Position numbers and translations under genes: made by a program
Assembly: GCA_944323735.1 (NCBI GenBank)
Contig: CALUTO010000001.1
Coordinates: 62,001 to 126,000, forward strand
Reading direction: 5' to 3'
DNA: 64,000 bases
Source of the DNA: Candidatus Gastranaerophilales bacterium
Lineage (GTDB): Bacteria > Cyanobacteriota > Vampirovibrionia > Gastranaerophilales > Gastranaerophilaceae
Notes under the pieces: generated by a model
Seen by the model: only the letters and a program-made list of their open reading frames with translations
Database searches by the model: none
Told to the model about the DNA's origin: nothing
Part shown: positions 1 to 64,000 of the stretch, piece after piece
How the letters are laid out: the number at the start of each line of letters is the position of its first letter
How positions within the stretch are numbered: the first letter of the stretch is position 1

Positions 1-1136
1 GCATCAGCCTCGGCATTAATCAGCTCATTAATCGTTTTACCGCCCAGATAGCCTATTCCGGTAAATTCAAAAATTTTAGGTATTTCAAGCTTTGTCTCAA
101 ATTCTTTTACCCTGATGAAATTTATAATTTTATCATTCGGACCTTCATTATAAAGCTGTATTTGCGAATGCTGATCTGTTGCACCCAGTGCTTTTAGAGG
201 AGTGGGGCCTATGTTAACGGGATTTCCGTCATTGTCTTTATTTTTTCCCAGACTCTCTGCCCAGAGCTGCACATACCAGTCTGAGACATACTTGAGTCTG
301 CCGGAATAAGGCATCATAACAGAAAGATTTTTATGTTTTCGGGTATCCAGAAGATAGTGTATCAGTGCATTTTGCGCTGCAATATTATGATGTATATCCG
401 TATTTTTAAGTGCTAAATCGATATCCTTTATCCCCTGCATTATATCTTCAATCTCAATACCTACAAGAGCAAACGGCAAAAGCCCGACAGCAGAAAACAC
501 AGAAAATCTTCCGCCTACATCATCCGGTATAACAAATGTTTTGTACCCTTCTTCATTAGATATTTGTCTTAAAATGCCCGTATTTTTATCTGTTGTTGCA
601 ACAATATTCTTCCGGTATTCTTCTCCCAGTTCAGACTGCAATCTGTTTTGTATAATCATAAATTGAGACATTGTTTCAGCAGTAGAACCCGATTTTGTAA
701 TCACATTCACCAGCGTTTTCTTTAAATCAAGAATATCAAGAAGAGCGTTAATCTGATCCGGATCAATATTGTCCATAAAAAATATACGGGGAAAATTATT
801 TCTCTGCTCCGGCGGCAATATATTCCAGTAAGGTTTTAACAACGCCTCACAGACAGCCATTGCGCCGAGTGCAGAACCGCCAATCCCGAGCACAAGCACA
901 TTATCAAAACGCCCCTGAACCATAGCCGCATACTCTTTTACCAGCCACACCGTCTCTTCATTGTATCCGAGATTCATCCACTGGAGCCATTGTCCGGGTT
1001 TGTCTTTTCTTGAATTTAAATCTGCAATGATTTTCGCAACCGTGTCATTGTACTTTTGAAATTCTTCTTCCAGATGGAGACCGTTTTCTTCGCCAATAAC
1101 CTCTGTTGTTACATTCCTGCAGTCAAATTCTAGCAT
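1..1136 (-). CDS. pgi: Glucose-6-phosphate isomerase (3' end cut by window edge)
   Basis: Interconverts glucose-6-phosphate and fructose-6-phosphate in cytoplasmic glycolysis/gluconeogenesis. The frame is open from an ATG at 1136 to the left edge, giving about 378 residues; the C-terminal part lies outside. Family signatures visible are the sugar-phosphate isomerase (SIS) motif GIGGSALGA near residues 84-92, the phosphate-binding loop TKSGSTAET near 147-155 and GGRFSVFSAVG near 208. The start is supported by AGAGGAG a few bases upstream. It is transcribed away from the unknown gene at 1389, so the 250-base gap must hold both promoters. The family call is firm. Whether the enzyme is glucose-specific or bifunctional with mannose cannot be told from the partial sequence. 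Confidence 0.93.
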   Translation of the reverse strand, partial: MLEFDCRNVTTEVIGEENGLHLEEEFQKYNDTVAKIIADLNSRKDKPGQWLQWMNLGYNEETVWLVKEYAAMVQGRFDNVLVLGIGGSALGAMAVCEALLKPYWNILPPEQRNNFPRIFFMDNIDPDQINALLDILDLKKTLVNVITKSGSTAETMSQFMIIQNRLQSELGEEYRKNIVATTDKNTGILRQISNEEGYKTFVIPDDVGGRFSVFSAVGLLPFALVGIEIEDIMQGIKDIDLALKNTDIHHNIAAQNALIHYLLDTRKHKNLSVMMPYSGRLKYVSDWYVQLWAESLGKNKDNDGNPVNIGPTPLKALGATDQHSQIQLYNEGPNDKIINFIRVKEFETKLEIPKIFEFTGIGYLGGKTINELINAEAD

Positions 1137-1388
1137 GTAATTTCTCCTCTAATGTTTATATACAAAGTATACCTTTTTTAATTTTACCTGCTGACATTTA
1201 AAAATATAGTATCGAATTGTAAATTAAGTGTATTATTTGTTTAAATATGTCCCAAGCACTGATTAGCGTTAGCTTCTATAAATTTTTACACTTAATATTT
1301 TTTAACATATCCTGCAAACTGCGCAATTTTTGCATCACAAATGTTTTTATAAAAATAAGGTAGTTAATGTTAGTTTGGAGTTAATGTT

Positions 1389-2720
1389 ATGGCAATGGGT
1401 TATGACAATTTCGGGACAAGTTTTTACAGTCTGTACTCACCGATGGGCAGAGTTCAGTCAAATTATTCTTACATAAACCCTAATAATCCTTCAGCAGGTG
1501 CAGGAGACGCTGCTTCAAACATAAATAATATAAATAATTATTACACAGGTTTTTATGATCCCCTTGCGTCACAAATGACAAAAGAATCTTTATTAAAACA
1601 CGTTGAACCGCATAATGATTATTACGCCAGACCGATACCGGCACATATAAAAACTGATAACACCGGAACAATACTCGGTGCTGCCGCAACAGGTTTAAGT
1701 GCTCTTGCGCTGATTGCAGCATTGAGAAAAGGCAAAGCTCCGGCAGCAGCAGTAAGACAGGCGGCTACACCGCCAACAGCACAGACTATTGTACTAAATC
1801 CTCCGCCTTATGCGTCAAAAAATGCAGCAGCATACAGCAACAGGTTTAAAAATTGGGTAAATAAGGGATTTAATAATCCAGGAACCTCCGGTGCAGCAAC
1901 AAGAGGAGCAACACCTAATCCGACCGGCAGTGCTTCATCAACCGGCAATTCCGGATTTAGCGCAAATCCTACGGGCGCAGCAGGCAGCACACCGATAAGC
2001 GGAGCTGCCCCGGTATCACCCAACACCGCAGCTCCACAGTATGCACTCCCGCAATATACATCGAAAATGCAGGCAGCTCTAAATAAGCAGGCTGCAGCTA
2101 TGAATCTGCCCTCTTCGGGACAGGTTTATACAACACCGTATATAAGACCGGCTCTGCCCCAATACACATCAAAAGTTCAAAATGCGCTCGACAAGCAGAC
2201 TGCGGCCATGAATCTGCCCTCTTCGGGACAGGTTTATACAACGCCGTATAACAGGGCAAACCTCCCGTCAATAGACAAAGTTATAACAGGAAATAATCCG
2301 TCATCGTTTGTAAAAGAAGGTGTAATTCCGGAACGATATTTGCATCCGTATATTGATAACACACCGGTATACAGAAAGGCTCTTCCTGAGCCAAAACAGC
2401 CAGTCGCTGCGCTGCCGCAGTATACATCAAAAATGCAAACAGCACTGGACAAACAGGCAGCGTCTATGAATCTGCCTTCTTCTGGAAAAATATATGAAAT
2501 GCCTGCAGAAATTGCAGATATGATTAAAACAAACAGAAATGTCTTCGGCAATGTAAAATTCAATACAGATGCGCTAAACACATTGAAAGTCAACAATCCC
2601 TCACTATACAGCCGGTTTGTATCTGATTTTAACAATATTATCCGGCAGAAAGGGGCTGCGGGTGTTGTTGATTTGATTAAGAATAAGGATTATAAAGAAA
2701 TTTTTGAAATTTTAAAATAA
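1389..2720 (+). CDS. Unknown Ala/Pro/Ser-rich protein with three internal repeats
   Basis: A 443-aa protein with no family I recognise. The start has GGAG nine bases upstream. The N-terminus is Tyr/Asn-rich. Residues about 96-112 form one hydrophobic stretch (ILGAAATGLSALALIAAL) followed by basic residues, so it may be a single-pass membrane protein. The middle is low-complexity Ala/Gly/Pro/Ser/Thr. A unit of about 36 residues beginning LPQYTSKMQ.AL.KQ and ending MNLPSSG occurs three times. Copies 1 and 2 are adjacent with a 108-base period and nearly identical at the DNA level; copy 3 lies 86 codons further on. The C-terminal 70 residues are less repetitive and probably folded. It stands alone, with its own terminator downstream. 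A surface or secreted lineage-specific protein is possible but unproven. Confidence 0.75.
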   Translation: MAMGYDNFGTSFYSLYSPMGRVQSNYSYINPNNPSAGAGDAASNINNINNYYTGFYDPLASQMTKESLLKHVEPHNDYYARPIPAHIKTDNTGTILGAAATGLSALALIAALRKGKAPAAAVRQAATPPTAQTIVLNPPPYASKNAAAYSNRFKNWVNKGFNNPGTSGAATRGATPNPTGSASSTGNSGFSANPTGAAGSTPISGAAPVSPNTAAPQYALPQYTSKMQAALNKQAAAMNLPSSGQVYTTPYIRPALPQYTSKVQNALDKQTAAMNLPSSGQVYTTPYNRANLPSIDKVITGNNPSSFVKEGVIPERYLHPYIDNTPVYRKALPEPKQPVAALPQYTSKMQTALDKQAASMNLPSSGKIYEMPAEIADMIKTNRNVFGNVKFNTDALNTLKVNNPSLYSRFVSDFNNIIRQKGAAGVVDLIKNKDYKEIFEILK

Positions 2721-2752
2721 CATATAACCTATTAAACTTAACCGAACTATAA

Positions 2753-2786
2753 GCCCGCAGGTATTACTACGGGCGTTTTTCTTTTT
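2753..2786 (+). terminator. Rho-independent terminator
   Basis: Stem GCCCG (2753-2757) pairs with CGGGC (2770-2774) and is followed by a T-rich tract. It lies 32 bases after the stop of the repeat-rich protein and reads only in the plus direction. Confidence 0.75.
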
Positions 2787-2811
2787 ATGGCAAAGAATCT
2801 AATGTAATTTG

Positions 2812-4584
2812 TCACGAAACAATTTTCATAACACAACTTTTGCAATCAAACATCAGTTTATATTTTGCGCCAAATTCATCAACAAGATAAAGCTGTTTTT
2901 TATCCGGATGTTTTTTCAGACACATGCCTGCAAAATCTCTTAAACAATGTTTTGTTTTCATTAAAACCAGATGTCCTTTTCCGGTACATTCAGGTGCGTA
3001 TTCATTAACTTTACAACCTGCTTTCTCAAAAAAGTCAAAAGCTGATTTGTTTGACACATTAAAGGTATAATCCAGCTCTTTGTACGGATATTCAGGTATT
3101 GTAAATATTGTATTTCGTCTCTGGAATGCATAATTTTCCGCACAAGCCTGCTGCAAATTTGTAACAAGCGTTCTTCTTATTTCATTAATTTCGGAAACAG
3201 GCAAAAACAGATCAAAATCACTGTTTATTTTGATACTTTTAGCAAAAAATTCGCTGTCTCCCAGTTTTGAAATCTGTTTTTCAAATGTTTGAACAGCTTT
3301 TTCTCTGTTTTTCGCCTTTTGCCCGCTTGTAAATTTATATTCGGCAGAAATATTATTGTAAGTGGTAAATTTTATATTTTTGCCGGTTATTTCAATATCC
3401 AAAGGGATTTTCCTTATAAATTCGGATTTTTCCAGTTTTTTATTAAACTCTGCGTCAAAATTTCTGTATATTTTTACACCTGTTTGCAAATCCTTTGCAT
3501 CTCTTAGCGTAAGAATGTTTTTATCCGCAAACATTACAGTTGTACCGGTGAGTTCGTTATTACGGTTAAAATAAGTAATTTTATCACCGGCGCTGAACTG
3601 CAACGAACTTTCTATTTTGACCTTATTTTTTTTTGCTGAAATTATTTTACCTGCATATTCGCCGGTAAATTTAGGAGTCATCGGATTTATAAATATTTTT
3701 CTTTTCCCGTCAAAATAAAAATTTGTATATCCCCTGTTAAAAGTTTTGTTTATATCCGGAGAAAGGTCTGTTTTTGTAATGCCTGTTGAAGTCCGTTCCG
3801 ATATTTTATCAAGCTCCCGTCTGTAAAAAGAAACGACATTTTTTACATAATCAGCGTCTTTTAATCGGCCCTCGATTTTTAAAGAGGTAACACCGGCATC
3901 AATCAGTTCTTTCAGGTGGCAGGAGAGATTGTTGTCCTTCATTGATAATAAATACTGCGGTTTCAGAATTTCTCTGCCCGACTCATCCTCAAGTGAATAT
4001 TTTTTTCTGCACGGCTGTGCGCAATCACCTCTATTTGCACTCCTTCCTCCTATGTAATTGCTAAAATAGCACTGTCCGCTGTAACACACACATAGTGCGC
4101 CGTGTACAAAAACCTCTGTTTCAATATCAATATTTTCTGTAATATTTTTTATTTCTTCAATTGAAAATTCTCTGGGCAATACAACACGCTGAACATTGCA
4201 GTCTTTTAAAAATTTTATTTTTTCAGGCGTATCATTGTTACACTGCGTGCTGGCATGAAGCGCAACAGGCGGCAGCTTCATGTTCAGTATAGAAAAGTCC
4301 TGAAAAATTATTGCGTCTGTACCTATATCATACAAATCCCATATAAGTTTTTCTGCTGCAGAAATTTCACTGTCATATATGAGCGTGTTTACCGTAACAT
4401 AAACCTTTACAAGAAACCTGTGAGCATAATCTGTTATTTCTTTTAAATCAGACAGAGAGTTGCCGGCTTTTTTTCTTGCGCCAAAAGCAGCCGCACCTAC
4501 ATATACAGCATCCGCACCTGCATCTACAGCAGCAATTGCACATTCTTTATTCTTTGCCGGAGCAAGTAATTCTATTTGCTTCAT
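2812..4584 (-). CDS. U32 family protein, RlhA/YdcP-like
   Basis: A 590-aa member of the peptidase U32 family. Close relatives such as E. coli RlhA (YdcP) hydroxylate 23S rRNA C2501, and others act on tRNA or ubiquinone. The N-terminal TIM-barrel half begins IELLAPAKNKECAIAAVDAG. The family signature GGRSANRGDCAQPCRKKY lies near residue 190, followed by SLKIEGRLKDADYV. A middle insertion of about 200 residues fits the long RlhA-type architecture, and the C-terminus has the cysteine pattern CLRDFAGMC...FDCKSCVMK expected for an Fe-S site. An in-frame ATG exists at 4599, but neither start has a Shine-Dalgarno. A perfect TATAAT sits exactly six bases before the 4584 ATG and overlaps the codons after the 4599 ATG, so I chose 4584 as a probable leaderless start. 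The exact RNA substrate is inferred. Confidence 0.85.
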   Translation of the reverse strand: MKQIELLAPAKNKECAIAAVDAGADAVYVGAAAFGARKKAGNSLSDLKEITDYAHRFLVKVYVTVNTLIYDSEISAAEKLIWDLYDIGTDAIIFQDFSILNMKLPPVALHASTQCNNDTPEKIKFLKDCNVQRVVLPREFSIEEIKNITENIDIETEVFVHGALCVCYSGQCYFSNYIGGRSANRGDCAQPCRKKYSLEDESGREILKPQYLLSMKDNNLSCHLKELIDAGVTSLKIEGRLKDADYVKNVVSFYRRELDKISERTSTGITKTDLSPDINKTFNRGYTNFYFDGKRKIFINPMTPKFTGEYAGKIISAKKNKVKIESSLQFSAGDKITYFNRNNELTGTTVMFADKNILTLRDAKDLQTGVKIYRNFDAEFNKKLEKSEFIRKIPLDIEITGKNIKFTTYNNISAEYKFTSGQKAKNREKAVQTFEKQISKLGDSEFFAKSIKINSDFDLFLPVSEINEIRRTLVTNLQQACAENYAFQRRNTIFTIPEYPYKELDYTFNVSNKSAFDFFEKAGCKVNEYAPECTGKGHLVLMKTKHCLRDFAGMCLKKHPDKKQLYLVDEFGAKYKLMFDCKSCVMKIVS

Positions 4585-4596
4585 TACAAAATTATA
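4585..4596 (-). promoter_or_regulatory. Candidate leaderless promoter -10 of the U32 gene
   Basis: On the minus strand TATAAT (4596-4591) is followed by six bases and then the ATG at 4584. Transcription starting about seven bases after the -10 would begin on the A of the ATG. No convincing -35 or Shine-Dalgarno is present. The same layout is seen at nanE and lptC. Confidence 0.5.
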
Positions 4597-4676
4597 CATT
4601 AATCAATGAAAACAGGTGACATTTTTTTTTGTTTTTATTACGATAAAGTAAAAGATAATTAATCAAGGAGAAAAAT

Positions 4677-5180
4677 ATGCAGGTAATTTTAAGAAAAGAT
4701 GTACAAAACCTCGGTGAAGCAGGCGATGTAGTAAATGTAAAAGACGGTTATGCAAGAAACTATTTAATCCCGCAGAACTTTGCGGAAATAGCAACAAAAG
4801 GAGCATTACAAAACAGAGAACAAAATATTCAAAGAATCAAAGCTAAACAGGAAAAACTTCATCAGGAAGCTCTTGAACTTGCTAAAAGAATTGAAGAACT
4901 CGGAAAAATCGAACTCAGCGCAAAAGCAGGCGAAAGCGGAAAGCTCTTCGGCACCATTACGACCAAGAAACTCGCTGAAGAACTTCACGCAAAACTCGGT
5001 GTTGAAATTGACAGAAAAAATATTTCACTGGATGCCGCTATTAACAAACTCGGCAGCTATACTATGCTTATCAAGCTGACTTCAAAAGTAAAAACAGAAC
5101 TTCCTGTCAATGTCACAGCTTCAGAAGTAATTAAAGAAGAAATCATCGAAGAAACAGCAGAAACTTCTTCTGAAGAATAA
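4677..5180 (+). CDS. rplI: 50S ribosomal protein L9
   Basis: Binds domain V of 23S rRNA near the base of the L1 stalk. The N-terminal signature MQVILRKDVQNLGEAGDVVNVKDGYARNYLIP is followed by the long connecting helix and the C-terminal RNA-binding domain (GKLFGTITTKKLAEEL near residues 82-97). At 167 aa it is slightly longer than the usual 148-150, because of an acidic Glu/Thr/Ser tail after residue 150. AAGGAG lies upstream of the ATG. It stands alone rather than in the rpsF-ssb-rpsR operon seen in many bacteria, and a strong hairpin terminator follows. Confidence 0.97.
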   Translation: MQVILRKDVQNLGEAGDVVNVKDGYARNYLIPQNFAEIATKGALQNREQNIQRIKAKQEKLHQEALELAKRIEELGKIELSAKAGESGKLFGTITTKKLAEELHAKLGVEIDRKNISLDAAINKLGSYTMLIKLTSKVKTELPVNVTASEVIKEEIIEETAETSSEE

Positions 5181-5200
5181 GCCAATCTTATATAACAGAT

Positions 5201-5233
5201 AAAAAAAGAGAGCAACAATTGCTCTCTTTTTTT
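5201..5233. terminator. Bidirectional terminator between rplI and the membrane protein gene
   Basis: An eight-base perfect stem GAGAGCAA/TTGCTCTC (5208-5215 with 5219-5226) has a three-base loop, flanked by an A7 run on the left and a T7 run on the right. It can therefore end transcripts from both the plus-strand rplI and the convergent minus-strand gene. Confidence 0.9.
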
Positions 5234-5284
5234 AGAACTTTAAATACAATTTTGATAAATTTTTGTACAGCAGCCGGGAACATT

Positions 5285-6961
5285 TCAGGAAATCTGCTGA
5301 TTTTGCGCAGCTGCGGATTTTTTATCTTTCTCCTGATATGCCCTTAGCGATTCCAGGGTTGATTTAAACAGAGACTGTTTTTCTCTGTATGATTTATAAA
5401 AATTATCCACCTGAGTACCTATAACATTTAATATATAAGCTGTAGCAAGACCCATTGCCATATTTTTGGGCCCTGTAAACATTCTGGTTGTACCGTAGTA
5501 TGCAGTAGCAATACCACCTAGTATCGGAATACCCTGGGTGAGTGTTTTTGACATTTTTTCATCTTTTGTTTTTGCGTTAATGACAAGTCCCATTCCCAGT
5601 GCAACAGGGAAAAGTATTCCGAGTATATCGGTCGGAGCGGAGCCGACCCGCAGTTCTGCCATTTTTTCATAGGCATTCATTTCTGTTTCTATTGCCTTAT
5701 TGATATTTTTGCCGAATTTTTCAAGCTGGCTTGTTGCGGTCAAATACTCCTGTGATTTTTTGCCGAACTGATTTTTGACTATTGTTATTATCTCCTGAGC
5801 CTTGCCCTTTTTACTGTATTCAGGGTCAAGTATTTTTTGGATTTTATCCGCAGCTGATTTTATTTCTGCATAGTTATCTTTGTCTTTATGACAGGATAGC
5901 ATTTCTTTTATTGTTTTTTGCACCCTTGCTGTTACTTCTGCACGTTCTGCTGCCTCATTCGTACCGTTTAGTTTTTTATAAATTTCAAACTCTTTTGTGA
6001 GTTTTTGTACAAATTCAACAGCATTTTCATCCTTCGTTTTTATATTTATCTTTATATGCTTCAGTTCATCTTTCAAAGCCCTGTAATTGTCGTCAATGCC
6101 GTTTGTTATGTATTTTTTTGCTTGAAGCAGCTCTTTCAGTACCTTATCTCTTTTCGGGGCGGTTTGCTCAAGAGTAATATAGCTTTTGTACTGTTTTATA
6201 TTTTTATTTTTTCTGGTCTGCAGCAGTGTATTCCACACTCTTCCATGCAAAAGTTTTATGCTTTCCCAGAATCTTTCAGAACGCTCGTAATGTGCACCTG
6301 TACTAAAATACTTTGTATATTCTCTTCTGATTTCTGAGGCAAGATTAACAAGCTCTGAATTATTTGACGCCCTGCCCATTTTCTCAATGCTGTTAACAAA
6401 TTTTATTGCGGAATACTCCGCATCATTATAAGCATTTTTCTGGGTTTTTAGCACAATACCCTTAAACAAATTATTTATTCTGTCAACAACCGGCGTAAGT
6501 TTTAGCCATTTTGCAATAAGCATAACACCGCCGTCTTTCAATACATTTATATTTGAAATAGACTGAAAACTGTCAAGAACAGGCTGCATAATTTTCGCAC
6601 CGACAAGCTTTACTTTCTGCCACATTGACGGAGTCGGGACATTAACCGATAAATCATAAGCTTTTTTCTTCAGCTCGTCGGAAAAAGCTGCAATTTTTCT
6701 GTAAAATCCGCCGGAAACTCCTTTTGTAATAACAAAAACACCGGCAATTGCGGCAAAAACAGTTGCACCGATAGAAATTCCTATCAGTCCCCTGCTGCTG
6801 CTTCTTTCTTTTTTGACATCCCTTATACGCACAGAGGCTATTTTTCCGTCTGAGGCTTCATTTTTAACAGAATTTTGCTGAACGGAATATGATGCTGTCT
6901 TTACAGAATCCATCATTTTATTAAATGCACCTGCACCATTTGAGAAATTTACAGTCATCAT
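5285..6961 (-). CDS. Unknown membrane protein with coiled-coil middle
   Basis: A 558-aa protein with no family I recognise. The soluble N-terminus of about 55 residues is Ser/Asn/Lys-rich and is followed by a hydrophobic helix near residues 58-82 (GLIGISIGATVFAAIAGVFVI). The middle (about 100-430) is Lys/Glu-rich and predicted helical. The C-terminus holds two or three hydrophobic segments near 447-510 (ILGILFPVALGMGLVI; ILGGIATAYYG; MAMGLATAYILNVIG) and a charged tail rich in Gln and Lys. A weak AAAGGG precedes the two adjacent ATGs. It is flanked by the bidirectional terminator downstream and an AT-rich 240-base gap upstream, so it is probably monocistronic. Its style resembles the 840-aa gene at 15029, but I saw no direct sequence match. 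Confidence 0.75.
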   Translation of the reverse strand: MMTVNFSNGAGAFNKMMDSVKTASYSVQQNSVKNEASDGKIASVRIRDVKKERSSSRGLIGISIGATVFAAIAGVFVITKGVSGGFYRKIAAFSDELKKKAYDLSVNVPTPSMWQKVKLVGAKIMQPVLDSFQSISNINVLKDGGVMLIAKWLKLTPVVDRINNLFKGIVLKTQKNAYNDAEYSAIKFVNSIEKMGRASNNSELVNLASEIRREYTKYFSTGAHYERSERFWESIKLLHGRVWNTLLQTRKNKNIKQYKSYITLEQTAPKRDKVLKELLQAKKYITNGIDDNYRALKDELKHIKINIKTKDENAVEFVQKLTKEFEIYKKLNGTNEAAERAEVTARVQKTIKEMLSCHKDKDNYAEIKSAADKIQKILDPEYSKKGKAQEIITIVKNQFGKKSQEYLTATSQLEKFGKNINKAIETEMNAYEKMAELRVGSAPTDILGILFPVALGMGLVINAKTKDEKMSKTLTQGIPILGGIATAYYGTTRMFTGPKNMAMGLATAYILNVIGTQVDNFYKSYREKQSLFKSTLESLRAYQEKDKKSAAAQNQQIS

Positions 6962-7134
6962 TTTGCCCTTTTTGTTAGTAATACAAAACCTGTAAACAAA
7001 AATTTTTGACGTTTTAAGGGTAAAAAATTTACATTACTTATACCATAATAAGTTCATAATTTAAAATTTCAAAATTTTTTCTTTAATTAAGTAAACTTTT
7101 TATAATATTTGGTTTCGTATAAAAAATGAAAAAC

Positions 7135-7163
7135 TTGCATAAACTGTAAATATTGGGTAGAAT
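7135..7163 (+). promoter_or_regulatory. Candidate sigma-70-type promoter of the SLH gene
   Basis: TTGCAT (7135-7140), a 17-base spacer and TAGAAT (7158-7163) lie about 42 bases before the chosen ATG. The -10 matches the consensus at five of six positions; the -35 is weaker. Confidence 0.45.
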
Positions 7164-7204
7164 AAATGCAGAATAGCGGTTTTTAATTGAACAAGGAGAT
7201 TTAT

Positions 7205-8365
7205 ATGATGAGAAAATTATTAACCAGTCTTGTTGTTCTTTTCTCTGCAGTATGCCTTAGTACGGGCGGCGCAGTAGCAAAAGAATACAAAGACATGACC
7301 CCTGAGCACTGGGCCTACAAAAACATCCAGCAGTTGACAGACTGGGGTGTTGTGGTCGGATATCCGGACGGAAACTACAGACCTGACCAGAATGTCACCA
7401 GAGGCGAATTTTCGACAATGGTTATAAAAGCCCTCGGACAGGCAAACGCAGCAGTTACAAATCCTGTTACTTTTTCTGATATGACAGAAAAAGACTGGTT
7501 CTATGACATGGTTCAAAGAGCAGTTATGTTCGACCTTGTAAAAGGTTATCCTGACGGAAAATTCTACCCCTACGGAACAGTTGAAAGAGGTCATGCTATT
7601 TCTGTTATAACAAATGCTCTTACAACAGAGCAAATTTCAGAAAGCAAAGCAAGAGAAATTTTAGAAAGCCAGTATACTGACTATACCCAGCTTCCTCCGT
7701 GGCTCATTATAATGGCTGGTAAAGCTGAAATTCTCGGTATGGTTGTCACCCCTCCGGGACATGAAGGAAAACTCGAAGCCGAAAGACCGGCAAACAGAGC
7801 AGAACTCGCATCTTTTCTCGTAAATATGATTGAACAGGCAAAACTCAATCCGAATGAAAAACTCAGAGAAGCTATGAAGCCTCCGACATATGACGGTATT
7901 GTTATTGAAGACACCACTCTTCAGGGCTATATTGCAACAATTCCTGCCGGTGCAATCATTCCGATTATGCTGCTTGACAGTTCGGTCAGCAGAAAAGATT
8001 TTATAGGAGAGCCTTACAAAGCTAAATTCCCGAAAAATCTTATCACACCAGAACATTATTTGTTATTCCCTGAAGGATGTATGGTGTACGGCGACATTCA
8101 GGATGTTAAACCTCAAAGATTCTTTATAAGACACGGAGATATCTGTCTTAGAACCTGCACTCTTGATGCACCGCACAATCCAGGCACCACATTCGCAGGT
8201 GTAGTTATCGATCCTCCGGCAAAACACGGTTTCTGGAAAAAAGAATTCGTGGAAAAAACGAGAATCAAAGGTGCAAAACGTTATTATGACAAAGGTATGG
8301 TTGTTAACGTTAAACTTTTAAAACCAATCAAAGTTGACTTAACAAACGGTTATATCGTTGAATAA
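7205..8365 (+). CDS. Secreted S-layer-homology (SLH) domain protein
   Basis: An exported cell-envelope protein of 386 aa. The signal peptide MMRKLLTSLVVLFSAVCLS ends near GGAVAKE. Three SLH repeats follow: about 26-78 (YKDMTPEHWAYKNIQQL...GYPDGNYRPDQNVTRGEF), 87-140 (FSDMTEKDWFYDMV...GYPDGKFYPYGTVERG) and a divergent third one at about 157-215. SLH domains bind secondary cell-wall polymers or peptidoglycan; in the cyanobacterial lineage they often sit on outer-membrane proteins. The C-terminal 170 residues look beta-rich and carry no domain I know. An upstream in-frame TTG at 7187 is rejected, because AAGGAG at 7193-7198 places the start at 7205 or 7208. The gene is monocistronic and ends at a strong hairpin terminator. 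Confidence 0.88.
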   Translation: MMRKLLTSLVVLFSAVCLSTGGAVAKEYKDMTPEHWAYKNIQQLTDWGVVVGYPDGNYRPDQNVTRGEFSTMVIKALGQANAAVTNPVTFSDMTEKDWFYDMVQRAVMFDLVKGYPDGKFYPYGTVERGHAISVITNALTTEQISESKAREILESQYTDYTQLPPWLIIMAGKAEILGMVVTPPGHEGKLEAERPANRAELASFLVNMIEQAKLNPNEKLREAMKPPTYDGIVIEDTTLQGYIATIPAGAIIPIMLLDSSVSRKDFIGEPYKAKFPKNLITPEHYLLFPEGCMVYGDIQDVKPQRFFIRHGDICLRTCTLDAPHNPGTTFAGVVIDPPAKHGFWKKEFVEKTRIKGAKRYYDKGMVVNVKLLKPIKVDLTNGYIVE

Positions 8366-8382
8366 GAGCTTAAAAATTAAAC

Positions 8383-8416
8383 AAAAAGACCGGTTCATTT
8401 TGAACCGGTCTTTTTT
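8383..8416. terminator. Bidirectional terminator after the SLH gene
   Basis: A ten-base perfect stem GACCGGTTCA/TGAACCGGTC has a short T loop, with an A5 run before it and a T6 run after it. It separates the SLH gene from the convergent holin-like gene. Confidence 0.92.
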
Positions 8417-8417
8417 G

Positions 8418-8762
8418 TTACATGTCTTTTCTGTCAATCATATTTATACCAAGGCTGAGAAGAGATATTATTATCGAACCGATAAATGCGCTCAAAAAGC
8501 CGTCAACTTCAAACCCGGGAGACAACCAACCGGCAAACATCAGCATCAATGCATTTAAAACCAAACCGAAAATCCCGAGCGTCAGAACGTTTATAGGCAG
8601 AGTAATTAACTGAAGCACCGGTTTGATAAAAGCATTTATTACCCCGAGAACCAATGCAACTATCAAAGCAGCCCAGAAGTTTTCAACGGTTATTCCGGGA
8701 ATGACCCATGCCGTAAACATTATAACAAGTGCGAAAGCAATCCATCTGAGAATTACATACAT
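8418..8762 (-). CDS. Phage-holin-family (PF04020-type) small membrane protein
   Basis: A 114-aa, very hydrophobic protein with four predicted membrane helices: residues about 5-22, 28-50, 55-78 and 87-107. It matches the Phage_holin_4_2 / 'mycobacterial 4 TMS holin' superfamily pattern, in particular the segment LGVINAFIKPVLQLITLPINVLTLGIFGLVLNA with its conserved Asn/Lys-Pro and Thr-Leu-Pro. Despite the family name these are chromosomal proteins of unknown role in many bacteria, and there is no phage context here. AAAGGAG lies upstream of the ATG. It is probably monocistronic. Confidence 0.85.
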   Translation of the reverse strand: MYVILRWIAFALVIMFTAWVIPGITVENFWAALIVALVLGVINAFIKPVLQLITLPINVLTLGIFGLVLNALMLMFAGWLSPGFEVDGFLSAFIGSIIISLLSLGINMIDRKDM

Positions 8763-8954
8763 AAAAAATCTCCTTTTGTTTTTAATCCCTCTTTTTATTT
8801 AAATTTACCATTCCGGCTGTTTTATTCATCCCTCGAAAGCATTTCTTTTTCATAGACCACATGGACTATAAAGACTAACCCTGTGATTGATAACAATTTC
8901 TGCAATAATTTATAAAATAATATTGAGGGACACAAAAAATATTGGGGAAGAACA

Positions 8955-9755
8955 TTGGGGATAAAATACACAGGTACGCCGAAGGGGCTCGAAGCATTCC
9001 TTGTCAGACCTTTGAATAAAATTAATAACAATGAAGCTTACAAACAATTTGTTAAAGCAGATGCATTGAGAATAACAAATCATTTTCGTGAATCAATAAA
9101 ACACTACCTGTCCTCAATTTTAATAGACAGAAAAAATTATCGAGCATACTACGGGCTTGGAATTTCATACAAAGCTGAATATGAATACGAAAAAGCTGTT
9201 GATATGTTTGAAAAATCAATAAAGCTCTCCTTTTACCAGCCCCTTGCACACAGGGAACTTGGTATATGTTATTTGTACCTGAACAAACCAGAAGATGCAC
9301 TGAACAGCTTGCGTACATCCATAACAATGGACAGAACCGATTTTTCAGCCCAAATTCAACTTGGTATAGCACATGAAATGCTCGAAGAATTTGAAATGGC
9401 AGCAATGATATATCAGGCAATAATAGATAATGACCCGAACAATCTTGATGCATATACTCATCTTTCTGCTCTTTACATGAGACTGGAGCAATATATGGCA
9501 GCAGGCAGCGTATTTACACAAATGTTGAAAATTAATCCTGATTTTTATAAAGCTCATCTTGGGCTTGCAATCTGCTTTGACAAAATGCAAAACCCACAGC
9601 GTGCCGTACACTATTACAAGTCTTTTATGGATAAAAAACCTCATTCCCGTCACTGCAGCAGCGTGAAAAACCGGATAAAAAAATTACAAAACGAAAGAAC
9701 GGCTGTTTGCACAGAAGCAGCAGCTGAAAACAAAACACATTTAGTCAGCTTGTAA
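8955..9755 (+). CDS. TPR repeat protein
   Basis: A 266-aa cytoplasmic-looking protein made of about six tetratricopeptide repeats. Examples are AYYGLGISYKAEYEYEKAVDMFEKSI, AHRELGICYLYLNKPEDALNSLRTSI, AQIQLGIAHEMLEEFEMAAMIYQAII, AYTHLSALYMRLEQYMAAGSVFTQML and AHLGLAICFDKMQNPQRAVHYYKSFM (each shown partly). TPRs mediate protein-protein binding and give no specific function. No ATG is available before the first repeat. The TTG at 8955, preceded by GGGGAAG, is the best start, and an in-frame stop lies at 8913. It is convergent with the MscS gene with only 11 bases between stops. Confidence 0.85.
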   Translation: MGIKYTGTPKGLEAFLVRPLNKINNNEAYKQFVKADALRITNHFRESIKHYLSSILIDRKNYRAYYGLGISYKAEYEYEKAVDMFEKSIKLSFYQPLAHRELGICYLYLNKPEDALNSLRTSITMDRTDFSAQIQLGIAHEMLEEFEMAAMIYQAIIDNDPNNLDAYTHLSALYMRLEQYMAAGSVFTQMLKINPDFYKAHLGLAICFDKMQNPQRAVHYYKSFMDKKPHSRHCSSVKNRIKKLQNERTAVCTEAAAENKTHLVSL

Positions 9756-9766
9756 ATTTTAAAAAT

Positions 9767-10621
9767 TTAGTCCACGGCTTTATGCACTGTCACCTGAGGG
9801 AACGGGAATTCTATTCCCAGTTTATCAAAACGCTCTTTTATCATAAGGTTAAACCCTCTAAGCACCGCCCACTGTTCCATTGGTTTTGTTTTTATTCTCG
9901 CTTTTATAATCACGGCAGAGTCATCAAATTCATCCAGTCCGAATATTTCTATGGGCTCCAGTACTGCATCTTTGTATTCTTCAGTTTGCATAAACTCATC
10001 GCCGAGCTCTTTTAGAACATCAATTACATGCGCAATATTTTCTTTATAAGCCACACCGATATCAAACATTGCATAAGAAAAATCACGGGTTAAGTTAATC
10101 ACAACATCAATCATTCCGTTTCTTATGTAATAAACACGACCGTCTAAATCCCGCAAAACAACAAGTTTTATATTGAGTTTCTCAACAGTACCTTTCATGC
10201 CGTTGATTTCAACAACATCTCCGACTCTGATTTGCCCCTCCAACATTATTAAAAGACCTGTTATCAAATCTTCAACAAATCTTTTTGCACCGAAACCGAC
10301 AGCCACACCGACAATACCTGCTGCTGTGAGCAGCGGTCTTATGTCCACACCGAGCATGTTCAGAATATACATTACGGCAAACACTATCCATATTGTATCG
10401 ATTATTGATTTAAAAAGCAGTTTTAGTGTATTTATCTGCTTTTCAAACTCTGTATCATTTTTATACGAAACAATTTTATTCGTAAATTTGTCAATCAAAA
10501 AGTTCGAAATAGTGATAAATCCCCAGAATAAAAACAGATGAAATATAACCATAAAAAAATCATTGTGTAAGAAATCGGGCAGAAAATTAAATATGCATTC
10601 GTGGTCGTGTGTGTGTGCCAT
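9767..10621 (-). CDS. Small-conductance mechanosensitive channel (MscS family)
   Basis: A 284-aa inner-membrane channel that opens under membrane tension and protects against hypo-osmotic shock. Three N-terminal hydrophobic helices lie before residue 105. The pore-lining TM3 and beta-domain follow in the conserved run VGVAVGFGAKRFVEDLITG...EGQIRVGDVVEINGMKGTVEKLNIK, close to the MscS core consensus. The C-terminal alpha/beta vestibule follows, and the N-terminus is His-rich (MAHTHDHE). The length matches E. coli MscS. AAGGAG lies upstream of the ATG. It is not obviously in an operon with hemW, which ends about 65 bases upstream of its start. Confidence 0.92.
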   Translation of the reverse strand: MAHTHDHECIFNFLPDFLHNDFFMVIFHLFLFWGFITISNFLIDKFTNKIVSYKNDTEFEKQINTLKLLFKSIIDTIWIVFAVMYILNMLGVDIRPLLTAAGIVGVAVGFGAKRFVEDLITGLLIMLEGQIRVGDVVEINGMKGTVEKLNIKLVVLRDLDGRVYYIRNGMIDVVINLTRDFSYAMFDIGVAYKENIAHVIDVLKELGDEFMQTEEYKDAVLEPIEIFGLDEFDDSAVIIKARIKTKPMEQWAVLRGFNLMIKERFDKLGIEFPFPQVTVHKAVD

Positions 10622-10686
10622 TTTATATACTCCTTATTTTTATTTATTTTAGTGTAATAAAATTTTGTGTGCAATACCAAATAGAC

Positions 10687-11772
10687 TCATAGTTCAATAA
10701 AATCAGCCAGAATACTGTTGCTCACAAGAAACCCCTCCGTTGTAAAAGCGCAATTTGTGTCAGTTATTACAAAAAAATCTTTGTATTTCTCAAGAATAAC
10801 ACTGTATTTTTCCAAAAAATCTGTTTTATACCTGTTTTTAAAATCTATAAAATTAATCCCTGTGCCCCGCCTGAGCCCGAGAAATATTGCCTCATTTTCC
10901 ATATCTTTCGGGGTTAAATTTTTCAAAAATTCTTTTTCTAAAGGGCTATTAATATATTTTGAAATACTTGCAAAATTTGCATACCTTGCCCCGTTTAAAT
11001 AACCGTGCGCAGCAGCCCCGAATCCGTAATATTCTTCACAATTCCAGTAATTCATATTGTGCCCCGAGTATTTTTTGTTCTTTGCAAAATTGCTTATTTC
11101 ATAATGCTCAAAGCCGTTTTCGCAAAGAAGATTTACTGCAGCACTGTACATATCAGCCTGCAGGTCTTCATCCGCAATATTTACAGGTGGATTTTTGTAA
11201 AACGGAGTACCCTCCTCTATTTTCAAACCGTACAGCGAAATATGCTGAACACCGGTTTCAATCGCAGCAGCGAGGTCATCAAGAAATTTATCCTGAGTTT
11301 GGAATGGCAGACCGTATATAAAATCCGTGCTAACATTTGAAAATCCTGCACTGAAGGCATTAACAACCGTATCTTTAGCCTGTTTCGGGGTATGTATACG
11401 ACCTATGGACTTCAATATCTTTTCATCAAAACTCTGCACACCGATGCTCAATCTGTTTGCACCTGCACTAAAGATACCGCTTAGAAAGTCAGGATGTGCA
11501 CTTTCAGGATTTACCTCTACTGTAATCTCCGGCATAGTTTCAAAATTGAACATTTGAATAATTTCAGATATATGTTCAGATTTCAGCAAAGACGGAGTTC
11601 CTCCGCCAAAATACAAAGTTTTCAACGGTTCATTTTTGTAATAACTTTTGATTTCTTTTTTTAATGACTCAAGATAAGCCGGAATATAGTCCGTGTTTGC
11701 AACTGACATAAATGCGCAATAGAAACATTTGCTTTTACAAAAGGGTATATGAATATACGCTGATTGCGGCAT
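10687..11772 (-). CDS. hemW: HemW-type radical SAM protein (heme chaperone)
   Basis: A 361-aa radical-SAM protein. Members were long annotated as oxygen-independent coproporphyrinogen III oxidase, but HemW inserts heme into respiratory proteins. The cluster motif is C12-K-S-K-C16-F-Y-C19-A-F. It lacks the fourth Cys that marks true HemN, which favours HemW. GGGTPS at 56-61 binds SAM, and SIGVQSFDEKILKSIGR follows. The longer frame from 11850 would overlap rnhC deeply. The ATG at 11772, preceded by AGGTGG that overlaps the rnhC stop, is preferred. It is the last gene of a tight minus-strand operon running from the exported protein through cinA, the dehydrogenase and rnhC. Confidence 0.92.
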   Translation of the reverse strand: MPQSAYIHIPFCKSKCFYCAFMSVANTDYIPAYLESLKKEIKSYYKNEPLKTLYFGGGTPSLLKSEHISEIIQMFNFETMPEITVEVNPESAHPDFLSGIFSAGANRLSIGVQSFDEKILKSIGRIHTPKQAKDTVVNAFSAGFSNVSTDFIYGLPFQTQDKFLDDLAAAIETGVQHISLYGLKIEEGTPFYKNPPVNIADEDLQADMYSAAVNLLCENGFEHYEISNFAKNKKYSGHNMNYWNCEEYYGFGAAAHGYLNGARYANFASISKYINSPLEKEFLKNLTPKDMENEAIFLGLRRGTGINFIDFKNRYKTDFLEKYSVILEKYKDFFVITDTNCAFTTEGFLVSNSILADFIEL

Positions 11773-11779
11773 TTTCCAC

Positions 11780-12655
11780 CTATATTTCTTCGTATGTTTT
11801 AAAATGAATTTTTGAAGTATTAGAAAGTTCGGATTTTGTATATTTTTCACTTATAATCCTTGCTGTATCAATAACTTTCTGATTTACACCTTTTGGAATT
11901 TCTATCCCGTATTTTTTTGAAAATTCCGCCAGACACTTCAAAAACTCCGCTCTTGCAATAATAGAAGCAGCCGCCACGGCAATATCGCTCTCTGCTTTGC
12001 ATTTTTGTTCAAGATGAATATTCCGTCCTCTAGTGAGCAGTGCATTTTTTATCAGCTTTTCATCACCGAATTTGTCAGATAAAGCATAAGTGCAGTCAGT
12101 TTTTTCAAGAAGATTTTCTATTACTCTTGCATGTCCCCATGCAAGGAGCAAATTAAGGTTTTTCAATTTTGCATAAAGCTCATTGTATTTTGCCGGTTTT
12201 ATTGTTACAACAGAAAAAATACTGTTATTTTTAATCAGTGCGGCAAGTTTATTTATATTTTTGTCATCAACCATTTTGCAGTCTTTTACACCGGATTTTA
12301 TAAACAGCTCCGTGTTGCTTTCATCAACCACAACACCTGCGACAACAAGCGGGCCGAAAAAATCACCTTTGCCCGATTCATCTACTCCTATTCTTTTTGC
12401 CGGCACGTTTTTTTCTGCAGAATCGTGTCCGGAGGATTTAATGTTCAAAAATTTTTCCACCCTGCCGGCTATAGATGATACATCAGCCCCCTGTATCAAA
12501 AATTTACCGGTGTTGTAAAATATTGCTGTATAGGAGCTGTTTTTTGCCCGCCAGAAGGCATACTGCTGGGATAGAATTTCAGCTCCGTCAGCCGTAAAAA
12601 ATTCCTTCAATTTTGCCTGTAAGCCGGTATCAAATTTATTTGTGTAGTTATTCAT
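11780..12655 (-). CDS. rnhC: Ribonuclease HIII
   Basis: Cleaves the RNA strand of RNA-DNA hybrids. Unlike RNase HII, the 291-aa protein has an N-terminal TBP-like substrate-binding domain of about 80 residues before the catalytic domain. The catalytic start is GVDESGKGDFFGPLVVAG near residues 90-107 (acidic D92 and E93). KDCKMVDDK near 124 and AESDIAVAAASIIAR supply further carboxylates. The Asp-Glu-Ser-Gly-Lys-Gly signature distinguishes HIII from HII. It lies six bases after the dehydrogenase stop, and its Shine-Dalgarno overlaps the end of that gene, so translation is probably coupled. Confidence 0.95.
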   Translation of the reverse strand: MNNYTNKFDTGLQAKLKEFFTADGAEILSQQYAFWRAKNSSYTAIFYNTGKFLIQGADVSSIAGRVEKFLNIKSSGHDSAEKNVPAKRIGVDESGKGDFFGPLVVAGVVVDESNTELFIKSGVKDCKMVDDKNINKLAALIKNNSIFSVVTIKPAKYNELYAKLKNLNLLLAWGHARVIENLLEKTDCTYALSDKFGDEKLIKNALLTRGRNIHLEQKCKAESDIAVAAASIIARAEFLKCLAEFSKKYGIEIPKGVNQKVIDTARIISEKYTKSELSNTSKIHFKTYEEI

Positions 12656-12661
12656 ACTCTT

Positions 12662-13657
12662 CTATAAATTTTTTATTATTTCATCCGTAAATTCATTAGT
12701 GCCTGCATTTCCGCCAAGGTCAGGGGTTAAAACAGCTCCCTGCCCGAGCACCTTCATTAAAGCATTTTCTATTTTCGCTGCTTTTTCTCTTTCACCTATA
12801 TAATTAAGCATATTAACGGCACATAAGAGCAGAGCCGTAGGATTTGCTTTGTTCTGCCCTTTTATATCAGGTGCGGAGCCGTGCACAGGCTCAAACACAG
12901 CACAATCAGAACCGATATTGGCACCTTGGGCAACTCCGAGTCCGCCTATTAGACCTGCTGTCAAATCCGAAACAATATCTCCGTAAAGATTTGGAAGAAC
13001 AAGCACGTCAAATTTTTCAGGATGCTGAACCAGCTGCATACACAGGTTATCTACAAGTATTTCTTTAAAGTCAATCATCGGATATTTTTTTGCAACGTTT
13101 CTTCCGCATTCCAGAAACAATCCGTCGGTCAACTTGCAGATATTAGCCTTTGTAACAGCATGAAGAGTTTTTCTGTTATTTTTAAGAGCATATTCAAATC
13201 CGTATTCAAAAATTCGTTCAGACGCCTTCCTTGTAATAATTTTTATTGATTCAGCAGAGTTGTCATCTATCTTTTTTTCAATCCCTGCATATAAATCCTC
13301 AGTATTCTCTCTGACAACAACTATGTCAACATTATTAAACGGTGTTTTTATTCCTTTTATATTTTTACAGGGTCTAATGTTTGCATAAAGATCCAGTTCT
13401 TTTCTGAGAGCAACGTTTACGCTTCTGAAACCTTTTCCGATAGGAGTCGTCACAGGTGCTTTCAGAGCTACTTTGTTTTTTTGAATTGACTCAATAACCC
13501 TTTGAGGCAGCGGAGTACCCTCCTTTTCAGCGACATCTGCACCTGCACTTTGAACATCCCAATCAATTTCAACACCTGCACTTTTAATTATTTTAGTAAC
13601 AGCAGCAGTTATTTCCGGTCCGATACCATCACCCGGTATAAGTGTCAATCTGTGCAT
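12662..13657 (-). CDS. icd: NAD-type isocitrate dehydrogenase (IDH/IMDH family)
   Basis: A 331-aa beta-decarboxylating dehydrogenase, most likely converting isocitrate to 2-oxoglutarate. The N-terminus LTLIPGDGIGPEIT is the family start. RSVNVALRKELDLYANIRP (about 78-96) carries the substrate Ser and Arg residues typical of isocitrate rather than isopropylmalate enzymes. RENTEDLYAG and the metal-binding Asp stretch NLYGDIVSDL follow. The cofactor loop HGSAPDIKGQNKANP has Asp where NADP enzymes have Lys-Tyr, which points to NAD. AAAGGAG precedes the ATG, and the start overlaps the end of the cinA-type gene. Homoisocitrate or tartrate activity cannot be excluded by reading alone. Confidence 0.9.
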   Translation of the reverse strand: MHRLTLIPGDGIGPEITAAVTKIIKSAGVEIDWDVQSAGADVAEKEGTPLPQRVIESIQKNKVALKAPVTTPIGKGFRSVNVALRKELDLYANIRPCKNIKGIKTPFNNVDIVVVRENTEDLYAGIEKKIDDNSAESIKIITRKASERIFEYGFEYALKNNRKTLHAVTKANICKLTDGLFLECGRNVAKKYPMIDFKEILVDNLCMQLVQHPEKFDVLVLPNLYGDIVSDLTAGLIGGLGVAQGANIGSDCAVFEPVHGSAPDIKGQNKANPTALLLCAVNMLNYIGEREKAAKIENALMKVLGQGAVLTPDLGGNAGTNEFTDEIIKNL

Positions 13658-14199
13658 TTTTCATTCTCCTTTAAAAAATCATACAGAACTTTCAACGCCT
13701 CTTTTGCAAAAAATATTTTCACAAATCGTCTGTTTGTAAGAGGATTAACATTAAACTTTCTGACAATAATTCTTTTTCTATTCCCTACCCCGATATAAAC
13801 AAGCCCTACCGGTTTTTCCACACTGCCGCCGGAGGGGCCGGCTATACCGGTTGTAGCAGCAGCATAATCCGCTTTTGTATTTTCAAGAAGTCCTTCCACC
13901 ATTGCTCTTGCAGTCTGCGGACTGACTGCGCCATACTCCTGCAGAATTTCCTGATTTAGCGATAAATAACTTTCTTTTGCCTCATTTGCATATGTTACAA
14001 AATTTGCATTTATATAGTCCGAGCTGCCCGAAACATCCGTCAAAAACGAGCTCAAAAGCCCGCCGGTGCAACTTTCTGCAGTCGATATGTGCAAATTATT
14101 TCCGGAAAGTATTTTACCTGTATTTTTTTCGTATGACGTATCAATCAGCAAAAAAACACATCGAATTAAAGCAATTATGTTAACACAGAATTTTTTCAT
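13645..14199 (-). CDS. pncC: CinA C-terminal domain / nicotinamide-nucleotide amidase
   Basis: A 184-aa stand-alone CinA_C domain. In E. coli PncC this deamidates NMN to nicotinate mononucleotide in pyridine nucleotide salvage. Signature segments are STAESCTGGLLSSFLTDVSGSS, VTYANEAKES, YGAVSPQTARAM, TGIAGPSGG and EKPVGLVYIG. A TTG start at 14220 is possible. The ATG at 14199 is preferred, because it follows the previous gene's stop as TAGTATG, a classic coupled arrangement. The 25 residues before the domain are unusually hydrophobic (FCVNIIALIRCVFLLID), so a later non-ATG start is also conceivable. Its last 13 bases overlap the dehydrogenase start. Confidence 0.88.
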   Translation of the reverse strand: MKKFCVNIIALIRCVFLLIDTSYEKNTGKILSGNNLHISTAESCTGGLLSSFLTDVSGSSDYINANFVTYANEAKESYLSLNQEILQEYGAVSPQTARAMVEGLLENTKADYAAATTGIAGPSGGSVEKPVGLVYIGVGNRKRIIVRKFNVNPLTNRRFVKIFFAKEALKVLYDFLKENEKCTD

Positions 14200-14200
14200 A

Positions 14201-14929
14201 CTAGTGAACCGGTATGTCAATTGGTTGAGTAAGCATTATATCAAGAATTTGTCCCTGTTCGAGATTAACATTTGAACCTTTTTTGAACAGATCAACAATA
14301 GAATCCCCGACTAGATAAAACGCACCGCCAATTACACCGCCTGCTGCACCAAGAGGAACACAGACATACTGCATATTATCGCCTGTGCCTTTACCCCAGT
14401 CAATTGTTGTTTTTACTATTTTTTTAGTGTTAGCCCAGTTCTGCTGCAGTGCCCAGCCGTAATTTCCGCCTTCAAATATTCCGCCGTCAACAGTCAGAGA
14501 CGGATAGTTATAAATACCGGCCGTAACCGGTATCTGTCGGCCTGTTGTAGTCACGACATGATCAAAATTCACATACAAAACAGCGCATCTTGAAAGACTT
14601 TTAGCCGGAACTATTTTACTAATCATACCTCTAAAGACCGAGCCTGCGGGCAGTACAACAGTTCCGTTGACAATCTGATCCTCCTTCAGCATTGCATTAA
14701 ATTCATCTCCGGCACCTCCTGTTTTTGTAGAGACAGGGTCAATCAGCTCCAGCTTCAGATAAGAACCCTCCGGTATTCTTATTGACTGAATATCAGCCTT
14801 TATTGTTCTATTTTCTTCAGCAAAAACCGCAGTGCTTACAAAAAGACAAATTATAATAAACACGGCATTTAACACTACATTCTTTGCACGTGTCCAAAAA
14901 GCTGCCGGTAAAGCATTTTTATTAAACAT
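14201..14929 (-). CDS. Exported protein of unknown function, possible beta-barrel-like domain
   Basis: A 242-aa secreted protein. The N-terminal signal peptide has hydrophobic core VVLNAVFIIICLFVS and a likely cleavage after VFA. The mature part contains IPEGSYLKLELIDPVSTKTGGAGDEF, then VVLPAGSVFRGMISKIVPAKS, and near the C-terminus LEQGQILDIMLTQPIDI. The spacing of 'expected to be tunable limit, LPAGS, G.I..' recalls the periplasmic barrel of VirB10/TrbI-like proteins, but no secretion genes are nearby, so this is only a resemblance. A longer frame from 14986 is rejected because AGAGGAG lies just upstream of 14929. It heads the tight five-gene minus-strand operon ending in hemW. Confidence 0.75.
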   Translation of the reverse strand: MFNKNALPAAFWTRAKNVVLNAVFIIICLFVSTAVFAEENRTIKADIQSIRIPEGSYLKLELIDPVSTKTGGAGDEFNAMLKEDQIVNGTVVLPAGSVFRGMISKIVPAKSLSRCAVLYVNFDHVVTTTGRQIPVTAGIYNYPSLTVDGGIFEGGNYGWALQQNWANTKKIVKTTIDWGKGTGDNMQYVCVPLGAAGGVIGGAFYLVGDSIVDLFKKGSNVNLEQGQILDIMLTQPIDIPVH

Positions 14930-15028
14930 TATAAAATCTCCTCTTCTGTCCTTATCCATTTTATAGCTAACAACCAAAAGAAGCAATATCCCTAAGATTA
15001 ATCATTTTACAGACCGTTATATTTCCGC

Positions 15029-17551
15029 TCACTGACTATTAGCAGAGCTTTTTGTTTTAAATTCAATGGCAGGAGTAATAAAGAAAGGATGCATAGAAAC
15101 CGGTTTTATCGAGGCTGGTATGCTGTTTTTCTTTCCCAGTGAATATGCAAGTGCTTTTTTTATAGGACTTTTTGATTTATTATTCTGTCTATCAATTTCA
15201 AGCAGCTGGTCTTTAGTTTTGGGCGTAATCGGAACACCGACGACTTTTCTGGACAAGGAGTCATTGATAACGGAGGTCAGTGCTGTTATTCCGAATGCAC
15301 CGGCAAGACTGGAGTTGCAAAGCTTCGAAAGCAGATTATGAACAAATGCCAGCATATAAGCAGAAAGCCCTATTCTGGATATTTCCTGTGCAGTTCTGTT
15401 TGTTGCGCTTTTCTTTGCTGCTTTTTTATTATCATTGCTGTACTGCATAGTAAGGTTATAAGCATCGGTTACAAGAAATATAGTAGTAATGGCTCTGCCC
15501 AGATTCACGTTCATTTGAGAAAGGGTATTTCCGTCATATTCAACATGTCTTGCACCGTCAGCTTTGAGAACCAGATCTTTTAATATTTTTCTAACTTTTT
15601 CTACATCTTTATCACTGAGAGTGCCGTCCTTTGCGAGTTTTATATTCCGTGCAGAAGCTTCTTTTTCAATCAGCAGAAGAAGATTTTTTGCCCCTTCTAT
15701 GTCATCTGCAATCTGCTCCCTGAGTTTTATATATTCCTTAAAAAGCCTTGTTTTCTTGATTTTTTCAGGCATGTTCTCATTATTCCACGGAAATTCTTTT
15801 TTGTAATGCTCGTAATACTTTTGCATATCCTGCATATCATAGGCATTCAGTTTTATTTTTTTTGAATAAAAACCGTGCGTCAATTTACTTGCATCTTTTC
15901 CTGACATTAAATTCGAATATCCGAAAGACCAGTTTTTAACGGTTATAATAATGTTTCTTATAAAATTGAGCGGAACAAGAAAACTTTTTGTTATTTGTCC
16001 GTGCAAAGTTTTAGCTTTTCCGACAGGAATATTCTCACCGGTCATAGACAGAATACGCTCGTATGCACTGTTACAATCAGCATCTGATATACAGCGGATA
16101 TCATATACTTTATCCAGCTCCTGAAAAAACTTTTGAACTTTACCGTTCTTTTCGCCGGAGTCCGAATATTTTATGCTGTTCAACAGAGTCTTTTTCAAGA
16201 ACTGTGCCTGTTTATAATCTGCATTTTCCAGAATTTTAAGAAGCGTGGTAACTCTTGTTTTGCTCAACAGTCTGTCATTTGCAAAAAAGCCTTTGAAGGA
16301 AGGGTTGTTTTTTTGAGTATCAGAAATGCCGGATTGCCCTCCCGGCACTGTAGAAAAAGAAGCAAACAGCGTGCTGTTAGGCGGGTTTTTGCATTCAAGC
16401 TGAACAGCCTGAGGGGTCTGCTCTTTCTTTTTTACACCGGTTAACATTTTTCCGATAGCCGGAAGAATACCGGTTTTTGCCTGCATTTCGGCTTCCATTC
16501 TGTCTAATGTTTCTTTATTTGACGGAACAATAGGTTTTCCCACCAGTTTTCTGCCTAGAATTTCGGAGAAAGCTGTTGTAGAACCAGAAACTATCAGTGC
16601 AAACGGCAGACTTTTATTTACAGAAGACTCAAGCGTGCCGAACAGAAGGTTTTGAATATACATATTCAGACCTATTCTGGAAAATTCCTGCGCAATACGG
16701 GATTTTCGCTGAACATTTGCTTCCGATTTATTTCCGCTGTAGCGCATTGTCGTATTGTAGGCATCATTACCCAGAAAATACGCATATACCATGCCGGAGA
16801 TGAAACGATTGCCTATCATAAGCGAGGTAGATGAATACTTGCCTTTGGTAGGGTCAACTATCTTAATCCTGCGTCGGTTCAGGTTAGTGTACAGTATTTC
16901 ATCAGGTATAATAAAATCCTCTGTCCTGCTCCACTCCTTCATCCCTCCGAGCCTTCTGTAACCATTCTCCCAGATTTCCACAGACCGGATAAGCCCTTCC
17001 AGACATTTGTATTCTTTTGCGGTTTTTTCGTAGTAAGCATTATTTTTCGCTATATCAGATTTGCTGCCTGCAAAAAATTTTTGTGTTTTTTTACCTATAT
17101 AAGTAAGAGGACTGATAAGGTTTTTGATAAATTTTACAGCAACCTGATCTTTTGGTATGAAATAGAGGTTTGTTTCCGAAATATTTTCAGCAACTCTTTC
17201 GGGAATACTGTATTTTTTTCTGAAATTTTCATCGGATTTTACAAGGTTTACAAAGTTTTTTCTAATCTCAGTGTAATATTTATGCTGTTCCGAGCTGACT
17301 CCGTTAAGCGTATTAAATACTTTTTTAACCAGTTCTTCAGGCGGTTTTATTATAAGCGGTACAAAATAGCCTTTTATATTTTTAAGTTCTTTTGTAATCT
17401 GAAAGCCCTTGAAGGATACATTATCTTCCAAGGACTTTTTTATACTGTTTTTCTGTATACGGCTGTGTGTGATTACTTTATCATCTTTTTTCTTTTGATG
17501 ACTGAAATCTTGTCTATATTGGTTTATATCAACGTGTCCGGTTTTTATCAC
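15029..17551 (-). CDS. Unknown 840-aa protein with internally duplicated domain
   Basis: No known family recognised. The protein is Lys/Ser-rich and looks like a tandem duplication. Near residues 230-380 is a segment with NDAYNTTMRYS...RIAQEFSRIGLNMYIQN...FSEILGRKLVGKPIVPSNKE. Near 690-800 its counterpart reads TDAYNLTMQYS...RTAQEISRIGLSAYMLA...INDSLSRKVVGVPITPKTKD. Both copies are hydrophobic enough to contain membrane or buried helices. A short SFKGF motif occurs near residue 45 and again near 425, one ahead of each half. The start is GTG at 17551 with a modest GGA upstream; TATAAT on the minus strand at 17589-17584 could be its -10. It ends about 100 bases before the exported-protein start and may be cotranscribed. 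Confidence 0.75.
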   Translation of the reverse strand: MIKTGHVDINQYRQDFSHQKKKDDKVITHSRIQKNSIKKSLEDNVSFKGFQITKELKNIKGYFVPLIIKPPEELVKKVFNTLNGVSSEQHKYYTEIRKNFVNLVKSDENFRKKYSIPERVAENISETNLYFIPKDQVAVKFIKNLISPLTYIGKKTQKFFAGSKSDIAKNNAYYEKTAKEYKCLEGLIRSVEIWENGYRRLGGMKEWSRTEDFIIPDEILYTNLNRRRIKIVDPTKGKYSSTSLMIGNRFISGMVYAYFLGNDAYNTTMRYSGNKSEANVQRKSRIAQEFSRIGLNMYIQNLLFGTLESSVNKSLPFALIVSGSTTAFSEILGRKLVGKPIVPSNKETLDRMEAEMQAKTGILPAIGKMLTGVKKKEQTPQAVQLECKNPPNSTLFASFSTVPGGQSGISDTQKNNPSFKGFFANDRLLSKTRVTTLLKILENADYKQAQFLKKTLLNSIKYSDSGEKNGKVQKFFQELDKVYDIRCISDADCNSAYERILSMTGENIPVGKAKTLHGQITKSFLVPLNFIRNIIITVKNWSFGYSNLMSGKDASKLTHGFYSKKIKLNAYDMQDMQKYYEHYKKEFPWNNENMPEKIKKTRLFKEYIKLREQIADDIEGAKNLLLLIEKEASARNIKLAKDGTLSDKDVEKVRKILKDLVLKADGARHVEYDGNTLSQMNVNLGRAITTIFLVTDAYNLTMQYSNDNKKAAKKSATNRTAQEISRIGLSAYMLAFVHNLLSKLCNSSLAGAFGITALTSVINDSLSRKVVGVPITPKTKDQLLEIDRQNNKSKSPIKKALAYSLGKKNSIPASIKPVSMHPFFITPAIEFKTKSSANSQ

Positions 17552-17652
17552 GATAATTCCAATACAAATAATGCTTTACTTACATTATATATAAAAACCG
17601 TAAAATAAAAATTTGCTACCTTGATATTTTCAATGTTACAAACTCGATACAA

Positions 17653-18528
17653 TCACCTGTGCAAATATTCATTTATCCGTTGTTCCAAAATTTGTTTCAA
17701 AGCATTGTACTCCTGTTGTGAAACTTTGCCGATTTTTTTGTATCCGGCTCTGTTCAGGTCAACGACCTTGAGTGCTCCGTTTTCGTCTACTTCATAGTCA
17801 AAGGAAATATCTTTTATGTCAAATCCGGGAGCCTCAAACGATATTTTTTTTACAGTTCCGTCCGGATTTATATGAGCATAAATAATTGTTTCTGTTCCTG
17901 AATAATAAAAATCTCCTTCTTTTTTTCTGATGACAACAGCTGACGGTTCAACAGGATTTATTGAATATGATTTTTCAAATTTCAGATTTTTGTTTTCACA
18001 AAGCAGGTCAGTCCAGTAATTGAATGCAGCATGCCCGTGCTTTTCAAAATCTTTATCAGCTATTGTTTTTAGTTTTTGATATTTAGTAATAAGTTTTCGT
18101 GAATAATTATCATCGGAAGAGTCCGGAGAAGTTAAAGCAACAAGATTTTTAGCTGCATTTTTAACTTTTTCAAGATTTGAAAGATTAGACTCCTGCGGTT
18201 TTGTTCTCTGAGCTGATTTTTTAGTTGAAATGTCTGCTTCCGGAATATAAAGTACATCATCAACATAGAGCGTATTAAAATCTTCCGGTGTGGTTTTGTT
18301 GTTTAATTTTGCAATTTTATACATAAAGTCCTGAACTTCTGCATTCGTTGCATTTTTTTTGCCGAGATGCTCTTTTGCAATAGACCAGAGACTTTCACCT
18401 TTTTCAACAGTATGAGTTGCTTTCTTTTCGGAAACAGGTGTCTGCTCTAATTTTTTTTGCATATATCTCCTGAGTTCAATATCAGAGCTACTATAGTTTG
18501 CATAATCCGGTACAAATCCTAATTCCAT
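17653..18528 (-). CDS. LysM-domain protein
   Basis: A 291-aa protein with one LysM domain near residues 38-97 (HTVEKGESLWSIAKEHLG ... VLYIPE). LysM binds N-acetylglucosamine-containing glycans such as peptidoglycan. No signal peptide is evident, since the N-terminus is MELGFVPDYANYSSSDIEL, so export would need another route. The C-terminal 190 residues contain a beta-rich region (FYYSGTETIIYAHINPDGTVKKISFEAPGFD) of unknown type and no peptidase motif. A TTG at 18543 and an ATG at 18534 are too close to the GGAGG at 18537-18541; the 18528 ATG has eight-base spacing. LysM near the N-terminus with no signal is typical of flagellar or tail assembly proteins, but that link is speculative. Confidence 0.82.
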   Translation of the reverse strand: MELGFVPDYANYSSSDIELRRYMQKKLEQTPVSEKKATHTVEKGESLWSIAKEHLGKKNATNAEVQDFMYKIAKLNNKTTPEDFNTLYVDDVLYIPEADISTKKSAQRTKPQESNLSNLEKVKNAAKNLVALTSPDSSDDNYSRKLITKYQKLKTIADKDFEKHGHAAFNYWTDLLCENKNLKFEKSYSINPVEPSAVVIRKKEGDFYYSGTETIIYAHINPDGTVKKISFEAPGFDIKDISFDYEVDENGALKVVDLNRAGYKKIGKVSQQEYNALKQILEQRINEYLHR

Positions 18529-18666
18529 GTTCATAACCTCCAAAACTTAACCTTGATGCCGTAATTTAGACAACACCGAAATTTTTTCATTTCTGCGAAA
18601 TCTAACATTCCTATATGTATATAAAAACAAATTGAAATAAAAAATTGCCTGTTTTGTGAAAAATTA

Positions 18667-18695
18667 TTGTTTAGCAGTGAAAAATGGATTATAAT
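18667..18695 (+). promoter_or_regulatory. Promoter of nanE, leaderless geometry
   Basis: TTGTTT (18667-18672), a 17-base spacer and a perfect TATAAT (18690-18695) are followed by exactly six bases and the ATG at 18702. No Shine-Dalgarno exists before this ATG or the earlier one at 18684. Confidence 0.6.
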
Positions 18696-18701
18696 ATAAA
18701 A

Positions 18702-19385
18702 ATGAGCTCGGATTTGATAAACAAATTAAAAGGCAAAGTAGTGGTCTCTGTTCAGGCAATGCCGTCTGAACCTTTGTATCAGGAAGTATGTCTGAACGCA
18801 ATGATGCAGTCTGTTGTAAAAGGCGGTGCTGCTGCACTGCGTGTTGCAGGCGTCAGAGACGTGATTAATGCAAAAAAAATGTTCAAAATCCCTGTAATAG
18901 GAATAACTAAACCTGAGGTTATTCCCGCAAACTGGCGGGACATTGTGTATATAACTCCGACTATTAAAGAAGCAAAAGATTTAATACAGGCCGGTGCAGA
19001 TATTATTGCACTTGATGGAACCTCACGCCCCAGAGGAGAATACAATCTGAAACAAATTATAAAGTTTATTAAAATAAATAAAAAAGTCGTGATGGCAGAT
19101 ATTTCGACGCTGACTGAAGGAATTGCCGCCAGACTTCTGGGTGCAGATATAATATCTACGACTCTATCGGGATATACCCAGTTTTCTCCGGCATCAGACG
19201 AACCTGATTTTAAACTTCTGGAGGGGCTTGTAAAAGCTCTTGACTGTCCTGTTGTTCTTGAAGGAAGAATATGGACCCCCGAACAGGTAGACAGAGCGTT
19301 TGAAATCGGAGCACATTCTGTTGTAATAGGATCGGCAATAACCCGTCCGCAGTTGATTACAAAAAGATTTGTTAACAGAGGATAA
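18702..19385 (+). CDS. nanE: N-acetylmannosamine-6-phosphate 2-epimerase
   Basis: Converts ManNAc-6-P to GlcNAc-6-P in amino-sugar or sialic-acid catabolism. The 227-aa TIM-barrel protein shows VVSVQAMPSEPL at the N-terminus, LRVAGVRDV, IPVIGITKP, GADIIALDGTSRPRG, LGADIISTTLSGYT, DEPDFKLLEGL and VVLEGRIWTPEQ...GAHSVVIGSAITRP, all aligned with NanE. An ATG at 18684 lies inside the -10 box of the only visible promoter; the ATG at 18702 gives an N-terminus (MSSDLINKLKGK) that matches the family. The ROK kinase starts one base after its stop, so the pair forms an operon. Sialic-acid lyase and transporter genes are absent from the window. Confidence 0.93.
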   Translation: MSSDLINKLKGKVVVSVQAMPSEPLYQEVCLNAMMQSVVKGGAAALRVAGVRDVINAKKMFKIPVIGITKPEVIPANWRDIVYITPTIKEAKDLIQAGADIIALDGTSRPRGEYNLKQIIKFIKINKKVVMADISTLTEGIAARLLGADIISTTLSGYTQFSPASDEPDFKLLEGLVKALDCPVVLEGRIWTPEQVDRAFEIGAHSVVIGSAITRPQLITKRFVNRG

Positions 19386-19386
19386 G

Positions 19387-20313
19387 ATGAGCATTACAAA
19401 AAAAGCACTGAGTTTTGATATAGGCGGAACAAAAACTATTTATGCAATTATAGATGAATTCGGAAATTTTATTACGGAAAAAACAAAAATCCCCACACCT
19501 GACAGTGCCGGACAAATCCTTGAAATGTTCAAAAATATTTCCTGCGAACACGCTGATGATATCGATGCGGTTACAATATCAACCGCAGGTGCCGTTAATA
19601 TTGATAACACAAAAGTCTGCAGCTCAACACCGAATTTGCCTTCAGGATATCCTGATTTAAATTTTAAAGAAATTACAGATAAAAAAGTCTTTGTAGAAAA
19701 TGACGCAAATTGTGCAGTGTGGGCTGAACATGCCTGCGGAGCGGCAAAAGGCTGCAAGAACGTCCTGATGATTACCCTCGGGACAGGTATCGGAGGAGGA
19801 GCAATTTCCAACGGAAAACTCATAAGAGGATATACAGGTGCAGCTCTTGAGGTCGGAAGCGTGAAAATTTTTGCTGACAGACGGCAGAAATGCACATGCG
19901 GCCGATACGACTGCTGGGAAAGCTATGCGTCAGGCACGGGGCTGAAAAATATTGCAGCAGCTATGGCAAAAACAGAAGAAGAGTTTAAAAACTCTTTGCT
20001 TAAAGACAACAGTGAGTTTTCTACATTTGATATAATAAACGGGGTTGACGCAGGTGACAAATTTTCTCTGAAAGTTTTTAATCAGTGGCAGGATTACATT
20101 TTCACCGGACTTGTCGGACTGGTAAATATATTCAATCCGGAAATCGTTGTTATTTCAGGCGGAATGGGAAAATTTGCCGATGCAGTGCAGCTCGAAGAAA
20201 AAATAAATCATGAATCAGTTGTGACACCGGTAAAAATAAAACATGCCAGAACAGGAAATGATGCAGGCATGATAGGTGCTGCTATTCTCGGTTTGAGAGA
20301 ATCCGGGTTATAA
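19387..20313 (+). CDS. nanK: ROK-family sugar kinase, probably N-acetylmannosamine kinase
   Basis: A 308-aa ROK kinase. FDIGGTKT at about 10-17 is the ATP phosphate-1 motif. ENDANCAVWAE supplies the catalytic Asp and LGTGIGGGAISNGKL the ROK signature. CTCGRYDCWE resembles the ROK zinc-binding Cys cluster. Unusually, the normal GAAGEIGH segment reads GAALEVGS, so the His that binds sugar and zinc is replaced by Ser. ManNAc specificity is inferred from the adjacent nanE; glucokinase or GlcNAc kinase activity is possible. AGAGGA precedes the ATG at 19387; an upstream TTG at 19369 is rejected. A terminator hairpin follows. Confidence 0.82.
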   Translation: MSITKKALSFDIGGTKTIYAIIDEFGNFITEKTKIPTPDSAGQILEMFKNISCEHADDIDAVTISTAGAVNIDNTKVCSSTPNLPSGYPDLNFKEITDKKVFVENDANCAVWAEHACGAAKGCKNVLMITLGTGIGGGAISNGKLIRGYTGAALEVGSVKIFADRRQKCTCGRYDCWESYASGTGLKNIAAAMAKTEEEFKNSLLKDNSEFSTFDIINGVDAGDKFSLKVFNQWQDYIFTGLVGLVNIFNPEIVVISGGMGKFADAVQLEEKINHESVVTPVKIKHARTGNDAGMIGAAILGLRESGL

Positions 20314-20317
20314 ACGA

Positions 20318-20350
20318 AAAAAAGAAAGAACAAATGTCTTTCTTTTCTTT
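20318..20350 (+). terminator. Terminator of the nanE-kinase operon
   Basis: AAAGAAAGA (20321-20329) can pair with TCTTTCTTT (20337-20345) around a seven-base loop and is followed by more T and C. The stem is AT-rich, so it is of moderate strength. Confidence 0.6.
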
Positions 20351-20391
20351 CAAGACAAAAGCACAGTTAGTCCGCACTGTCAAAACCTGAA

Positions 20392-20715
20392 CTAGTATTT
20401 GAAGGAACGTTCAATGTTTTTTTCGAGCATTTGCTCGCAGGATTCCATTTCTTTTTCAATCATCTGGAGTTTTTCCCGATAATGCTGCATTTGCAAATCA
20501 AGTTCCTTTTCCATCACATGCAAACGTTCTTTTCTTGCTTCAAGTTTTTTGACAAGCGGGTCATCAGAATCCAGATCCGTACCGACATTCAGCAAATCGG
20601 TAGCGGTTTTTGACAGATTCATTTTCGCTTCTGCGACTAATTGTTCTTTGAACTCAAGGTCGAGACTATACGCCTTAAGATACATTAATCGCATCTGTGC
20701 CGTTGCCATTCCCAT
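20392..20715 (-). CDS. Small helical protein of the MG(M/L)A-Q-R family, minimal form
   Basis: A 107-aa, almost entirely helical protein. The N-terminus MGMATAQMRLMYLKAYSLDLEF lines up with MGMAASQARYLGIQARKTNVEY of the gene at 22223. The C-terminus (KEMESCEQMLEKNIERSFKY) lines up with the KKVIDKNI..TFKTF ends of both larger paralogs. The central 200-residue domain of those paralogs is missing, leaving just the two terminal helices. An earlier ATG at 20751 is possible, but the AAGGGTGG just before 20715 and the family N-terminus decide the start. It follows the 90-aa gene by 60 bases and is probably cotranscribed with it. Function unknown; the architecture is like flagellar axial proteins, whose terminal helices pair. 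Confidence 0.75.
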   Translation of the reverse strand: MGMATAQMRLMYLKAYSLDLEFKEQLVAEAKMNLSKTATDLLNVGTDLDSDDPLVKKLEARKERLHVMEKELDLQMQHYREKLQMIEKEMESCEQMLEKNIERSFKY

Positions 20716-20753
20716 TTTGGAACCACCCTTATCTAGTTTTCTGACCTTCACAC

Positions 20754-20777
20754 AACCTTGTTTTAATAAGCAAGGTT
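20754..20777 (-). other. Hairpin between two small helical-protein genes
   Basis: AACCTTG (20754-20760) and CAAGGTT (20771-20777) form a perfect seven-base inverted repeat with a ten-base loop. It overlaps the stop codon of the 90-aa gene. No T tract follows on the minus strand, so it is more likely an mRNA-processing or stability element than a terminator. Confidence 0.45.
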
Positions 20778-21048
20778 ATCTTGTAGTGTTGAATTTATTT
20801 CCGTAGAGGAATACATGCTCATTGTTTTCTGCAATCAGCTTTTCCATCTGCTCAAGCTTGTACATTTGATAATTAACCCTGTATTTTGCCATTTTAAGTT
20901 TTTTACCCATTGTAAGGTAGCCCTTAATAATTTCGGCAAATGTGTTAACAATAACCAGCACGGGGTTATTTCTCTTAAGGTAAGATATCATATACCCCAC
21001 GAAGTTTAGCATACTTTGCAGATTGTATTGGATTGCACTTTGAAACAA
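20776..21048 (-). CDS. Small helical protein of unknown function
   Basis: A 90-aa protein. The first 45 residues are amphipathic to hydrophobic (MLNFVGYMISYLKRNNPVLVIVNTFAEII) and the rest is a charged helix rich in Lys, Met and Glu (KMAKYRVNYQMYKLEQMEKLIAENNEH). The start is TTG at 21048, supported by a strong AGGAG eight bases upstream; no ATG fits. It precedes the minimal family member at 20715 with a hairpin between them. I recognise no family. A chaperone or membrane-associated partner of the neighbouring helical proteins is a guess from context only. Confidence 0.6.
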   Translation of the reverse strand: MFQSAIQYNLQSMLNFVGYMISYLKRNNPVLVIVNTFAEIIKGYLTMGKKLKMAKYRVNYQMYKLEQMEKLIAENNEHVFLYGNKFNTTR

Positions 21049-21368
21049 TTACTTACTCCTTTACGGACCTACATAACTATAAAAACATTTAACAGTGAAT
21101 AATTGCGCAAATGGCGGAATTATTTAATAAAACTTAACTTTTATATTTTCAATTCCCTGTAATCTTGAAAAAATCAGAATTATTCTTCTGTTCTGTATAG
21201 TTTATCGGCATATTTACCGAATTCTTGAATATATTGTGCGTGTCTGTGCCCGTATTGTAATAAAAATTTACAATTTTTTTTAAAAAATCAAATATAAAAA
21301 TTTTGCTGATTGCTGTTGAATTAAAAGTTCTTATGTAAGTCCGTCTGTTATGCTTCATAAACGCTGCC
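21049..21368. other. Gene-free stretch of 320 bases
   Basis: AT-rich DNA between the 90-aa gene and the Gly-rich protein gene. It must contain the promoter for the 90-aa gene (AGGAG at 21056-21060 is its ribosome site). No hairpin terminator, structured RNA or sigma-28 motif was seen. A minus-strand open frame at 21149-21436 overlaps the end of the next gene, has no good start signal, and is not called. Confidence 0.6.
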
Positions 21369-22184
21369 TTACATGTTCTGTACCTGTTTACTATCGCCTT
21401 CAATAGAATCTTTAAGCATCTTTTTAACAATATCACCCTGAGTATCGAGCATTTTTACCACAGTTTCGATATTTCTTACCTTGTTAGAAAGAATTGAGTC
21501 AGCATTTGCAACGATTTGGTTCGAAACGTTTTGATAAGCGGCAAGCGCAGCAGAAGTAGTACCTTGAAGAAGGTTACCTGCGACAGTAGCCCCTAGACCA
21601 AAAACGCCCATATACGGAGCCATAGCCTGTACAACACCGGCGATACCGGAGATAACACCGGCAGATGGAAGAACCCAGCTTGTTCCCGGCACTCCGTATC
21701 CTGAAGCAACTCCGGCACCGTAAGCAGCGGCATTAAGTCCGACCGAACCGCCTATACTTGAAGCATCATACAATCCGGAGGCACCGCCTGTGGCTATTCC
21801 GCTTTCAGACCCGAATCCCCAGGTTATCGGAGCTGCACCGGAAGGAAATCCGGGATAATTGCCAAGACCGGTAAGTCCGAAAGCAGCGCTACCGCTGTCA
21901 AGTATAGAATTTCCCCCGCTAATGGGAGACCAGTATGATGTACCCGGAATGTTCATCGTCGTATTTCCACCCATAACGGACATAAATGCACTCGGAGATA
22001 TTAACCTTGCAATCTGCCACAGAAAACTGCCTGCAGTACCGAACCCTGCACCATCTAAAGATGAACCGCTGACAGTAATATCACGCAGTCTGTCATAAGT
22101 CTCAAAAAGCTGTGCCTTTGCATCAGAGCTTGCTTTTCCAAATTTATTAGCTATTACAAGATAACTATCGTTTTTGTAAGACAT
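21369..22184 (-). CDS. Gly/Ala/Ser-rich protein with helical ends
   Basis: A 271-aa protein. The N-terminal 40 residues are helical (SYLVIANKFGKASSDAKAQLFETYDRLRD). Residues about 45-190 are Gly/Ser/Ala/Pro-rich with aromatic residues, including hydrophobic runs such as VISGIAGVVQAMAPYMGVFGLGATVAG. The C-terminal 60 residues form a polar helix (NQIVANADSILSNKVRNIETVVKMLDTQGDIVKKML). AGAGG lies upstream of the ATG, and the gene starts 38 bases after the stop of the 324-aa paralog, so the two are probably cotranscribed. Polar helices at both ends around a low-complexity core resemble translocators or axial proteins exported by type III systems. No family was recognised. Confidence 0.7.
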   Translation of the reverse strand: MSYKNDSYLVIANKFGKASSDAKAQLFETYDRLRDITVSGSSLDGAGFGTAGSFLWQIARLISPSAFMSVMGGNTTMNIPGTSYWSPISGGNSILDSGSAAFGLTGLGNYPGFPSGAAPITWGFGSESGIATGGASGLYDASSIGGSVGLNAAAYGAGVASGYGVPGTSWVLPSAGVISGIAGVVQAMAPYMGVFGLGATVAGNLLQGTTSAALAAYQNVSNQIVANADSILSNKVRNIETVVKMLDTQGDIVKKMLKDSIEGDSKQVQNM

Positions 22185-22222
22185 ACTAACCTCTTATCTA
22201 TAAATCAGGGGGGGATTATTGA

Positions 22223-23197
22223 TTACTGGAATGTTTTAAACACATTATCAATATTTTTGTCTATAACTTTTTTAACAGATTCAAGTTCTGTCTGCAGAGC
22301 CTGCTGTTCTGTATCAAGCTGGGCAAGACGGAGTTCAAGAGTTCTGTCCTGCTCCTGCAATTCCTGTGTTTTTGCGTTTATATCAGCAACTTCCTTTTCA
22401 TAGAGTTCTTTATCATAGTTATACTGATTCATTGCTTCATCATACGCTGCATCGTCATATTCACTGCCCGGTGTAAGATTATAGCTGTGTGTGCCTTCAT
22501 CATCAGTCCAGTAAATAGATGTATAAATACCTTCTTCACTTTTGCCGAGAGTTGCATTAGTAATTGTTTCATACTGTGATTCTGTGCCTGACATCATAGT
22601 GAAAAAATCAACTGTCTGGTTTGTTTGAACAGACGGATCAAAACCTGTCTGCGTAGCATTAATATAATATGTTGCATTTGTCGCCGGATTTGTGTATCTG
22701 TAATACACATCATCAGGACTGTTCTGGTATGCAGCAGACCCTAGTTCGTTAAAACCGTTTACATATGTTTCGCTTATCGGAGAAAGCGGCCCGTTCAAAG
22801 TAAACTGGGTACCATTAGCCAGATTGAGCTTGTAGGTTTCACCGTCCTGAATAACAGAAACCTCCTGATTTGTAATTGCACTGTACTGGGGAACAGTAAC
22901 ATTTCTTTTTATACTGACCGTATAAGTTTGGGGATTAGACCCTTCGTTTAGGCTTATATCGTCAACAACTGCCGTACCATCCGAGCTTGTCGCATCAGAG
23001 AATGTATAATTACTGGTTTTATAATCCGTTTGATCAGGAGGAGTCGGAACGTCAAGTGTCAAAAGACGTCTGAACAAATTTGCACTCTGGTTTGCAAGTG
23101 CTGTACGCTGCTGGTTAACCTGCTGACCTTCATATTCAACGTTTGTTTTTCGAGCCTGTATACCTAAGTATCTGGCCTGTGATGCTGCCATACCCAT
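22223..23197 (-). CDS. MG(M/L)A-Q-R family protein, paralog 1 (axial-like helical ends)
   Basis: A 324-aa protein. The N-terminus MGMAASQARYLGIQARKTNV and the following QQVNQQRTALANQSANLF are nearly identical to the gene at 23417. The central 200 residues are beta-rich and diverge strongly. The C-terminal 60 residues are a Gln/Glu/Leu-rich coiled coil (AQLDTEQQALQTELESVKKV) ending DKNIDNVFKTFQ. Helical N- and C-termini around a variable core is the plan of flagellin, FlgL, FlgK and T3SS tip proteins, but the sequence is not a recognisable member of these. GGAG lies nine bases upstream of the ATG. A possible sigma-70 promoter (TTGACA at 23260-23255, 16-base spacer, TAAACA) lies ahead. It is followed by the Gly-rich gene. 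Confidence 0.8.
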   Translation of the reverse strand: MGMAASQARYLGIQARKTNVEYEGQQVNQQRTALANQSANLFRRLLTLDVPTPPDQTDYKTSNYTFSDATSSDGTAVVDDISLNEGSNPQTYTVSIKRNVTVPQYSAITNQEVSVIQDGETYKLNLANGTQFTLNGPLSPISETYVNGFNELGSAAYQNSPDDVYYRYTNPATNATYYINATQTGFDPSVQTNQTVDFFTMMSGTESQYETITNATLGKSEEGIYTSIYWTDDEGTHSYNLTPGSEYDDAAYDEAMNQYNYDKELYEKEVADINAKTQELQEQDRTLELRLAQLDTEQQALQTELESVKKVIDKNIDNVFKTFQ

Positions 23198-23364
23198 ATT
23201 TTTGTCTCCGTATTTTGTAACTTCCTATTTCGTGTTTAATGATGATTTGTAATTTGTCAATATTTTCCGTATTTTATCTTATTCCTTTTACTTCCTTATT
23301 ATAACTGGTTTTTCAGGTGTTTTAAAGTTTGTTTTGCCAAAAATCATACGTCCGGTGTATTCCA

Positions 23365-23400
23365 ATAAAAACCGGCTCCGGACTATATATCAAGAGCCGG
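23365..23400 (-). terminator. Rho-independent terminator between the two large paralogs
   Basis: On the minus strand CCGGCTC (23400-23394) pairs with GAGCCGG (23378-23372) and is followed by a T5 run (23371-23367). It ends the transcript of paralog 2, so the two paralogs are separate transcription units. Confidence 0.88.
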
Positions 23401-23416
23401 AAGAATCGGAGTATTT

Positions 23417-24430
23417 TTATGCAAATGTTTTGAATGTTTCTTCTATGTTTTTGTCAATTACTTTCTTGACCGCTTCTAATTCTGTCTGGATAGCCTGTTG
23501 TTCCGTATCAAGCTGGTTCAAGTGAAGTTCAAGGTTTTTATCCTGCTGCTGGATAATTACTGTTTGTGCGTCAATTTCCGCAATACGCTTGTCATACTCG
23601 GCTTTTTTTGCATTGTATTCATCCATTGCTTCATCAAATGCATCATCATCCTGAGTTGTCTGCATCGTCATTGAACAAGTAATTTCCGCTCCGGTTTCGG
23701 GGTCTGTGAAGGTAATTGTTGTAAACCTTCCTGTTCCGTCAGCGGCATTTGTCAATCTTGCATCGTCTATATGGAACTGATCCTCTCTGGAGTAGCTTTC
23801 TGCGGAATAAACCTGAAGCTCTGCAGGGAATGTATCCATTGACGGGTCAAATCCGGTAGTGGTTGCGTTAATATAGTAGGTTATACCTGTTTGCGAATTT
23901 GTATACTGATAGAACAAATCATCTGCGCTGTTATTTCCGTTTGAACCTGACGCTGAATTAAATTTGTCTACCAGCGCAGCGCACATTGCAGGACCTGTTA
24001 ATTCAAGATAATCTCTTCCGCCTATGCTTATTGAATATTTAACAGGGTCTCCTTCTGCTTTTACGTTATATCCGTTGTTACCTGTTCCGTTATAGACCAG
24101 ATTTACTGCAGATGATGCGTAATCAGCTCTGTTGATTGTTCCGTCAATTGTATAAGTCTGCGGCATTCCTTCTTCGACAGGATTTTTTAAGATATTGCTT
24201 ATTGTGACCTGTTCGGAAGTAGCCTGGTTTGTGAAAACATATTCGCTTTTTGAATAATCGTTTGCCATAGGAGGAGTAGGAACTTCGAGCGTCAGCATTT
24301 CATTGAACAGGTTTGCACTCTGGTTAGCAAGAGCAGTACGCTGCTGGTTAACCTGCTGACCTTCATATTCAACGTTTGTTTTTCGGGCCGTCAATCCTAG
24401 AAATCTTGCTTGAGATGCTGCCAATCCCAT
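23417..24430 (-). CDS. MG(M/L)A-Q-R family protein, paralog 2, under a sigma-28-type promoter
   Basis: A 337-aa paralog of the gene at 22223. The N-terminus is MGLAASQARFLGLTARKTNV, with the same QQVNQQRTALANQSANLF block. The divergent beta-rich centre (about 60-250) contains NATTTGFDPS, which is also present as NATQTGFDPS in the paralog. The C-terminal coiled coil ends VIDKNIEETFKTFA. AAGGAG precedes the ATG at ten-base spacing. Upstream is a near-consensus FliA promoter, and downstream a strong terminator, so it is a monocistronic, probably late-flagellar-class gene. The inference that it is an exported axial or appendage protein rests on promoter and architecture, not on a domain match. 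Confidence 0.82.
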   Translation of the reverse strand: MGLAASQARFLGLTARKTNVEYEGQQVNQQRTALANQSANLFNEMLTLEVPTPPMANDYSKSEYVFTNQATSEQVTISNILKNPVEEGMPQTYTIDGTINRADYASSAVNLVYNGTGNNGYNVKAEGDPVKYSISIGGRDYLELTGPAMCAALVDKFNSASGSNGNNSADDLFYQYTNSQTGITYYINATTTGFDPSMDTFPAELQVYSAESYSREDQFHIDDARLTNAADGTGRFTTITFTDPETGAEITCSMTMQTTQDDDAFDEAMDEYNAKKAEYDKRIAEIDAQTVIIQQQDKNLELHLNQLDTEQQAIQTELEAVKKVIDKNIEETFKTFA

Positions 24431-24736
24431 AGTTTAAATACTCCTTGTTTTTGCATATCTATAGGTATAGTCGGCACTTTAGCAAAAAACTTTAGGATTT
24501 AAAGATAAATTTTAACAATTTGTTACAAAAATTTCAGTTTTCTACACCGGCAAAAGAAAAATACTTACCTTAACCTTACGTTCCGTTTATACCTGTTTTT
24601 AGAAGTTAATGTTTTGTTTCAAAAAGTCAATCTTAACAAATCTATATAGATACATGACAAATTTTTTGAACTAATATATTATTAATATAAATCATATTAC
24701 TGACGGGGGGACAGAAAAATTAAGGACAGATTTAAT
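24431..24736. other. Divergent intergenic region of 306 bases
   Basis: AT-rich spacer between paralog 2 (minus) and the 156-aa gene (plus). It contains the sigma-28-type promoter described separately. On the plus side only AT-rich candidates such as TTGAAC at 24666-24671 are visible, with no well-spaced -10. A G-rich run (GGGGGG) lies near 24705. No structured RNA was recognised. Confidence 0.6.
24468..24494 (-). promoter_or_regulatory. Sigma-28 (FliA) type promoter
   Basis: Minus-strand TAAAGTTT (24494-24487), exactly 11 bases, then GCCGACTA (24475-24468). The enterobacterial FliA consensus is TAAAGTTT-N11-GCCGATAA, so the -35 is perfect and the -10 differs at only two positions. The expected transcription start would give a leader of about 30 bases with AAGGAG and the ATG at 24430 correctly placed. 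Confidence 0.8.
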
Positions 24737-25207
24737 ATGACAGGTATGGATAGTATATATTCACAGCAGACGAATTTGAGTGCCTTGTCTGATGAACATG
24801 AAAAATTCAGCAGTCTGAGCACTTCCGCAATGCTGGCAAAAGGAGAGGTGCCGCTTTCCCACACTCTTGTTGCTGATAATTATATGGTAATAAAAAAAAT
24901 ATATGGCACCCCTGTTATAAAAAGTCCTATTACACTTCAGGAAAAAGCTCTTTTAGGAAAATATGATTTTAACACTCTTGAATACTCTACGATTAAACAA
25001 ATTAATGAAGAACTTGCACTGCTTAAAAAATGGTCCGTATCTCTTGATAAAGCTCTAAAAGCTGATGCTGACAATATTATTCAGATTAGAGGAAAAGAAC
25101 TGCGGTTTTTAGAGGCAAACAGATATACAATGATTACCAATGAAATTTACAACGGATATCTTGCTTTACAAAGATATTTTGAAGATATTTCAAAATATAA
25201 CTTATAA
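24737..25207 (+). CDS. Unknown helical protein
   Basis: A 156-aa soluble protein with no family I recognise. The N-terminal 45 residues are Ser/Thr-rich and probably disordered. The remainder is mostly helical with Leu/Lys/Glu patterns (LALLKKWSVSLDKALKADADNIIQIRGKELRFL). AAGGA lies ten bases before the ATG. It is transcribed divergently from the sigma-28-controlled paralog, and its stop lies 34 bases from the convergent membrane-protein stop. A chaperone-like role for the neighbouring axial-like proteins would fit its size but is only a guess. Confidence 0.65.
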   Translation: MTGMDSIYSQQTNLSALSDEHEKFSSLSTSAMLAKGEVPLSHTLVADNYMVIKKIYGTPVIKSPITLQEKALLGKYDFNTLEYSTIKQINEELALLKKWSVSLDKALKADADNIIQIRGKELRFLEANRYTMITNEIYNGYLALQRYFEDISKYNL

Positions 25208-25241
25208 TTATATTAAACAAATTTTTAACAGCAGAATCTTA

Positions 25242-26168
25242 CTATAACCTGTTTTTTCTTTGTAGCGTATACACCTGGGAATAGGCACTTTTATATGTTG
25301 AGCCGACAAGATTATATTCACCCGCATTTTTAAAAGTAAAATATTCAGGATATAGCTCTGAAAAATAAGTTTTAAATCTGCTTGAGACAATAATTCTGTT
25401 TTTCAGCCCCAGCTCAAGCATCCGCTCAAGTATATTTTTTTTCTCCTGAACTTCCTGCTGGCTGTCATACAAATCGGCACCGCAAAAGAAGCTCACTGAC
25501 ATACGCTCCGTCATATTCTTGCCTATTACGTCAATTGAAGTATCAACGAGTGTTTTAAAAATTTCTTGCGCCTGTCCGGGGCTCACAGCAATGAAATAAA
25601 GATGATTGTTGTCAAAACCTTTTTCCAGAATATAAGGAGCAGCAGTTTTTTGCATAATTTCATTATGCATTTTTGTTGTTATTTTCTCAATATCAACCGG
25701 TGTATCATACTTGTGAAGATAGGACTCCTCTTCAACAGCTTTTAATTTCAGCTTTATCATCATATAATTTGAACCGGCGAGCTCTTTGATAAATGCCTGC
25801 TTCAACTGCTCATTTATTGTCTGTTCGAGAAGTTTTTTCTGCTTTGTCTGGTAATCAAGATATTGCTTGTGCAAATTTTCAACGTATGTTGCCAGACAAT
25901 TCAGAGCATAAGTCAGTATAATAAACATAAAAGACACAATAATAGGAATAAGAATAACCAGCTTTTCATAAACAGCAGTACCCTTTATAAAAGATTCAAC
26001 TATGCTGTTAAAAAACATAAAAAAGCTGTTTATAAAGGGCGGGATAACAATATGCATACTGATAACAAGCCAGTAGCCAAAAAACAATACCGACATTATA
26101 ATGCAAAGACAAACAAGAAAGTTAATTGTTTTTTTTATTTTTAAAAAAGTTTCATTTGATATTTTCAC
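25242..26168 (-). CDS. Membrane protein with degenerate class III cyclase-like C-terminus
   Basis: A 308-aa protein. Two hydrophobic helices lie near residues 15-40 and 70-100 (LVCLCIIMSVLFFGYWLVI; LVILIPIIVSFMFIILTYAL), then a coiled stretch, then a cytoplasmic domain from about 140. Its end, RIIVSSRFKTYF...EYFTFKNAGEYNLVG...VYTLQRK, resembles the C-terminal strand pattern of adenylate/guanylate cyclase domains (ilvS...F...G...LKG...VY.L). I cannot identify the metal-binding Asp pair, so it is probably a non-catalytic or very divergent member. The GTG at 26168 is chosen: GGAG lies six bases upstream and the panC stop abuts it (TAGAGTG). It is the last gene of the pxpA-yvcK-panB-panC run. Confidence 0.65.
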   Translation of the reverse strand: MKISNETFLKIKKTINFLVCLCIIMSVLFFGYWLVISMHIVIPPFINSFFMFFNSIVESFIKGTAVYEKLVILIPIIVSFMFIILTYALNCLATYVENLHKQYLDYQTKQKKLLEQTINEQLKQAFIKELAGSNYMMIKLKLKAVEEESYLHKYDTPVDIEKITTKMHNEIMQKTAAPYILEKGFDNNHLYFIAVSPGQAQEIFKTLVDTSIDVIGKNMTERMSVSFFCGADLYDSQQEVQEKKNILERMLELGLKNRIIVSSRFKTYFSELYPEYFTFKNAGEYNLVGSTYKSAYSQVYTLQRKNRL

Positions 26169-26169
26169 T

Positions 26170-27030
26170 CTAATCTCCGATGAGTATGTTATCAATTAAT
26201 CTGACACTGTTTACTCTTGCAGCTATTGCAGCTATTGAGGGTCTGTCAATCTGTTCTACCGGTTCAAAAGTTTCTCTGTCAACAAATTCAATATATTCCG
26301 GTTCAACATTTCTATCCATCACAGCCATAGCTGTATCAAACAGTTTCTTTGTGTCAATTATACCATTTTTTACTGCATTTTGTATAGTAAACAAAGATTG
26401 ACTGATTGAGAGTGCAGATTTTTTGTCAGCATCTGAGAGATAAGTGTTTCTGGAGCTCAAAGCAAGTCCGCTTTCTTCTCTCACTAACGGGCACGGCACA
26501 ATTTCCACAGGAATATTTAAATCAGCAGTCATTTTTTTTATGATATAAAGCTGCTGGATATCTTTCATTCCGAAAAATGCATAATCCGGCTGAACAATAT
26601 TAAATAGCTTTGTTACAACAGTACAAACACCGTCAAAATGTCCTGTTCTTGATTTTCCGCACATCATATCAACAAGCTTGAAAGGCGGAGCAACCATTGT
26701 TATATCAGAAAATTTCAGCATACCGGGATACATCTGTGCAGCAGAAGGTGCAAAAATCAAACAGGCACCGTTCTCCGCTGCAAGCTGTCTGTCGCTTTCA
26801 AGCGTTCTTGGATATTTGTCATAATCCTCATTTGGCCCGAATTGAACCGGATTTACAAACACCGATACAACAGTAATATCACAGGTTTGTGAAGATTTTT
26901 TTATTAAAGAAGCGTGACCTTTGTGCAGACAGCCCATCGTAGGCACAAGCCCGATTGTTTTTCCTTCTTTTTTATACTGTTTAATTATTTCTCTTAATTC
27001 CGTAATTTTATTTACAACTACAAGATTCAA
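26170..27030 (-). CDS. panC: Pantothenate synthetase
   Basis: Ligates pantoate and beta-alanine with ATP to give pantothenate. The 286-aa length matches the family. GLVPTMGCLHKGHASLI carries the HxGH adenylylation motif (H36, H39). SVFVNPVQFGPNEDYDKYPRTLESD, KSRTGHFDGVCTVVTKLFN, FGMKDIQQL and LALSSRNTYLS complete the signature. The open frame continues to 27090 but would overlap panB by 83 bases. A run of AGGAGG repeats followed by TTG at 27030 gives the expected N-terminus, so a TTG start within the panB end is preferred. The overlap implies translational coupling with panB. Confidence 0.95.
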   Translation of the reverse strand: MNLVVVNKITELREIIKQYKKEGKTIGLVPTMGCLHKGHASLIKKSSQTCDITVVSVFVNPVQFGPNEDYDKYPRTLESDRQLAAENGACLIFAPSAAQMYPGMLKFSDITMVAPPFKLVDMMCGKSRTGHFDGVCTVVTKLFNIVQPDYAFFGMKDIQQLYIIKKMTADLNIPVEIVPCPLVREESGLALSSRNTYLSDADKKSALSISQSLFTIQNAVKNGIIDTKKLFDTAMAVMDRNVEPEYIEFVDRETFEPVEQIDRPSIAAIAARVNSVRLIDNILIGD

Positions 27031-27871
27031 GTTTATCCGCCTCCTCCTGCGATAAATGGAATATTTCTGTTTCGTCCGGAAATGCTGCATTTGTTACATC
27101 ATTTATGTAATTTTTTGCAGCATTATATATTTCTGTTTTTAAATCAGTATATTTTCTTGCAAATTTTGGAGTCATATCGGAATATTTTCCGAGAATATCA
27201 TCACAGACAAGCACCTGACCGTCTGTATAACGTCCGGCACCAATGCCTATAGTCGGGATGGTCAGATTTTCCGTAATATATTTTGCAGCCTCTTCCGGTA
27301 CCATCTCCAGCACAAGCGCACACGCACCCGCTCTCTCGAGATTTTTGGCCTGTTCAAGTATAAAATCTGCAGCCTCCATAGATTTGCCCTGAATACGATA
27401 CCCGCCAAGAACATGCAGATACTGGGGGGTGAACCCTAAATGAGCAACGACAGGTATTCCTGTTTGAACCATACGTTCCACAACCTTTACGATAAAATCA
27501 CTGCCGCCTTCAAGTTTAACTGCAGAAGCACCGGCTTTTATAAGAATACCCGCATTTTTTAACGCCTCTTCTATACTGACCTGATAGCTCAAAAACGGCA
27601 TATCAGCAACAACAAAAGCACTTTTTGCACCTCTGCACACAGCCGATGTAAATATTTCCATCTCTTCTATTGTCACTTTGTGGGTGGAGTCATATCCGAG
27701 AACAACCATTCCGAGAGAATCTCCGACCAGAATAGTATCAATACCTGCTTCATCAAAGTACTTTGCGGTAGAATAATCATACGCAGTGAGCATTGTAATT
27801 TTTCTGCCGTCTTTTTTTCTTTTCATCAGCGTGTTCGTTGTTATTTTCTTTGTTTTAACTTCTGCTGACAT
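27008..27871 (-). CDS. panB: Ketopantoate hydroxymethyltransferase
   Basis: Transfers a hydroxymethyl group from methylene-THF to 2-oxoisovalerate, the first step of pantothenate synthesis. The 287-aa TIM barrel shows ITMLTAYDYSTAKYFDEAGID, ILVGDSLGMVVLGYDST, VVADMPFLSYQVS, AGASAVKLEGG, VVAHLGFTPQ, LVLEMVPEEAAKYIT and PTIGIGAGRYTDGQVLV. AGAGG precedes the ATG. It overlaps panC by 23 bases. panD is not in the window. Confidence 0.97.
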   Translation of the reverse strand: MSAEVKTKKITTNTLMKRKKDGRKITMLTAYDYSTAKYFDEAGIDTILVGDSLGMVVLGYDSTHKVTIEEMEIFTSAVCRGAKSAFVVADMPFLSYQVSIEEALKNAGILIKAGASAVKLEGGSDFIVKVVERMVQTGIPVVAHLGFTPQYLHVLGGYRIQGKSMEAADFILEQAKNLERAGACALVLEMVPEEAAKYITENLTIPTIGIGAGRYTDGQVLVCDDILGKYSDMTPKFARKYTDLKTEIYNAAKNYINDVTNAAFPDETEIFHLSQEEADKLESCSCK

Positions 27872-27906
27872 AAATTTGCCTCTGTTATTCTTTTTATTTT
27901 ATAATA

Positions 27907-29217
27907 CTATTTCTTTTGCATTTTTTTGTACCAGTAGTAAATAGCTCTGGCGAGCCGTCTGGGAGAATGTCTTACATATTTTTCGGCATTTTCTTCATAT
28001 AATCGTGTTTTTACCACATTTATACCTAGTTTCTTTATTGCATCAACATCGTTTACAACAGGGAATGAGTTCGATTTTTTGTATTCCGGAGAAATATCTG
28101 CCGGCAGTGAATCATTTAAAATCACTGTATCAATAATATTCGGATACACTGCGTGCTCCAAAATAGCTTTTACGTGCTCCGATGCCTTAAAATCAGTTGT
28201 CTCGCCAGGCTGCGTCATTATATTACAAATATAGACTTTTTTTGCATGGGAATTTGAAATAGCTCCCGAGATTTCTTTTATGAGAAGGTTAGGAATAACA
28301 CTTGTAAAAAGGCTTCCGGGGCCGAGAATAATAATATCAGCATGATTAATCGCATCAATGACTTCAGGGAGTGCTTTACACTCTTTCGGCTCCGTAAAAA
28401 GACGGACAATTTTTTTTCCTGTCTCGGGAATTATAGACTCACCTTTTACAATAGAGCCATCTGCCATCTCAGCAACAAGTCTCATGTCGTCAAGCGTAGA
28501 GGGAAGCACCCTGCCCCTGATTGACAGAACTTTTGATGATTCACGAACAGCTCTGACCATATCTCCTGTGATAGCACACAGTGCGGTCAAAAACAAATTT
28601 CCGAAGCTGTGTCCCTCGAGCCCCTCGCCTGTTTTAAAACGATACTGAAAGAGTTTCGTAACCAAATCTTCATCATCAGCAAGAGCAGCTATACAGTTTC
28701 TTATGTCACCGGGCGGTAAAACACCCATTTCTTCTCTCAATCGTCCGGAGCTTCCACCGTCATCACCGACAGTAACAACAGCGGTAATGTTATTTGTTAT
28801 CTTTTTTATCCCCTTCAGCATTGTTGAAAGGCCGGTACCTCCCCCGATAGCAACGATTTTTGGTCCGTAGTTAAGCTTTCTTCTTCTGTATAAAACTTCA
28901 AGGATTGCATGCCTGTCTCTTTCCTGACTCAAATCGAGTATGGAATAGTTTGTATTTTTCCAGCCTTTTAAAAAGCAATAAGCACCAAGCAATATCAATA
29001 CAACGGCAATGAGTTCATGGTGCACTGTAACAGCTACATATTTAATCATTCCGACGATAAAATACAGCGGCCGCATATTAAACAAAATAGCAACACCGAG
29101 CAGGCTGAAAAAAGTGCCCAGTATAATCAGAACAAACCATCTTTTTATTTGCAGCCCGGGAAGAAGCCATCCTGCATCTTTCGGTATTCTAAATTTATTC
29201 CATGGAGTTTTCAACAC
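27907..29217 (-). CDS. yvcK: Membrane-anchored YvcK/GlmR-like (CofD-family) UDP-GlcNAc-binding protein
   Basis: A regulator of cell-wall precursor supply in Bacillus (GlmR/YvcK), called 'gluconeogenesis factor' in many annotations. It has 436 aa. Two hydrophobic helices near residues 27-47 and 60-84 are followed by a cytosolic domain with AIGGGTGLSTMLKGIK at about 123-138, VVTVGDDGGSSGRLREE, LPPGDIRNCIAAL, GHSFGNLFL and GPGSLFTSVIPNL. The membrane anchor is absent from Bacillus YvcK. The start is GTG at 29217 or TTG at 29214; the AGGGGG upstream fits the TTG slightly better. It lies between pxpA and panB in a same-strand run with gaps of 25 and 35 bases. Confidence 0.9.
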   Translation of the reverse strand: MLKTPWNKFRIPKDAGWLLPGLQIKRWFVLIILGTFFSLLGVAILFNMRPLYFIVGMIKYVAVTVHHELIAVVLILLGAYCFLKGWKNTNYSILDLSQERDRHAILEVLYRRRKLNYGPKIVAIGGGTGLSTMLKGIKKITNNITAVVTVGDDGGSSGRLREEMGVLPPGDIRNCIAALADDEDLVTKLFQYRFKTGEGLEGHSFGNLFLTALCAITGDMVRAVRESSKVLSIRGRVLPSTLDDMRLVAEMADGSIVKGESIIPETGKKIVRLFTEPKECKALPEVIDAINHADIIILGPGSLFTSVIPNLLIKEISGAISNSHAKKVYICNIMTQPGETTDFKASEHVKAILEHAVYPNIIDTVILNDSLPADISPEYKKSNSFPVVNDVDAIKKLGINVVKTRLYEENAEKYVRHSPRRLARAIYYWYKKMQKK

Positions 29218-29242
29218 AATCCCCCTATCTCATCCTCTATAT

Positions 29243-30034
29243 TTATACCCAGCCTGAAGTTTCAGCTTTATTGTAATTAACAGGTTTCGGGCTAATAATT
29301 TTCACAGCTTCCTGTGCAATTTCCAGAGAATTTATTGCACTGTTATTAAAATGAATAGTATCAAATTCCACTTTAGTAAATCCATCGTTAGAATTGTCAA
29401 TTTCAGATGACTCCAGCAATCTTTTTAGTCTGTTTAGAGATTTATCTGTATCAACAAAAGCAGGCTGTGCGTAATCGATTTCTCCCGAGAATTTATAGAC
29501 CTTATCGAGTTGAAGTTCTTTTGCAACACAGATATTTGTATCTGCCTCAATCCTGTCCAGCACAGCACCTGCAGCTCCGTAATAAACAAGCCATTTGCTG
29601 AATTTTTGAACAGCCTTCGCCAGTGCAAGCGCAAAAGTTATATTTTCAGCAGCCTGTCTGTACATAGCTCCATGAGCTCTGACATGTTCAATCTCCAGTC
29701 CGTAAGCTTTTGCAAATGAAGCAAGAGCACCGAGCTGATAAAGAACAACAGCCTCTATTTCTTCGTCATCCATTTCAATATTTCTGTAACCGAACCCCTG
29801 AATATCAGGGAAACCGATATGTGCACCTATAACTTTGTTTTTATTTTTACAATACTGTATTACCTTTTTCATTGTCAGCGGATCTCCTGAGTGAAAACCG
29901 CAGGATATATTTACCGAGCTCATGTAATCCAGCAAATCAAGGTCTGTTTCATTTTTGTATACACCGAAAGACTGAGCAAGATCACAATTAAAATCTATAC
30001 TTTTTTTGGGAATAGTTATATTTTGTTCTGACAT
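29243..30034 (-). CDS. pxpA: LamB/YcsF family protein, 5-oxoprolinase subunit A
   Basis: PxpA together with PxpB and PxpC hydrolyses 5-oxoproline to glutamate using ATP. The 263-aa protein has the family signatures IDFNCDLAQSFGVYKN, NISCGFHSGDPLTM, KVIGAHIGFPDIQGFG and HVRAHGAMYRQAA. No pxpB or pxpC lies nearby, so either they are elsewhere or the protein has another role. A Shine-Dalgarno-like GGTGAG precedes the ATG. The last 80 residues, with VDTDKSLNRLKRLLESSEID, are more divergent. Confidence 0.88.
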   Translation of the reverse strand: MSEQNITIPKKSIDFNCDLAQSFGVYKNETDLDLLDYMSSVNISCGFHSGDPLTMKKVIQYCKNKNKVIGAHIGFPDIQGFGYRNIEMDDEEIEAVVLYQLGALASFAKAYGLEIEHVRAHGAMYRQAAENITFALALAKAVQKFSKWLVYYGAAGAVLDRIEADTNICVAKELQLDKVYKFSGEIDYAQPAFVDTDKSLNRLKRLLESSEIDNSNDGFTKVEFDTIHFNNSAINSLEIAQEAVKIISPKPVNYNKAETSGWV

Positions 30035-30119
30035 AAAATCTCACCGCTAATCTACATTTACAATTATACTTCAATAAAAATATGAGTCTACAAAAATTTA
30101 AAAGTTAAATTTCAGGTAA

Positions 30120-31490
30120 TCAAAACGGGAATTTTCCGCCAAACCCGCCCGGCATTTTAGGCATTTTCATTTTTCCCTGCTTTATCCTGTCAGTCATGCC
30201 GGTCAGTCCTTTCATCATTTTTCTCATCTGATCAAACTGTGAAATGAACTGGTTTATCTGACTCAAATCCATTCCGCATCCTTTCGCAATACGTTTTTTG
30301 CGGCTGGAGTTGATAATCTGCGGATTGTCTCTCTCTTCAGGCGTCATGCTGTTGATAAAGGCTTCTATTTTTTTCAGCTGTTTTTCGCCTTCCGTTGCAA
30401 TAAGCTGTCTGTCATCTTTTTTCAGCCCCGGGATAGGCAGCATTCCGAGTATCTGGTCAATTGAGCCAAAATTTTTCATCTGCTTCTGGATTTTCAAAAA
30501 GTCATTGTAGGAAAATTCAGCTTTGCGCATTTTCTTTTCAAATTCCTGAGCCTGTTTCAGGTCAAAATTTTCCTGCGCTTTTTCAACAAGCGATACAATA
30601 TCCCCCATGCCGAGAATTCTTGTCGCCATTCTGTCAGGATAAAAATCCTGAAGCGCATCGAGTTTTTCCCCGACACCGGTCAGTTTAACAGGTTTATTCG
30701 TGCAGTATACAATACTGAGCGCAGCACCGCCTCTTGAATCACCGTCCAGTTTAGTTAAAACAAGACCGGTTATTTCCAGCTGGGCATTAAAATTTTCGGC
30801 AACATTAACAGCCTCCTGACCGGTCATAGCATCGATAACAAGAAGTTTTTCCTGCGGTGCAAGCAATCTGTCAAGAATCAAAAGTTCAGCCATCATATCC
30901 GTGTCAATTTGTAAACGTCCTGCGGTATCAAGAATAACAGTGTTAAACCCGTTATTTTTTGCATACTCTACAGCACTCTGCGCAATATGTCTTACATCAA
31001 GGCAGCCGTCAATTGTAAAAACCTCTGTACCTGTCTGCTGTCCCAGAGTTTTAAGCTGGGATATGGCAGCCGGTCTGTAAACATCACAGGCAACTAACAG
31101 CGGATTTCTACCCTGTTTTTTAAGTTTTACGGCAAGTTTTGCACTGGAGGTTGTTTTTCCTGAGCCCTGAAGCCCGAGCATCATAATTATATTAGGATGT
31201 CCGGTAAGATTAAGCGGTTCATTTTTTGAACCCAGAATTTTTACAAGTTCATCATTGACAATTTTTATGAGCTGCTGCGCAGGATCAACGCCTTTTACAA
31301 CAGCCTCGCCTTCAGCCCTGTCTCTTATTGCTGAAACAAAGGCCTTTACTACTCTTAAATTTACATCGGCCTCAAGCAGTGCTCTTCTGATTTCTCTAAG
31401 AGCATCTGACATATTTTCTTCGGTGAGTTTGTCACACCCTGCTGTTTTTCTTATTATATCCTGCAATTTGTCTGATAAGCTGTCAAACAT
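30120..31490 (-). CDS. ffh: Signal recognition particle protein Ffh
   Basis: GTPase of the SRP, which delivers membrane and secretory proteins co-translationally. The 456-aa protein has the N-domain helical bundle (1-95) with DALREIRRALLEADVNLRVV. The G-domain has P-loop GLQGSGKTT (106-114), DVYRPAAISQLKTLG, LDTAGRLQID and LTKLDGDSRGGAALS. The Met-rich M-domain (from about 325) ends MRKMMKGLTGM...MPKMPGGFGG. GGGAG lies upstream of the ATG. The SRP RNA gene was not seen nearby. Confidence 0.98.
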   Translation of the reverse strand: MFDSLSDKLQDIIRKTAGCDKLTEENMSDALREIRRALLEADVNLRVVKAFVSAIRDRAEGEAVVKGVDPAQQLIKIVNDELVKILGSKNEPLNLTGHPNIIMMLGLQGSGKTTSSAKLAVKLKKQGRNPLLVACDVYRPAAISQLKTLGQQTGTEVFTIDGCLDVRHIAQSAVEYAKNNGFNTVILDTAGRLQIDTDMMAELLILDRLLAPQEKLLVIDAMTGQEAVNVAENFNAQLEITGLVLTKLDGDSRGGAALSIVYCTNKPVKLTGVGEKLDALQDFYPDRMATRILGMGDIVSLVEKAQENFDLKQAQEFEKKMRKAEFSYNDFLKIQKQMKNFGSIDQILGMLPIPGLKKDDRQLIATEGEKQLKKIEAFINSMTPEERDNPQIINSSRKKRIAKGCGMDLSQINQFISQFDQMRKMMKGLTGMTDRIKQGKMKMPKMPGGFGGKFPF

Positions 31491-31572
31491 TCTTTTCTCC
31501 CGTAAGTCCTGTTATGTTTATTTTCTAATTTAAACGCCGCAACGTCAAGTATTTTGTTTGCAAAAACAAGCA

Positions 31573-31592
31573 GACCTGCAGAAATGCAGGTC
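31573..31592 (-). terminator. Probable terminator hairpin
   Basis: GACCTGCA (31573-31580) and TGCAGGTC (31585-31592) form a perfect eight-base stem with a four-base loop. On the minus strand TGCTTGTTTTTG follows, a weak T tract. It lies 39 bases past the stop of the 141-aa gene and separates it from ffh. Confidence 0.65.
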
Positions 31593-31630
31593 ATAAAAGC
31601 AAGTTAATATCATACACACACTGTCAAAAA

Positions 31631-32056
31631 CTAATCTTTTTCAAAAGCAGGCATTGTGTTTTCCACTGTTTTTTTCACAAGTTCAAAAAGTCCGATTTTA
31701 TCTTTTAATACAGCCTTCATTGCAAAGTTGTTTCCTTTTGCTGCAAGCATCGAGCAGGAAACATCGTCTTCATCAATAGTTGTAATAACCGAGAGCTTTC
31801 TCGTTCTCGAATCATAAACAGATGGTTCAATTTGAAGCCTTACATTTTTTATGGACGGGTCGTCTACCGGACTTTCTATATCAACGTAAACCGGAGCAAA
31901 ATCTCCGCATTCTGGAATATTTTGTTTCTTATCCGGAAAAGTTCTGTCAAGCAAATCATCAACAGCTTTGTCAAACGACTTTTCTGATTCTTCCGGTTTT
32001 CTTATTCCGAAAGATGTTTTCAGATTGTTTCCTATAGTGCTAAAACCAATTTCCAT
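31631..32056 (-). CDS. Small unknown protein following the RelA-like gene
   Basis: A 141-aa acidic, cytoplasmic-looking protein with no family I recognise. The N-terminus MEIGFSTIGNNLKTSFGIRK is followed by a beta-rich middle (VRLQIEPSVYDSRTRKLSVIT). AGGAG lies eight bases before the ATG. It begins 18 bases after the stop of the RelA/SpoT-like gene, so the two probably form an operon, and a hairpin follows. If the upstream gene proves to be a toxin, this is the natural antitoxin candidate. That is inference from order only, and the usual order is antitoxin first. Confidence 0.65.
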   Translation of the reverse strand: MEIGFSTIGNNLKTSFGIRKPEESEKSFDKAVDDLLDRTFPDKKQNIPECGDFAPVYVDIESPVDDPSIKNVRLQIEPSVYDSRTRKLSVITTIDEDDVSCSMLAAKGNNFAMKAVLKDKIGLFELVKKTVENTMPAFEKD

Positions 32057-32074
32057 TATGTTTCTCCTATGTTA

Positions 32075-33433
32075 TTAACCAAAAATTGCGGGGTATTTTT
32101 TTTGTATTTCTTTTACATCGTCTGCTATTTTGCAGAGATTTTCAAGGCTGAGTTTTGCATACTTATCATCGATATAGTTTGTTATCACAGGCATCGGATA
32201 ATCAGCCCCTAGAGCCGTATCTCTTGTTTTTTTATAAGAATCTTTTATGTATGTCATATAACTGCTGAAAGAGACGGGATCTTCTTTTAATTCCTGCACA
32301 AGCTTGACCAATCCTGATTGTTCATAGTATTCCTGCAGCTCAGAAACACCTTTGCTGATATCTTTATTTTCCAGCATATCATAGAAGGTATGTTCACCGT
32401 TGCAGACAATGTTCATCTTTTTACTTCTTAACTGAAATTCTCCGGGTATTCCGTTTTTGTGAATAACATTCATCTGGAATGTAGTGTATCCGTTGTCTTT
32501 TGATTTGTCATAATTAACAAGGGTCGGAATACGGTGATCCAATTCCTGCCAGCCGGCAATTCTTTTATTTGAGATGTAGGGTTTTATTCCGTCTTTTGAA
32601 TAATTGCTGACTCTGATTACCCTAATTTTCTGAGCTTTAATAGCTTTTTCAATAATATCCGTTACTTCTTCGGTTTCCTTTTTGCTGCCGGTCGGAAGAA
32701 GCAGTCTTGTGCCCATCTGATCCATAACAACAAGTTTTGAATCTCTGTATTCCTGTTTTGAACGTGCAAACAGTTTTCCGAGTTTTTTCCACTGATTTTC
32801 AGAAAGACTAATCTTTCCTTCCATTATCATTGAATGAAATTTGTTTTTATCTTCCTCTGTAGCTTTTTTGTAGGTGCCTTTAAAATGTTCTTTGTAAAGT
32901 TCATTTCTGAATTTGTCTATATTTTCACGCAAATGATTTACAAGTTTGTCAAAAGTAGATTCTTTGCTTTTTGAGCGGTGTTCAATAGAGTCTTTATATT
33001 TTGCACCGAAAAGGTTTCTGATTTCTTCATATGCCTCTTTTTCTGCTCTTTTTCCGTCATCCGCAAGTTTATGTGCAATATTTTTCAGTCTGTTCACTTT
33101 TTTGACGGCAGCTGAGATGATTTCACGCTGTTCCGGATGATAAATCAGTTCTCCGTTTTCATTTCTGTTTCTTGTTAATAAAGCAAGAATTTCTCTGTTG
33201 AACACTTTCTTTTTTCCGAGTTCTGTAAGGTGTTTTGTAAGTTGAACATCAGGCATCGCTGAGGCCGAAATATTTGACGCAGCAGTTTTTTGCACTCCGT
33301 TTATTTCAACGACATCACGTGTGAGAGTTTGTTTTACATTTTGCGTACCATGATTTGAGTACACATTTTTTACAGTGTTTCCTGCCTTTTGTACAACTTG
33401 TTGTGCAATATGTTTTAAACCAATTTTTACCAT
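32075..33433 (-). CDS. Divergent RelA/SpoT-like nucleotidyltransferase-fold protein
   Basis: A 452-aa protein. The helical N-terminus (1-220) has no known match. Residues about 230-355 read like a (p)ppGpp synthetase core. VVMDQMGTRLLL matches the strand with catalytic Asp (D238) and G-x-R. DNGYTTFQMNV matches the NGYxSxH substrate loop (Y316), though the His is Gln. GEFQLRSKKM matches EIQIRT..M, retaining E332, Q334 and R336, and GEHTFYD follows as in the family. No HD hydrolase, TGS or ACT domain is visible. The start at 33433, with AAGGA upstream, is preferred over 33469. It could be a small alarmone synthetase, a toxSAS-like pyrophosphokinase, or an inactive relative. Confidence 0.65.
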   Translation of the reverse strand: MVKIGLKHIAQQVVQKAGNTVKNVYSNHGTQNVKQTLTRDVVEINGVQKTAASNISASAMPDVQLTKHLTELGKKKVFNREILALLTRNRNENGELIYHPEQREIISAAVKKVNRLKNIAHKLADDGKRAEKEAYEEIRNLFGAKYKDSIEHRSKSKESTFDKLVNHLRENIDKFRNELYKEHFKGTYKKATEEDKNKFHSMIMEGKISLSENQWKKLGKLFARSKQEYRDSKLVVMDQMGTRLLLPTGSKKETEEVTDIIEKAIKAQKIRVIRVSNYSKDGIKPYISNKRIAGWQELDHRIPTLVNYDKSKDNGYTTFQMNVIHKNGIPGEFQLRSKKMNIVCNGEHTFYDMLENKDISKGVSELQEYYEQSGLVKLVQELKEDPVSFSSYMTYIKDSYKKTRDTALGADYPMPVITNYIDDKYAKLSLENLCKIADDVKEIQKKYPAIFG

Positions 33434-33554
33434 TTTTACTTCCTTACATAAACTAATTGCGGGAAACAATTATATTACAGTAAAGTTAAAAAGAAAAATA
33501 AATTGACAAAATCTTTAAATTTTATACTTTTCTCGAAATAATTTGTTACATATT

Positions 33555-33584
33555 TTAGAATTGGTTTTTGCTTCATGCTAAAAT
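33555..33584 (+). promoter_or_regulatory. Candidate leaderless promoter of lptC
   Basis: TAAAAT (33579-33584) ends exactly six bases before the ATG at 33591, and no Shine-Dalgarno is present. A weak -35 (TTAGAA at 33555-33560) lies 18 bases upstream. Confidence 0.45.
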
Positions 33585-33590
33585 CTTCTT

Positions 33591-34175
33591 ATGCAAAAAA
33601 GAAAAATAGCATACATTGTAATATTATCATTAATAGTGATAGGCTGTGTATGGGCATTTATAGCTGCAGGAGTTATTACAAAGAATTTTAAAAAAGAAAT
33701 TCTTAAAAATGCAGGCGAACAGCAGGAACTCAATATAAAAAACCTGATCATTACAGAAACAAAAAATGATTCAAAATATTGGGAGCTATACGCAGAGTCC
33801 GGTTATTATGACAACAAAAACAAAGTTGCCATACTTTATGATTTAATCGGCAATTTCTATGACGAAGGCAAAGTCGTACTAAGTATGGTCTCTACAAAAG
33901 GCACTTTTGATGAAACTACAAAAAAAGTCATACTTTACGATGACACATATTTTATTTACAAAGACGGAACTGAAGTCAAAGCTGACAGATTCGTCTGGCA
34001 GGGTAAAGAGGAAGATATTCTTGCCCAGGGTAATGTAATGATACGGCGTGTCGGAGAAATAAAAACCTTCAGCGACAAAGCTGTATTAACAAACAATATG
34101 AAAACCCTGAAAATAATAGGACGCTCTAAAACAGAATTGTACAGCAAGGGGAATTTTGATGGAAAAATTAAATAA
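33591..34175 (+). CDS. lptC: LPS export protein LptC
   Basis: Bitopic inner-membrane component that passes LPS from LptBFG to LptA. The 194-aa protein has an N-terminal membrane helix at about residues 7-27 (AYIVILSLIVIGCVWAFIAAG) and then the periplasmic beta-jellyroll with ITETKNDSKYWELYAESGYYD, FDETTKKVILYDD and GTEVKADRFVWQGKEEDILAQGNVMI. The length and layout match the family. It overlaps lptA by 17 bases. No Shine-Dalgarno precedes the ATG; see the promoter entry. Its presence indicates an LPS-type outer membrane. Confidence 0.9.
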   Translation: MQKRKIAYIVILSLIVIGCVWAFIAAGVITKNFKKEILKNAGEQQELNIKNLIITETKNDSKYWELYAESGYYDNKNKVAILYDLIGNFYDEGKVVLSMVSTKGTFDETTKKVILYDDTYFIYKDGTEVKADRFVWQGKEEDILAQGNVMIRRVGEIKTFSDKAVLTNNMKTLKIIGRSKTELYSKGNFDGKIK

Positions 34176-35160
34176 AAAAATACTCAACACATATAAAAAA
34201 TACGGAATTTTTGCGGCAGTTTCACTGCTTCTCGTTTCCTGTTCCGCTTTTGTTTTTGCTGCAGACTTAAAAATACAGGCTGACAGGCAGTCGTTTAAAG
34301 CGGAAGAAAACAAAGCGAAATTTGAGGGCAACGTAAAAGTCGAATATGAAGATTTGACGGTTATGGGCAAACGTGCAGAAGTCAACATTGACCCGAAATC
34401 AAAAAAGCTGAAAGATGCTATTTTCTTTGACCAGCCCTATGTACTGCAGGTTAAAAAGGGTAAAACAAATGAAATAAAAGCCAATATAATAAAAATGTCA
34501 CTAATCGGCAAAAAGGTCAGAGCAGAAGGCAACACTCAGACAACCGTAACAGAGAACGCACAGCCGACAGCTATAATCAATGCCGATGCACAGGAGTATG
34601 ACTCAAACACAAAAGTTCTCACCGCAACAGGAAGCGTAATTATATTTTATAAAGATGTTGAAACCTTTTCAGACAAAGCTGTTGCCAACATGAGCAAAGA
34701 AGGCGATTTACAAAAAATTACCCTGACAGGACACGGGAGACTTAAACAAAAAGACAGTCTCATTGTTGCAGACCAGTTCATTTATGACGCAATTACAGAA
34801 GAAGCATTCGGAATAGGAAACGCTTACAGTGATGTCAGTATGGATGAAACAAGAATTCAGGTCTGGTCAAACCGTCAGCAGTACGACAAAAAATCAAATG
34901 TGATGATGGCGTCAGGAAATGTTCATGTTATTTACAAAGATTACGATGCCAAAGGTCCCAAGGCAACAGTTTATCCTGACCCGAAAACTAACAAGCCGAA
35001 TAAAATAGTTTTTGTCGGCAGATCAAAAATTACAAACGAAGGCAGAACTATTGAAGCAGACAGAATAGAAATGCTTGTAGAGCCGAAAAATTTCTTTGCG
35101 GAAGGCAATGTAAAAACACTTATCCCGAATATCCAGAATGCACAGCAAAAAGATTTATAA
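34159..35160 (+). CDS. lptA: LptA/OstA-type periplasmic LPS transport protein
   Basis: Forms the periplasmic bridge for LPS between LptC and LptD. The 333-aa protein has a signal peptide (FAAVSLLLVSCSAFVFA, cleavage near AADLK). Repeated jellyroll strands follow with OstA motifs: IQADRQSFKAEENKAKFEGNV, INADAQEYDSNTKVLTATGSV, IVADQFIYDAITEEAFGIGNA, and WSNRQQYDKKSNVMMASGNV. It is nearly twice the length of E. coli LptA, suggesting a duplicated jellyroll. The start is ATG 34159 with AAGGGGA upstream, inside the lptC end. lptB is not adjacent; the gene is convergent with the MFS transporter. Confidence 0.88.
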   Translation: MEKLNKKILNTYKKYGIFAAVSLLLVSCSAFVFAADLKIQADRQSFKAEENKAKFEGNVKVEYEDLTVMGKRAEVNIDPKSKKLKDAIFFDQPYVLQVKKGKTNEIKANIIKMSLIGKKVRAEGNTQTTVTENAQPTAIINADAQEYDSNTKVLTATGSVIIFYKDVETFSDKAVANMSKEGDLQKITLTGHGRLKQKDSLIVADQFIYDAITEEAFGIGNAYSDVSMDETRIQVWSNRQQYDKKSNVMMASGNVHVIYKDYDAKGPKATVYPDPKTNKPNKIVFVGRSKITNEGRTIEADRIEMLVEPKNFFAEGNVKTLIPNIQNAQQKDL

Positions 35161-35174
35161 AAAGTTCTTTACAA

Positions 35175-36737
35175 TCAATTTTCTTCCGTTTGTTTTGCAG
35201 ACATTTTTTTGAACAGAAAAACTGCCGGAACAAGAAGGATAACAAGTGCGGCATAGATTTTAAAACAATCCATAAAAGCAAGCAGATTTGCCTGCTGCTG
35301 GAGTTCACCGTATATCAGATAATTCGCTTTTATGTGCGCAAGCCCCTGTCCGAAGCCGGACATTGCAGACTGAAATGCATTGAATTTAGCGGTGAATGCG
35401 TGGTTTGAGTATGTAAGATTGTGCACAAGATAAGTCTGATGAACCTGTCCCATTCTGGAAATCAACGTTGATACAACTGATGTACCTATTGCACCTCCTA
35501 CACTTTTTGCAAGATTAAAAATACCGGAGGCGTTAGTCATTTGCGAATTTTTAAGTGTCACAAATGATATTGTCATAAGAGGTATCATAAGTATGCTGAA
35601 AGCAAACCCGCACACGATATTCGGCAGTATGATATTGCTCATTGCAATTTCCATATTCAAAGAGCCGAACATTATATTAGACACCCCGAGCAAAACCATA
35701 CCGGCAACAACAACAAGTCTCTGGTCGACTCTGTTTGCAAGAAGCGCACAAACAATCAATCCGGCAAATGAACCGAACCCTCTCGGACTTATAGCAAAAC
35801 CGCTCAAAGTAGCAGTATATCCCAGCAAGTGCTGCAAAAACAATGGCAAAATTGCAAGCGTTGAATACAATACCGCACCTATAACCGCATTTAGCATCGT
35901 ACCTATGAAAAAATTTCTATCAAGAAATACTTTTAAATCAACTATCGGGTTTTTAATTTTCAACTCCCGCCACAAAAAGCCGATAAAACACGCAAACGAA
36001 AGTCCTGATGTCCATCTTATCCATCTTGCCCCGAACCAGTCATTTTTTTGACCGTTATCGAGCACAAGCTGCAAAGAAAACAGCCAGACAATAAGAAGTA
36101 AAAAGCCTAAATAGTCAACATACTGAACTTTTCCTTTTCTTGCGTACGGCGGATCTTCAATCCACATCCGGCCAAGTATAACAGCAATAATTCCAATTGG
36201 AACATTGATAAGAAAAATCCAGTGCCACGAATATGTGTCGGTAATCCACCCCCCGAGAGTAGGGCCGATTATCGGTGCAAATATTACCCCGAAGCCGAAA
36301 ACGGACATTGCAACCCCCCGTTTCTCAACAGGAAATTCCTCCATCATAACGGCCTGTCCTATAGGCATTATTGCACCGCCGCCGATTCCCTGCAGTACAC
36401 GGGCAAGGATAAGCATCCCCATATTTGTTGAAATACCGCAGAGTGCAGATGATATAGTAAACAGTGCAGTTGAAATGAGAAGAAAATTTTTTCGTCCGAA
36501 CAGAGTGGAAAACCACGCTGTAGAGGGAATAATAACACCGTTTGCAACAAGATAGCTGGTTAAAATCCACGTAGACTCATCCTGAGTAGCGGAAAAGCTG
36601 CCGGCAATATGCGGCAAAGCAACGTTTGCAATTGATGAATCAAGAACTACCATAAAAATGGTTATCATTATTGCCGTTGCAGGAAGCCACGGATTTCTTA
36701 CCGCCTTTGAGCCGGTTAGTACTGTTTCTGCACTCAT
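35175..36737 (-). CDS. emrB: DHA2-family drug efflux MFS transporter (EmrB-like)
   Basis: A 520-aa, 14-helix proton antiporter that exports hydrophobic drugs through an HlyD adaptor and outer-membrane factor. The N-terminus AIMITIFMVVLDSSIANVALP, the motif-A-like segment WFSTLFGRKNFLLIS, GRVLQG-like ARVLQGIGGGAIMPIGQA, and the antiporter motif C GPTLGGWI are diagnostic. It overlaps the end of the HlyD gene by four bases (ATGA), so it is translationally coupled in a marR-hlyD-mfs operon. Confidence 0.93.
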   Translation of the reverse strand: MSAETVLTGSKAVRNPWLPATAIMITIFMVVLDSSIANVALPHIAGSFSATQDESTWILTSYLVANGVIIPSTAWFSTLFGRKNFLLISTALFTISSALCGISTNMGMLILARVLQGIGGGAIMPIGQAVMMEEFPVEKRGVAMSVFGFGVIFAPIIGPTLGGWITDTYSWHWIFLINVPIGIIAVILGRMWIEDPPYARKGKVQYVDYLGFLLLIVWLFSLQLVLDNGQKNDWFGARWIRWTSGLSFACFIGFLWRELKIKNPIVDLKVFLDRNFFIGTMLNAVIGAVLYSTLAILPLFLQHLLGYTATLSGFAISPRGFGSFAGLIVCALLANRVDQRLVVVAGMVLLGVSNIMFGSLNMEIAMSNIILPNIVCGFAFSILMIPLMTISFVTLKNSQMTNASGIFNLAKSVGGAIGTSVVSTLISRMGQVHQTYLVHNLTYSNHAFTAKFNAFQSAMSGFGQGLAHIKANYLIYGELQQQANLLAFMDCFKIYAALVILLVPAVFLFKKMSAKQTEEN

Positions 36738-37783
36738 CTTTCTTTTACCATTACTCTCGGAACTACGGACATACCCGGTTCAATGCTGTATTGAGGATCA
36801 AGCTTCTGTGTAAATATTATTTTTACAGGAACTCTTTGAACAACTTTTACATAGCTTCCCACTGCATTTTCCGGAGGAAACATACTTGTTCTTGCACCGG
36901 TGCTTGCCTGTATTGAATCCACTTTTGCACTTAGCCGCAAATGAGGATATGCATCTATTTTCACAAGAACATTCTGTCCCACTCTTATATGGTTCAGTTG
37001 TGTTTCTTTAAAGTTTGCAACAACCCATCTTTTATCAGGCACTATCGAAAAAAGCGGTGTTCCTGCATGCGTATAAGCACCTGCTTCTGCCGTGCGGTTA
37101 GTTATTTTTCCGTCCTCCGGCGCATAAATTTTTGTATAAGAAAGCTCAAGCTTCGCCTGCTTCATAGCTGCTTCCAGTTTTTTGAGCTCTGCATCTGCAA
37201 CCATATTTTTCTTTGAGGAAAAAACACGCTGTTTTGCTGTTTCAAGTCCGGCAGAGGCAGTTTCATATTTTGACTTAGCCCTGTCCAGCTCCTGTCTGGA
37301 GACAGCACCTTTTTCATAAAGATTTTTATATCTGTTCAAATCAGCTGCTGCAAGTTTTTTGTCAATACCTGCGGCGGCACGGTCAGCAACTGCAGATTTC
37401 TGGCTGTACAGAGACATTTCATACGCAGCCTTTGCCTGTTCATACCTGACTTTGTAATCCTCATCATCAATAGCCAGCAGCAAATCTCCTTTTTTTACGT
37501 GCATATTGTCGTCAATATAGAGTTTTTCTATTATTCCGCTTACTTTGGGACTTATCTGAATTACATGACCTTCGACAAACGCATCATCAGTTGTCTCAAA
37601 TGAAGTAAAATACAGCCACGCAAGTATAGACAAAATCAGAATACCAAGTATCGAAAAAATAAAACGTTTCTTTTTAGCAATTTGTGCAATTTTATTTTTA
37701 GGACTTTTAAAAGATGTATCTTCTTCTGTTTTTAGTTCAATATTTTCGTCATTTTCAATATTTTTAGGAGTTTCTTCGTTCAT
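36734..37783 (-). CDS. emrA: HlyD-family membrane-fusion protein (EmrA-like)
   Basis: Periplasmic adaptor linking the MFS pump to an outer-membrane channel. The 349-aa protein has a cytosolic acidic N-terminus and one membrane helix near residues 42-60 (FIFSILGILILSILAWLYF). The lipoyl/barrel half follows, ETTDDAFVEGHVIQISPKVSGIIEKLYIDDN, then a coiled hairpin (about 110-205), the second lipoyl half YTKIYAPEDGKITNRTAEAGAY, and the barrel with VVANFKETQLNHIRVGQ. These are the EmrA/HlyD_3 features. The start overlaps the marR stop by one base. Confidence 0.93.
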   Translation of the reverse strand: MNEETPKNIENDENIELKTEEDTSFKSPKNKIAQIAKKKRFIFSILGILILSILAWLYFTSFETTDDAFVEGHVIQISPKVSGIIEKLYIDDNMHVKKGDLLLAIDDEDYKVRYEQAKAAYEMSLYSQKSAVADRAAAGIDKKLAAADLNRYKNLYEKGAVSRQELDRAKSKYETASAGLETAKQRVFSSKKNMVADAELKKLEAAMKQAKLELSYTKIYAPEDGKITNRTAEAGAYTHAGTPLFSIVPDKRWVVANFKETQLNHIRVGQNVLVKIDAYPHLRLSAKVDSIQASTGARTSMFPPENAVGSYVKVVQRVPVKIIFTQKLDPQYSIEPGMSVVPRVMVKER

Positions 37784-38256
37784 TACATTTCTCTCTTTTG
37801 CTGCCAGATATTTATACCATAGTAATTGCTCATATTTTGTCTGATTTTAGCGAGCAGTTCATTCAAAACTTTTATGTCATTTTCAGAAAAACCGTCCATC
37901 ATATTTTTATAAAAAGCTGCACGCAGCGGTTCTATTTTATAAACAGCTTTTTTCCCGTAATCAGTAATAAAAAGCTTCACTATCTTTTTATTTTCTTCAT
38001 CTTTTTTTCTTGTTATATATCCTTTTTTTTCAAGGATATCGACCATTCTGGTTATATTAGGCCGATCTTTTTTCAAGAGTTTTGCAACCTGCGACTGATA
38101 CAGTCCGTCCTCGTAATACAGCAGAAATACAATTCCGAATTGCTCAGTTGTTATATCCAGTTCGACTGTTTTTTTGAGTAAATTATGTCCTGCCAGCTGA
38201 CAGCAGGTGGATGTAAGCTGAAGCATATCCATTATATTAAATTTGTCATCAGTCAT
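37783..38256 (-). CDS. MarR-family transcriptional regulator
   Basis: A 157-aa winged-helix regulator, usually a ligand-released repressor of the adjacent efflux genes. The DNA-binding region at about residues 35-105 contains QFGIVFLLYYEDGLYQSQVAKLLKKDRPNITRMVDILEKKGYI, then the wing DEENKKIVKLFITDYGK. Helical dimerisation ends flank it. It heads the operon with the HlyD and MFS genes and is divergent from the outer-membrane factor. A perfect palindrome in the 75-base gap is the likely operator. Confidence 0.92.
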   Translation of the reverse strand: MTDDKFNIMDMLQLTSTCCQLAGHNLLKKTVELDITTEQFGIVFLLYYEDGLYQSQVAKLLKKDRPNITRMVDILEKKGYITRKKDEENKKIVKLFITDYGKKAVYKIEPLRAAFYKNMMDGFSENDIKVLNELLAKIRQNMSNYYGINIWQQKREM

Positions 38257-38286
38257 TATGTAATACCCAAATCTTAACTTAATAAT

Positions 38287-38302
38287 TGTTATTACAATAA
38301 CA
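38287..38302. promoter_or_regulatory. Probable MarR operator palindrome
   Basis: TGTTATT-AC-AATAACA is a perfect inverted repeat of seven-base arms with a two-base centre, in the gap between the divergent marR and outer-membrane efflux genes. MarR proteins typically bind palindromes of about 16-20 bases, so it could control both directions. Confidence 0.65.
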
Positions 38303-38331
38303 TAAATTAAAAAAAATACAAGGATTAAAAT

Positions 38332-39687
38332 ATGAAACAGAAAGTTCTAGCCGCAGTGTTTATAATCATATTTTCCACATTACAGACTCAGGCAAAATCG
38401 ATGATTGCGGAAACTTATAAATACGATTTAATAAACTGCGAATGGTGGAGGAATTTTGGTGACGAATATCTTATGGATTACATATACAAAACAATTGAAA
38501 ATAATCATATCCTGAAAGCAGCCGGATTAAAAACAGAAGAAGCAAACCAGTCGGTAAAAACACAAATGGCAAACGAATTTCCCGCCCTGAGTCTTTTCGG
38601 AAACTACGCAAGAATAAAAACCCCGAAAGCGGATTTAAACGGTGTTGACTTTAATTCAACAGGAACAGATGCATTTGCACTGCCGCTTGTTATGAGTTAT
38701 GAAGCAGATATATTTTTAAAAAACAGGGACAAAACAAAAGCAGAAAAGGAAAAAGCCCGGTCTGTTATGTATGAAGAGAAAGCAGAATATCTGTCTGTTA
38801 TATCAGACATGGCTGCAGTGTATTTTAATATAATAAAATTAGACAAACTTATAGAAACAGAAAAACAGATAGCAAAAATACGAAAGAATATTTACGAACT
38901 TACAAAAGCACGGGAAAAAGAAGGACTGGCATCTGTTTATGACGTAACAGACACAGACAAGCAGCATACCGCCGCAATGATTTCCGTAAATGACCTGGAA
39001 AGACAGCGGGCAATTTTGCTGCACAGGCTTGCAGTGTATACAGGAGTACCGCCTTCTGGAGCTGAAGAATTAAAAAGGAACAGATATGAAAATCTTACCT
39101 ACAACGGAGAAATTCCTGATGTAATTTCTTCAGGAATAGTGATATACCGTCCGGATATAATGAAAGCAGAAGCATTGCTAGAAAAAGCAAAAATTGATAT
39201 AAGAATAGCACGCAAAGATTTTTTGCCCTCAATACCAATCATCGGAATAGCAGGATACACGGCACTGGATTTATCACGGCTGTTCAACTGGGAGAGTACA
39301 CTCGGACTGATTAGTGCAGGATTTATGCAAAATATCTTCTGCGGAGGCAAAAAAGTTTCAAAGTTAAAAACCAAAAAACTTCAATACGAGCAGATGTTTG
39401 AGAATTACAAACAAACCGATTTACAGGCAATACAGGAAATTAACGATGCTCTATGTATGATAAAATTTGACACAAAAAAAGATAATGAAAATAAAAGAAA
39501 ATACGAACTCGAGAAAAAAAATTTTCTGCTTATAAACGAACGCTACAAAGAGGGGATTACCTCTTATCTTGAAATGCTTCAATACAAAGAAAATCTGCTA
39601 TCGCTTGAGCGGGATAATATAAACAGCAGCATACAAAAAATAGCGGATTATATAAGTTTATACAAATCCGTAGGCGGAAAACTTTGA
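38332..39687 (+). CDS. Outer-membrane efflux protein (TolC/NodT-like)
   Basis: A 451-aa outer-membrane factor for the tripartite pump. The signal peptide MKQKVLAAVFIIIFSTLQTQA is followed by CEWWRNFGDEYLMDYIYKTIENN, which matches the NodT-type opening (WW..F.D..L...I..A...N). Two long-helix repeats follow, with YRPDIMKAEALLEKAKIDIRIARKDFLPSI and the closing helix NERYKEGITSYLEMLQYKENLLSLE. NodT proteins are usually lipoproteins, but no lipobox Cys is seen here. AAGGA lies upstream of the ATG. It is divergent from marR-emrAB and convergent with the giant gene, with five bases between stops. Confidence 0.9.
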   Translation: MKQKVLAAVFIIIFSTLQTQAKSMIAETYKYDLINCEWWRNFGDEYLMDYIYKTIENNHILKAAGLKTEEANQSVKTQMANEFPALSLFGNYARIKTPKADLNGVDFNSTGTDAFALPLVMSYEADIFLKNRDKTKAEKEKARSVMYEEKAEYLSVISDMAAVYFNIIKLDKLIETEKQIAKIRKNIYELTKAREKEGLASVYDVTDTDKQHTAAMISVNDLERQRAILLHRLAVYTGVPPSGAEELKRNRYENLTYNGEIPDVISSGIVIYRPDIMKAEALLEKAKIDIRIARKDFLPSIPIIGIAGYTALDLSRLFNWESTLGLISAGFMQNIFCGGKKVSKLKTKKLQYEQMFENYKQTDLQAIQEINDALCMIKFDTKKDNENKRKYELEKKNFLLINERYKEGITSYLEMLQYKENLLSLERDNINSSIQKIADYISLYKSVGGKL

Positions 39688-39692
39688 TATTG

Positions 39693-40545
39693 CTAAACGC
39701 CGAAATTCATCATTGTATTTCCTGCAGGATTAAGAACGAGCCTTGTTAACGACTGATTGTACTGGTATTTAAGCTTGTCAATCATATTGTTAACAGCAAT
39801 ATATTGTTCTTCAAGCTGCGCAAGAAACTCGGAAAGTTCAGCCTGATTACCGGCAAGAGCATCATTTTCAAATGCCATAGACGCTTTTACGCTGTTAAGC
39901 TCATTAGTATTAAGATTAATTTCATTGAGCAGCGACTTGTTAGTCGACTCAAGAAGGCGTGTAGTTGAAGCAAAGTATCCGCTTGTTTGCAAAGAGCTGT
40001 CAAGTGTGTCTCTGAGACGGGTAAATGTACCTGCCTCATCATAGTTGAGCGGTTTTTTGTCATTACCGATTAAAATATCTTTAACTTTGTCAGGGTCATT
40101 CATATATGCATTGATGAACCTGTCTTTGTTAAGGGAGATAGTGACACGGCCGTCAGAAGAGGAGGTGCCTCCTGCGATAGCAACATTTATACCGATATCG
40201 GACATTTGTCTTTGTATTTGCCTGAAGGTGCCGACATTATCAGTAAGAGCCTTTTTGATATTAACAATTAAAGCACTAAACTCTGCATCATCTGCAAGGA
40301 TTTTATTCTGCGACAGACCCATTGCCTCATTGAATTTTTTAACAAAAGCATTTAACTTATCAAATGCAGTGCTGACGGCCTTTTTACCGATATCGATTGT
40401 ACCCGAGCCTGTTGCGGTAATCGTAAGTCTTATTGCTTCTGAAGAGCTGTTGTTGTCTACGATATTTCCGTGTTTATCAAGTGAAATTATATTTGATTGT
40501 GATTCATAATCCTGTCCGTTAATTGTGTAAATAGCATTTTGTCCG
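39693..40545 (-). other. FliD C-terminal-like domain of the giant protein
   Basis: The final 280 residues run from the NAIYTINGQDYESQSN motif, typical of the start of FliD_C (N..F.ING..Y...SN.I), through helical segments with KALTDNVGTFRQIQRQMSDIGI, the NKDRFINAYMNDPDKVKDIL stretch typical of FliD (D...F..A...dp..V..lF) and two long terminal helices. It ends NPAGNTMMNFGV. Confidence 0.8.
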
Positions 40546-43500
40546 AGAGTCTGCGAAGTCTGTGCGATATGAGAACCGGATGTCAAACCAATCATGTCGG
40601 TCAAATTCGTAGTACCGGCTTCTATATTAATACGTGCATCACCAGAGGCACTGTTAGAAGTCAGTACTATTCTGTTATTTACGAATTCAGCATATACACC
40701 GTTCGTGTCAGAAGAGGAGAAGGCTGCATTAATTTTTCCAAGCAGCGTTGCTATTGTATCACTTTCAGAAACATTTATATTTGCACCGTTAATTTTGAAG
40801 TTGCCGGCTGTTATACCGAGAGTCGAAAGGGACACGGTAGGATTTGCAACAGCTATTTCGTTGCTGGTAATAGAAGTTCTTGTAGCGTCAACACCGTTTT
40901 CAATCTGAACACCGGCACTGAGATTTCCGCCTGCAGTGAAGCCTATTTTGTTAGTGAAATCGCTTGTTCCTTTGACAACTTCAATACCTCCTGCAGTAGT
41001 AGTCTCTGTGCGTGTGAGCACCATTTTGCCGTCAGCTGTAATTGTTGCAGCAATACCAAAGCCGGAATTATTAATCTTACTGATGATAGAATCTATTGTG
41101 TCAAATTTTGATATTTCAATACGAAGAGTGTCTGAAACAGTTCCGTCCGTGTTAAGCAGGTTAATATAGAAATCACCTGCACTGAAACCGAGATTTTGAA
41201 CACTGTGAACGGTTGAAGTAGATGTGAGGGTAGACAGAGAACCGATTTGTGACGGATTCATCTGTGAGCCGTTTCTGGTAAATCCTGTTGTTTCAGCAAA
41301 GTCAGAAGTGCCGTCTTTGAGTTCAATTACATATGCCCCTGCTGTTTTAGAACGCAGCGAAAGACTGTTTGTAGACGAATCAAGCACAGCCGACAGACCG
41401 AGATTGGAGTTGGAAATCATACTCGCAATATCAGCCAGTGTTTCATTTCCCGTCAGGTTAAATGTCTTAGAAACAGTCTGTCCTTCAGGATTAGTAACAG
41501 AAATAACAAAGTCGCCTGCAGAGAATCGCATAGAATTGTCAAGACCTGTAGTTGAGCCGGTAAGTGATGAGTACACGTCATTTGAACCGGAAACGCCTAC
41601 AGCATTTCCACCGAGAGTACCTGCTGTAAGACCGAGAACTTTTGCATAATCCGTTGTGCCGTCCAATATGGATATAGAAGCACCGTTGTCTATTTTAGTC
41701 GAAATAACAATTCTTCCGGAAGCATCAAGCGAAGCACTAAAGTCACTGTCAGCACTGTTATTTATAAAGTCAAGGATATCCCCGACTGACGTTACGCCCT
41801 GCTCAACATTGACATTCAGAGTTCTGTGACCGTCAGCCTGTATTGTGAAATAGCCGGAGGTCATGTTGTTGAAGGTTCTATCTGTTGTGAGTCCGTAAAC
41901 AGAACCGGTAATTTTTGAATAACCGAGAGAACCGAGTTCGGTTGTAGTGTTGTAGTTCCATGTTTTTCCTTCAAGACCGGTAAGATTAAAGAACTCTGAA
42001 GTTCCTGAAACAGTTATATTTTCAGAATTTTGACCGGCTGTTTTAATATAGAGTCTGTTCATATTGTCAAGACCGGCTTCAAAAATTCCGCCTTCATTAA
42101 TCTTATCAATAACGTCCTGAACTCTGTCCGTTGCAAGTATATCAATAGTTTTTACAGAGCTTCCGGCAGAGATAGTCATAGAACCGGCAGAACCAAAGAT
42201 ATGGTTTGCATTCAGATTTGAGACCGAACCTGTGAGCATAGATTTGCCCGACGAGATAGTTTCGGAGACATAATTCTCGTCATAAGTAGTAACAGTGCTG
42301 GAGAGTCCTGCCATTTCAACAAATCCTGACGTGTCACTGTCAAATGTAATACCGGATGCGTAGTTACCGATTATTTGCAGATAGATTTTGCCGAGGTTTG
42401 TATTTTCATCATAATTAACTTTGAAATCTATTCTGTCCGCACGGTTTTCATCGATGACATCATCGTGTTCCCAGATATCGTCTTCACCGGCCAGAATAGC
42501 CTGTTTCATTTTGTTCAAAACAGATGACACAGTGTCATTATAAACAATATCTATAGTGTATGTAATATCAGGACGATAAGTAATACTGCCTGTTTCTCCG
42601 GTTGCTTCTTTTGCGTGGAGTGTGAAGGTGAGCTGACCGTCCTTCAGTCCGGTGAAAATAGAGTTAGGCTTCATACCGTATACACCGCCGCCGTTTGATT
42701 CATAGATGAAGTATCCGTGGTCGCCGGTTTCGGTTTGGGAAGATGCGCCTGTTGACTTGTCAACAGCAACAAGACCGAGACGACGTGTAAGGTCAGTTGA
42801 AGTCACCTGAGTATCAGTTGGTGTCTGAATTGTCGATTCAATATAGAACCTGCCCTGCTCATCAAGTCCGGCTTTATATGCACCGTTTGTCTGGGCAGAC
42901 ACTTTATTTATTATTGATTGAATAGTATCGGTAGATGACACGGAAACATTGAAGGTGCCGTTGCCGCCTGAAATCTGGAAAGTTTCAGAGGTAAGATTTC
43001 CAAGACTGTGACCGGCTGTCAGATTTTCAACAGAGCCTGTCAAACGGTCATAGCCGTAAGACTCCATCATATTAGCATTGTTTTCTGAATAACTGCTTCC
43101 AACTGATGCCAGACCGGCAAGTTTTGTAAAGTTACCGGTATCATTTTTAACTGTCAGCGTTCTGGTACCTGTATCAAAGACATCGGAGGTTATGACTATT
43201 CTGCCCTGTGAATCGAGACTTGCAGAGAAGGAAGCAGTATAGCAGATATTTCCTGAGCCATCTGTGTATGCATTTCCTGAAAGACCTGCTATTTCATCAC
43301 TGTCTGTACCGTTCGGGAACGGAGAAGATACTTTTTTGCCGGTGTTGTAAACATACGTGCCGGATATCTGGTTAAGAATGTAATCAATTGATGAACCTGC
43401 AGAATATGTAACGGTTTTCAAAAGCCTGTCACCGAGATAGAGGTCAAATGAACCGCCCTCCTGCAATGCAAACGAAAAATCATCGTACAAATCAGTTATC

Positions 43501-46500
43501 GAACCGGTTAAGGTTGCTGTGTTCTGGGTAATACCGTTCCAGTCAGTGTCATATTTTTCGTTTCTTGAAGCACTTCCGCTTATTGCCAGTTCCATTGTAG
43601 CACCTGATGTTACATAGACTGTGGCAGGAAGGATGGTTTCATAAGTGGCAGCACCGACACTATATGTACCTAATCCGGAGACTCTGCCGAAATCTCCTGT
43701 TGCGGAGATACCGGAAGCACCGGTTATTACGATTTTTCCTGACGAAAGTGTAGCATTGAGACCGTCCACACCGAGACCGTTTATTTCTGCTATTATGGCA
43801 TCAATAGATTTACCTTTTGTATCAATGACTCTGGAGCCTATTGTCAGAGTACCGCCTATCACGACATCGTCTCCTGAAAGACTTACAGAGCCTAATGTTG
43901 TTGCCCCTGCCAGTCCGTAGAAGCTTGAAAATCCGCTTGTATCACTTACTATACGGAACGAAGAAGCATCGCCGGTTGTATCTGTACTAATTTTTATTTT
44001 TCCGTCCGTTGTAGTACTAACGGTAAGACCGGCTGCTGACATTTTAGCCGTAACAACAGACAGAGAATCTGTATCCGAAACATTAATAGAGACCCCGTTG
44101 CTAAATTTTATAACACCGGATTTTTGACCGATAAATGCTCTGTCGACATAGCCTGATGTATCAACTGAACCGGTTATATAATAAGTACCCCGTACAATCG
44201 AGTCAGAAGTAGTTTTGCCTTTGTATGTCGTTGAAGAAGAAGTTAATCCGTAGTATGCAGCGACACCGCTTGAATCGCCGGAGACTTTTAAATTCGAACT
44301 GTTTAATTTTTTAATAGTCACCTTACCGCCGGAAATAAAGGCATAAACACCTGTTTCAGACCTTTTTTGATTTATTTTATTAATAATTGTCTCAATATCA
44401 TCAGAGGAACTAACAGAGTATGAATAGCTTCCGATTGTAATGCTGCCTGATTTTTGTCCTATACAAGCATATCCGGCAAAGTCGTTCATATTTATCGAGC
44501 TTTGAATCTGTGAAATCGAAACCTTCTCTGATGATGATACAAGATTAGGAGAAGAGAATATTTCTTTAACTTCACCGGTTGCAGTAACACTGCTTGATGT
44601 AGTGGAGTTAATATTTTTAATGGCAAGGAATTTACCCGTGCTGTCAGACATTATTTCAGCTTCAACGTTATAAGCGGAAGCGTTTATTTCATCCACAATC
44701 TGCTGCAGAGTTTTTCCGCCGGCTGCAACATTAATTGTCTCATTTTCAATATCAATAGCACTGGAGACTTTAATTGTTATAACCCCGCCGCCGAATTTAT
44801 AACCGGAAGCGAGCTGTTCATCCGTGAGATATTCGCCTTTCCAGTAGGTGACATTGTGACTTGTTGTGCTGGTGGAAGCAGCCCCTACCGTATAATCACC
44901 GAATCCGGTGACACGGGCGAGGTCTCCGGACACTCCGACAGAATACTGGGAATAAACAGTAAATTTTCCGTTTTCTATTTTTGCTTCAGCAAGTCCTGAT
45001 GCATTTATTTCATTTATAACCTCTTTTAGAGTTTTTCCTTTTGCATCAAATTTTTGATTGCTAATCGTAACGGTACCGCTGTTTATTACACAGTTGTCAG
45101 TACCGCTGAGTCCGAGCAGCTTCAGGGCGTTGCCGGAATCGGACAAAGTAATTTTTCCGTAATAGCCGTCAGTTACTATAACAGACCCGTCATTTTCAAC
45201 ATAACTGATACCTTTCGAGTTTCCTATAGAAGAAAGTATAGAACTTATCGACGTAGTAGAGGAATAAGAGATGGTACCGAGAGTACCGAAATAAGAAGAA
45301 TTTATGGTAATAGTGCCTCCGGATTGTCCGGCAAAGCTTGTATTGTAATTCGACATATCATAAGTTCCGCTTAAAGAAATGATACCGTCACGAATTTGAT
45401 CTATAACGTGCTGTGAAGATACATTTCTGTATTGCAGACCGACTGTATACTTAAATCCGGGGTCTTCATAGAAGCCGTCCATTATTTCAGTGGAATAAGT
45501 AGTTGTATAGTCTTTAGACCAGTAGGTTTCTTTGTACATTGTCTGTGACTGAACACTCTGGTTTCTTATTTTTGTTTCGTCATCCGTGAGTTCAACACCG
45601 TATCCTGTCTCTTTTGTAGTCCAGGCTTCTTCCTGAGTACGCTCCTGATAAGTACCCGAGTACCATGTCGTATAATTTGTTTCAGTAGCACCGCCGTTTG
45701 TAACGACATTTGTTTCTATAGAAGTCGTAAACACCTGACTTCTGTACTGTTCACCGGAGAAGTCGGCAATTGTAGTAGTCAAATCAAGAGTTCTGTCCTC
45801 CCAGATTTCATCCTGATACCTGTACTCGTAAGTTGTATTATACAGTACGCTTGTTTCAACAGAGTAGTTGTCAGAACCTCCGTGGTCTTTAGTTGTATCC
45901 CAATCATCTGTTTTTTGAGACCAGACATCGTATGTGTACTCATAGTGGTTTCTGTATACACCGGATGAGGAACCGCCTGCAGCAACGGAATAATCAGCAA
46001 GACCGAGAACTCTGGCAGCATCTCCCGTTGCAGTAATTGATTCAGCCTCTGATTTTGCGGACGAGGATGAAGCGTATTCCGGTTTCGTCATAATAATAAG
46101 CTTGTTACCATTGAGTGCGGCATTTGCAACATCAGAATAGCTTGAATTAATTTTGTTCACAACTTCCTGTACGGTTAAACCTGATACGGAAATTTCCGTT
46201 CCGTTAATATTTATAGAGCCTGATTTTATTGTACCGCCGGTTTTTACTGTAGTTTCAACTACGGAATGATAGTGATATCCGTTGTCTGTACCGCTGACAC
46301 CGGTGGAAGCAGAAGCAGAGACAGAGTAGGAAGCCAGCCCTGTTATTTGTTCAAAATCGCCTGTTCCCGTGATTGAATATTTTATTGTATCGCCTTCACC
46401 GGCCGTGTTAGCACCGCCTGCTGTATTATACAGAGCCTTGTCCTCTGCATTCCGGTCATCTATCTGTGTCAGAACAAACTGACCGTCCACAAGCGAGGCT

Positions 46501-49500
46501 TTAACTTTTGTTATGGACGCTTTTTCATTAATCTGTTCAATAGCTTCCGCTATAGTGATTTTTCCGTCATTATCCCTATCTGTAAACGTTATAGTCTGCT
46601 GAACGGAAGCGAGATCTCCAGTGCCGGTCATCGTATCAACACCGGTAAAGCCGGGGCGTTCTCTTGTCATCCAGATAGTTATGGAATTTTCACCGAGTAT
46701 CTGGTCAGAGAGAGTAAGTCCGGAGGTTCCGCCGGTAATCGTGGCAGCATCTTTTCTCTGCTGCGAGCCGCTGCCATCCAGAGTAGTCTGGGTAGCCATA
46801 CCGACGACACGGCCAAAGTCGCCTGCTATACCGTTTTCTTTTTCCATTTTTATACTTATATCAAACGGCCCTGCGGCTCTGCTTACGAGTTCGAATTTGC
46901 CGTCCTCATTTATCTGCGCTTTTACATACCAGTTTTCACCGTTAATAGTTTCAATTGCAGACTGGAGGGTGCCGGCATTGAGGGTGAAGGTTTTTGAAAC
47001 ATCAACACCTGCATCGTTTTTGTATGAAATAGTGACAACACTCTCGAGTATCTGGGTTGTATAAGAAACGTTATTTGAACCGGTCAGTCTGGAGAAGGTC
47101 TGGCCTTCGGTATCACCGGTTGTGACAGGATTTCCGGAGTTTACAACGCTGTAAGTTGTAAAGGTGGCAACCGGAGAAACGACCTCTGTTTTCGTAATCG
47201 AACCGGCATAAGCACCCCCGTAAACCGAAAATCCGTAGAAATCAGCAAAACCGGAGGTGTCAGAAACGACATTTAACCCGTTAGTATTTTCCGCAGTAAT
47301 GGTAATTCTGCCCTCGCTGTTAACAGAAGCCAAAAGCCCCGCATCGTTTAATTTCTGTATAACATCAGATACCCTGTCAGTTGCAGAGATTTGGACAGAA
47401 ACACCGTTTGTAAATGTGAGCAGTCCGTCTTTCTGTCCCCAGAAGGGCGAATCTTCAAACTCTCTTGTGTCAACGGCACCCGTGATAGTAGAACTGGAGG
47501 CATTTCCCTGAGGTCCGTCGATTGTGTCTGTCGTTATGGTAATAAAACCGTCGTCATAGACAGGAGTAGTGCCCAGTCCGTATATTTCGCTAAAGCCGGT
47601 ATTATCGGAAACTATAGAGAGGTTAAGTGTACCGTCTGCTGTAATTTCTATTCTTCCTTCGGAATTTACGGAGGCGTTAAATCCTGCATCGTTAATTTTT
47701 TGAAGCACCTGTGCAAGAGTATCAGATGCAGAAATGTTAACACTTATACCGTTAGAGAAGGTTATAGTTCCGGATTGCTGTCCCCAGAAGGCATCGCCTG
47801 TAAATTCTCTTGTATCAACAGAACCGGTCAGAGTCGATGAGGTATCGGTACTGGCATTTTCAATTACGGTGTTCTGGGTAGTATGACCCGAATAGAACAC
47901 ATCTCTGAGTTTAAGTCCGTAGAAGTCTGTAAATCCGGTAGAATCACTTGTAACCTGCAGTTCTTCAACGCCTTTTGCCGTGATAGTGATTTTTCCGTCC
48001 GAACCTATTTGTGCCTCAAGTCCTGCATTGTTGATTTTTTGAATAACAGTGTCGAGGTCGTCATTTGCATTAATCGAGACAGAAGCTCCGTTCGAAAACT
48101 CTATTATACCGGTAGCCTGTCCCCAGAATGCATCGCCTGTAAATTCTCTTGTATCAACAGAACCTTTAAGAGTGCTTTGTGCATTTTCATTACTTATTGT
48201 TTCCGTAGAAATAGAACCGCTGTACGAACCGCCTGTTGTGCTCAAACCGTAGAAATCGGCAAAGCCTGTTGAGTCACTTTGCACGTATACATCCATTGCA
48301 TTTTCAATCGAAATTTGTATTCTACCCTGAGCATTGACAGACGCAGTGACACCGCTTATAGCATTGAATTTTGCGAGAACATCGGAGCGTGTATCAGTTG
48401 CAGAAATATTTATACTGACACCGTTAGACAGAACAAGTGTACCGTCTTTCTGTCCCCAGAACGCAGCATCGACAAAGCCGCTGACATCGACACCGCCTGT
48501 GATAATGGAGGTGTATACATCAACACCTGATGATGAACCTCCACCTTCTGTTACCACAACATTACCGCCGTAGCTGATTGACGAAGAAGTGAGACCGTAG
48601 AAGGTTGCGAATCCTGATGTGTCGGAGGTTATTGTAAACTCGCCTTCTTTAGTGATTGTAATTTTTCCGTTTTCATCAATTTCTGCAGTGTATCCGGCTG
48701 CATTTATTTTTTCAATAACCTGTGAACGTGTGTCTGTAGCGGAGATGTTTACGGTCGTGCCGTCAGAGAAGGTCAATACACCGTCCTTCTGTCCCCAGAA
48801 AGAATGGTCAGCCATGCCTGTTGTTGAGATAGAACCGGTGATGACGGTTACGAGAGTATCTCCGCCGCCTGTTGTATCGTCAGGAAGTACAAGGTCATTC
48901 TGCCATTGATGAACCGGTAATTCACCAGAAAAATCCCAGATGTCTTCTGACCAGCCGGCATTTGTAAAGGTCGAGGACTGGGACATCTGCGTCGTTGTCA
49001 TTCCGTTTGCTGATATTGTTGAAGTGGCAGACAAATTTTCGCCAACGGCAGTTGATGTACCTGCGTTTTCTTTGTTAAAGAAAGAGTTTGTAACTGTGCT
49101 CGGTGTATCAGATGATGAATATTTTTGTATTTGCCCGATAAAGCCGCCTGCAGTGTCAGTTTCTGATGATACAGAACCGTTTGCATAGGAATTAGTAATT
49201 GAAGCTCCTCCGAGAACTCCGGTAAATCCGCCAACGACACCGTTTGCAGAAACATTACCTGTTGAATAGCAGTCTGACACAGCTGTATAATCAGCCAGGT
49301 TACCGGCAAATCCACCTATTTGCACAGCGTCTGCTCCTGTTCCGGTAACATTACCCGTAGCATAGGAGGATTCTATTACTGAATTCCCGTATGAATAGCC
49401 GACAAAACCGCCTACAGCAAAAGAATAGCCCGTAACATCACCCGTTGCGAAGGAATTAGAAACTGTTCCCTTTACGAGACAGCCGACAAGACCGCCGGTA

Positions 49501-52500
49501 TAGATATAACCTGTGACATCGGCACTTGAAGATGAATTGGTAATAACTGTATTCGAGCCGTATGCATAACCGACAAGACCGCCGTATGAAACACCATCAC
49601 TTTTATTAGCAGTGACAGAGCCTGATGTGTGAACATTTGTAATCACTGTATCATCTGCACGTCCGGCAAGTATTCCCAGACTTCTGTAACCGTCTATTGT
49701 TGCATCTTCAATAATTAAATCAGAGATTTCAGCACCGTCCGTATAGCCGAATAAACCGACGTATTCTGTATAACCTGTATCGTTTATTGTTAAACCGGTA
49801 ATTTTGTAGCCGTTACCATTTAGTATACCGGAGAAAGCATTGCTTTCACCGCCTATAGCTTCCCAGTTGTCGTATGAGGACAGGTCGATATTACCCATAA
49901 GGATATATTTGCCGGAGAGGTTATTTCTGATGTTGTTCAATTCATCTGCTGTTTTGATGATTGTATAGCCTTCTGCAAGAGCTTCTGCTTCTGTCAGTCT
50001 GTCAACAGGAGTTATGAAAGTTTCAGCAGAAGGCGCAGCAGCAGAGGCGGCCGTCGGAGCGGCAGCAGGCGCAGCCATCGGAGCAGAGAGCAGTCCGACA
50101 GGCTGTTCTATCTCAAACCCCGCACCGGAGCCGGAACTTGAGCCGGAGCCGTTTATTGCATCCATATAGCTCTGATTTGTGCCTTTTATTTTCGGAGCAT
50201 CGCCTGTGAATACCCAGTCCGATTCTGACCAGTGCATATCAGTGAAGGTATATTTATCGCAATCTGAGATATCGGTTAATAGCACATCAAACTTTGTTAC
50301 ATTACCGTTATCTTGAGCCGTACTCTCTGTAGTACCGGTGTTGTATCTGTCCCAAACCAGAGAGGATATAGTTCCTGATACACCGGTGCCAACGCTTGCG
50401 GCAACGCCGGCTGCATATTGATTAGCCTGAACTTTACCGTTTGCATAAGCTTTCGAGATAGAGAAATTACCGGTAATTTGAGCTACCAGTCCGCCTGCAT
50501 AATTTACGGCAGTGATTTCTGCAGAAGAATAAGAGTTTGTAATTTCTCCGCCGTCTAAAGTACCTGCAATACCGCCTGCATAACTATTGTTTGTTCTGAC
50601 AGAACCTATCACTGCAATGTGATGCATGTTTGTTGAATCACTGACACCGGCAATACCTCCGGCATTATTATTAACCGCAGTTACATCAATATTAGCATTT
50701 ACATAAGAAACCTCATTGCCGGTTGAGGTGCTTACTATTTGACCGACTACACCGCCGACTACAGAGTAGCCTTTTACAGTTCCTGTTACATACACGTTCG
50801 TAATATCTGCAGGATTTTCTGCATATCCGGCAAGTGCACCGACATAGCTTGATTTTACCGCATCTATGTTTACATTTTCAAGCCCGACATTCTGTATAGT
50901 CGCACCGTTTCCAATATATCCAAAAAGACCGATATATTCATTTTCAACGCCTTCTGTATCTATTGTGAGATTTTTAATGGTATAGCCGTTACCTTCGAAT
51001 GTACCGGTAAATTGATTAAGTTCATCACCTAAAGGTGTCCAGTCTACGCCTGTCATGTCAATATCACTGACCAGTATATATTTTCCGTCAAGGTCGTTTT
51101 TAATATTCTGTAAATCTTCAGCTGTTCTGATAATTGTATATCCCGAATAGAATGCATCATCTTCAGAAACACGGTTTACTTCATTTATGAATTTGTCCGA
51201 GACAGGGGTGTTCGGGTCATAAGAAGGAGTGTCCGGTTCTGTTGGCTCTGTTGGTGTCGAAGAGCCGGTCTGTGAGATGTCAGCGGCGTTTATTGTGTAT
51301 CTGTCCATGCCGGTGACACGTGCAAAGTCGCCTTTTGCCACGATTTCAATCTCGCCGGATTCGCTTGCTACAGTAAATTTTCCATCGCTGATTGAAGCAC
51401 TGACACCCTCAAGACCCAGTGCATTTATTGCATCAATAATTTGTTTAAGAGTTTTTCCTGCTGCATCAATTTCAACAGCATCCCCGACTTTTATGCTTCC
51501 GCCGAGCACTACGATGTTTTCATTCAGAGAAGATGCCTGCCCCTGCATCCATGTAATTGCAGGACCGGTCTGATACTGTTCATAGGAAGCAACAATATCA
51601 CCATCGTATTTTACATCTTCCGCTGCAAGTCCGTAGAAGTCAGAGAAGCCTGTGTTGTCGGATGTGACAGAGAGGTTTGAGGTGCCGTCAGCGGTTATTG
51701 TGATGAAGCCGCCTTCGTCAATCATCGCTGTCATGCCTGCAGCATTGATTTTTGCGAGAACTTCAGAGCGTGTATCACCGGCGTCAATGTTGACAGAAAC
51801 ACCGTTAGAGAAGGTAATTGTGCCTGTTTTTTGACCCCAGAAAGCGGCGTCTGTGAAGTCTTTAGTCGAAACAGAACCGGTCAGGACAGAGGAAACCGAA
51901 ACAGAAGAAGATTCCTGCAGGTTAGTTGTGACACTGCCGTCATATACAGTCTGTGTGGACATCAAGCCGTATACCCCGCCAAATCCGGTTGTGTCAGACG
52001 TGATTGAGAGGTCGGAGGTTTTTGCTGATATTATGGTAATAAAGCCTTCTTCGTCTATTTCAGCATAAAGTCCTGCTTCGTTTATTTTGTCTATAACGGT
52101 TTGAATATTGTCATTTGCGCCGATTTGGACAACAGTTCCGTCAGAGAAGGTAATCTCGCCGTCTTTCTGTCCCCAGAAGGCCGCACCCGTGAAGTCGTCT
52201 GTGTCAACAGAGCCTGTGAGAGTGGAGCCTGAGCCGTCTGTGGAACCGGTTGAGCCGGTGCCGCCCGTGCCTTCTGTGCCTGTTGTACCGCCCGCTGAAC
52301 CGGAGCCCCCAGTTGAACCGGTGCCGGTTGTTGATTGTGTCTGCCATTTTAATTTAGGAGCATCACCCGAGAAATCCCAGATATCCTCTGACCAGCCTGC
52401 ATTTGTGAAATTGGTTTTGTCAGCAAAATCTGTATCAAACAAGCCTGTTACATTAGTTGCATTTATATTACTGTCATCAGGATTGTATGCAGATGCAACC

Positions 52501-55500
52501 TCGTCTCTGTTCCAGAAGGAGTTTTTAATTGAAACAGAGCCATTTGTCTTCCCAACAAATGAAGCACCTGAACCTGAGTAAATACTTCCGCCTGTATAAC
52601 AGTTATCAATAATAATATTCTTGTCAGCTTCCCCTATTAGTACTCCGGAAACATCACCGGAGTCAACATAACAGAATGATGCATATGAATTTGAAACAGA
52701 TGTTCCGTTGCCGGCAAATCCAATTAATCCGCCGGCTGTTAAATCAGCAAAAACTGCAGCGTCAGCATAAGAAGAATTTATAGTAGTGCCTTCAGAATTA
52801 CCTATTAAGCCTCCTGCAGTACCATCGGATTCTACATATGCATCACTGCCGCAGTTTGTAATTTCACTATTTGAATCATTTCCGATTAGACCGCCGGCTA
52901 ATACATTACAAGAACCTCCTAACTCCTCAATTCTACCGGCTACAGTACAGTTTGTATAAATTGAATTGCTGCTGTCACCAACCAATAGACCGACCGTCCC
53001 GTGAGAAGTTATAGTTCCGGTAGCAGTACAGTTTGTTATGGTTGAATTTGAAACAACACCAACTAAACCACCGGTAGTATCTCCGTCTCCGTCAAATTCA
53101 ACGTCTGCAGAACAGTCCGAAATTGTAGAATTATACATGTCTCCCACTAAACCACCTGTTGCACCTGTATTGTATGTATAACCTTTTCCTGATACATAAC
53201 AGTTGGATATTTGAGTTTTATTGTTTGCATAACCTACTAAAGTTCCGGCAGCAATCTCGTTACCTCCAAACGAATTATCCAAATAAACATTTTCAAATCC
53301 CAGATTCTTTATTGTTGCACCCGATGTGCTTACAAAAAATCCGGTATATGCACGCTCACCATCAGTGGAGTTTATAGTTAAGTTTTTAACAACATAACCG
53401 TTTCCATCAAGGATACCGTAGAAAGAATTCGTTTCATCGCCTATAGGTGTCCAGTTGCCGTATGTGGACAGGTCGATGTCTGCCATGAGGATATATTTTC
53501 CGCCGAGGTTGTTTCTGATTTGTTCAAGGTCTGCAGCGGTTTTGATTATCGTATATCCCTGTGCTATCGCTTCTTCTTCCGTGAGCTGCTGCACTTCCGT
53601 AATAAATCCGACAGATTCTGTTGTGCCGCCCGCTGAACCGGAGCCAGTTGTACCCCCTGTTGAGCCGGTTTCAGAGATTACAGGCACTGCGCCGTAATTG
53701 TATACAGGTGAATTTTTCAGCGTCGGAGCACCGCCCGAGAAGTCCCAGACATCCTCCGACCAGCCGACAAAATTAGACTTGTCTGCCATCTGCTGGGTTG
53801 TGAGGCCGGTGCCGCTTTGGCTGGTTGACATGCCGCTGGTTTCTATATCCCAGTATGAATTTGTGGCATCCAGCGTAGAATATCCGCCGGTCAAACCTCC
53901 GTCATACGTTTCAGCTGTAACAACAACAGTTGAATATGAGTTTGTGATATTGCCGGTGGAAGCAAGTCCGCCCACACAATCATATCCGCTGACTCTGCCC
54001 GTTGCGTAAGAATCAGTTATGTTGCTGCCATTACCGGCTATACCGCCGACATCTCTATATCCGCTGACATCTACTTCCGCACCGGTACGGATAATATCAC
54101 CACTGCTAGAGCCTGCAACACCGCCGATATACTGTGATAATCCCCATTCAGGCGAACCTTTTACCGTTACTTTGACATACGAATCGATTATATCACCGCG
54201 GCTATAGCCTGCGATACCTCCGATGTAATCCTCCGCACCCTGTATTGTACCAGTTACATAGACTCCTGATATCTCAGTGTTTGAATATGCATATCCGACA
54301 AGAGCACCGACATATTTCGAGCCGCCGCTTACGTTTACGTTAACCAGTCCGATATCTTTAATTTTTGCATCTTCGGTATATCCGAACAATCCGGTATAAT
54401 CACCCGTTGAATTTATTGTCAGATTTTCGATAACAAACCCGTTGCCGTTAAGTTCTCCGGTGAAAGCCGCATCCTTTGAGCCGATAGCACTCCAGTTCAT
54501 GCCGGAGAGATCTATATTGTCCATAAGAATATATTTTCCGGAGAGATTGTTTCTGATATTGTTCAGGTCAGAGGCCGTTTTTATAACTGTATAGCCCTGT
54601 GCAATCGCTTCATCCTCAGTGAGTCTGTCGATTGAAGCGGCAGAACTGTCAGCCGTAGTCACAGAGGAAGCAGAGAAGGTTGTGTCAGTTGATGCCAGAC
54701 CGTAGAAGGCAGTGACGCCCGAAGTGTCTGATGTTACGGACAGCGAGCCTGCTTCTGTTGACATAACGGTCAGTTTTCCGTTTTCATCAATAAACGCACC
54801 CAGACCGGATTTATTAATACTGCTGATTATATCGGTAAGTGAATCTTCGCTTGAGATATTTACGGTTGTGCCGTCCGAGAAGGTGATAACACCTGTTTTC
54901 TGTCCGATATAAGCTTCTCCCGTGAGTTTTGTTGTATCAACAGAGCCAGTCAGGATTGTGCCGGATATAGAGGAAGGTACTACGGGGTCGGGATTAACCG
55001 GTGTAACGGGGGTGTATGCCCCGTTTGCGCCTGATTTTTCAGAACCGTTCAATGTTCCGGAATATTCGACATTGACAAATGTTTCAGGATACCAGTCTAT
55101 ATCGCTGTAATCGCCGAACACAAATCCTGTATATCCTGCAGAGGAATCAACAGAGCTGTTGGTTATATAGACGTTTGTGATTCTTGCACCTTCTAATACA
55201 TTACCCGCAAGTATACCGACGTGATACGATGCATCATCGAGATTTATTGTGGCATTTTCTATACCGAGATTTCTGATTTCGCCGGAGACTTTTGCAAACA
55301 AACCGTAATACTGTTTTTCAGGAGAAGTTTTATCAGGCAGGGTCACAAGTGAATTTATATTCATGCCCGTGATTTTGTGTCCGTTGCCCTCGAGTATTCC
55401 ACTGAATGAATAGTAGCCTCTAATCGGTGCCCAGTTCGAAATAGATGAGAGGTCTATATCATTCATCAGGATATACTTGCCGGTAACGTCTCTGCTGATG

Positions 55501-58500
55501 TTGGCAAGATCTTCTGCAGTGTAGATTTTTATGTAATCGGAATATTTGTCAAAAGTCAGTTCCACACTGTCAACAGCATCGAGAGAAGGCGCAGAGCCGC
55601 CGGAGAATTCCCAGACATCCTCTGACCAGCCTGCATTAGTGAAGGTTGAGGACTGGTTCAGCTGTGAAGCGGATATTTTTTTAGAATCCGTAACGTGACC
55701 TGTTCCGTCACCGCAGGCAGATGATGCACTGTTTGTCCAGAAGCTCGATATAATCTCGGCAACACCGCCCGTAAGACCGCCGGTATGCTGTGTATTATTT
55801 CCTGTTTTTATATTTCCGGACGCATAGGAGTTTTCAATTACGCTATAAGCCACATCGCCGGCTCCGGGTATGTATGAGCTGAATCCGACCAGACCGCCGA
55901 TATTATATTCGCCGCTATCCGAGAAGGTAGACAAATCCGAGATATTAAGCGTTGAATAAGAGTCTTTTATGTAAGAAGCATTTATAATATCACCGACAAG
56001 ACCGCCGATAGCTCCGTTTGTTGTTGCGGTAGTGTTTTTCATTGTGATAGAGCCGGAGGAATGGGAGCTTATAACCGTAGAGCCGTACATACTGCCGACC
56101 AGACCGCCTGCTCTGACTATATTCTGACCGATTGAGATATCGACATTTGCAGATGAGTTGGAGATGAATGTACCTAAGTCTGTCTCTCCTATCAGACCGC
56201 CGATATAAGCATACTTGCCGTAATTTGCAGCATTTCCGGTTTCAACACTCCTGCTGATATCGTAAGTTCCTGAAAGGACATGAACATTATTTATTTCAGC
56301 ACCGTTGCTTTCACCGGCAAGAGCACCTGCATGATGAGTCAGAGTATTCATTCCTCCATCATAGGAATTTCCTCTGACAATATCTATATTGACGTTTTCA
56401 AAATTCAGGTTTTTAATAACTGCATCATCTTCCAGAGACTGGAACAGACCGTTGTTTCTGCTTGCGACATATTCATCATTTCCGCCGATAGTAAGGTTTT
56501 TGATGGTGTATCCGTTGCCGTCAAGAGTGCCGTTAAAGCCTTTGAGACTTTCGCCGACAATAGATTCCCAGTTGTCATATCCGGAGAGGTCGATGTCTGC
56601 CATGAGCATATACTTGCCGGTGACATATCCGTTTTCGTCACGGTTAAAGCGGATTGCATCAAGATCTGCCGCAGTTTTTATTATTGTGTAACCCAATGCC
56701 CCTGCAGCAGCTTCGGTAATATGACCGGAGGCACTGACCGGAATACTGCCGTTTGTTGAGCTGCTTGCGGCACTGACAACATAATCATCCAGTCCGGTTG
56801 CTCTGGCAAAATCGCCTGTAGCCGTAACCTCCGCAGCATTTCCCGTAGTGCTGGAGATTGTGAATTTTCCGTCGACTAAAGCGGCAGTAATGCCCTCAAT
56901 ATTGAGGTCATTTATCTCGTCTACAACTTCTGCGGCTGTGAGCCCTTTTGCATCAATAACGACATTGCCGATAGAAATCGAACCGCCGACGAATTTTTCA
57001 AAAGCGGAGATTTTTGAGCCGCCCTGAACGTGAACGACATCACCTGTCACAGGGATATTAGGAATATCACTTATGTCAGTAATTTCAACCTCTGCGGCTT
57101 CCGTCACATAAGACGCAACACCCGTTACCCTTGCGAAATCGCCTGTTGCCTGAATGGACAGCCCTGCTTCCGTGCTCATTATCGTAAATTTTCCGTCGGA
57201 GATTGATGCAAGAACGCCTTCAAGTCCCTGAGCATTTATTTCATTGACTATCTGCGCAAGCGTTTTTCCTTTTGCGTCGATGACTGCACCGTTTCCTATT
57301 TTTACGGAGCCGCTGACTATGGTTTCCGAGCCGGTCAGGGAGGAGGTGCTGCCCTGCATTACGTAGACGGAGGAGGATGCTGTGACGGAGACTCCGCCGG
57401 CTTCTGTCATTCCGTCAGTATCAATACCGTAGAAATCAGCAAATCCCGAGGTGTCCGAAGTTACTGTCAACAGGTCGTCAGCGTCAGAGGAGATGACAAT
57501 TTTTCCGTTTTCAACAGTTACGGTATAACCGGCGTCCTGAATTTTTTGAAGAACATCGCTTCTTGTGTCCGAGGCGGAAATGTTTACTGTCGTTCCGTCA
57601 GAGAAGGTCAATACACCGTCCTTCTGTCCATGGAAAGCAAGGTCGGAATAGCCTGTTGTGTCGACAGAGCCGGTGATAGATGTACTGATATCCGGTTTTA
57701 TATCAGGGGTTTCGGTGCCTGACGGCGAATCAGAGCCGGTGCCGCCCGTGCCGCCTGATGTGGACGGCGGAATTACAACACCGGATTCCCAGTACAGCCG
57801 TGGCGTACTGCCCGAGAAATCCCAGATGTCCTCTGACCAGCCTGTGAAGTAATACTGATAAGCAAATTGATTTGTTGCAAGCCCACTGTTATCTGTTTCA
57901 AATGCTTCAACACCTTCAGTAGCACCTATAGCATTAGTTTGACCTGTAGTTTGTGTATCCCAATGTGAAGAAATAACAGTTCCGGCACAGTTCCAACCAA
58001 CCAAACCGCCGATATTATTACCTCCGGAAACCGAACCTGTAACATAAGAGTTAGTGACTGTTCCACGCCAGTTATAACCAACTAAACCGCCTGAATAATC
58101 AATATATTTGTTTCCAGTCAAAGAACCGGTAACATAACAGTTAGTGATTTCACCTCTGTTATAACCAACAAGACCGCCTGCATCACCGCTGGACTCTTTT
58201 GCATCTACAAATTCTACTGAACCTGCAGCATAACAGTTAGAAATTACGCCATAATCATTTGAACCGGCAAGACCGCCTGTTTGACCGGCTCTTTCAGTTA
58301 CAATAACTGCGGCTGTAGTGTAGGAATTTGTAATTGTTGCTTCGTAATTTTGTCCGACAAGACCGCCTGTGCAACCGCCGTCTTGAGCGATAACAGAACC
58401 TGTTGTATAGGAGTAAGAAATTTCACCATCTCTGTTAAAACCAACAAGACCGCCTATATTAGTGCCAGTGCCGTCTCCAACAACTGTGCCTGTAACATAG

Positions 58501-61500
58501 GTGTTAGAGATTATACCAAAATTCGAACCAACAAGCCCGCCTACTTCACTTCCACCGGTAATATTTACATTTTTTAACCCTACATTCCTTATTTCAGATC
58601 CTGCATTTGCATATCCAAACAAACCGATATTATCAGATTCAGGAGCGTTTATTGTCAAATTACTGATTACATATCCGTTACCGTCAAATATACCGGTAAA
58701 TCCATTTTCTTCATCCCCGATAGCTGTCCAGTTGCCGTATGTGGACAGGTCGATGTCTGCCATGAGGATATATTTTCCGCCGGGGTTGTTTCTGATGTTG
58801 TCAAGATCTGCTGCAGTTTTTATTATCGTATATCCCTGTGCTATTGCTTCTTCTTCACTCAGGCGATAAATCGAGCCTATCATGTCGCCTTTGTACAGTT
58901 CACCGGCTGCGCCTGTAGAGCCTGTGCCCTCTGTACCGCCTATGCCGCCGATTCCGGGGTCGACACCGCCGTCAGAGCCGGATGAGCCGATTTCTGTTTC
59001 AGGTGTATCGGGAGTTTCTGCTACAGGCTGCATATCATATTTGAGAACAGGTTTTCCGCTTGAAAAATCCCAGTAGTCAGTGTTCCAACCCGCAAAGTTT
59101 GACGGGTCGGCAAGCTGTGAGGTGGTCAGACCCGCATTGCCGGTGTAGGTAGAATCAGCAGCTTCTGTTGCAATACCGGAAATTCCGTCAGGAGTGTTCG
59201 ACAGGTCTTTATCCCAGTACACATTCGTGACAGTGCCGGAAGCAAGGTCGCTGAAAATAACAGGAGCCAGCCATGTGCCGGATGAGTTGTTTTCAAAAGA
59301 AACATAGCTGTTTGAAATTGTTGATTTTTCCTCTGACTCGCCGATGATACCGCCGAAGTTGCTGGTGTCAAAGGAGCCTTTTGCCGAGACATTGTTTATC
59401 GTAACATCAACAGCATATCCTGCTATACCGCCGTTATTAGTGCCGGGTGATGAAAAATCGACATCCGCAGCGGACATATTTATATCGAGCCAGCCTCCGT
59501 AACCGACAAGTCCGCCCATCGAGTCACCGCCGCTTATTGTACCCTGAACACTGGAGTTAATAATCTGAGCACGCTGGTCGGTATAACCGCCTATATATCC
59601 GGCAATTCCGCCGACACGTCCGCCTTCGTTATCAATATTAAGACCGGTAACTTCAATACCGGAGAAAACGACTCCTCTGCTTGAATATCCCGTAACAGCA
59701 CCGGTGGAGTTACTGATTGCGTTAATTGTAGCATTAGTGATTTTTATATTTTCAAAAACTGAATCGCTGTCGCTTCCGGATACAACCCCTACATAGGTAT
59801 ATTTGGATTTTTTTGCAGTAATACTTACATTTTCAAATTCAATATTGCGGATAACAGCTCCGCTTGTGCTTTCAAATAGACCAACATAGTTTAATGAATT
59901 GTTATCTATTGTCAGACCGGTTATCTTATGTCCGTTGCCGTCAAGGATACCGGTGAAATTTTCATTATGAAACAGAGGAGTCCAATTTGTACCGGAGAGG
60001 TCTATATCAGCCATCAATACATATGCATTATATGACGTCATTTTCTTTAAATCATCTGCTGTATAGATTTCGATATAACCGGCAGTCGGATTTGCCTCTA
60101 TATCCACTACTTTCACATCCGGTGCTGCACCGGTTGAAAACTCCCAGTAGTCTTCTGACCAGCCTGCATTCCTGAAAGTCGATGCGTCATTCATCTGAGA
60201 GGTTGTCAAGCCTGTTACATTAAATACAGACTCTGTTGATTCCTGCAGACCTATGCCGTTTGTGAGTCCGGAGACATCTTTGTTCCAGAAAGAATTTTCT
60301 ATTCTGCTGGCAAATACCGTAAACTGTTCAGCTCCGGCAAAACCGCCGACTGAACCTTCCGTCGCTGTAACAGTGCCTGTTGTATAAGAATCCTGTATGG
60401 TTGCAGCATTGACCTCTCCGACAAAGCCGCCTACATTAGAAGCTCCTGAAACATTTCCTGTAGAATAGGAGTTAGATACCTGTCCACCAAAAATCACACC
60501 TGCAAAGCCGCCTGTTTGATCCAAACCACCGGTAACATTACCCGTTGCGTAAGAATTAACGACAATTGTACCGGTCATAATAGCACCTGCAAAACCACCA
60601 ACCTGACAATCATTATTTGCCGTAACATCACCGGTTGCATAGGAATTAGAAATAAAAGACTGTGTTTCAACAGCACCCACAAGTCCGCCTGAACCCAGCT
60701 CTCCGTTTACTACAGCACTGGAAGAAGAGGAATAAATGCTTGCTTGATGTAATAAACCGACAAGTCCGCCCGAATACATACGGGTATTAGTAACAGTGCC
60801 TGAAGAATGTGCATTTATGATTTTTGTATCATCTTTAGCAACACCGACAAGCATACCCGTTCCAGAAAAACCCGTGACAGAAGAATTCACAATATCTATG
60901 TCAGATATAACAGAGTTTATTGCGTGTCCCGCAAGAACACCTGTATCATAGCCATACGTAGTATTTACAACGGCATTTTCTATTGTCAGGTTTTTGACTT
61001 CTGCACCATCCAGTGAAGCGAAGAGACCGACTTTTTCAATACTTCGTTCCGTATCGGTAATTTTCAGATTTGTGATTTTGTGTCCGTTACCGTTGAATAT
61101 GCCTGTAAATGCATCCGGAGTATATCCTGAAGAAGCATCATATCCTATCGGAACAAAGTTTTGAACACCCGAGAGGTCTATATCTGCCATCAAAATATAT
61201 TTTCCGTCAAGGTTGTTTCTTATCTGTTCAAGGTCTGCTGCTGTGTAAATTTTTATATAATCAGCATACGGCCCGTTATCCACTATTTCTGCTGCCTCGA
61301 CTGAATAAGCAGCCAGACCGGTGACTCTTGCAAAATCGCCTGTTGCGTTTATTGACGGTGCTGTTCCTTCTGCAGTTATAGTGAATTTTCCGTCTTTTAT
61401 TTCTGCTGTTATACCGGTTATATTCAGTGCATTGATTTCAGAAGCAATCTGCGAAAGCGTTTTGCCTTTTGTGTCGATAACAGTTCCGCCCTGCACCTGT

Positions 61501-64000
61501 ATCGTTCCGTTTAGAACAGTCTCATCGCCCGTCAGGGATGAAGAAGCACCCTGAACTATTGTTACTGAATACGGGTCTTTGTTTTCTATTGTGGCATTTT
61601 CCGTAATATATGCAGCAAATCCGGTCACACGAGCAAAATCGCCCGAGGCTTTTATTTCTGATGCTTCACCAGCAAACTCTATGGTAAATCGACCGTCTTT
61701 TATTTCTGCACTGACTTTTGAGGGGTCAAGAGCATTTATTTCGGATATTATCTGGTCTAATGTCTTTCCTTTTACATCAACCGTGTCATCGCCTATCTGC
61801 AATTCTCCGCCGACGATTATCTCGCTTCCTGTCAGATTTTCAGTCTGTCCGACAAGCTCGACCGTTGAAGTGCCGGCTCCGGTGACAAATTCCTGAATAC
61901 CCGTGACACGTGCTGCATCGCCTGTGGCTTTGAGCTGCAGATTGCTCGTTTTTGCAACGAGGGTAAATTTGCCGTCTGTTATAGAAACTTCTACATCTTC
62001 AAGATTAAACGCATTCAGCTCGTCTATAACCTGTGAAAGCGTTTTACCGGCTGCGTCTACAACATTACTGCCAAGACTGATAGTACCTGAGAGAATCACC
62101 TCGGAGCCTGTCAGGTTTTCTCTTTGTCCCTGATAGGTGTATTCAGCAAATGGATTATCGGCGCCCGTGGAGCTTCCAGCCGATACAGTATAGTCTGCAA
62201 GTCCTGTTATTCTCGCAAAATCTCCTGAGGCAACTATGCTAACCGAACCTCTTTCACTTCTTATTGTGAATTTTCCGTCTTTTATTTCCGCAGTTACATT
62301 CTGTATTCCAAGGTCATTTATTTCTTTTATAACCTGATTTAAAGTTTTTCCGTCTGTGTCTATGACACTTGAACCGGCTATCTGCACACTGCCGCCGATA
62401 AATGTTTCATTACCGGTCAGACCACCGTTTTGTCCCTGTAAATACGTGATAGTAACATAGGTTCCGCCTGACGAGGAGGACGCAACATTCGACAATGTTG
62501 CTCCGGTTGTTCCGTATCCTGCCAGACCCGATACTCGTGCAAAGTCTCCTGATGCAACTACATCAACTATTCCATTTTCACTCAATATCGTAAAAGCACC
62601 GTCTTTTAGTAATGCAGTAACACCTTCTATGCCCTGCGCATTAATTGCGTCAACAACCTCCTGCATAGTCATGCCTGTTGTATCAATTTTCGTTCCGCCG
62701 GACACATGAACAGTACCGTTCAAAAGCAACTCGGAACCGTCAAGTGTGCTGTTTGCTCCCTGCATCTGGGTAAGAACTTCAGCACTTACGGAGGTTGAAG
62801 TGCCTGCATTCACCGCATAAGAAGCAAGTCCTGTTATTCTTGCAAAATCACCGGTCGCAGTAACAGACGGGGCATTTGCACCGGAAATTTTTAATGTAAA
62901 TCTGCCGTCTGTTATTGATGCTGTCAGACCCTCTATACCCTGTGCATTAATCTCGTCTATAACCTGAGCAAGTGTCTTGCCCGATGTGTCGATTACTGCT
63001 CCGTCTCCGATTTGCACTGTTCCGCCTACCGATGTAATGTCCTCTGTAAGCGATACTGTAGAACCTTTTACAATTGTATAACTTTCGGTATTTTCATCAA
63101 CGACATTGGAGCTGCTGCCTGTACCGGTGATATACTCTGCCATGCCGGTCACTCTTGCGAAATCGCCGGTGGCTTCAATGCTTACAGAACCGTTTGTACT
63201 TGTTACCGTGAATTTGCCGTCTGTAACAGAGGCTGTTATTCCGGTGAGTCCGAGATTATTTATTTCTTCAATAATTTCATCAAGTGTTTTTCCTGATGTG
63301 TCAATAGTGTTACCGTTTATAGTAACACTTCCTCCGGCAACCATTGTACTTCCGGTGAGTGATGCATTTTGACCCTGATATTTCAAAACCGTAATGTCCG
63401 GTCCATCAGGTGTACCTGCATCGTCCGTAACAGTTGCACCGCCTGTCATATATGTAGCCATGCCTGTTACTCTGGCAAGATCGCCTGTAACAATTATTTT
63501 CGGTGCATCAGTTCCCATACTCATTATGGTGAATTTACCGTCCTGTATCGACGCAGTTGCGTTTATTCCCAGATTATTTATTTCATCAATAATTTCATCC
63601 AGCGTTTTGCCTTCTGCGTCTATTACAGTGCCGTCCGCAATCTGAATAGTACCGTTTATTACATTTATATCACCGGTGAGGTTGTCAGCTGCACCCTGCA
63701 TAATCACTGCATTCGGTGCAGGAGGTTCTGTTCCGTCAGGAGCATTGCCCTGAATAGTGTATGTGCCGAGTCCTGTTGCACGCCCGAAATCACCGACTCC
63801 GCCTATTGTGTATTCAATCTGATATACGCTGTCGTCAATGGCTACAAGCTGGAATTGTCCGGTTGAAGTGAGTTTTGCCTCGACCTTTGTTTCATCTTTA
63901 TGAGCGTTTATTATGTTTATACAATCACCGATTGTTTCGCCCATATCCATGGTCACGCCGTTTATGGTGAGTGTCGAGCCTTTTAAGACCTGTGAATAAT
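39693..64000 (-). CDS. Giant FliD-like repeat protein with GLUG adhesin modules (5' end beyond window)
   Basis: A single uninterrupted frame of 8,101 visible residues. It stays open through the right edge, where codons upstream of the GTG at 63956 read YSQVLKGSTLTINGVTMDMG, part of another repeat, so the true start lies outside. The C-terminal 280 residues resemble FliD_C: NAIYTINGQDYESQSNIISL, a TFDKLNAFVKKFNEAM-like helix, and the terminal helices QLEEQYIAVNNMIDKLKYQYNQSL. Most of the rest consists of 80-100-residue hook-IN-type beta repeats, each with a G.TLD.II.EIN helix and ending GDFARVTGL or DTSGFADFYGL. Nine GLUG modules and Gly/Ser/Thr linkers are interspersed. FliD caps flagella and mediates adhesion; GLUG repeats occur in surface adhesins. 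A surface adhesin exported by the flagellar route is the inferred role. No autotransporter, RTX or LPXTG signal is seen at the C-terminus. Confidence 0.9.
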   Translation of the reverse strand, partial: YSQVLKGSTLTINGVTMDMGETIGDCINIINAHKDETKVEAKLTSTGQFQLVAIDDSVYQIEYTIGGVGDFGRATGLGTYTIQGNAPDGTEPPAPNAVIMQGAADNLTGDINVINGTIQIADGTVIDAEGKTLDEIIDEINNLGINATASIQDGKFTIMSMGTDAPKIIVTGDLARVTGMATYMTGGATVTDDAGTPDGPDITVLKYQGQNASLTGSTMVAGGSVTINGNTIDTSGKTLDEIIEEINNLGLTGITASVTDGKFTVTSTNGSVSIEATGDFARVTGMAEYITGTGSSSNVVDENTESYTIVKGSTVSLTEDITSVGGTVQIGDGAVIDTSGKTLAQVIDEINAQGIEGLTASITDGRFTLKISGANAPSVTATGDFARITGLASYAVNAGTSTSVSAEVLTQMQGANSTLDGSELLLNGTVHVSGGTKIDTTGMTMQEVVDAINAQGIEGVTALLKDGAFTILSENGIVDVVASGDFARVSGLAGYGTTGATLSNVASSSSGGTYVTITYLQGQNGGLTGNETFIGGSVQIAGSSVIDTDGKTLNQVIKEINDLGIQNVTAEIKDGKFTIRSERGSVSIVASGDFARITGLADYTVSAGSSTGADNPFAEYTYQGQRENLTGSEVILSGTISLGSNVVDAAGKTLSQVIDELNAFNLEDVEVSITDGKFTLVAKTSNLQLKATGDAARVTGIQEFVTGAGTSTVELVGQTENLTGSEIIVGGELQIGDDTVDVKGKTLDQIISEINALDPSKVSAEIKDGRFTIEFAGEASEIKASGDFARVTGFAAYITENATIENKDPYSVTIVQGASSSLTGDETVLNGTIQVQGGTVIDTKGKTLSQIASEINALNITGITAEIKDGKFTITAEGTAPSINATGDFARVTGLAAYSVEAAEIVDNGPYADYIKIYTAADLEQIRNNLDGKYILMADIDLSGVQNFVPIGYDASSGYTPDAFTGIFNGNGHKITNLKITDTERSIEKVGLFASLDGAEVKNLTIENAVVNTTYGYDTGVLAGHAINSVISDIDIVNSSVTGFSGTGMLVGVAKDDTKIINAHSSGTVTNTRMYSGGLVGLLHQASIYSSSSSAVVNGELGSGGLVGAVETQSFISNSYATGDVTANNDCQVGGFAGAIMTGTIVVNSYATGNVTGGLDQTGGFAGVIFGGQVSNSYSTGNVSGASNVGGFVGEVNAATIQDSYTTGTVTATEGSVGGFAGAEQFTVFASRIENSFWNKDVSGLTNGIGLQESTESVFNVTGLTTSQMNDASTFRNAGWSEDYWEFSTGAAPDVKVVDIEANPTAGYIEIYTADDLKKMTSYNAYVLMADIDLSGTNWTPLFHNENFTGILDGNGHKITGLTIDNNSLNYVGLFESTSGAVIRNIEFENVSITAKKSKYTYVGVVSGSDSDSVFENIKITNATINAISNSTGAVTGYSSRGVVFSGIEVTGLNIDNEGGRVGGIAGYIGGYTDQRAQIINSSVQGTISGGDSMGGLVGYGGWLDINMSAADVDFSSPGTNNGGIAGYAVDVTINNVSAKGSFDTSNFGGIIGESEEKSTISNSYVSFENNSSGTWLAPVIFSDLASGTVTNVYWDKDLSNTPDGISGIATEAADSTYTGNAGLTTSQLADPSNFAGWNTDYWDFSSGKPVLKYDMQPVAETPDTPETEIGSSGSDGGVDPGIGGIGGTEGTGSTGAAGELYKGDMIGSIYRLSEEEAIAQGYTIIKTAADLDNIRNNPGGKYILMADIDLSTYGNWTAIGDEENGFTGIFDGNGYVISNLTINAPESDNIGLFGYANAGSEIRNVGLKNVNITGGSEVGGLVGSNFGIISNTYVTGTVVGDGTGTNIGGLVGFNRDGEISYSYTTGSVIAQDGGCTGGLVGQNYEATITNSYTTAAVIVTERAGQTGGLAGSNDYGVISNCYAAGSVEFVDAKESSGDAGGLVGYNRGEITNCYVTGSLTGNKYIDYSGGLVGYNWRGTVTNSYVTGSVSGGNNIGGLVGWNCAGTVISSHWDTQTTGQTNAIGATEGVEAFETDNSGLATNQFAYQYYFTGWSEDIWDFSGSTPRLYWESGVVIPPSTSGGTGGTGSDSPSGTETPDIKPDISTSITGSVDTTGYSDLAFHGQKDGVLTFSDGTTVNISASDTRSDVLQKIQDAGYTVTVENGKIVISSDADDLLTVTSDTSGFADFYGIDTDGMTEAGGVSVTASSSVYVMQGSTSSLTGSETIVSGSVKIGNGAVIDAKGKTLAQIVNEINAQGLEGVLASISDGKFTIMSTEAGLSIQATGDFARVTGVASYVTEAAEVEITDISDIPNIPVTGDVVHVQGGSKISAFEKFVGGSISIGNVVIDAKGLTAAEVVDEINDLNIEGITAALVDGKFTISSTTGNAAEVTATGDFARATGLDDYVVSAASSSTNGSIPVSASGHITEAAAGALGYTIIKTAADLDAIRFNRDENGYVTGKYMLMADIDLSGYDNWESIVGESLKGFNGTLDGNGYTIKNLTIGGNDEYVASRNNGLFQSLEDDAVIKNLNFENVNIDIVRGNSYDGGMNTLTHHAGALAGESNGAEINNVHVLSGTYDISRSVETGNAANYGKYAYIGGLIGETDLGTFISNSSANVDISIGQNIVRAGGLVGSMYGSTVISSHSSGSITMKNTTATTNGAIGGLVGDIINASYIKDSYSTLNISDLSTFSDSGEYNIGGLVGFSSYIPGAGDVAYSVIENSYASGNIKTGNNTQHTGGLTGGVAEIISSFWTNSASSACGDGTGHVTDSKKISASQLNQSSTFTNAGWSEDVWEFSGGSAPSLDAVDSVELTFDKYSDYIKIYTAEDLANISRDVTGKYILMNDIDLSSISNWAPIRGYYSFSGILEGNGHKITGMNINSLVTLPDKTSPEKQYYGLFAKVSGEIRNLGIENATINLDDASYHVGILAGNVLEGARITNVYITNSSVDSSAGYTGFVFGDYSDIDWYPETFVNVEYSGTLNGSEKSGANGAYTPVTPVNPDPVVPSSISGTILTGSVDTTKLTGEAYIGQKTGVITFSDGTTVNISSEDSLTDIISSINKSGLGAFIDENGKLTVMSTEAGSLSVTSDTSGVTAFYGLASTDTTFSASSVTTADSSAASIDRLTEDEAIAQGYTVIKTASDLNNIRNNLSGKYILMDNIDLSGMNWSAIGSKDAAFTGELNGNGFVIENLTINSTGDYTGLFGYTEDAKIKDIGLVNVNVSGGSKYVGALVGYAYSNTEISGVYVTGTIQGAEDYIGGIAGYSRGDIIDSYVKVTVKGSPEWGLSQYIGGVAGSSSGDIIRTGAEVDVSGYRDVGGIAGNGSNITDSYATGRVSGYDCVGGLASTGNITNSYSTVVVTAETYDGGLTGGYSTLDATNSYWDIETSGMSTSQSGTGLTTQQMADKSNFVGWSEDVWDFSGGAPTLKNSPVYNYGAVPVISETGSTGGTTGSGSAGGTTESVGFITEVQQLTEEEAIAQGYTIIKTAADLEQIRNNLGGKYILMADIDLSTYGNWTPIGDETNSFYGILDGNGYVVKNLTINSTDGERAYTGFFVSTSGATIKNLGFENVYLDNSFGGNEIAAGTLVGYANNKTQISNCYVSGKGYTYNTGATGGLVGDMYNSTISDCSADVEFDGDGDTTGGLVGVVSNSTITNCTATGTITSHGTVGLLVGDSSNSIYTNCTVAGRIEELGGSCNVLAGGLIGNDSNSEITNCGSDAYVESDGTAGGLIGNSEGTTINSSYADAAVFADLTAGGLIGFAGNGTSVSNSYASFCYVDSGDVSGVLIGEADKNIIIDNCYTGGSIYSGSGASFVGKTNGSVSIKNSFWNRDEVASAYNPDDSNINATNVTGLFDTDFADKTNFTNAGWSEDIWDFSGDAPKLKWQTQSTTGTGSTGGSGSAGGTTGTEGTGGTGSTGSTDGSGSTLTGSVDTDDFTGAAFWGQKDGEITFSDGTVVQIGANDNIQTVIDKINEAGLYAEIDEEGFITIISAKTSDLSITSDTTGFGGVYGLMSTQTVYDGSVTTNLQESSSVSVSSVLTGSVSTKDFTDAAFWGQKTGTITFSNGVSVNIDAGDTRSEVLAKINAAGMTAMIDEGGFITITADGTSNLSVTSDNTGFSDFYGLAAEDVKYDGDIVASYEQYQTGPAITWMQGQASSLNENIVVLGGSIKVGDAVEIDAAGKTLKQIIDAINALGLEGVSASISDGKFTVASESGEIEIVAKGDFARVTGMDRYTINAADISQTGSSTPTEPTEPDTPSYDPNTPVSDKFINEVNRVSEDDAFYSGYTIIRTAEDLQNIKNDLDGKYILVSDIDMTGVDWTPLGDELNQFTGTFEGNGYTIKNLTIDTEGVENEYIGLFGYIGNGATIQNVGLENVNIDAVKSSYVGALAGYAENPADITNVYVTGTVKGYSVVGGVVGQIVSTSTGNEVSYVNANIDVTAVNNNAGGIAGVSDSTNMHHIAVIGSVRTNNSYAGGIAGTLDGGEITNSYSSAEITAVNYAGGLVAQITGNFSISKAYANGKVQANQYAAGVAASVGTGVSGTISSLVWDRYNTGTTESTAQDNGNVTKFDVLLTDISDCDKYTFTDMHWSESDWVFTGDAPKIKGTNQSYMDAINGSGSSSGSGAGFEIEQPVGLLSAPMAAPAAAPTAASAAAPSAETFITPVDRLTEAEALAEGYTIIKTADELNNIRNNLSGKYILMGNIDLSSYDNWEAIGGESNAFSGILNGNGYKITGLTINDTGYTEYVGLFGYTDGAEISDLIIEDATIDGYRSLGILAGRADDTVITNVHTSGSVTANKSDGVSYGGLVGYAYGSNTVITNSSSSADVTGYIYTGGLVGCLVKGTVSNSFATGDVTGYSFAVGGFVGYSYGNSVIESSYATGNVTGTGADAVQIGGFAGNLADYTAVSDCYSTGNVSANGVVGGFTGVLGGASITNSYANGSVSSETDTAGGFIGQIQKYSSSDTPSTVTNSFFNKENAGTSTAVGENLSATSTISANGMTTTQMSQSSTFTNAGWSEDIWDFSGELPVHQWQNDLVLPDDTTGGGDTLVTVITGSISTTGMADHSFWGQKDGVLTFSDGTTVNISATDTRSQVIEKINAAGYTAEIDENGKITITKEGEFTITSDTSGFATFYGLTSSSISYGGNVVVTEGGGSSSGVDVYTSIITGGVDVSGFVDAAFWGQKDGTLVLSNGVSINISATDTRSDVLAKFNAISGVTASVNAQGRIQISIENAMDVYVQSDSTGFADFYGLSTTGGSYSGSISTETISNENAQSTLKGSVDTREFTGDAFWGQATGIIEFSNGASVSINANDDLDTVIQKINNAGLEAQIGSDGKITITAKGVEELQVTSDSTGFTDFYGLKLRDVFYSGHTTQNTVIENASTDTSSTLTGSVDTREFTGDAFWGQQSGTITFSNGISVNISASDTLAQVLQKINDAGFNASVNSEGRIEITADGTLNLSIVSDNTGFSEIYGLGTTPVYDDGFITITTDTIDGPQGNASSSTITGAVDTREFEDSPFWGQKDGLLTFTNGVSVQISATDRVSDVIQKLNDAGLLASVNSEGRITITAENTNGLNVVSDTSGFADFYGFSVYGGAYAGSITKTEVVSPVATFTTYSVVNSGNPVTTGDTEGQTFSRLTGSNNVSYTTQILESVVTISYKNDAGVDVSKTFTLNAGTLQSAIETINGENWYVKAQINEDGKFELVSRAAGPFDISIKMEKENGIAGDFGRVVGMATQTTLDGSGSQQRKDAATITGGTSGLTLSDQILGENSITIWMTRERPGFTGVDTMTGTGDLASVQQTITFTDRDNDGKITIAEAIEQINEKASITKVKASLVDGQFVLTQIDDRNAEDKALYNTAGGANTAGEGDTIKYSITGTGDFEQITGLASYSVSASASTGVSGTDNGYHYHSVVETTVKTGGTIKSGSININGTEISVSGLTVQEVVNKINSSYSDVANAALNGNKLIIMTKPEYASSSSAKSEAESITATGDAARVLGLADYSVAAGGSSSGVYRNHYEYTYDVWSQKTDDWDTTKDHGGSDNYSVETSVLYNTTYEYRYQDEIWEDRTLDLTTTIADFSGEQYRSQVFTTSIETNVVTNGGATETNYTTWYSGTYQERTQEEAWTTKETGYGVELTDDETKIRNQSVQSQTMYKETYWSKDYTTTYSTEIMDGFYEDPGFKYTVGLQYRNVSSQHVIDQIRDGIISLSGTYDMSNYNTSFAGQSGGTITINSSYFGTLGTISYSSTTSISSILSSIGNSKGISYVENDGSVIVTDGYYGKITLSDSGNALKLLGLSGTDNCVINSGTVTISNQKFDAKGKTLKEVINEINASGLAEAKIENGKFTVYSQYSVGVSGDLARVTGFGDYTVGAASTSTTSHNVTYWKGEYLTDEQLASGYKFGGGVITIKVSSAIDIENETINVAAGGKTLQQIVDEINASAYNVEAEIMSDSTGKFLAIKNINSTTSSSVTATGEVKEIFSSPNLVSSSEKVSISQIQSSINMNDFAGYACIGQKSGSITIGSYSYSVSSSDDIETIINKINQKRSETGVYAFISGGKVTIKKLNSSNLKVSGDSSGVAAYYGLTSSSTTYKGKTTSDSIVRGTYYITGSVDTSGYVDRAFIGQKSGVIKFSNGVSINVSDTDSLSVVTAKMSAAGLTVSTTTDGKIKISTDTTGDASSFRIVSDTSGFSSFYGLAGATTLGSVSLSGDDVVIGGTLTIGSRVIDTKGKSIDAIIAEINGLGVDGLNATLSSGKIVITGASGISATGDFGRVSGLGTYSVGAATYETILPATVYVTSGATMELAISGSASRNEKYDTDWNGITQNTATLTGSITDLYDDFSFALQEGGSFDLYLGDRLLKTVTYSAGSSIDYILNQISGTYVYNTGKKVSSPFPNGTDSDEIAGLSGNAYTDGSGNICYTASFSASLDSQGRIVITSDVFDTGTRTLTVKNDTGNFTKLAGLASVGSSYSENNANMMESYGYDRLTGSVENLTAGHSLGNLTSETFQISGGNGTFNVSVSSTDTIQSIINKVSAQTNGAYKAGLDEQGRFYIESTIQTPTDTQVTSTDLTRRLGLVAVDKSTGASSQTETGDHGYFIYESNGGGVYGMKPNSIFTGLKDGQLTFTLHAKEATGETGSITYRPDITYTIDIVYNDTVSSVLNKMKQAILAGEDDIWEHDDVIDENRADRIDFKVNYDENTNLGKIYLQIIGNYASGITFDSDTSGFVEMAGLSSTVTTYDENYVSETISSGKSMLTGSVSNLNANHIFGSAGSMTISAGSSVKTIDILATDRVQDVIDKINEGGIFEAGLDNMNRLYIKTAGQNSENITVSGTSEFFNLTGLEGKTWNYNTTTELGSLGYSKITGSVYGLTTDRTFNNMTSGYFTIQADGHRTLNVNVEQGVTSVGDILDFINNSADSDFSASLDASGRIVISTKIDNGASISILDGTTDYAKVLGLTAGTLGGNAVGVSGSNDVYSSLTGSTTGLDNSMRFSAGDFVISVTNPEGQTVSKTFNLTGNETLADIASMISNSNLGLSAVLDSSTNSLSLRSKTAGAYVIELKDGTSDFAETTGFTRNGSQMNPSQIGSLSTLTSTSTVHSVQNLGFSAGDFYINLLNTDGTVSDTLRIEISKFDTIDSIISKINNSGFGIAATITADGKMVLTRTETTTAGGIEVVKGTSDFTNKIGFTAGGNLSAGVQIENGVDATRTSITSNEIAVANPTVSLSTLGITAGNFKINGANINVSESDTIATLLGKINAAFSSSDTNGVYAEFVNNRIVLTSNSASGDARINIEAGTTNLTDMIGLTSGSHIAQTSQTLGQNAIYTINGQDYESQSNIISLDKHGNIVDNNSSSEAIRLTITATGSGTIDIGKKAVSTAFDKLNAFVKKFNEAMGLSQNKILADDAEFSALIVNIKKALTDNVGTFRQIQRQMSDIGINVAIAGGTSSSDGRVTISLNKDRFINAYMNDPDKVKDILIGNDKKPLNYDEAGTFTRLRDTLDSSLQTSGYFASTTRLLESTNKSLLNEINLNTNELNSVKASMAFENDALAGNQAELSEFLAQLEEQYIAVNNMIDKLKYQYNQSLTRLVLNPAGNTMMNFGV
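40546..45400 (-). repeat. C-proximal divergent hook-IN-type repeats
   Basis: About a dozen more diverged beta repeats, each with an IDSIISKIN or VQDVIDKIN-type helix and a closing 'DF....GL/GF' signature. Examples are GDSSGVAAYYGL, SDTSGFSSFYGL, NDTGNFTKLAGL, SDTSGFVEMAGL, TSEFFNLTGL, GTTDYAKVLGL, GTSDFAETTGF and GTTNLTDMIGL. Divergence is greater than in the N-terminal blocks, suggesting these are the ancestral FliD-like repeats and the others are later expansions. Confidence 0.75.
45400..45960 (-). other. Tyr/Thr/Trp/Glu-rich non-repeat segment of the giant protein
   Basis: About 185 residues with unusual composition (NHYEYTYDVWSQKTDDW, YNTTYEYRYQDEIWEDRT, KETYWSKDYTTTYSTEIM). It contains no IN or GLUG signature and interrupts the repeat array. 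Its function is not recognised. Confidence 0.7.
46545..46580 (-). other. EF-hand/dockerin-like calcium loop in the giant protein
   Basis: The encoded DRDNDGKITIAE fits the calcium-binding loop pattern DxDxDGx(I)xxxE exactly. It sits inside a repeat-like region after FTD and before AIEQINEKAS. Confidence 0.55.
47160..48880 (-). repeat. Five tandem B-type IN repeats
   Basis: Five consecutive units of about 110 residues. Each has TGSVDTREF..DAFWGQ.(S/D)G at the start, a TFSNGVSVNISA strand, a QKINDAG helix and a closing (S/T)DTSGFADFYGL. DNA is nearly identical between units around 47779-47826 and 48117-48164, indicating recent duplication. Confidence 0.85.
48890..51195 (-). repeat. GLUG modules 8 and 9
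   Basis: Two modules, each opening with TA(E/D)(D/E)LNNIRNN...GKYIL and IDLS/IDMT, then FTG.FEGNGY.I..LTI. Multiple GG(L/I)(V/A)G...I.NSY..G.V units follow, and each closes with NAGWSEDIWDFSG-like text. A short Ala/Pro-rich linker (MAAPAAAPTAASAAAPSAE) separates them near 50030-50100. Confidence 0.85.
51230..52330 (-). repeat. Linker, two B-type repeats and one A-type repeat
   Basis: A Gly/Ser/Thr linker near 52200-52330 is followed by B units ending DTTGFGGVYGL and DNTGFSDFYGL and one A unit ending KGDFARVTGM. A Pro/Thr linker (PTEPTEPDTPSYDPNTP) then leads into GLUG module 8. Confidence 0.8.
52335..54645 (-). repeat. GLUG modules 6 and 7
   Basis: Module 6 (about 54645-53700) and module 7 (about 53605-52335) both start with TIIKTAADL-type headers and GKYILM, and end with GWSEDVWDFSGG. 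Many units in module 7 carry Cys in ISNCYV or ITNCTA positions. Linker Gly/Ser/Thr text lies between them. Confidence 0.85.
54650..54990 (-). repeat. Single B-type IN repeat
   Basis: One unit beginning ILTGSVDTTKLTGEAYIGQKTG and ending SDTSGVTAFYGL, placed between GLUG modules 5 and 6. Confidence 0.8.
55010..56735 (-). repeat. GLUG modules 4 and 5
   Basis: Module 4 (about 56735-55570) is full length with several GGLVG and GSI units and closes NAGWSEDVWEFSGG. Module 5 (about 55545-55040) is short, with the header YIKIYTAEDLANISRDV, the GNGHKITGMNI strand and only one or two units. It is the only module lacking the SEDxWxFS end. Confidence 0.8.
56760..57690 (-). repeat. One B-type and two A-type IN repeats
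   Basis: The B unit starts ITGSVDTTGYSDLAFHGQKDG and ends SDTSGFADFYGI. The A units end TGDFARVTGVASY and TGDFARATGLDDY. Confidence 0.8.
57775..58890 (-). repeat. GLUG module 3
   Basis: Header YTIIKTAADLDNIRNN, then seven GG(L)(V/A)G units such as IGGLVGFNRDGEISYSYTTG, TGGLVGQNYEATITNSYTT and SGGLVGYNWRGTVTNSYVTG. The close is GWSEDIWDFSGSTPRLYW. A Gly/Pro-rich linker flanks it on each side. Confidence 0.88.
59030..61268 (-). repeat. GLUG modules 1 and 2
   Basis: Module 1 (about 61268-60110) starts IYTAADLEQIRNN and contains six or more GG(F/L)(A/V)G units. Module 2 (about 60085-59040) starts IYTADDLKKM and closes NTDYWDFSSGKPVLKY. A Pro/Gly/Ser linker (VAETPDTPETEIGSSGSDGG) follows. Confidence 0.85.
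61280..64000 (-). repeat. Nine A-type IN repeats at the visible N-terminal side
   Basis: Nine consecutive units of about 95 residues, the first cut by the window edge. Each has a QG(A/Q)..LTG.E start, GG(S/T)(V/I)QIG..VIDT.GKTL, a D(E/Q)II.EIN helix, ASI.DGKFTI strands, and a closing TGDFARVTGLA-Y signature. The array continues beyond the window. Confidence 0.88.

What the first reader, a model, noticed from the sequence alone, without database searches (positions are those of the whole stretch)
24468..24494. Near-perfect sigma-28 promoter ahead of an unknown gene
TAAAGTTT-N11-GCCGACTA matches the FliA consensus at 14 of 16 positions, with correct spacing to a good ribosome site and ATG. It puts the unknown 337-aa paralog in the late flagellar regulon and links this cluster functionally to the FliD-like giant.
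Basis: partly seen in the sequence, partly recalled or inferred. Interest (0 to 1): 0.75.

Follow-up and report, generated by a model that had tools for sequence, protein, structure and literature searches.

The report
FliA promoter of a flagellin-like gene family
The flagellar-type switch in front of this gene is real and conserved, but it also drives the same gene family in dozens of related gut bacteria that have no flagellin, so it more likely serves a second, little-noticed flagellum-derived export machine that probably builds some other surface structure.

Summary
TAAAGTTT-N11-GCCGACTA (24494-24468, minus strand) matches the FliA consensus at 14 of 16 positions and ends 37 nt before the 337-aa ATG. 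Motif counts alone are not above chance; conservation is what establishes the site. A matrix built from four flagellin promoters alone finds it, mostly 30-45 nt before the ATG, in front of this family across Gastranaerophilales. fliA is present in this genome.

Of 88 genomes in the family, all have the gene family, 85 have fliA, and only 38 have flagellin. The other 50 lack flagellin, FliS, confident FliD and canonical FlhA, but 48 keep fliA and 49 keep a second fliP. That second export set (FlhA2 82-90% identical across three genomes) also exists here, beside the normal flagellar set.

The 337-aa protein has a conserved N-terminal helix, a variable beta middle and a long C-terminal helix; its model most resembles flagellar axial proteins. 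Best reading: FliA drives flagellin-like substrates of a flagellum-derived type III system without flagellin, earlier read as flagellar decay. A tandem TGTAA element and a second FliA site (21228-21202) belong to the same regulon. The giant FliD-like gene has no FliA site.

The parts
24487..24494 (-). FliA -35 box TAAAGTTT, preceded by the conserved C (CTAAAGTTT)
   Evidence: sequence; invariant in ten orthologous upstream regions
24468..24475 (-). FliA -10 box GCCGACTA (GCCGATAA or close to it in most relatives)
24512..24528 (-). Tandem element TTGTAACAAATTGTTAA, two TGT(A/T)A half sites about 11 bp apart at fixed distance upstream of the -35 box; predicted activator site
   Evidence: TGTAA in 40 of 53 family FliA promoters vs 4.7 in shuffles; 57 of 64 non-redundant sites; not seen at the nine flagellin sites listed
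24441..24446 (-). Shine-Dalgarno AAGGAG; a conserved leader block AGATATGCAA lies just upstream
   Evidence: invariant AAGGAGTAT and AGATATG
23417..24430 (-). 337-aa protein, FliA-driven member of the 'AASQAR' family: N-terminal helix 3-47, variable beta domain about 60-260, C-terminal helix 262-336
22223..23197 (-). 324-aa paralogue (46-49% identical) without a FliA site; the type that directly precedes the 271-aa gene
21369..22184 (-). 271-aa conserved cassette protein (P271), no known family; AlphaFold model unusable (pLDDT 37)
21202..21228 (-). Second, weaker FliA-type site TCAAGAAT-N11-GCCGATAA before the 90-aa/119-aa pair, with a long conserved leader
   Evidence: conserved position and -10 box in most relatives
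20779..21048 (-). 90-aa cassette protein (TTG start)
   Evidence: tblastn 42% identity to L079:9585-9857; conserved order
20392..20751 (-). 119-aa cassette protein (likely start at MGMATAQMRL, 107 aa); head-less relative of the 337-aa family
   Evidence: profile match of its C-terminus to the 337-aa family C-terminus, probability 93.8%, E 1.8e-7

Best explanation
The site is a working sigma-28 (FliA) promoter. It drives a family of flagellin-like axial proteins (conserved N- and C-terminal helices, variable beta head) that are most likely exported and assembled by a second, flagellum-derived type III secretion apparatus (FliE-FliF-FliG-like-FliH-FlhA2-FliI, FliOPQR2, FliM/N-like, one to three rod proteins). 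This apparatus is distinct from the true flagellum and is kept in nearly all members of the family whether or not they have flagella. Inferred working: the basal apparatus and a sigma-70-type copy of the family (324-aa type, next to P271) are made first; FliA, helped by a regulator binding the tandem TGTAA element, then switches on the late copies (337-aa type, and the 90/119-aa pair), which pass through the apparatus and form a surface filament, tip or sheath whose variable heads face outwards. Shown here: the promoter motif, its conservation, the gene distribution, the second apparatus and the predicted shape. Inferred: transcription from it, export by that apparatus, filament assembly, the order of expression and the activator.
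For: Matrix from flagellin promoters scores p<=0.01 at 26/43 family upstreams in flagellin-positive and 28/57 in flagellin-negative genomes. 47 of 51 family genes not adjacent to P271 carry the site. Distribution in the family (88 genomes): the 337-aa family in 88; fliA in 85, including 48 of 50 without flagellin; two or more fliP in 37, all with flagellin, exactly one in 49 of 50 without; FliS and above-cut-off FliD_N only with flagellin. FlhA2 is 82-84% identical between this genome and two flagellin-less genomes, against about 37% to its own FlhA1, so it is an orthologous second system under constraint. Operon content. The cassette lies about 3-6 kb from FliE2/FliF2 in L079, L141, L152, L167. 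AlphaFold pLDDT 85 with long N- and C-helices; Foldseek top hit a flagellar filament, E 1.5e-4; flagellins, FlgL, FliD, hook and rod chains fill most of the top 29 VIA rows, Z 6-9.3.
Against: No transcription, secretion or imaging data. No sequence-level match to flagellin, FlgL or any solved protein; Z values are in a range that long helices can reach by chance, and an unrelated coiled coil ranks first. In this genome the cassette is on a different contig from both export clusters. No FlgM found in the family, so how FliA is gated is unknown. Many flagellin genes lack a visible FliA site, so the extent of the FliA regulon is uncertain. Genomes are mostly draft MAGs.
Confidence: 0.62

Rival explanations
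1. Ordinary late flagellar gene: the protein is an accessory flagellar filament or junction protein (minor flagellin or FlgL-like) co-expressed with flagellin.
For: A flagellin of this genome has a FliA site; fold resemblance to flagellin, FlgL and FliD; this genome does have flagellin, FlhA1, FliS and FliD.
Against: All 50 flagellin-less genomes of the family keep the gene family, and many keep the FliA site in front of it. The tandem upstream element is in 57/64 family sites but was not seen at the nine flagellin sites listed.
Confidence: 0.17
2. Remnant reading: in flagellin-less lineages the export genes, fliA and this family are leftovers of a lost flagellum, without present function (the view of Soo et al. 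2014, PMC4040986, for incomplete flagellar sets).
For: The literature describes partial flagellar gene sets in this order as loss.
Against: The retained genes are not the flagellar copies but a second orthologous set that coexists with the full flagellum in this genome; FlhA2 is 82-90% identical across genera; promoters, cassette order and multiple family copies per genome are maintained.
Confidence: 0.08
3. FliA controls surface proteins that are exported by another route, and the second type III set is unrelated to them.
For: In this genome the cassette is not physically next to either export cluster; export was not tested.
Against: Cassette linked to FliE2-FliF2 in four loci; no N-terminal signal peptide apparent, the protein starts directly with a helix (sequence); axial-type architecture.
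Confidence: 0.1
4. Chance match: the motif is not a promoter.
For: Genome-wide, motif counts do not exceed the reversed control.
Against: Invariant across genera in an otherwise diverged intergenic region, at near-constant distance to the ATG.
Confidence: 0.03

Closest known systems
FliA (sigma-28) class 3 flagellar promoters
   Same: TAAAG(T) -35, GCCGATAA -10, 11-bp spacer, FliA protein above the family cut-off
   Different: Targets here persist without flagellin; a fixed tandem TGTAA element sits upstream; the spacer is often 12; no FlgM found in the family
Sigma-28 homologues in bacteria without flagella (chlamydial sigma-28; WhiG of Streptomyces, the latter from general knowledge)
   Same: FliA-type sigma kept without flagella and put to another use (Chlamydia hctB and tsp, PMC12282069)
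   Different: Here the targets look like flagellar axial proteins and a flagellar-type export apparatus is kept too
Retained flagellar export apparatus of non-flagellated Lysobacter enzymogenes (PMC9927559)
   Same: Flagellar type III export genes working without filament, cap and hook-filament junction
   Different: Lysobacter lost FliE, FliG, FliM and FlgB; here FliE, FliF, a FliG-like, a FliM/N-like protein and one to three rod proteins are kept as a second set, in this genome next to a full flagellum, with a large candidate substrate family
Flagellin / FlgL (HAP3) axial proteins
   Same: N- and C-terminal helices around a variable outer domain; multicopy; FliA-driven
   Different: No Pfam flagellin match, no D0-like extra termini (alignments start at flagellin residue 48-49), present without FliS, FliD and flagellin
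Non-flagellar T3SS (injectisome)
   Same: Export gate and ATPase without flagellin
   Different: FlhA2 scores below the SctV model cut-off; FliG- and FliE-like parts present; no secretin search made

Membership tests
Sigma-28 (FliA) promoter | -35 TAAAG and -10 GCCGATAA boxes with about 11 bp between | tested here: met
   14/16, spacer 11
Sigma-28 (FliA) promoter | fliA in the same genome | tested here: met
   C12:17849-18511, 233 bits vs cut-off 189.6
Sigma-28 (FliA) promoter | conserved at a fixed place upstream of orthologues | tested here: met
Sigma-28 (FliA) promoter | transcription start about 7 nt after the -10 box, FliA-dependent | not testable with these tools
   no RNA data
Late flagellar regulon (strict) | gene co-occurs with flagellin and filament genes | tested here: not met
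   present in all 50 flagellin-less genomes of the family
Late flagellar regulon (strict) | shares the promoter type with flagellin genes | tested here: met
   core shared with several flagellin genes, but the upstream element is not, and many flagellins lack a site
Flagellin (PF00669) | Flagellin_N/C sequence family | tested here: not met
   no match at E<=1, no NCBIfam match
Flagellar axial protein fold | paired N- and C-terminal helices with outer domain, similar to solved axial proteins | tested here: inconclusive
   Foldseek E 1.5e-4 to a filament; VIA Z up to 9.3 with many axial proteins, but below the level that excludes a shared long-helix arrangement
Canonical flagellar export gate (FlhA, TIGR01398), for the second set | score over the equivalog cut-off | tested here: not met
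   701.7 vs 772.1; FlhA1 passes with 851.9
Injectisome export gate (SctV, TIGR01399), for the second set | score over the equivalog cut-off | tested here: not met
   600.5 vs 692.25
Injectisome | outer-membrane secretin and needle | not tested
   no secretin search was made; needle not identifiable by sequence
Flagellum, for genomes with the second set only | flagellin, cap (FliD), flagellin chaperone (FliS) | tested here: not met
   absent or below cut-off in the flagellin-less genomes

The most novel reading that the evidence does not exclude
Gastranaerophilales carry a third kind of type III nanomachine, neither motility flagellum nor classical injectisome: a flagellin-less basal body that, under FliA and an unknown activator, builds a filament or tip from a large family of variable flagellin-like proteins to act on gut neighbours or host surfaces.
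Probability: 0.4. Interest if true: 0.9.

Novelty: new variant of a known kind. Interest (0 to 1): 0.7.

Why it matters
Partial flagellar gene sets in gut cyanobacteria (Melainabacteria) have been read as flagella being lost. The evidence here says that part of that set is a separate, conserved export machine with its own FliA-driven, flagellin-like candidate substrates, present in almost every member of the family. That makes a testable proposal for what these abundant, mostly uncultured gut bacteria display or secrete, gives a clear example of a flagellar sigma factor kept after flagellin is gone, and offers a fresh data point on how flagella and secretion systems turn into each other.

Tried and rejected
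Motif counting alone gives no significance. Pfam, NCBIfam and PADLOC give no family for the 337-aa protein, only coiled-coil noise. A profile search of solved structures gave nothing useful. FlgM search: nothing in the family. AlphaFold of the 271-aa protein failed (pLDDT 37), so the idea that it is a pore- or tip-forming translocator could not be tested. Rfam found no known RNA in the cluster, including the long leader before the 90-aa gene. Literature searches for a type III system in Melainabacteria, Vampirovibrionia or Gastranaerophilales found no description in the held library; subscription papers and preprints are not covered. Rejected: chance motif; pure flagellar remnant (the second set is orthologous, conserved and coexists with a full flagellum here). 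Other flagellar or injectisome families missing from the VIA list are not taken as excluded.

Full report
What was checked. On the minus strand, 24494->24468 reads TAAAGTTT-N11-GCCGACTA, 14 of 16 matches to the FliA consensus, 37 nt before the ATG of the 337-aa ORF and with an AAGGAG ribosome site. The exact string is unique in the 2.06-Mb genome. The genome encodes FliA (C12, 233 bits, cut-off 189.6). Most related loci are titled Candidatus Gastranaerophilales, so the window is from that order of gut cyanobacteria.

Is it more than chance? Not by counting: window and genome hold no more near-matches than shuffled or reversed controls. By conservation, yes. In ten orthologous upstream regions from three genera, CTAAAGTTTT and TG-CGA are invariant while much of the rest has drifted. 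To avoid circularity I built a 16-column matrix from four flagellin promoters only (sites seen) and scored 100 upstream regions of the gene family: 54 reach p<=0.01 against 200 dinucleotide shuffles each, with most sites 30-45 nt before the start codon. A simple regex finds 53 of 101 upstreams, against 0.2 on average after shuffling. In the named loci, 47 of 51 family genes that do not directly precede the 271-aa gene have the site; of those that do, 16 of 38 have it, and the others shown carry TTGAC/TATAAT-like sequences instead. The 324-aa paralogue in the window is of the second kind.

The regulon is not tied to flagellin. The family (f1) comprises 88 genomes, G000-G087; the counts below are my tallies of the listed rows. 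The 337-aa family is in all 88, mostly in several copies. Flagellin_N is in 38. fliA is in 85, including 48 of the 50 flagellin-less genomes; the two exceptions are 78% and 57% complete. Among upstream regions from flagellin-less genomes, 28 of 57 have a FliA site at p<=0.01, against 26 of 43 from flagellin-positive ones. FliS occurs only with flagellin, as does FliD_N above its cut-off.

A second export set explains this. FHIPEP shows two lineages: canonical FlhA (E about 1e-260) only in flagellin-positive genomes, and a second one (E about 1e-217) in nearly all. FliP shows the same: two or more copies in 37 genomes, all with flagellin, exactly one in 49 of 50 flagellin-less ones. In this genome FlhA1 is on C22 and FlhA2 on C8. 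FlhA2 is 82-84% identical to the FlhA of two flagellin-less genomes and only about 37% to its own FlhA1, so it is an orthologous, constrained second system rather than a decayed flagellum. Its operon holds a FliF homologue, a FliG-like protein, FliH, FlhA2 and a FliI-type ATPase, with FliE in front in relatives. A further cluster on C12 has FliR, FliQ, FliP, FliO and a FliM/N-like protein, and fliA lies 11 kb away on the same contig. Flagellin-less genomes keep about one to three Flg_bbr_C (rod/hook) proteins, against mostly six to eight in flagellated ones; a hook protein proper was not searched for separately. FlhA2 passes neither the FlhA nor the SctV cut-off. Earlier work (PMC4040986; PMC5877343) reported incomplete flagellar sets here, and the former read them as loss; I found no description of a second system in the held library.

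The cassette. The order 337/324-type gene - 271-aa gene - 90-aa gene - 119-aa gene is conserved over many genera, and in L079, L141, L152 and L167 lies about 3-6 kb from FliE2/FliF2. The 119-aa protein is a head-less relative of the family: its C-terminus matches at 93.8% probability, E 1.8e-7, and its N-terminus (MGMATAQMR) resembles MGLAASQAR by eye. A second FliA-type site lies before the 90-aa gene (window 21228-21202) and is conserved in most relatives, with a long leader.

The protein. An alignment of 43 members shows near-invariant ends (MG-AASQAR-L--TARK-N-EYEGQQ-NQ and a long C-terminal coiled coil) around a variable middle. The AlphaFold model (mean pLDDT 85, pTM 0.46) has helix 3-47, a beta-rich middle and helix 262-336. 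Foldseek's best match among 350,542 chains is a flagellar filament (E 1.5e-4), followed by FliC and a cap-filament complex. In the VIA re-alignment, flagellins, FlgL, FliD, hook and rod proteins fill most of the top 29 rows at Z 6-9.3. Caution: Z of this size can come from long helices alone, a coiled-coil stretch of an unrelated large protein ranks first, and no sequence match supports the link. I treat the axial-protein fold as likely, not proven.

An extra regulatory element. Two TGT(A/T)A half sites about 11 bp apart sit at fixed distance (-34/-33 and -23) before the -35 box: 40 of 53 promoters against 4.7 in shuffles; 57 of 64 non-redundant family sites in all fetched loci against 4 of 19 other FliA-like sites; not seen at the nine flagellin sites listed. 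In the window it is TTGTAACAAATTGTTAA, 24512-24528. This suggests a dedicated activator and separates this sub-regulon from the flagellin promoters. The same element precedes FliA-like sites before two other unknown genes of this genome (L013/L076 and L016).

Mechanism proposed. FliA RNA polymerase, helped by a factor at the tandem element, transcribes late structural substrates. These are exported by the second type III apparatus and assemble outside through their terminal helices, exposing variable heads. Shown: promoter motif, conservation, gene distribution, second apparatus, predicted shape. Inferred: transcription itself, export route, assembly, timing, activator. FlgM was not found in the family, so the usual secretion-coupled release of FliA is not established here.

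The giant continues past the window to an ATG at window-scale 66395 (about 8,900 aa). ORFs of roughly 2,400-6,600 aa with FliD_N hits occur in flagellin-positive relatives, so a FliD-like giant is credible. But no FliA-like site lies within 400 nt of its start, so the promoter does not join the two.

Noticed in passing
window 24512-24528 (-) and the same position in most family promoters: Tandem TGT(A/T)A element, 11-bp period, at fixed distance upstream of the FliA -35 box; not seen at the nine flagellin FliA sites listed. Likely site of an unknown activator.
   Followed up: partly
window 21049-21235 (-); L090-L166 before the 90-aa gene: Leader of about 150 nt after a second conserved FliA site, with invariant GCAAT and GTTTTTAT blocks and a small inverted repeat by the Shine-Dalgarno in several relatives; no Rfam match. 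Possible second promoter or RNA control element.
   Followed up: partly
window 24443-24465 (-): Leader block AGATATGCAA between the -10 box and the ribosome site is nearly invariant across three genera, more than a plain leader needs.
   Followed up: no
window 39693-63956 (-), continuing to 66395 in L073: One ORF of about 8,900 aa, FliD-like at its ends with many repeats; relatives have FliD_N giants of 2,400-6,600 aa, only in flagellin-positive genomes.
   Followed up: partly
G000 C8:79218 (L013, L076:13217) and L016: Two further FliA-like sites with the same tandem element before short unknown genes (MILEYKVNEIHVEP..., MIKKSQKPSSN...), candidate members of the same sub-regulon.
   Followed up: no
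L081:1048-1410 (-): 120-aa protein with a leader-like N-terminus between FliR2 and FliQ2, with no Pfam match; could be a periplasmic part of the second apparatus.
   Followed up: no
G000 C7:45053 and other flagellin genes (L169-L188): Only some flagellin genes of these genomes have a recognisable FliA site; about half of those looked at show none, so flagellins seem to be split between promoter types.
   Followed up: partly
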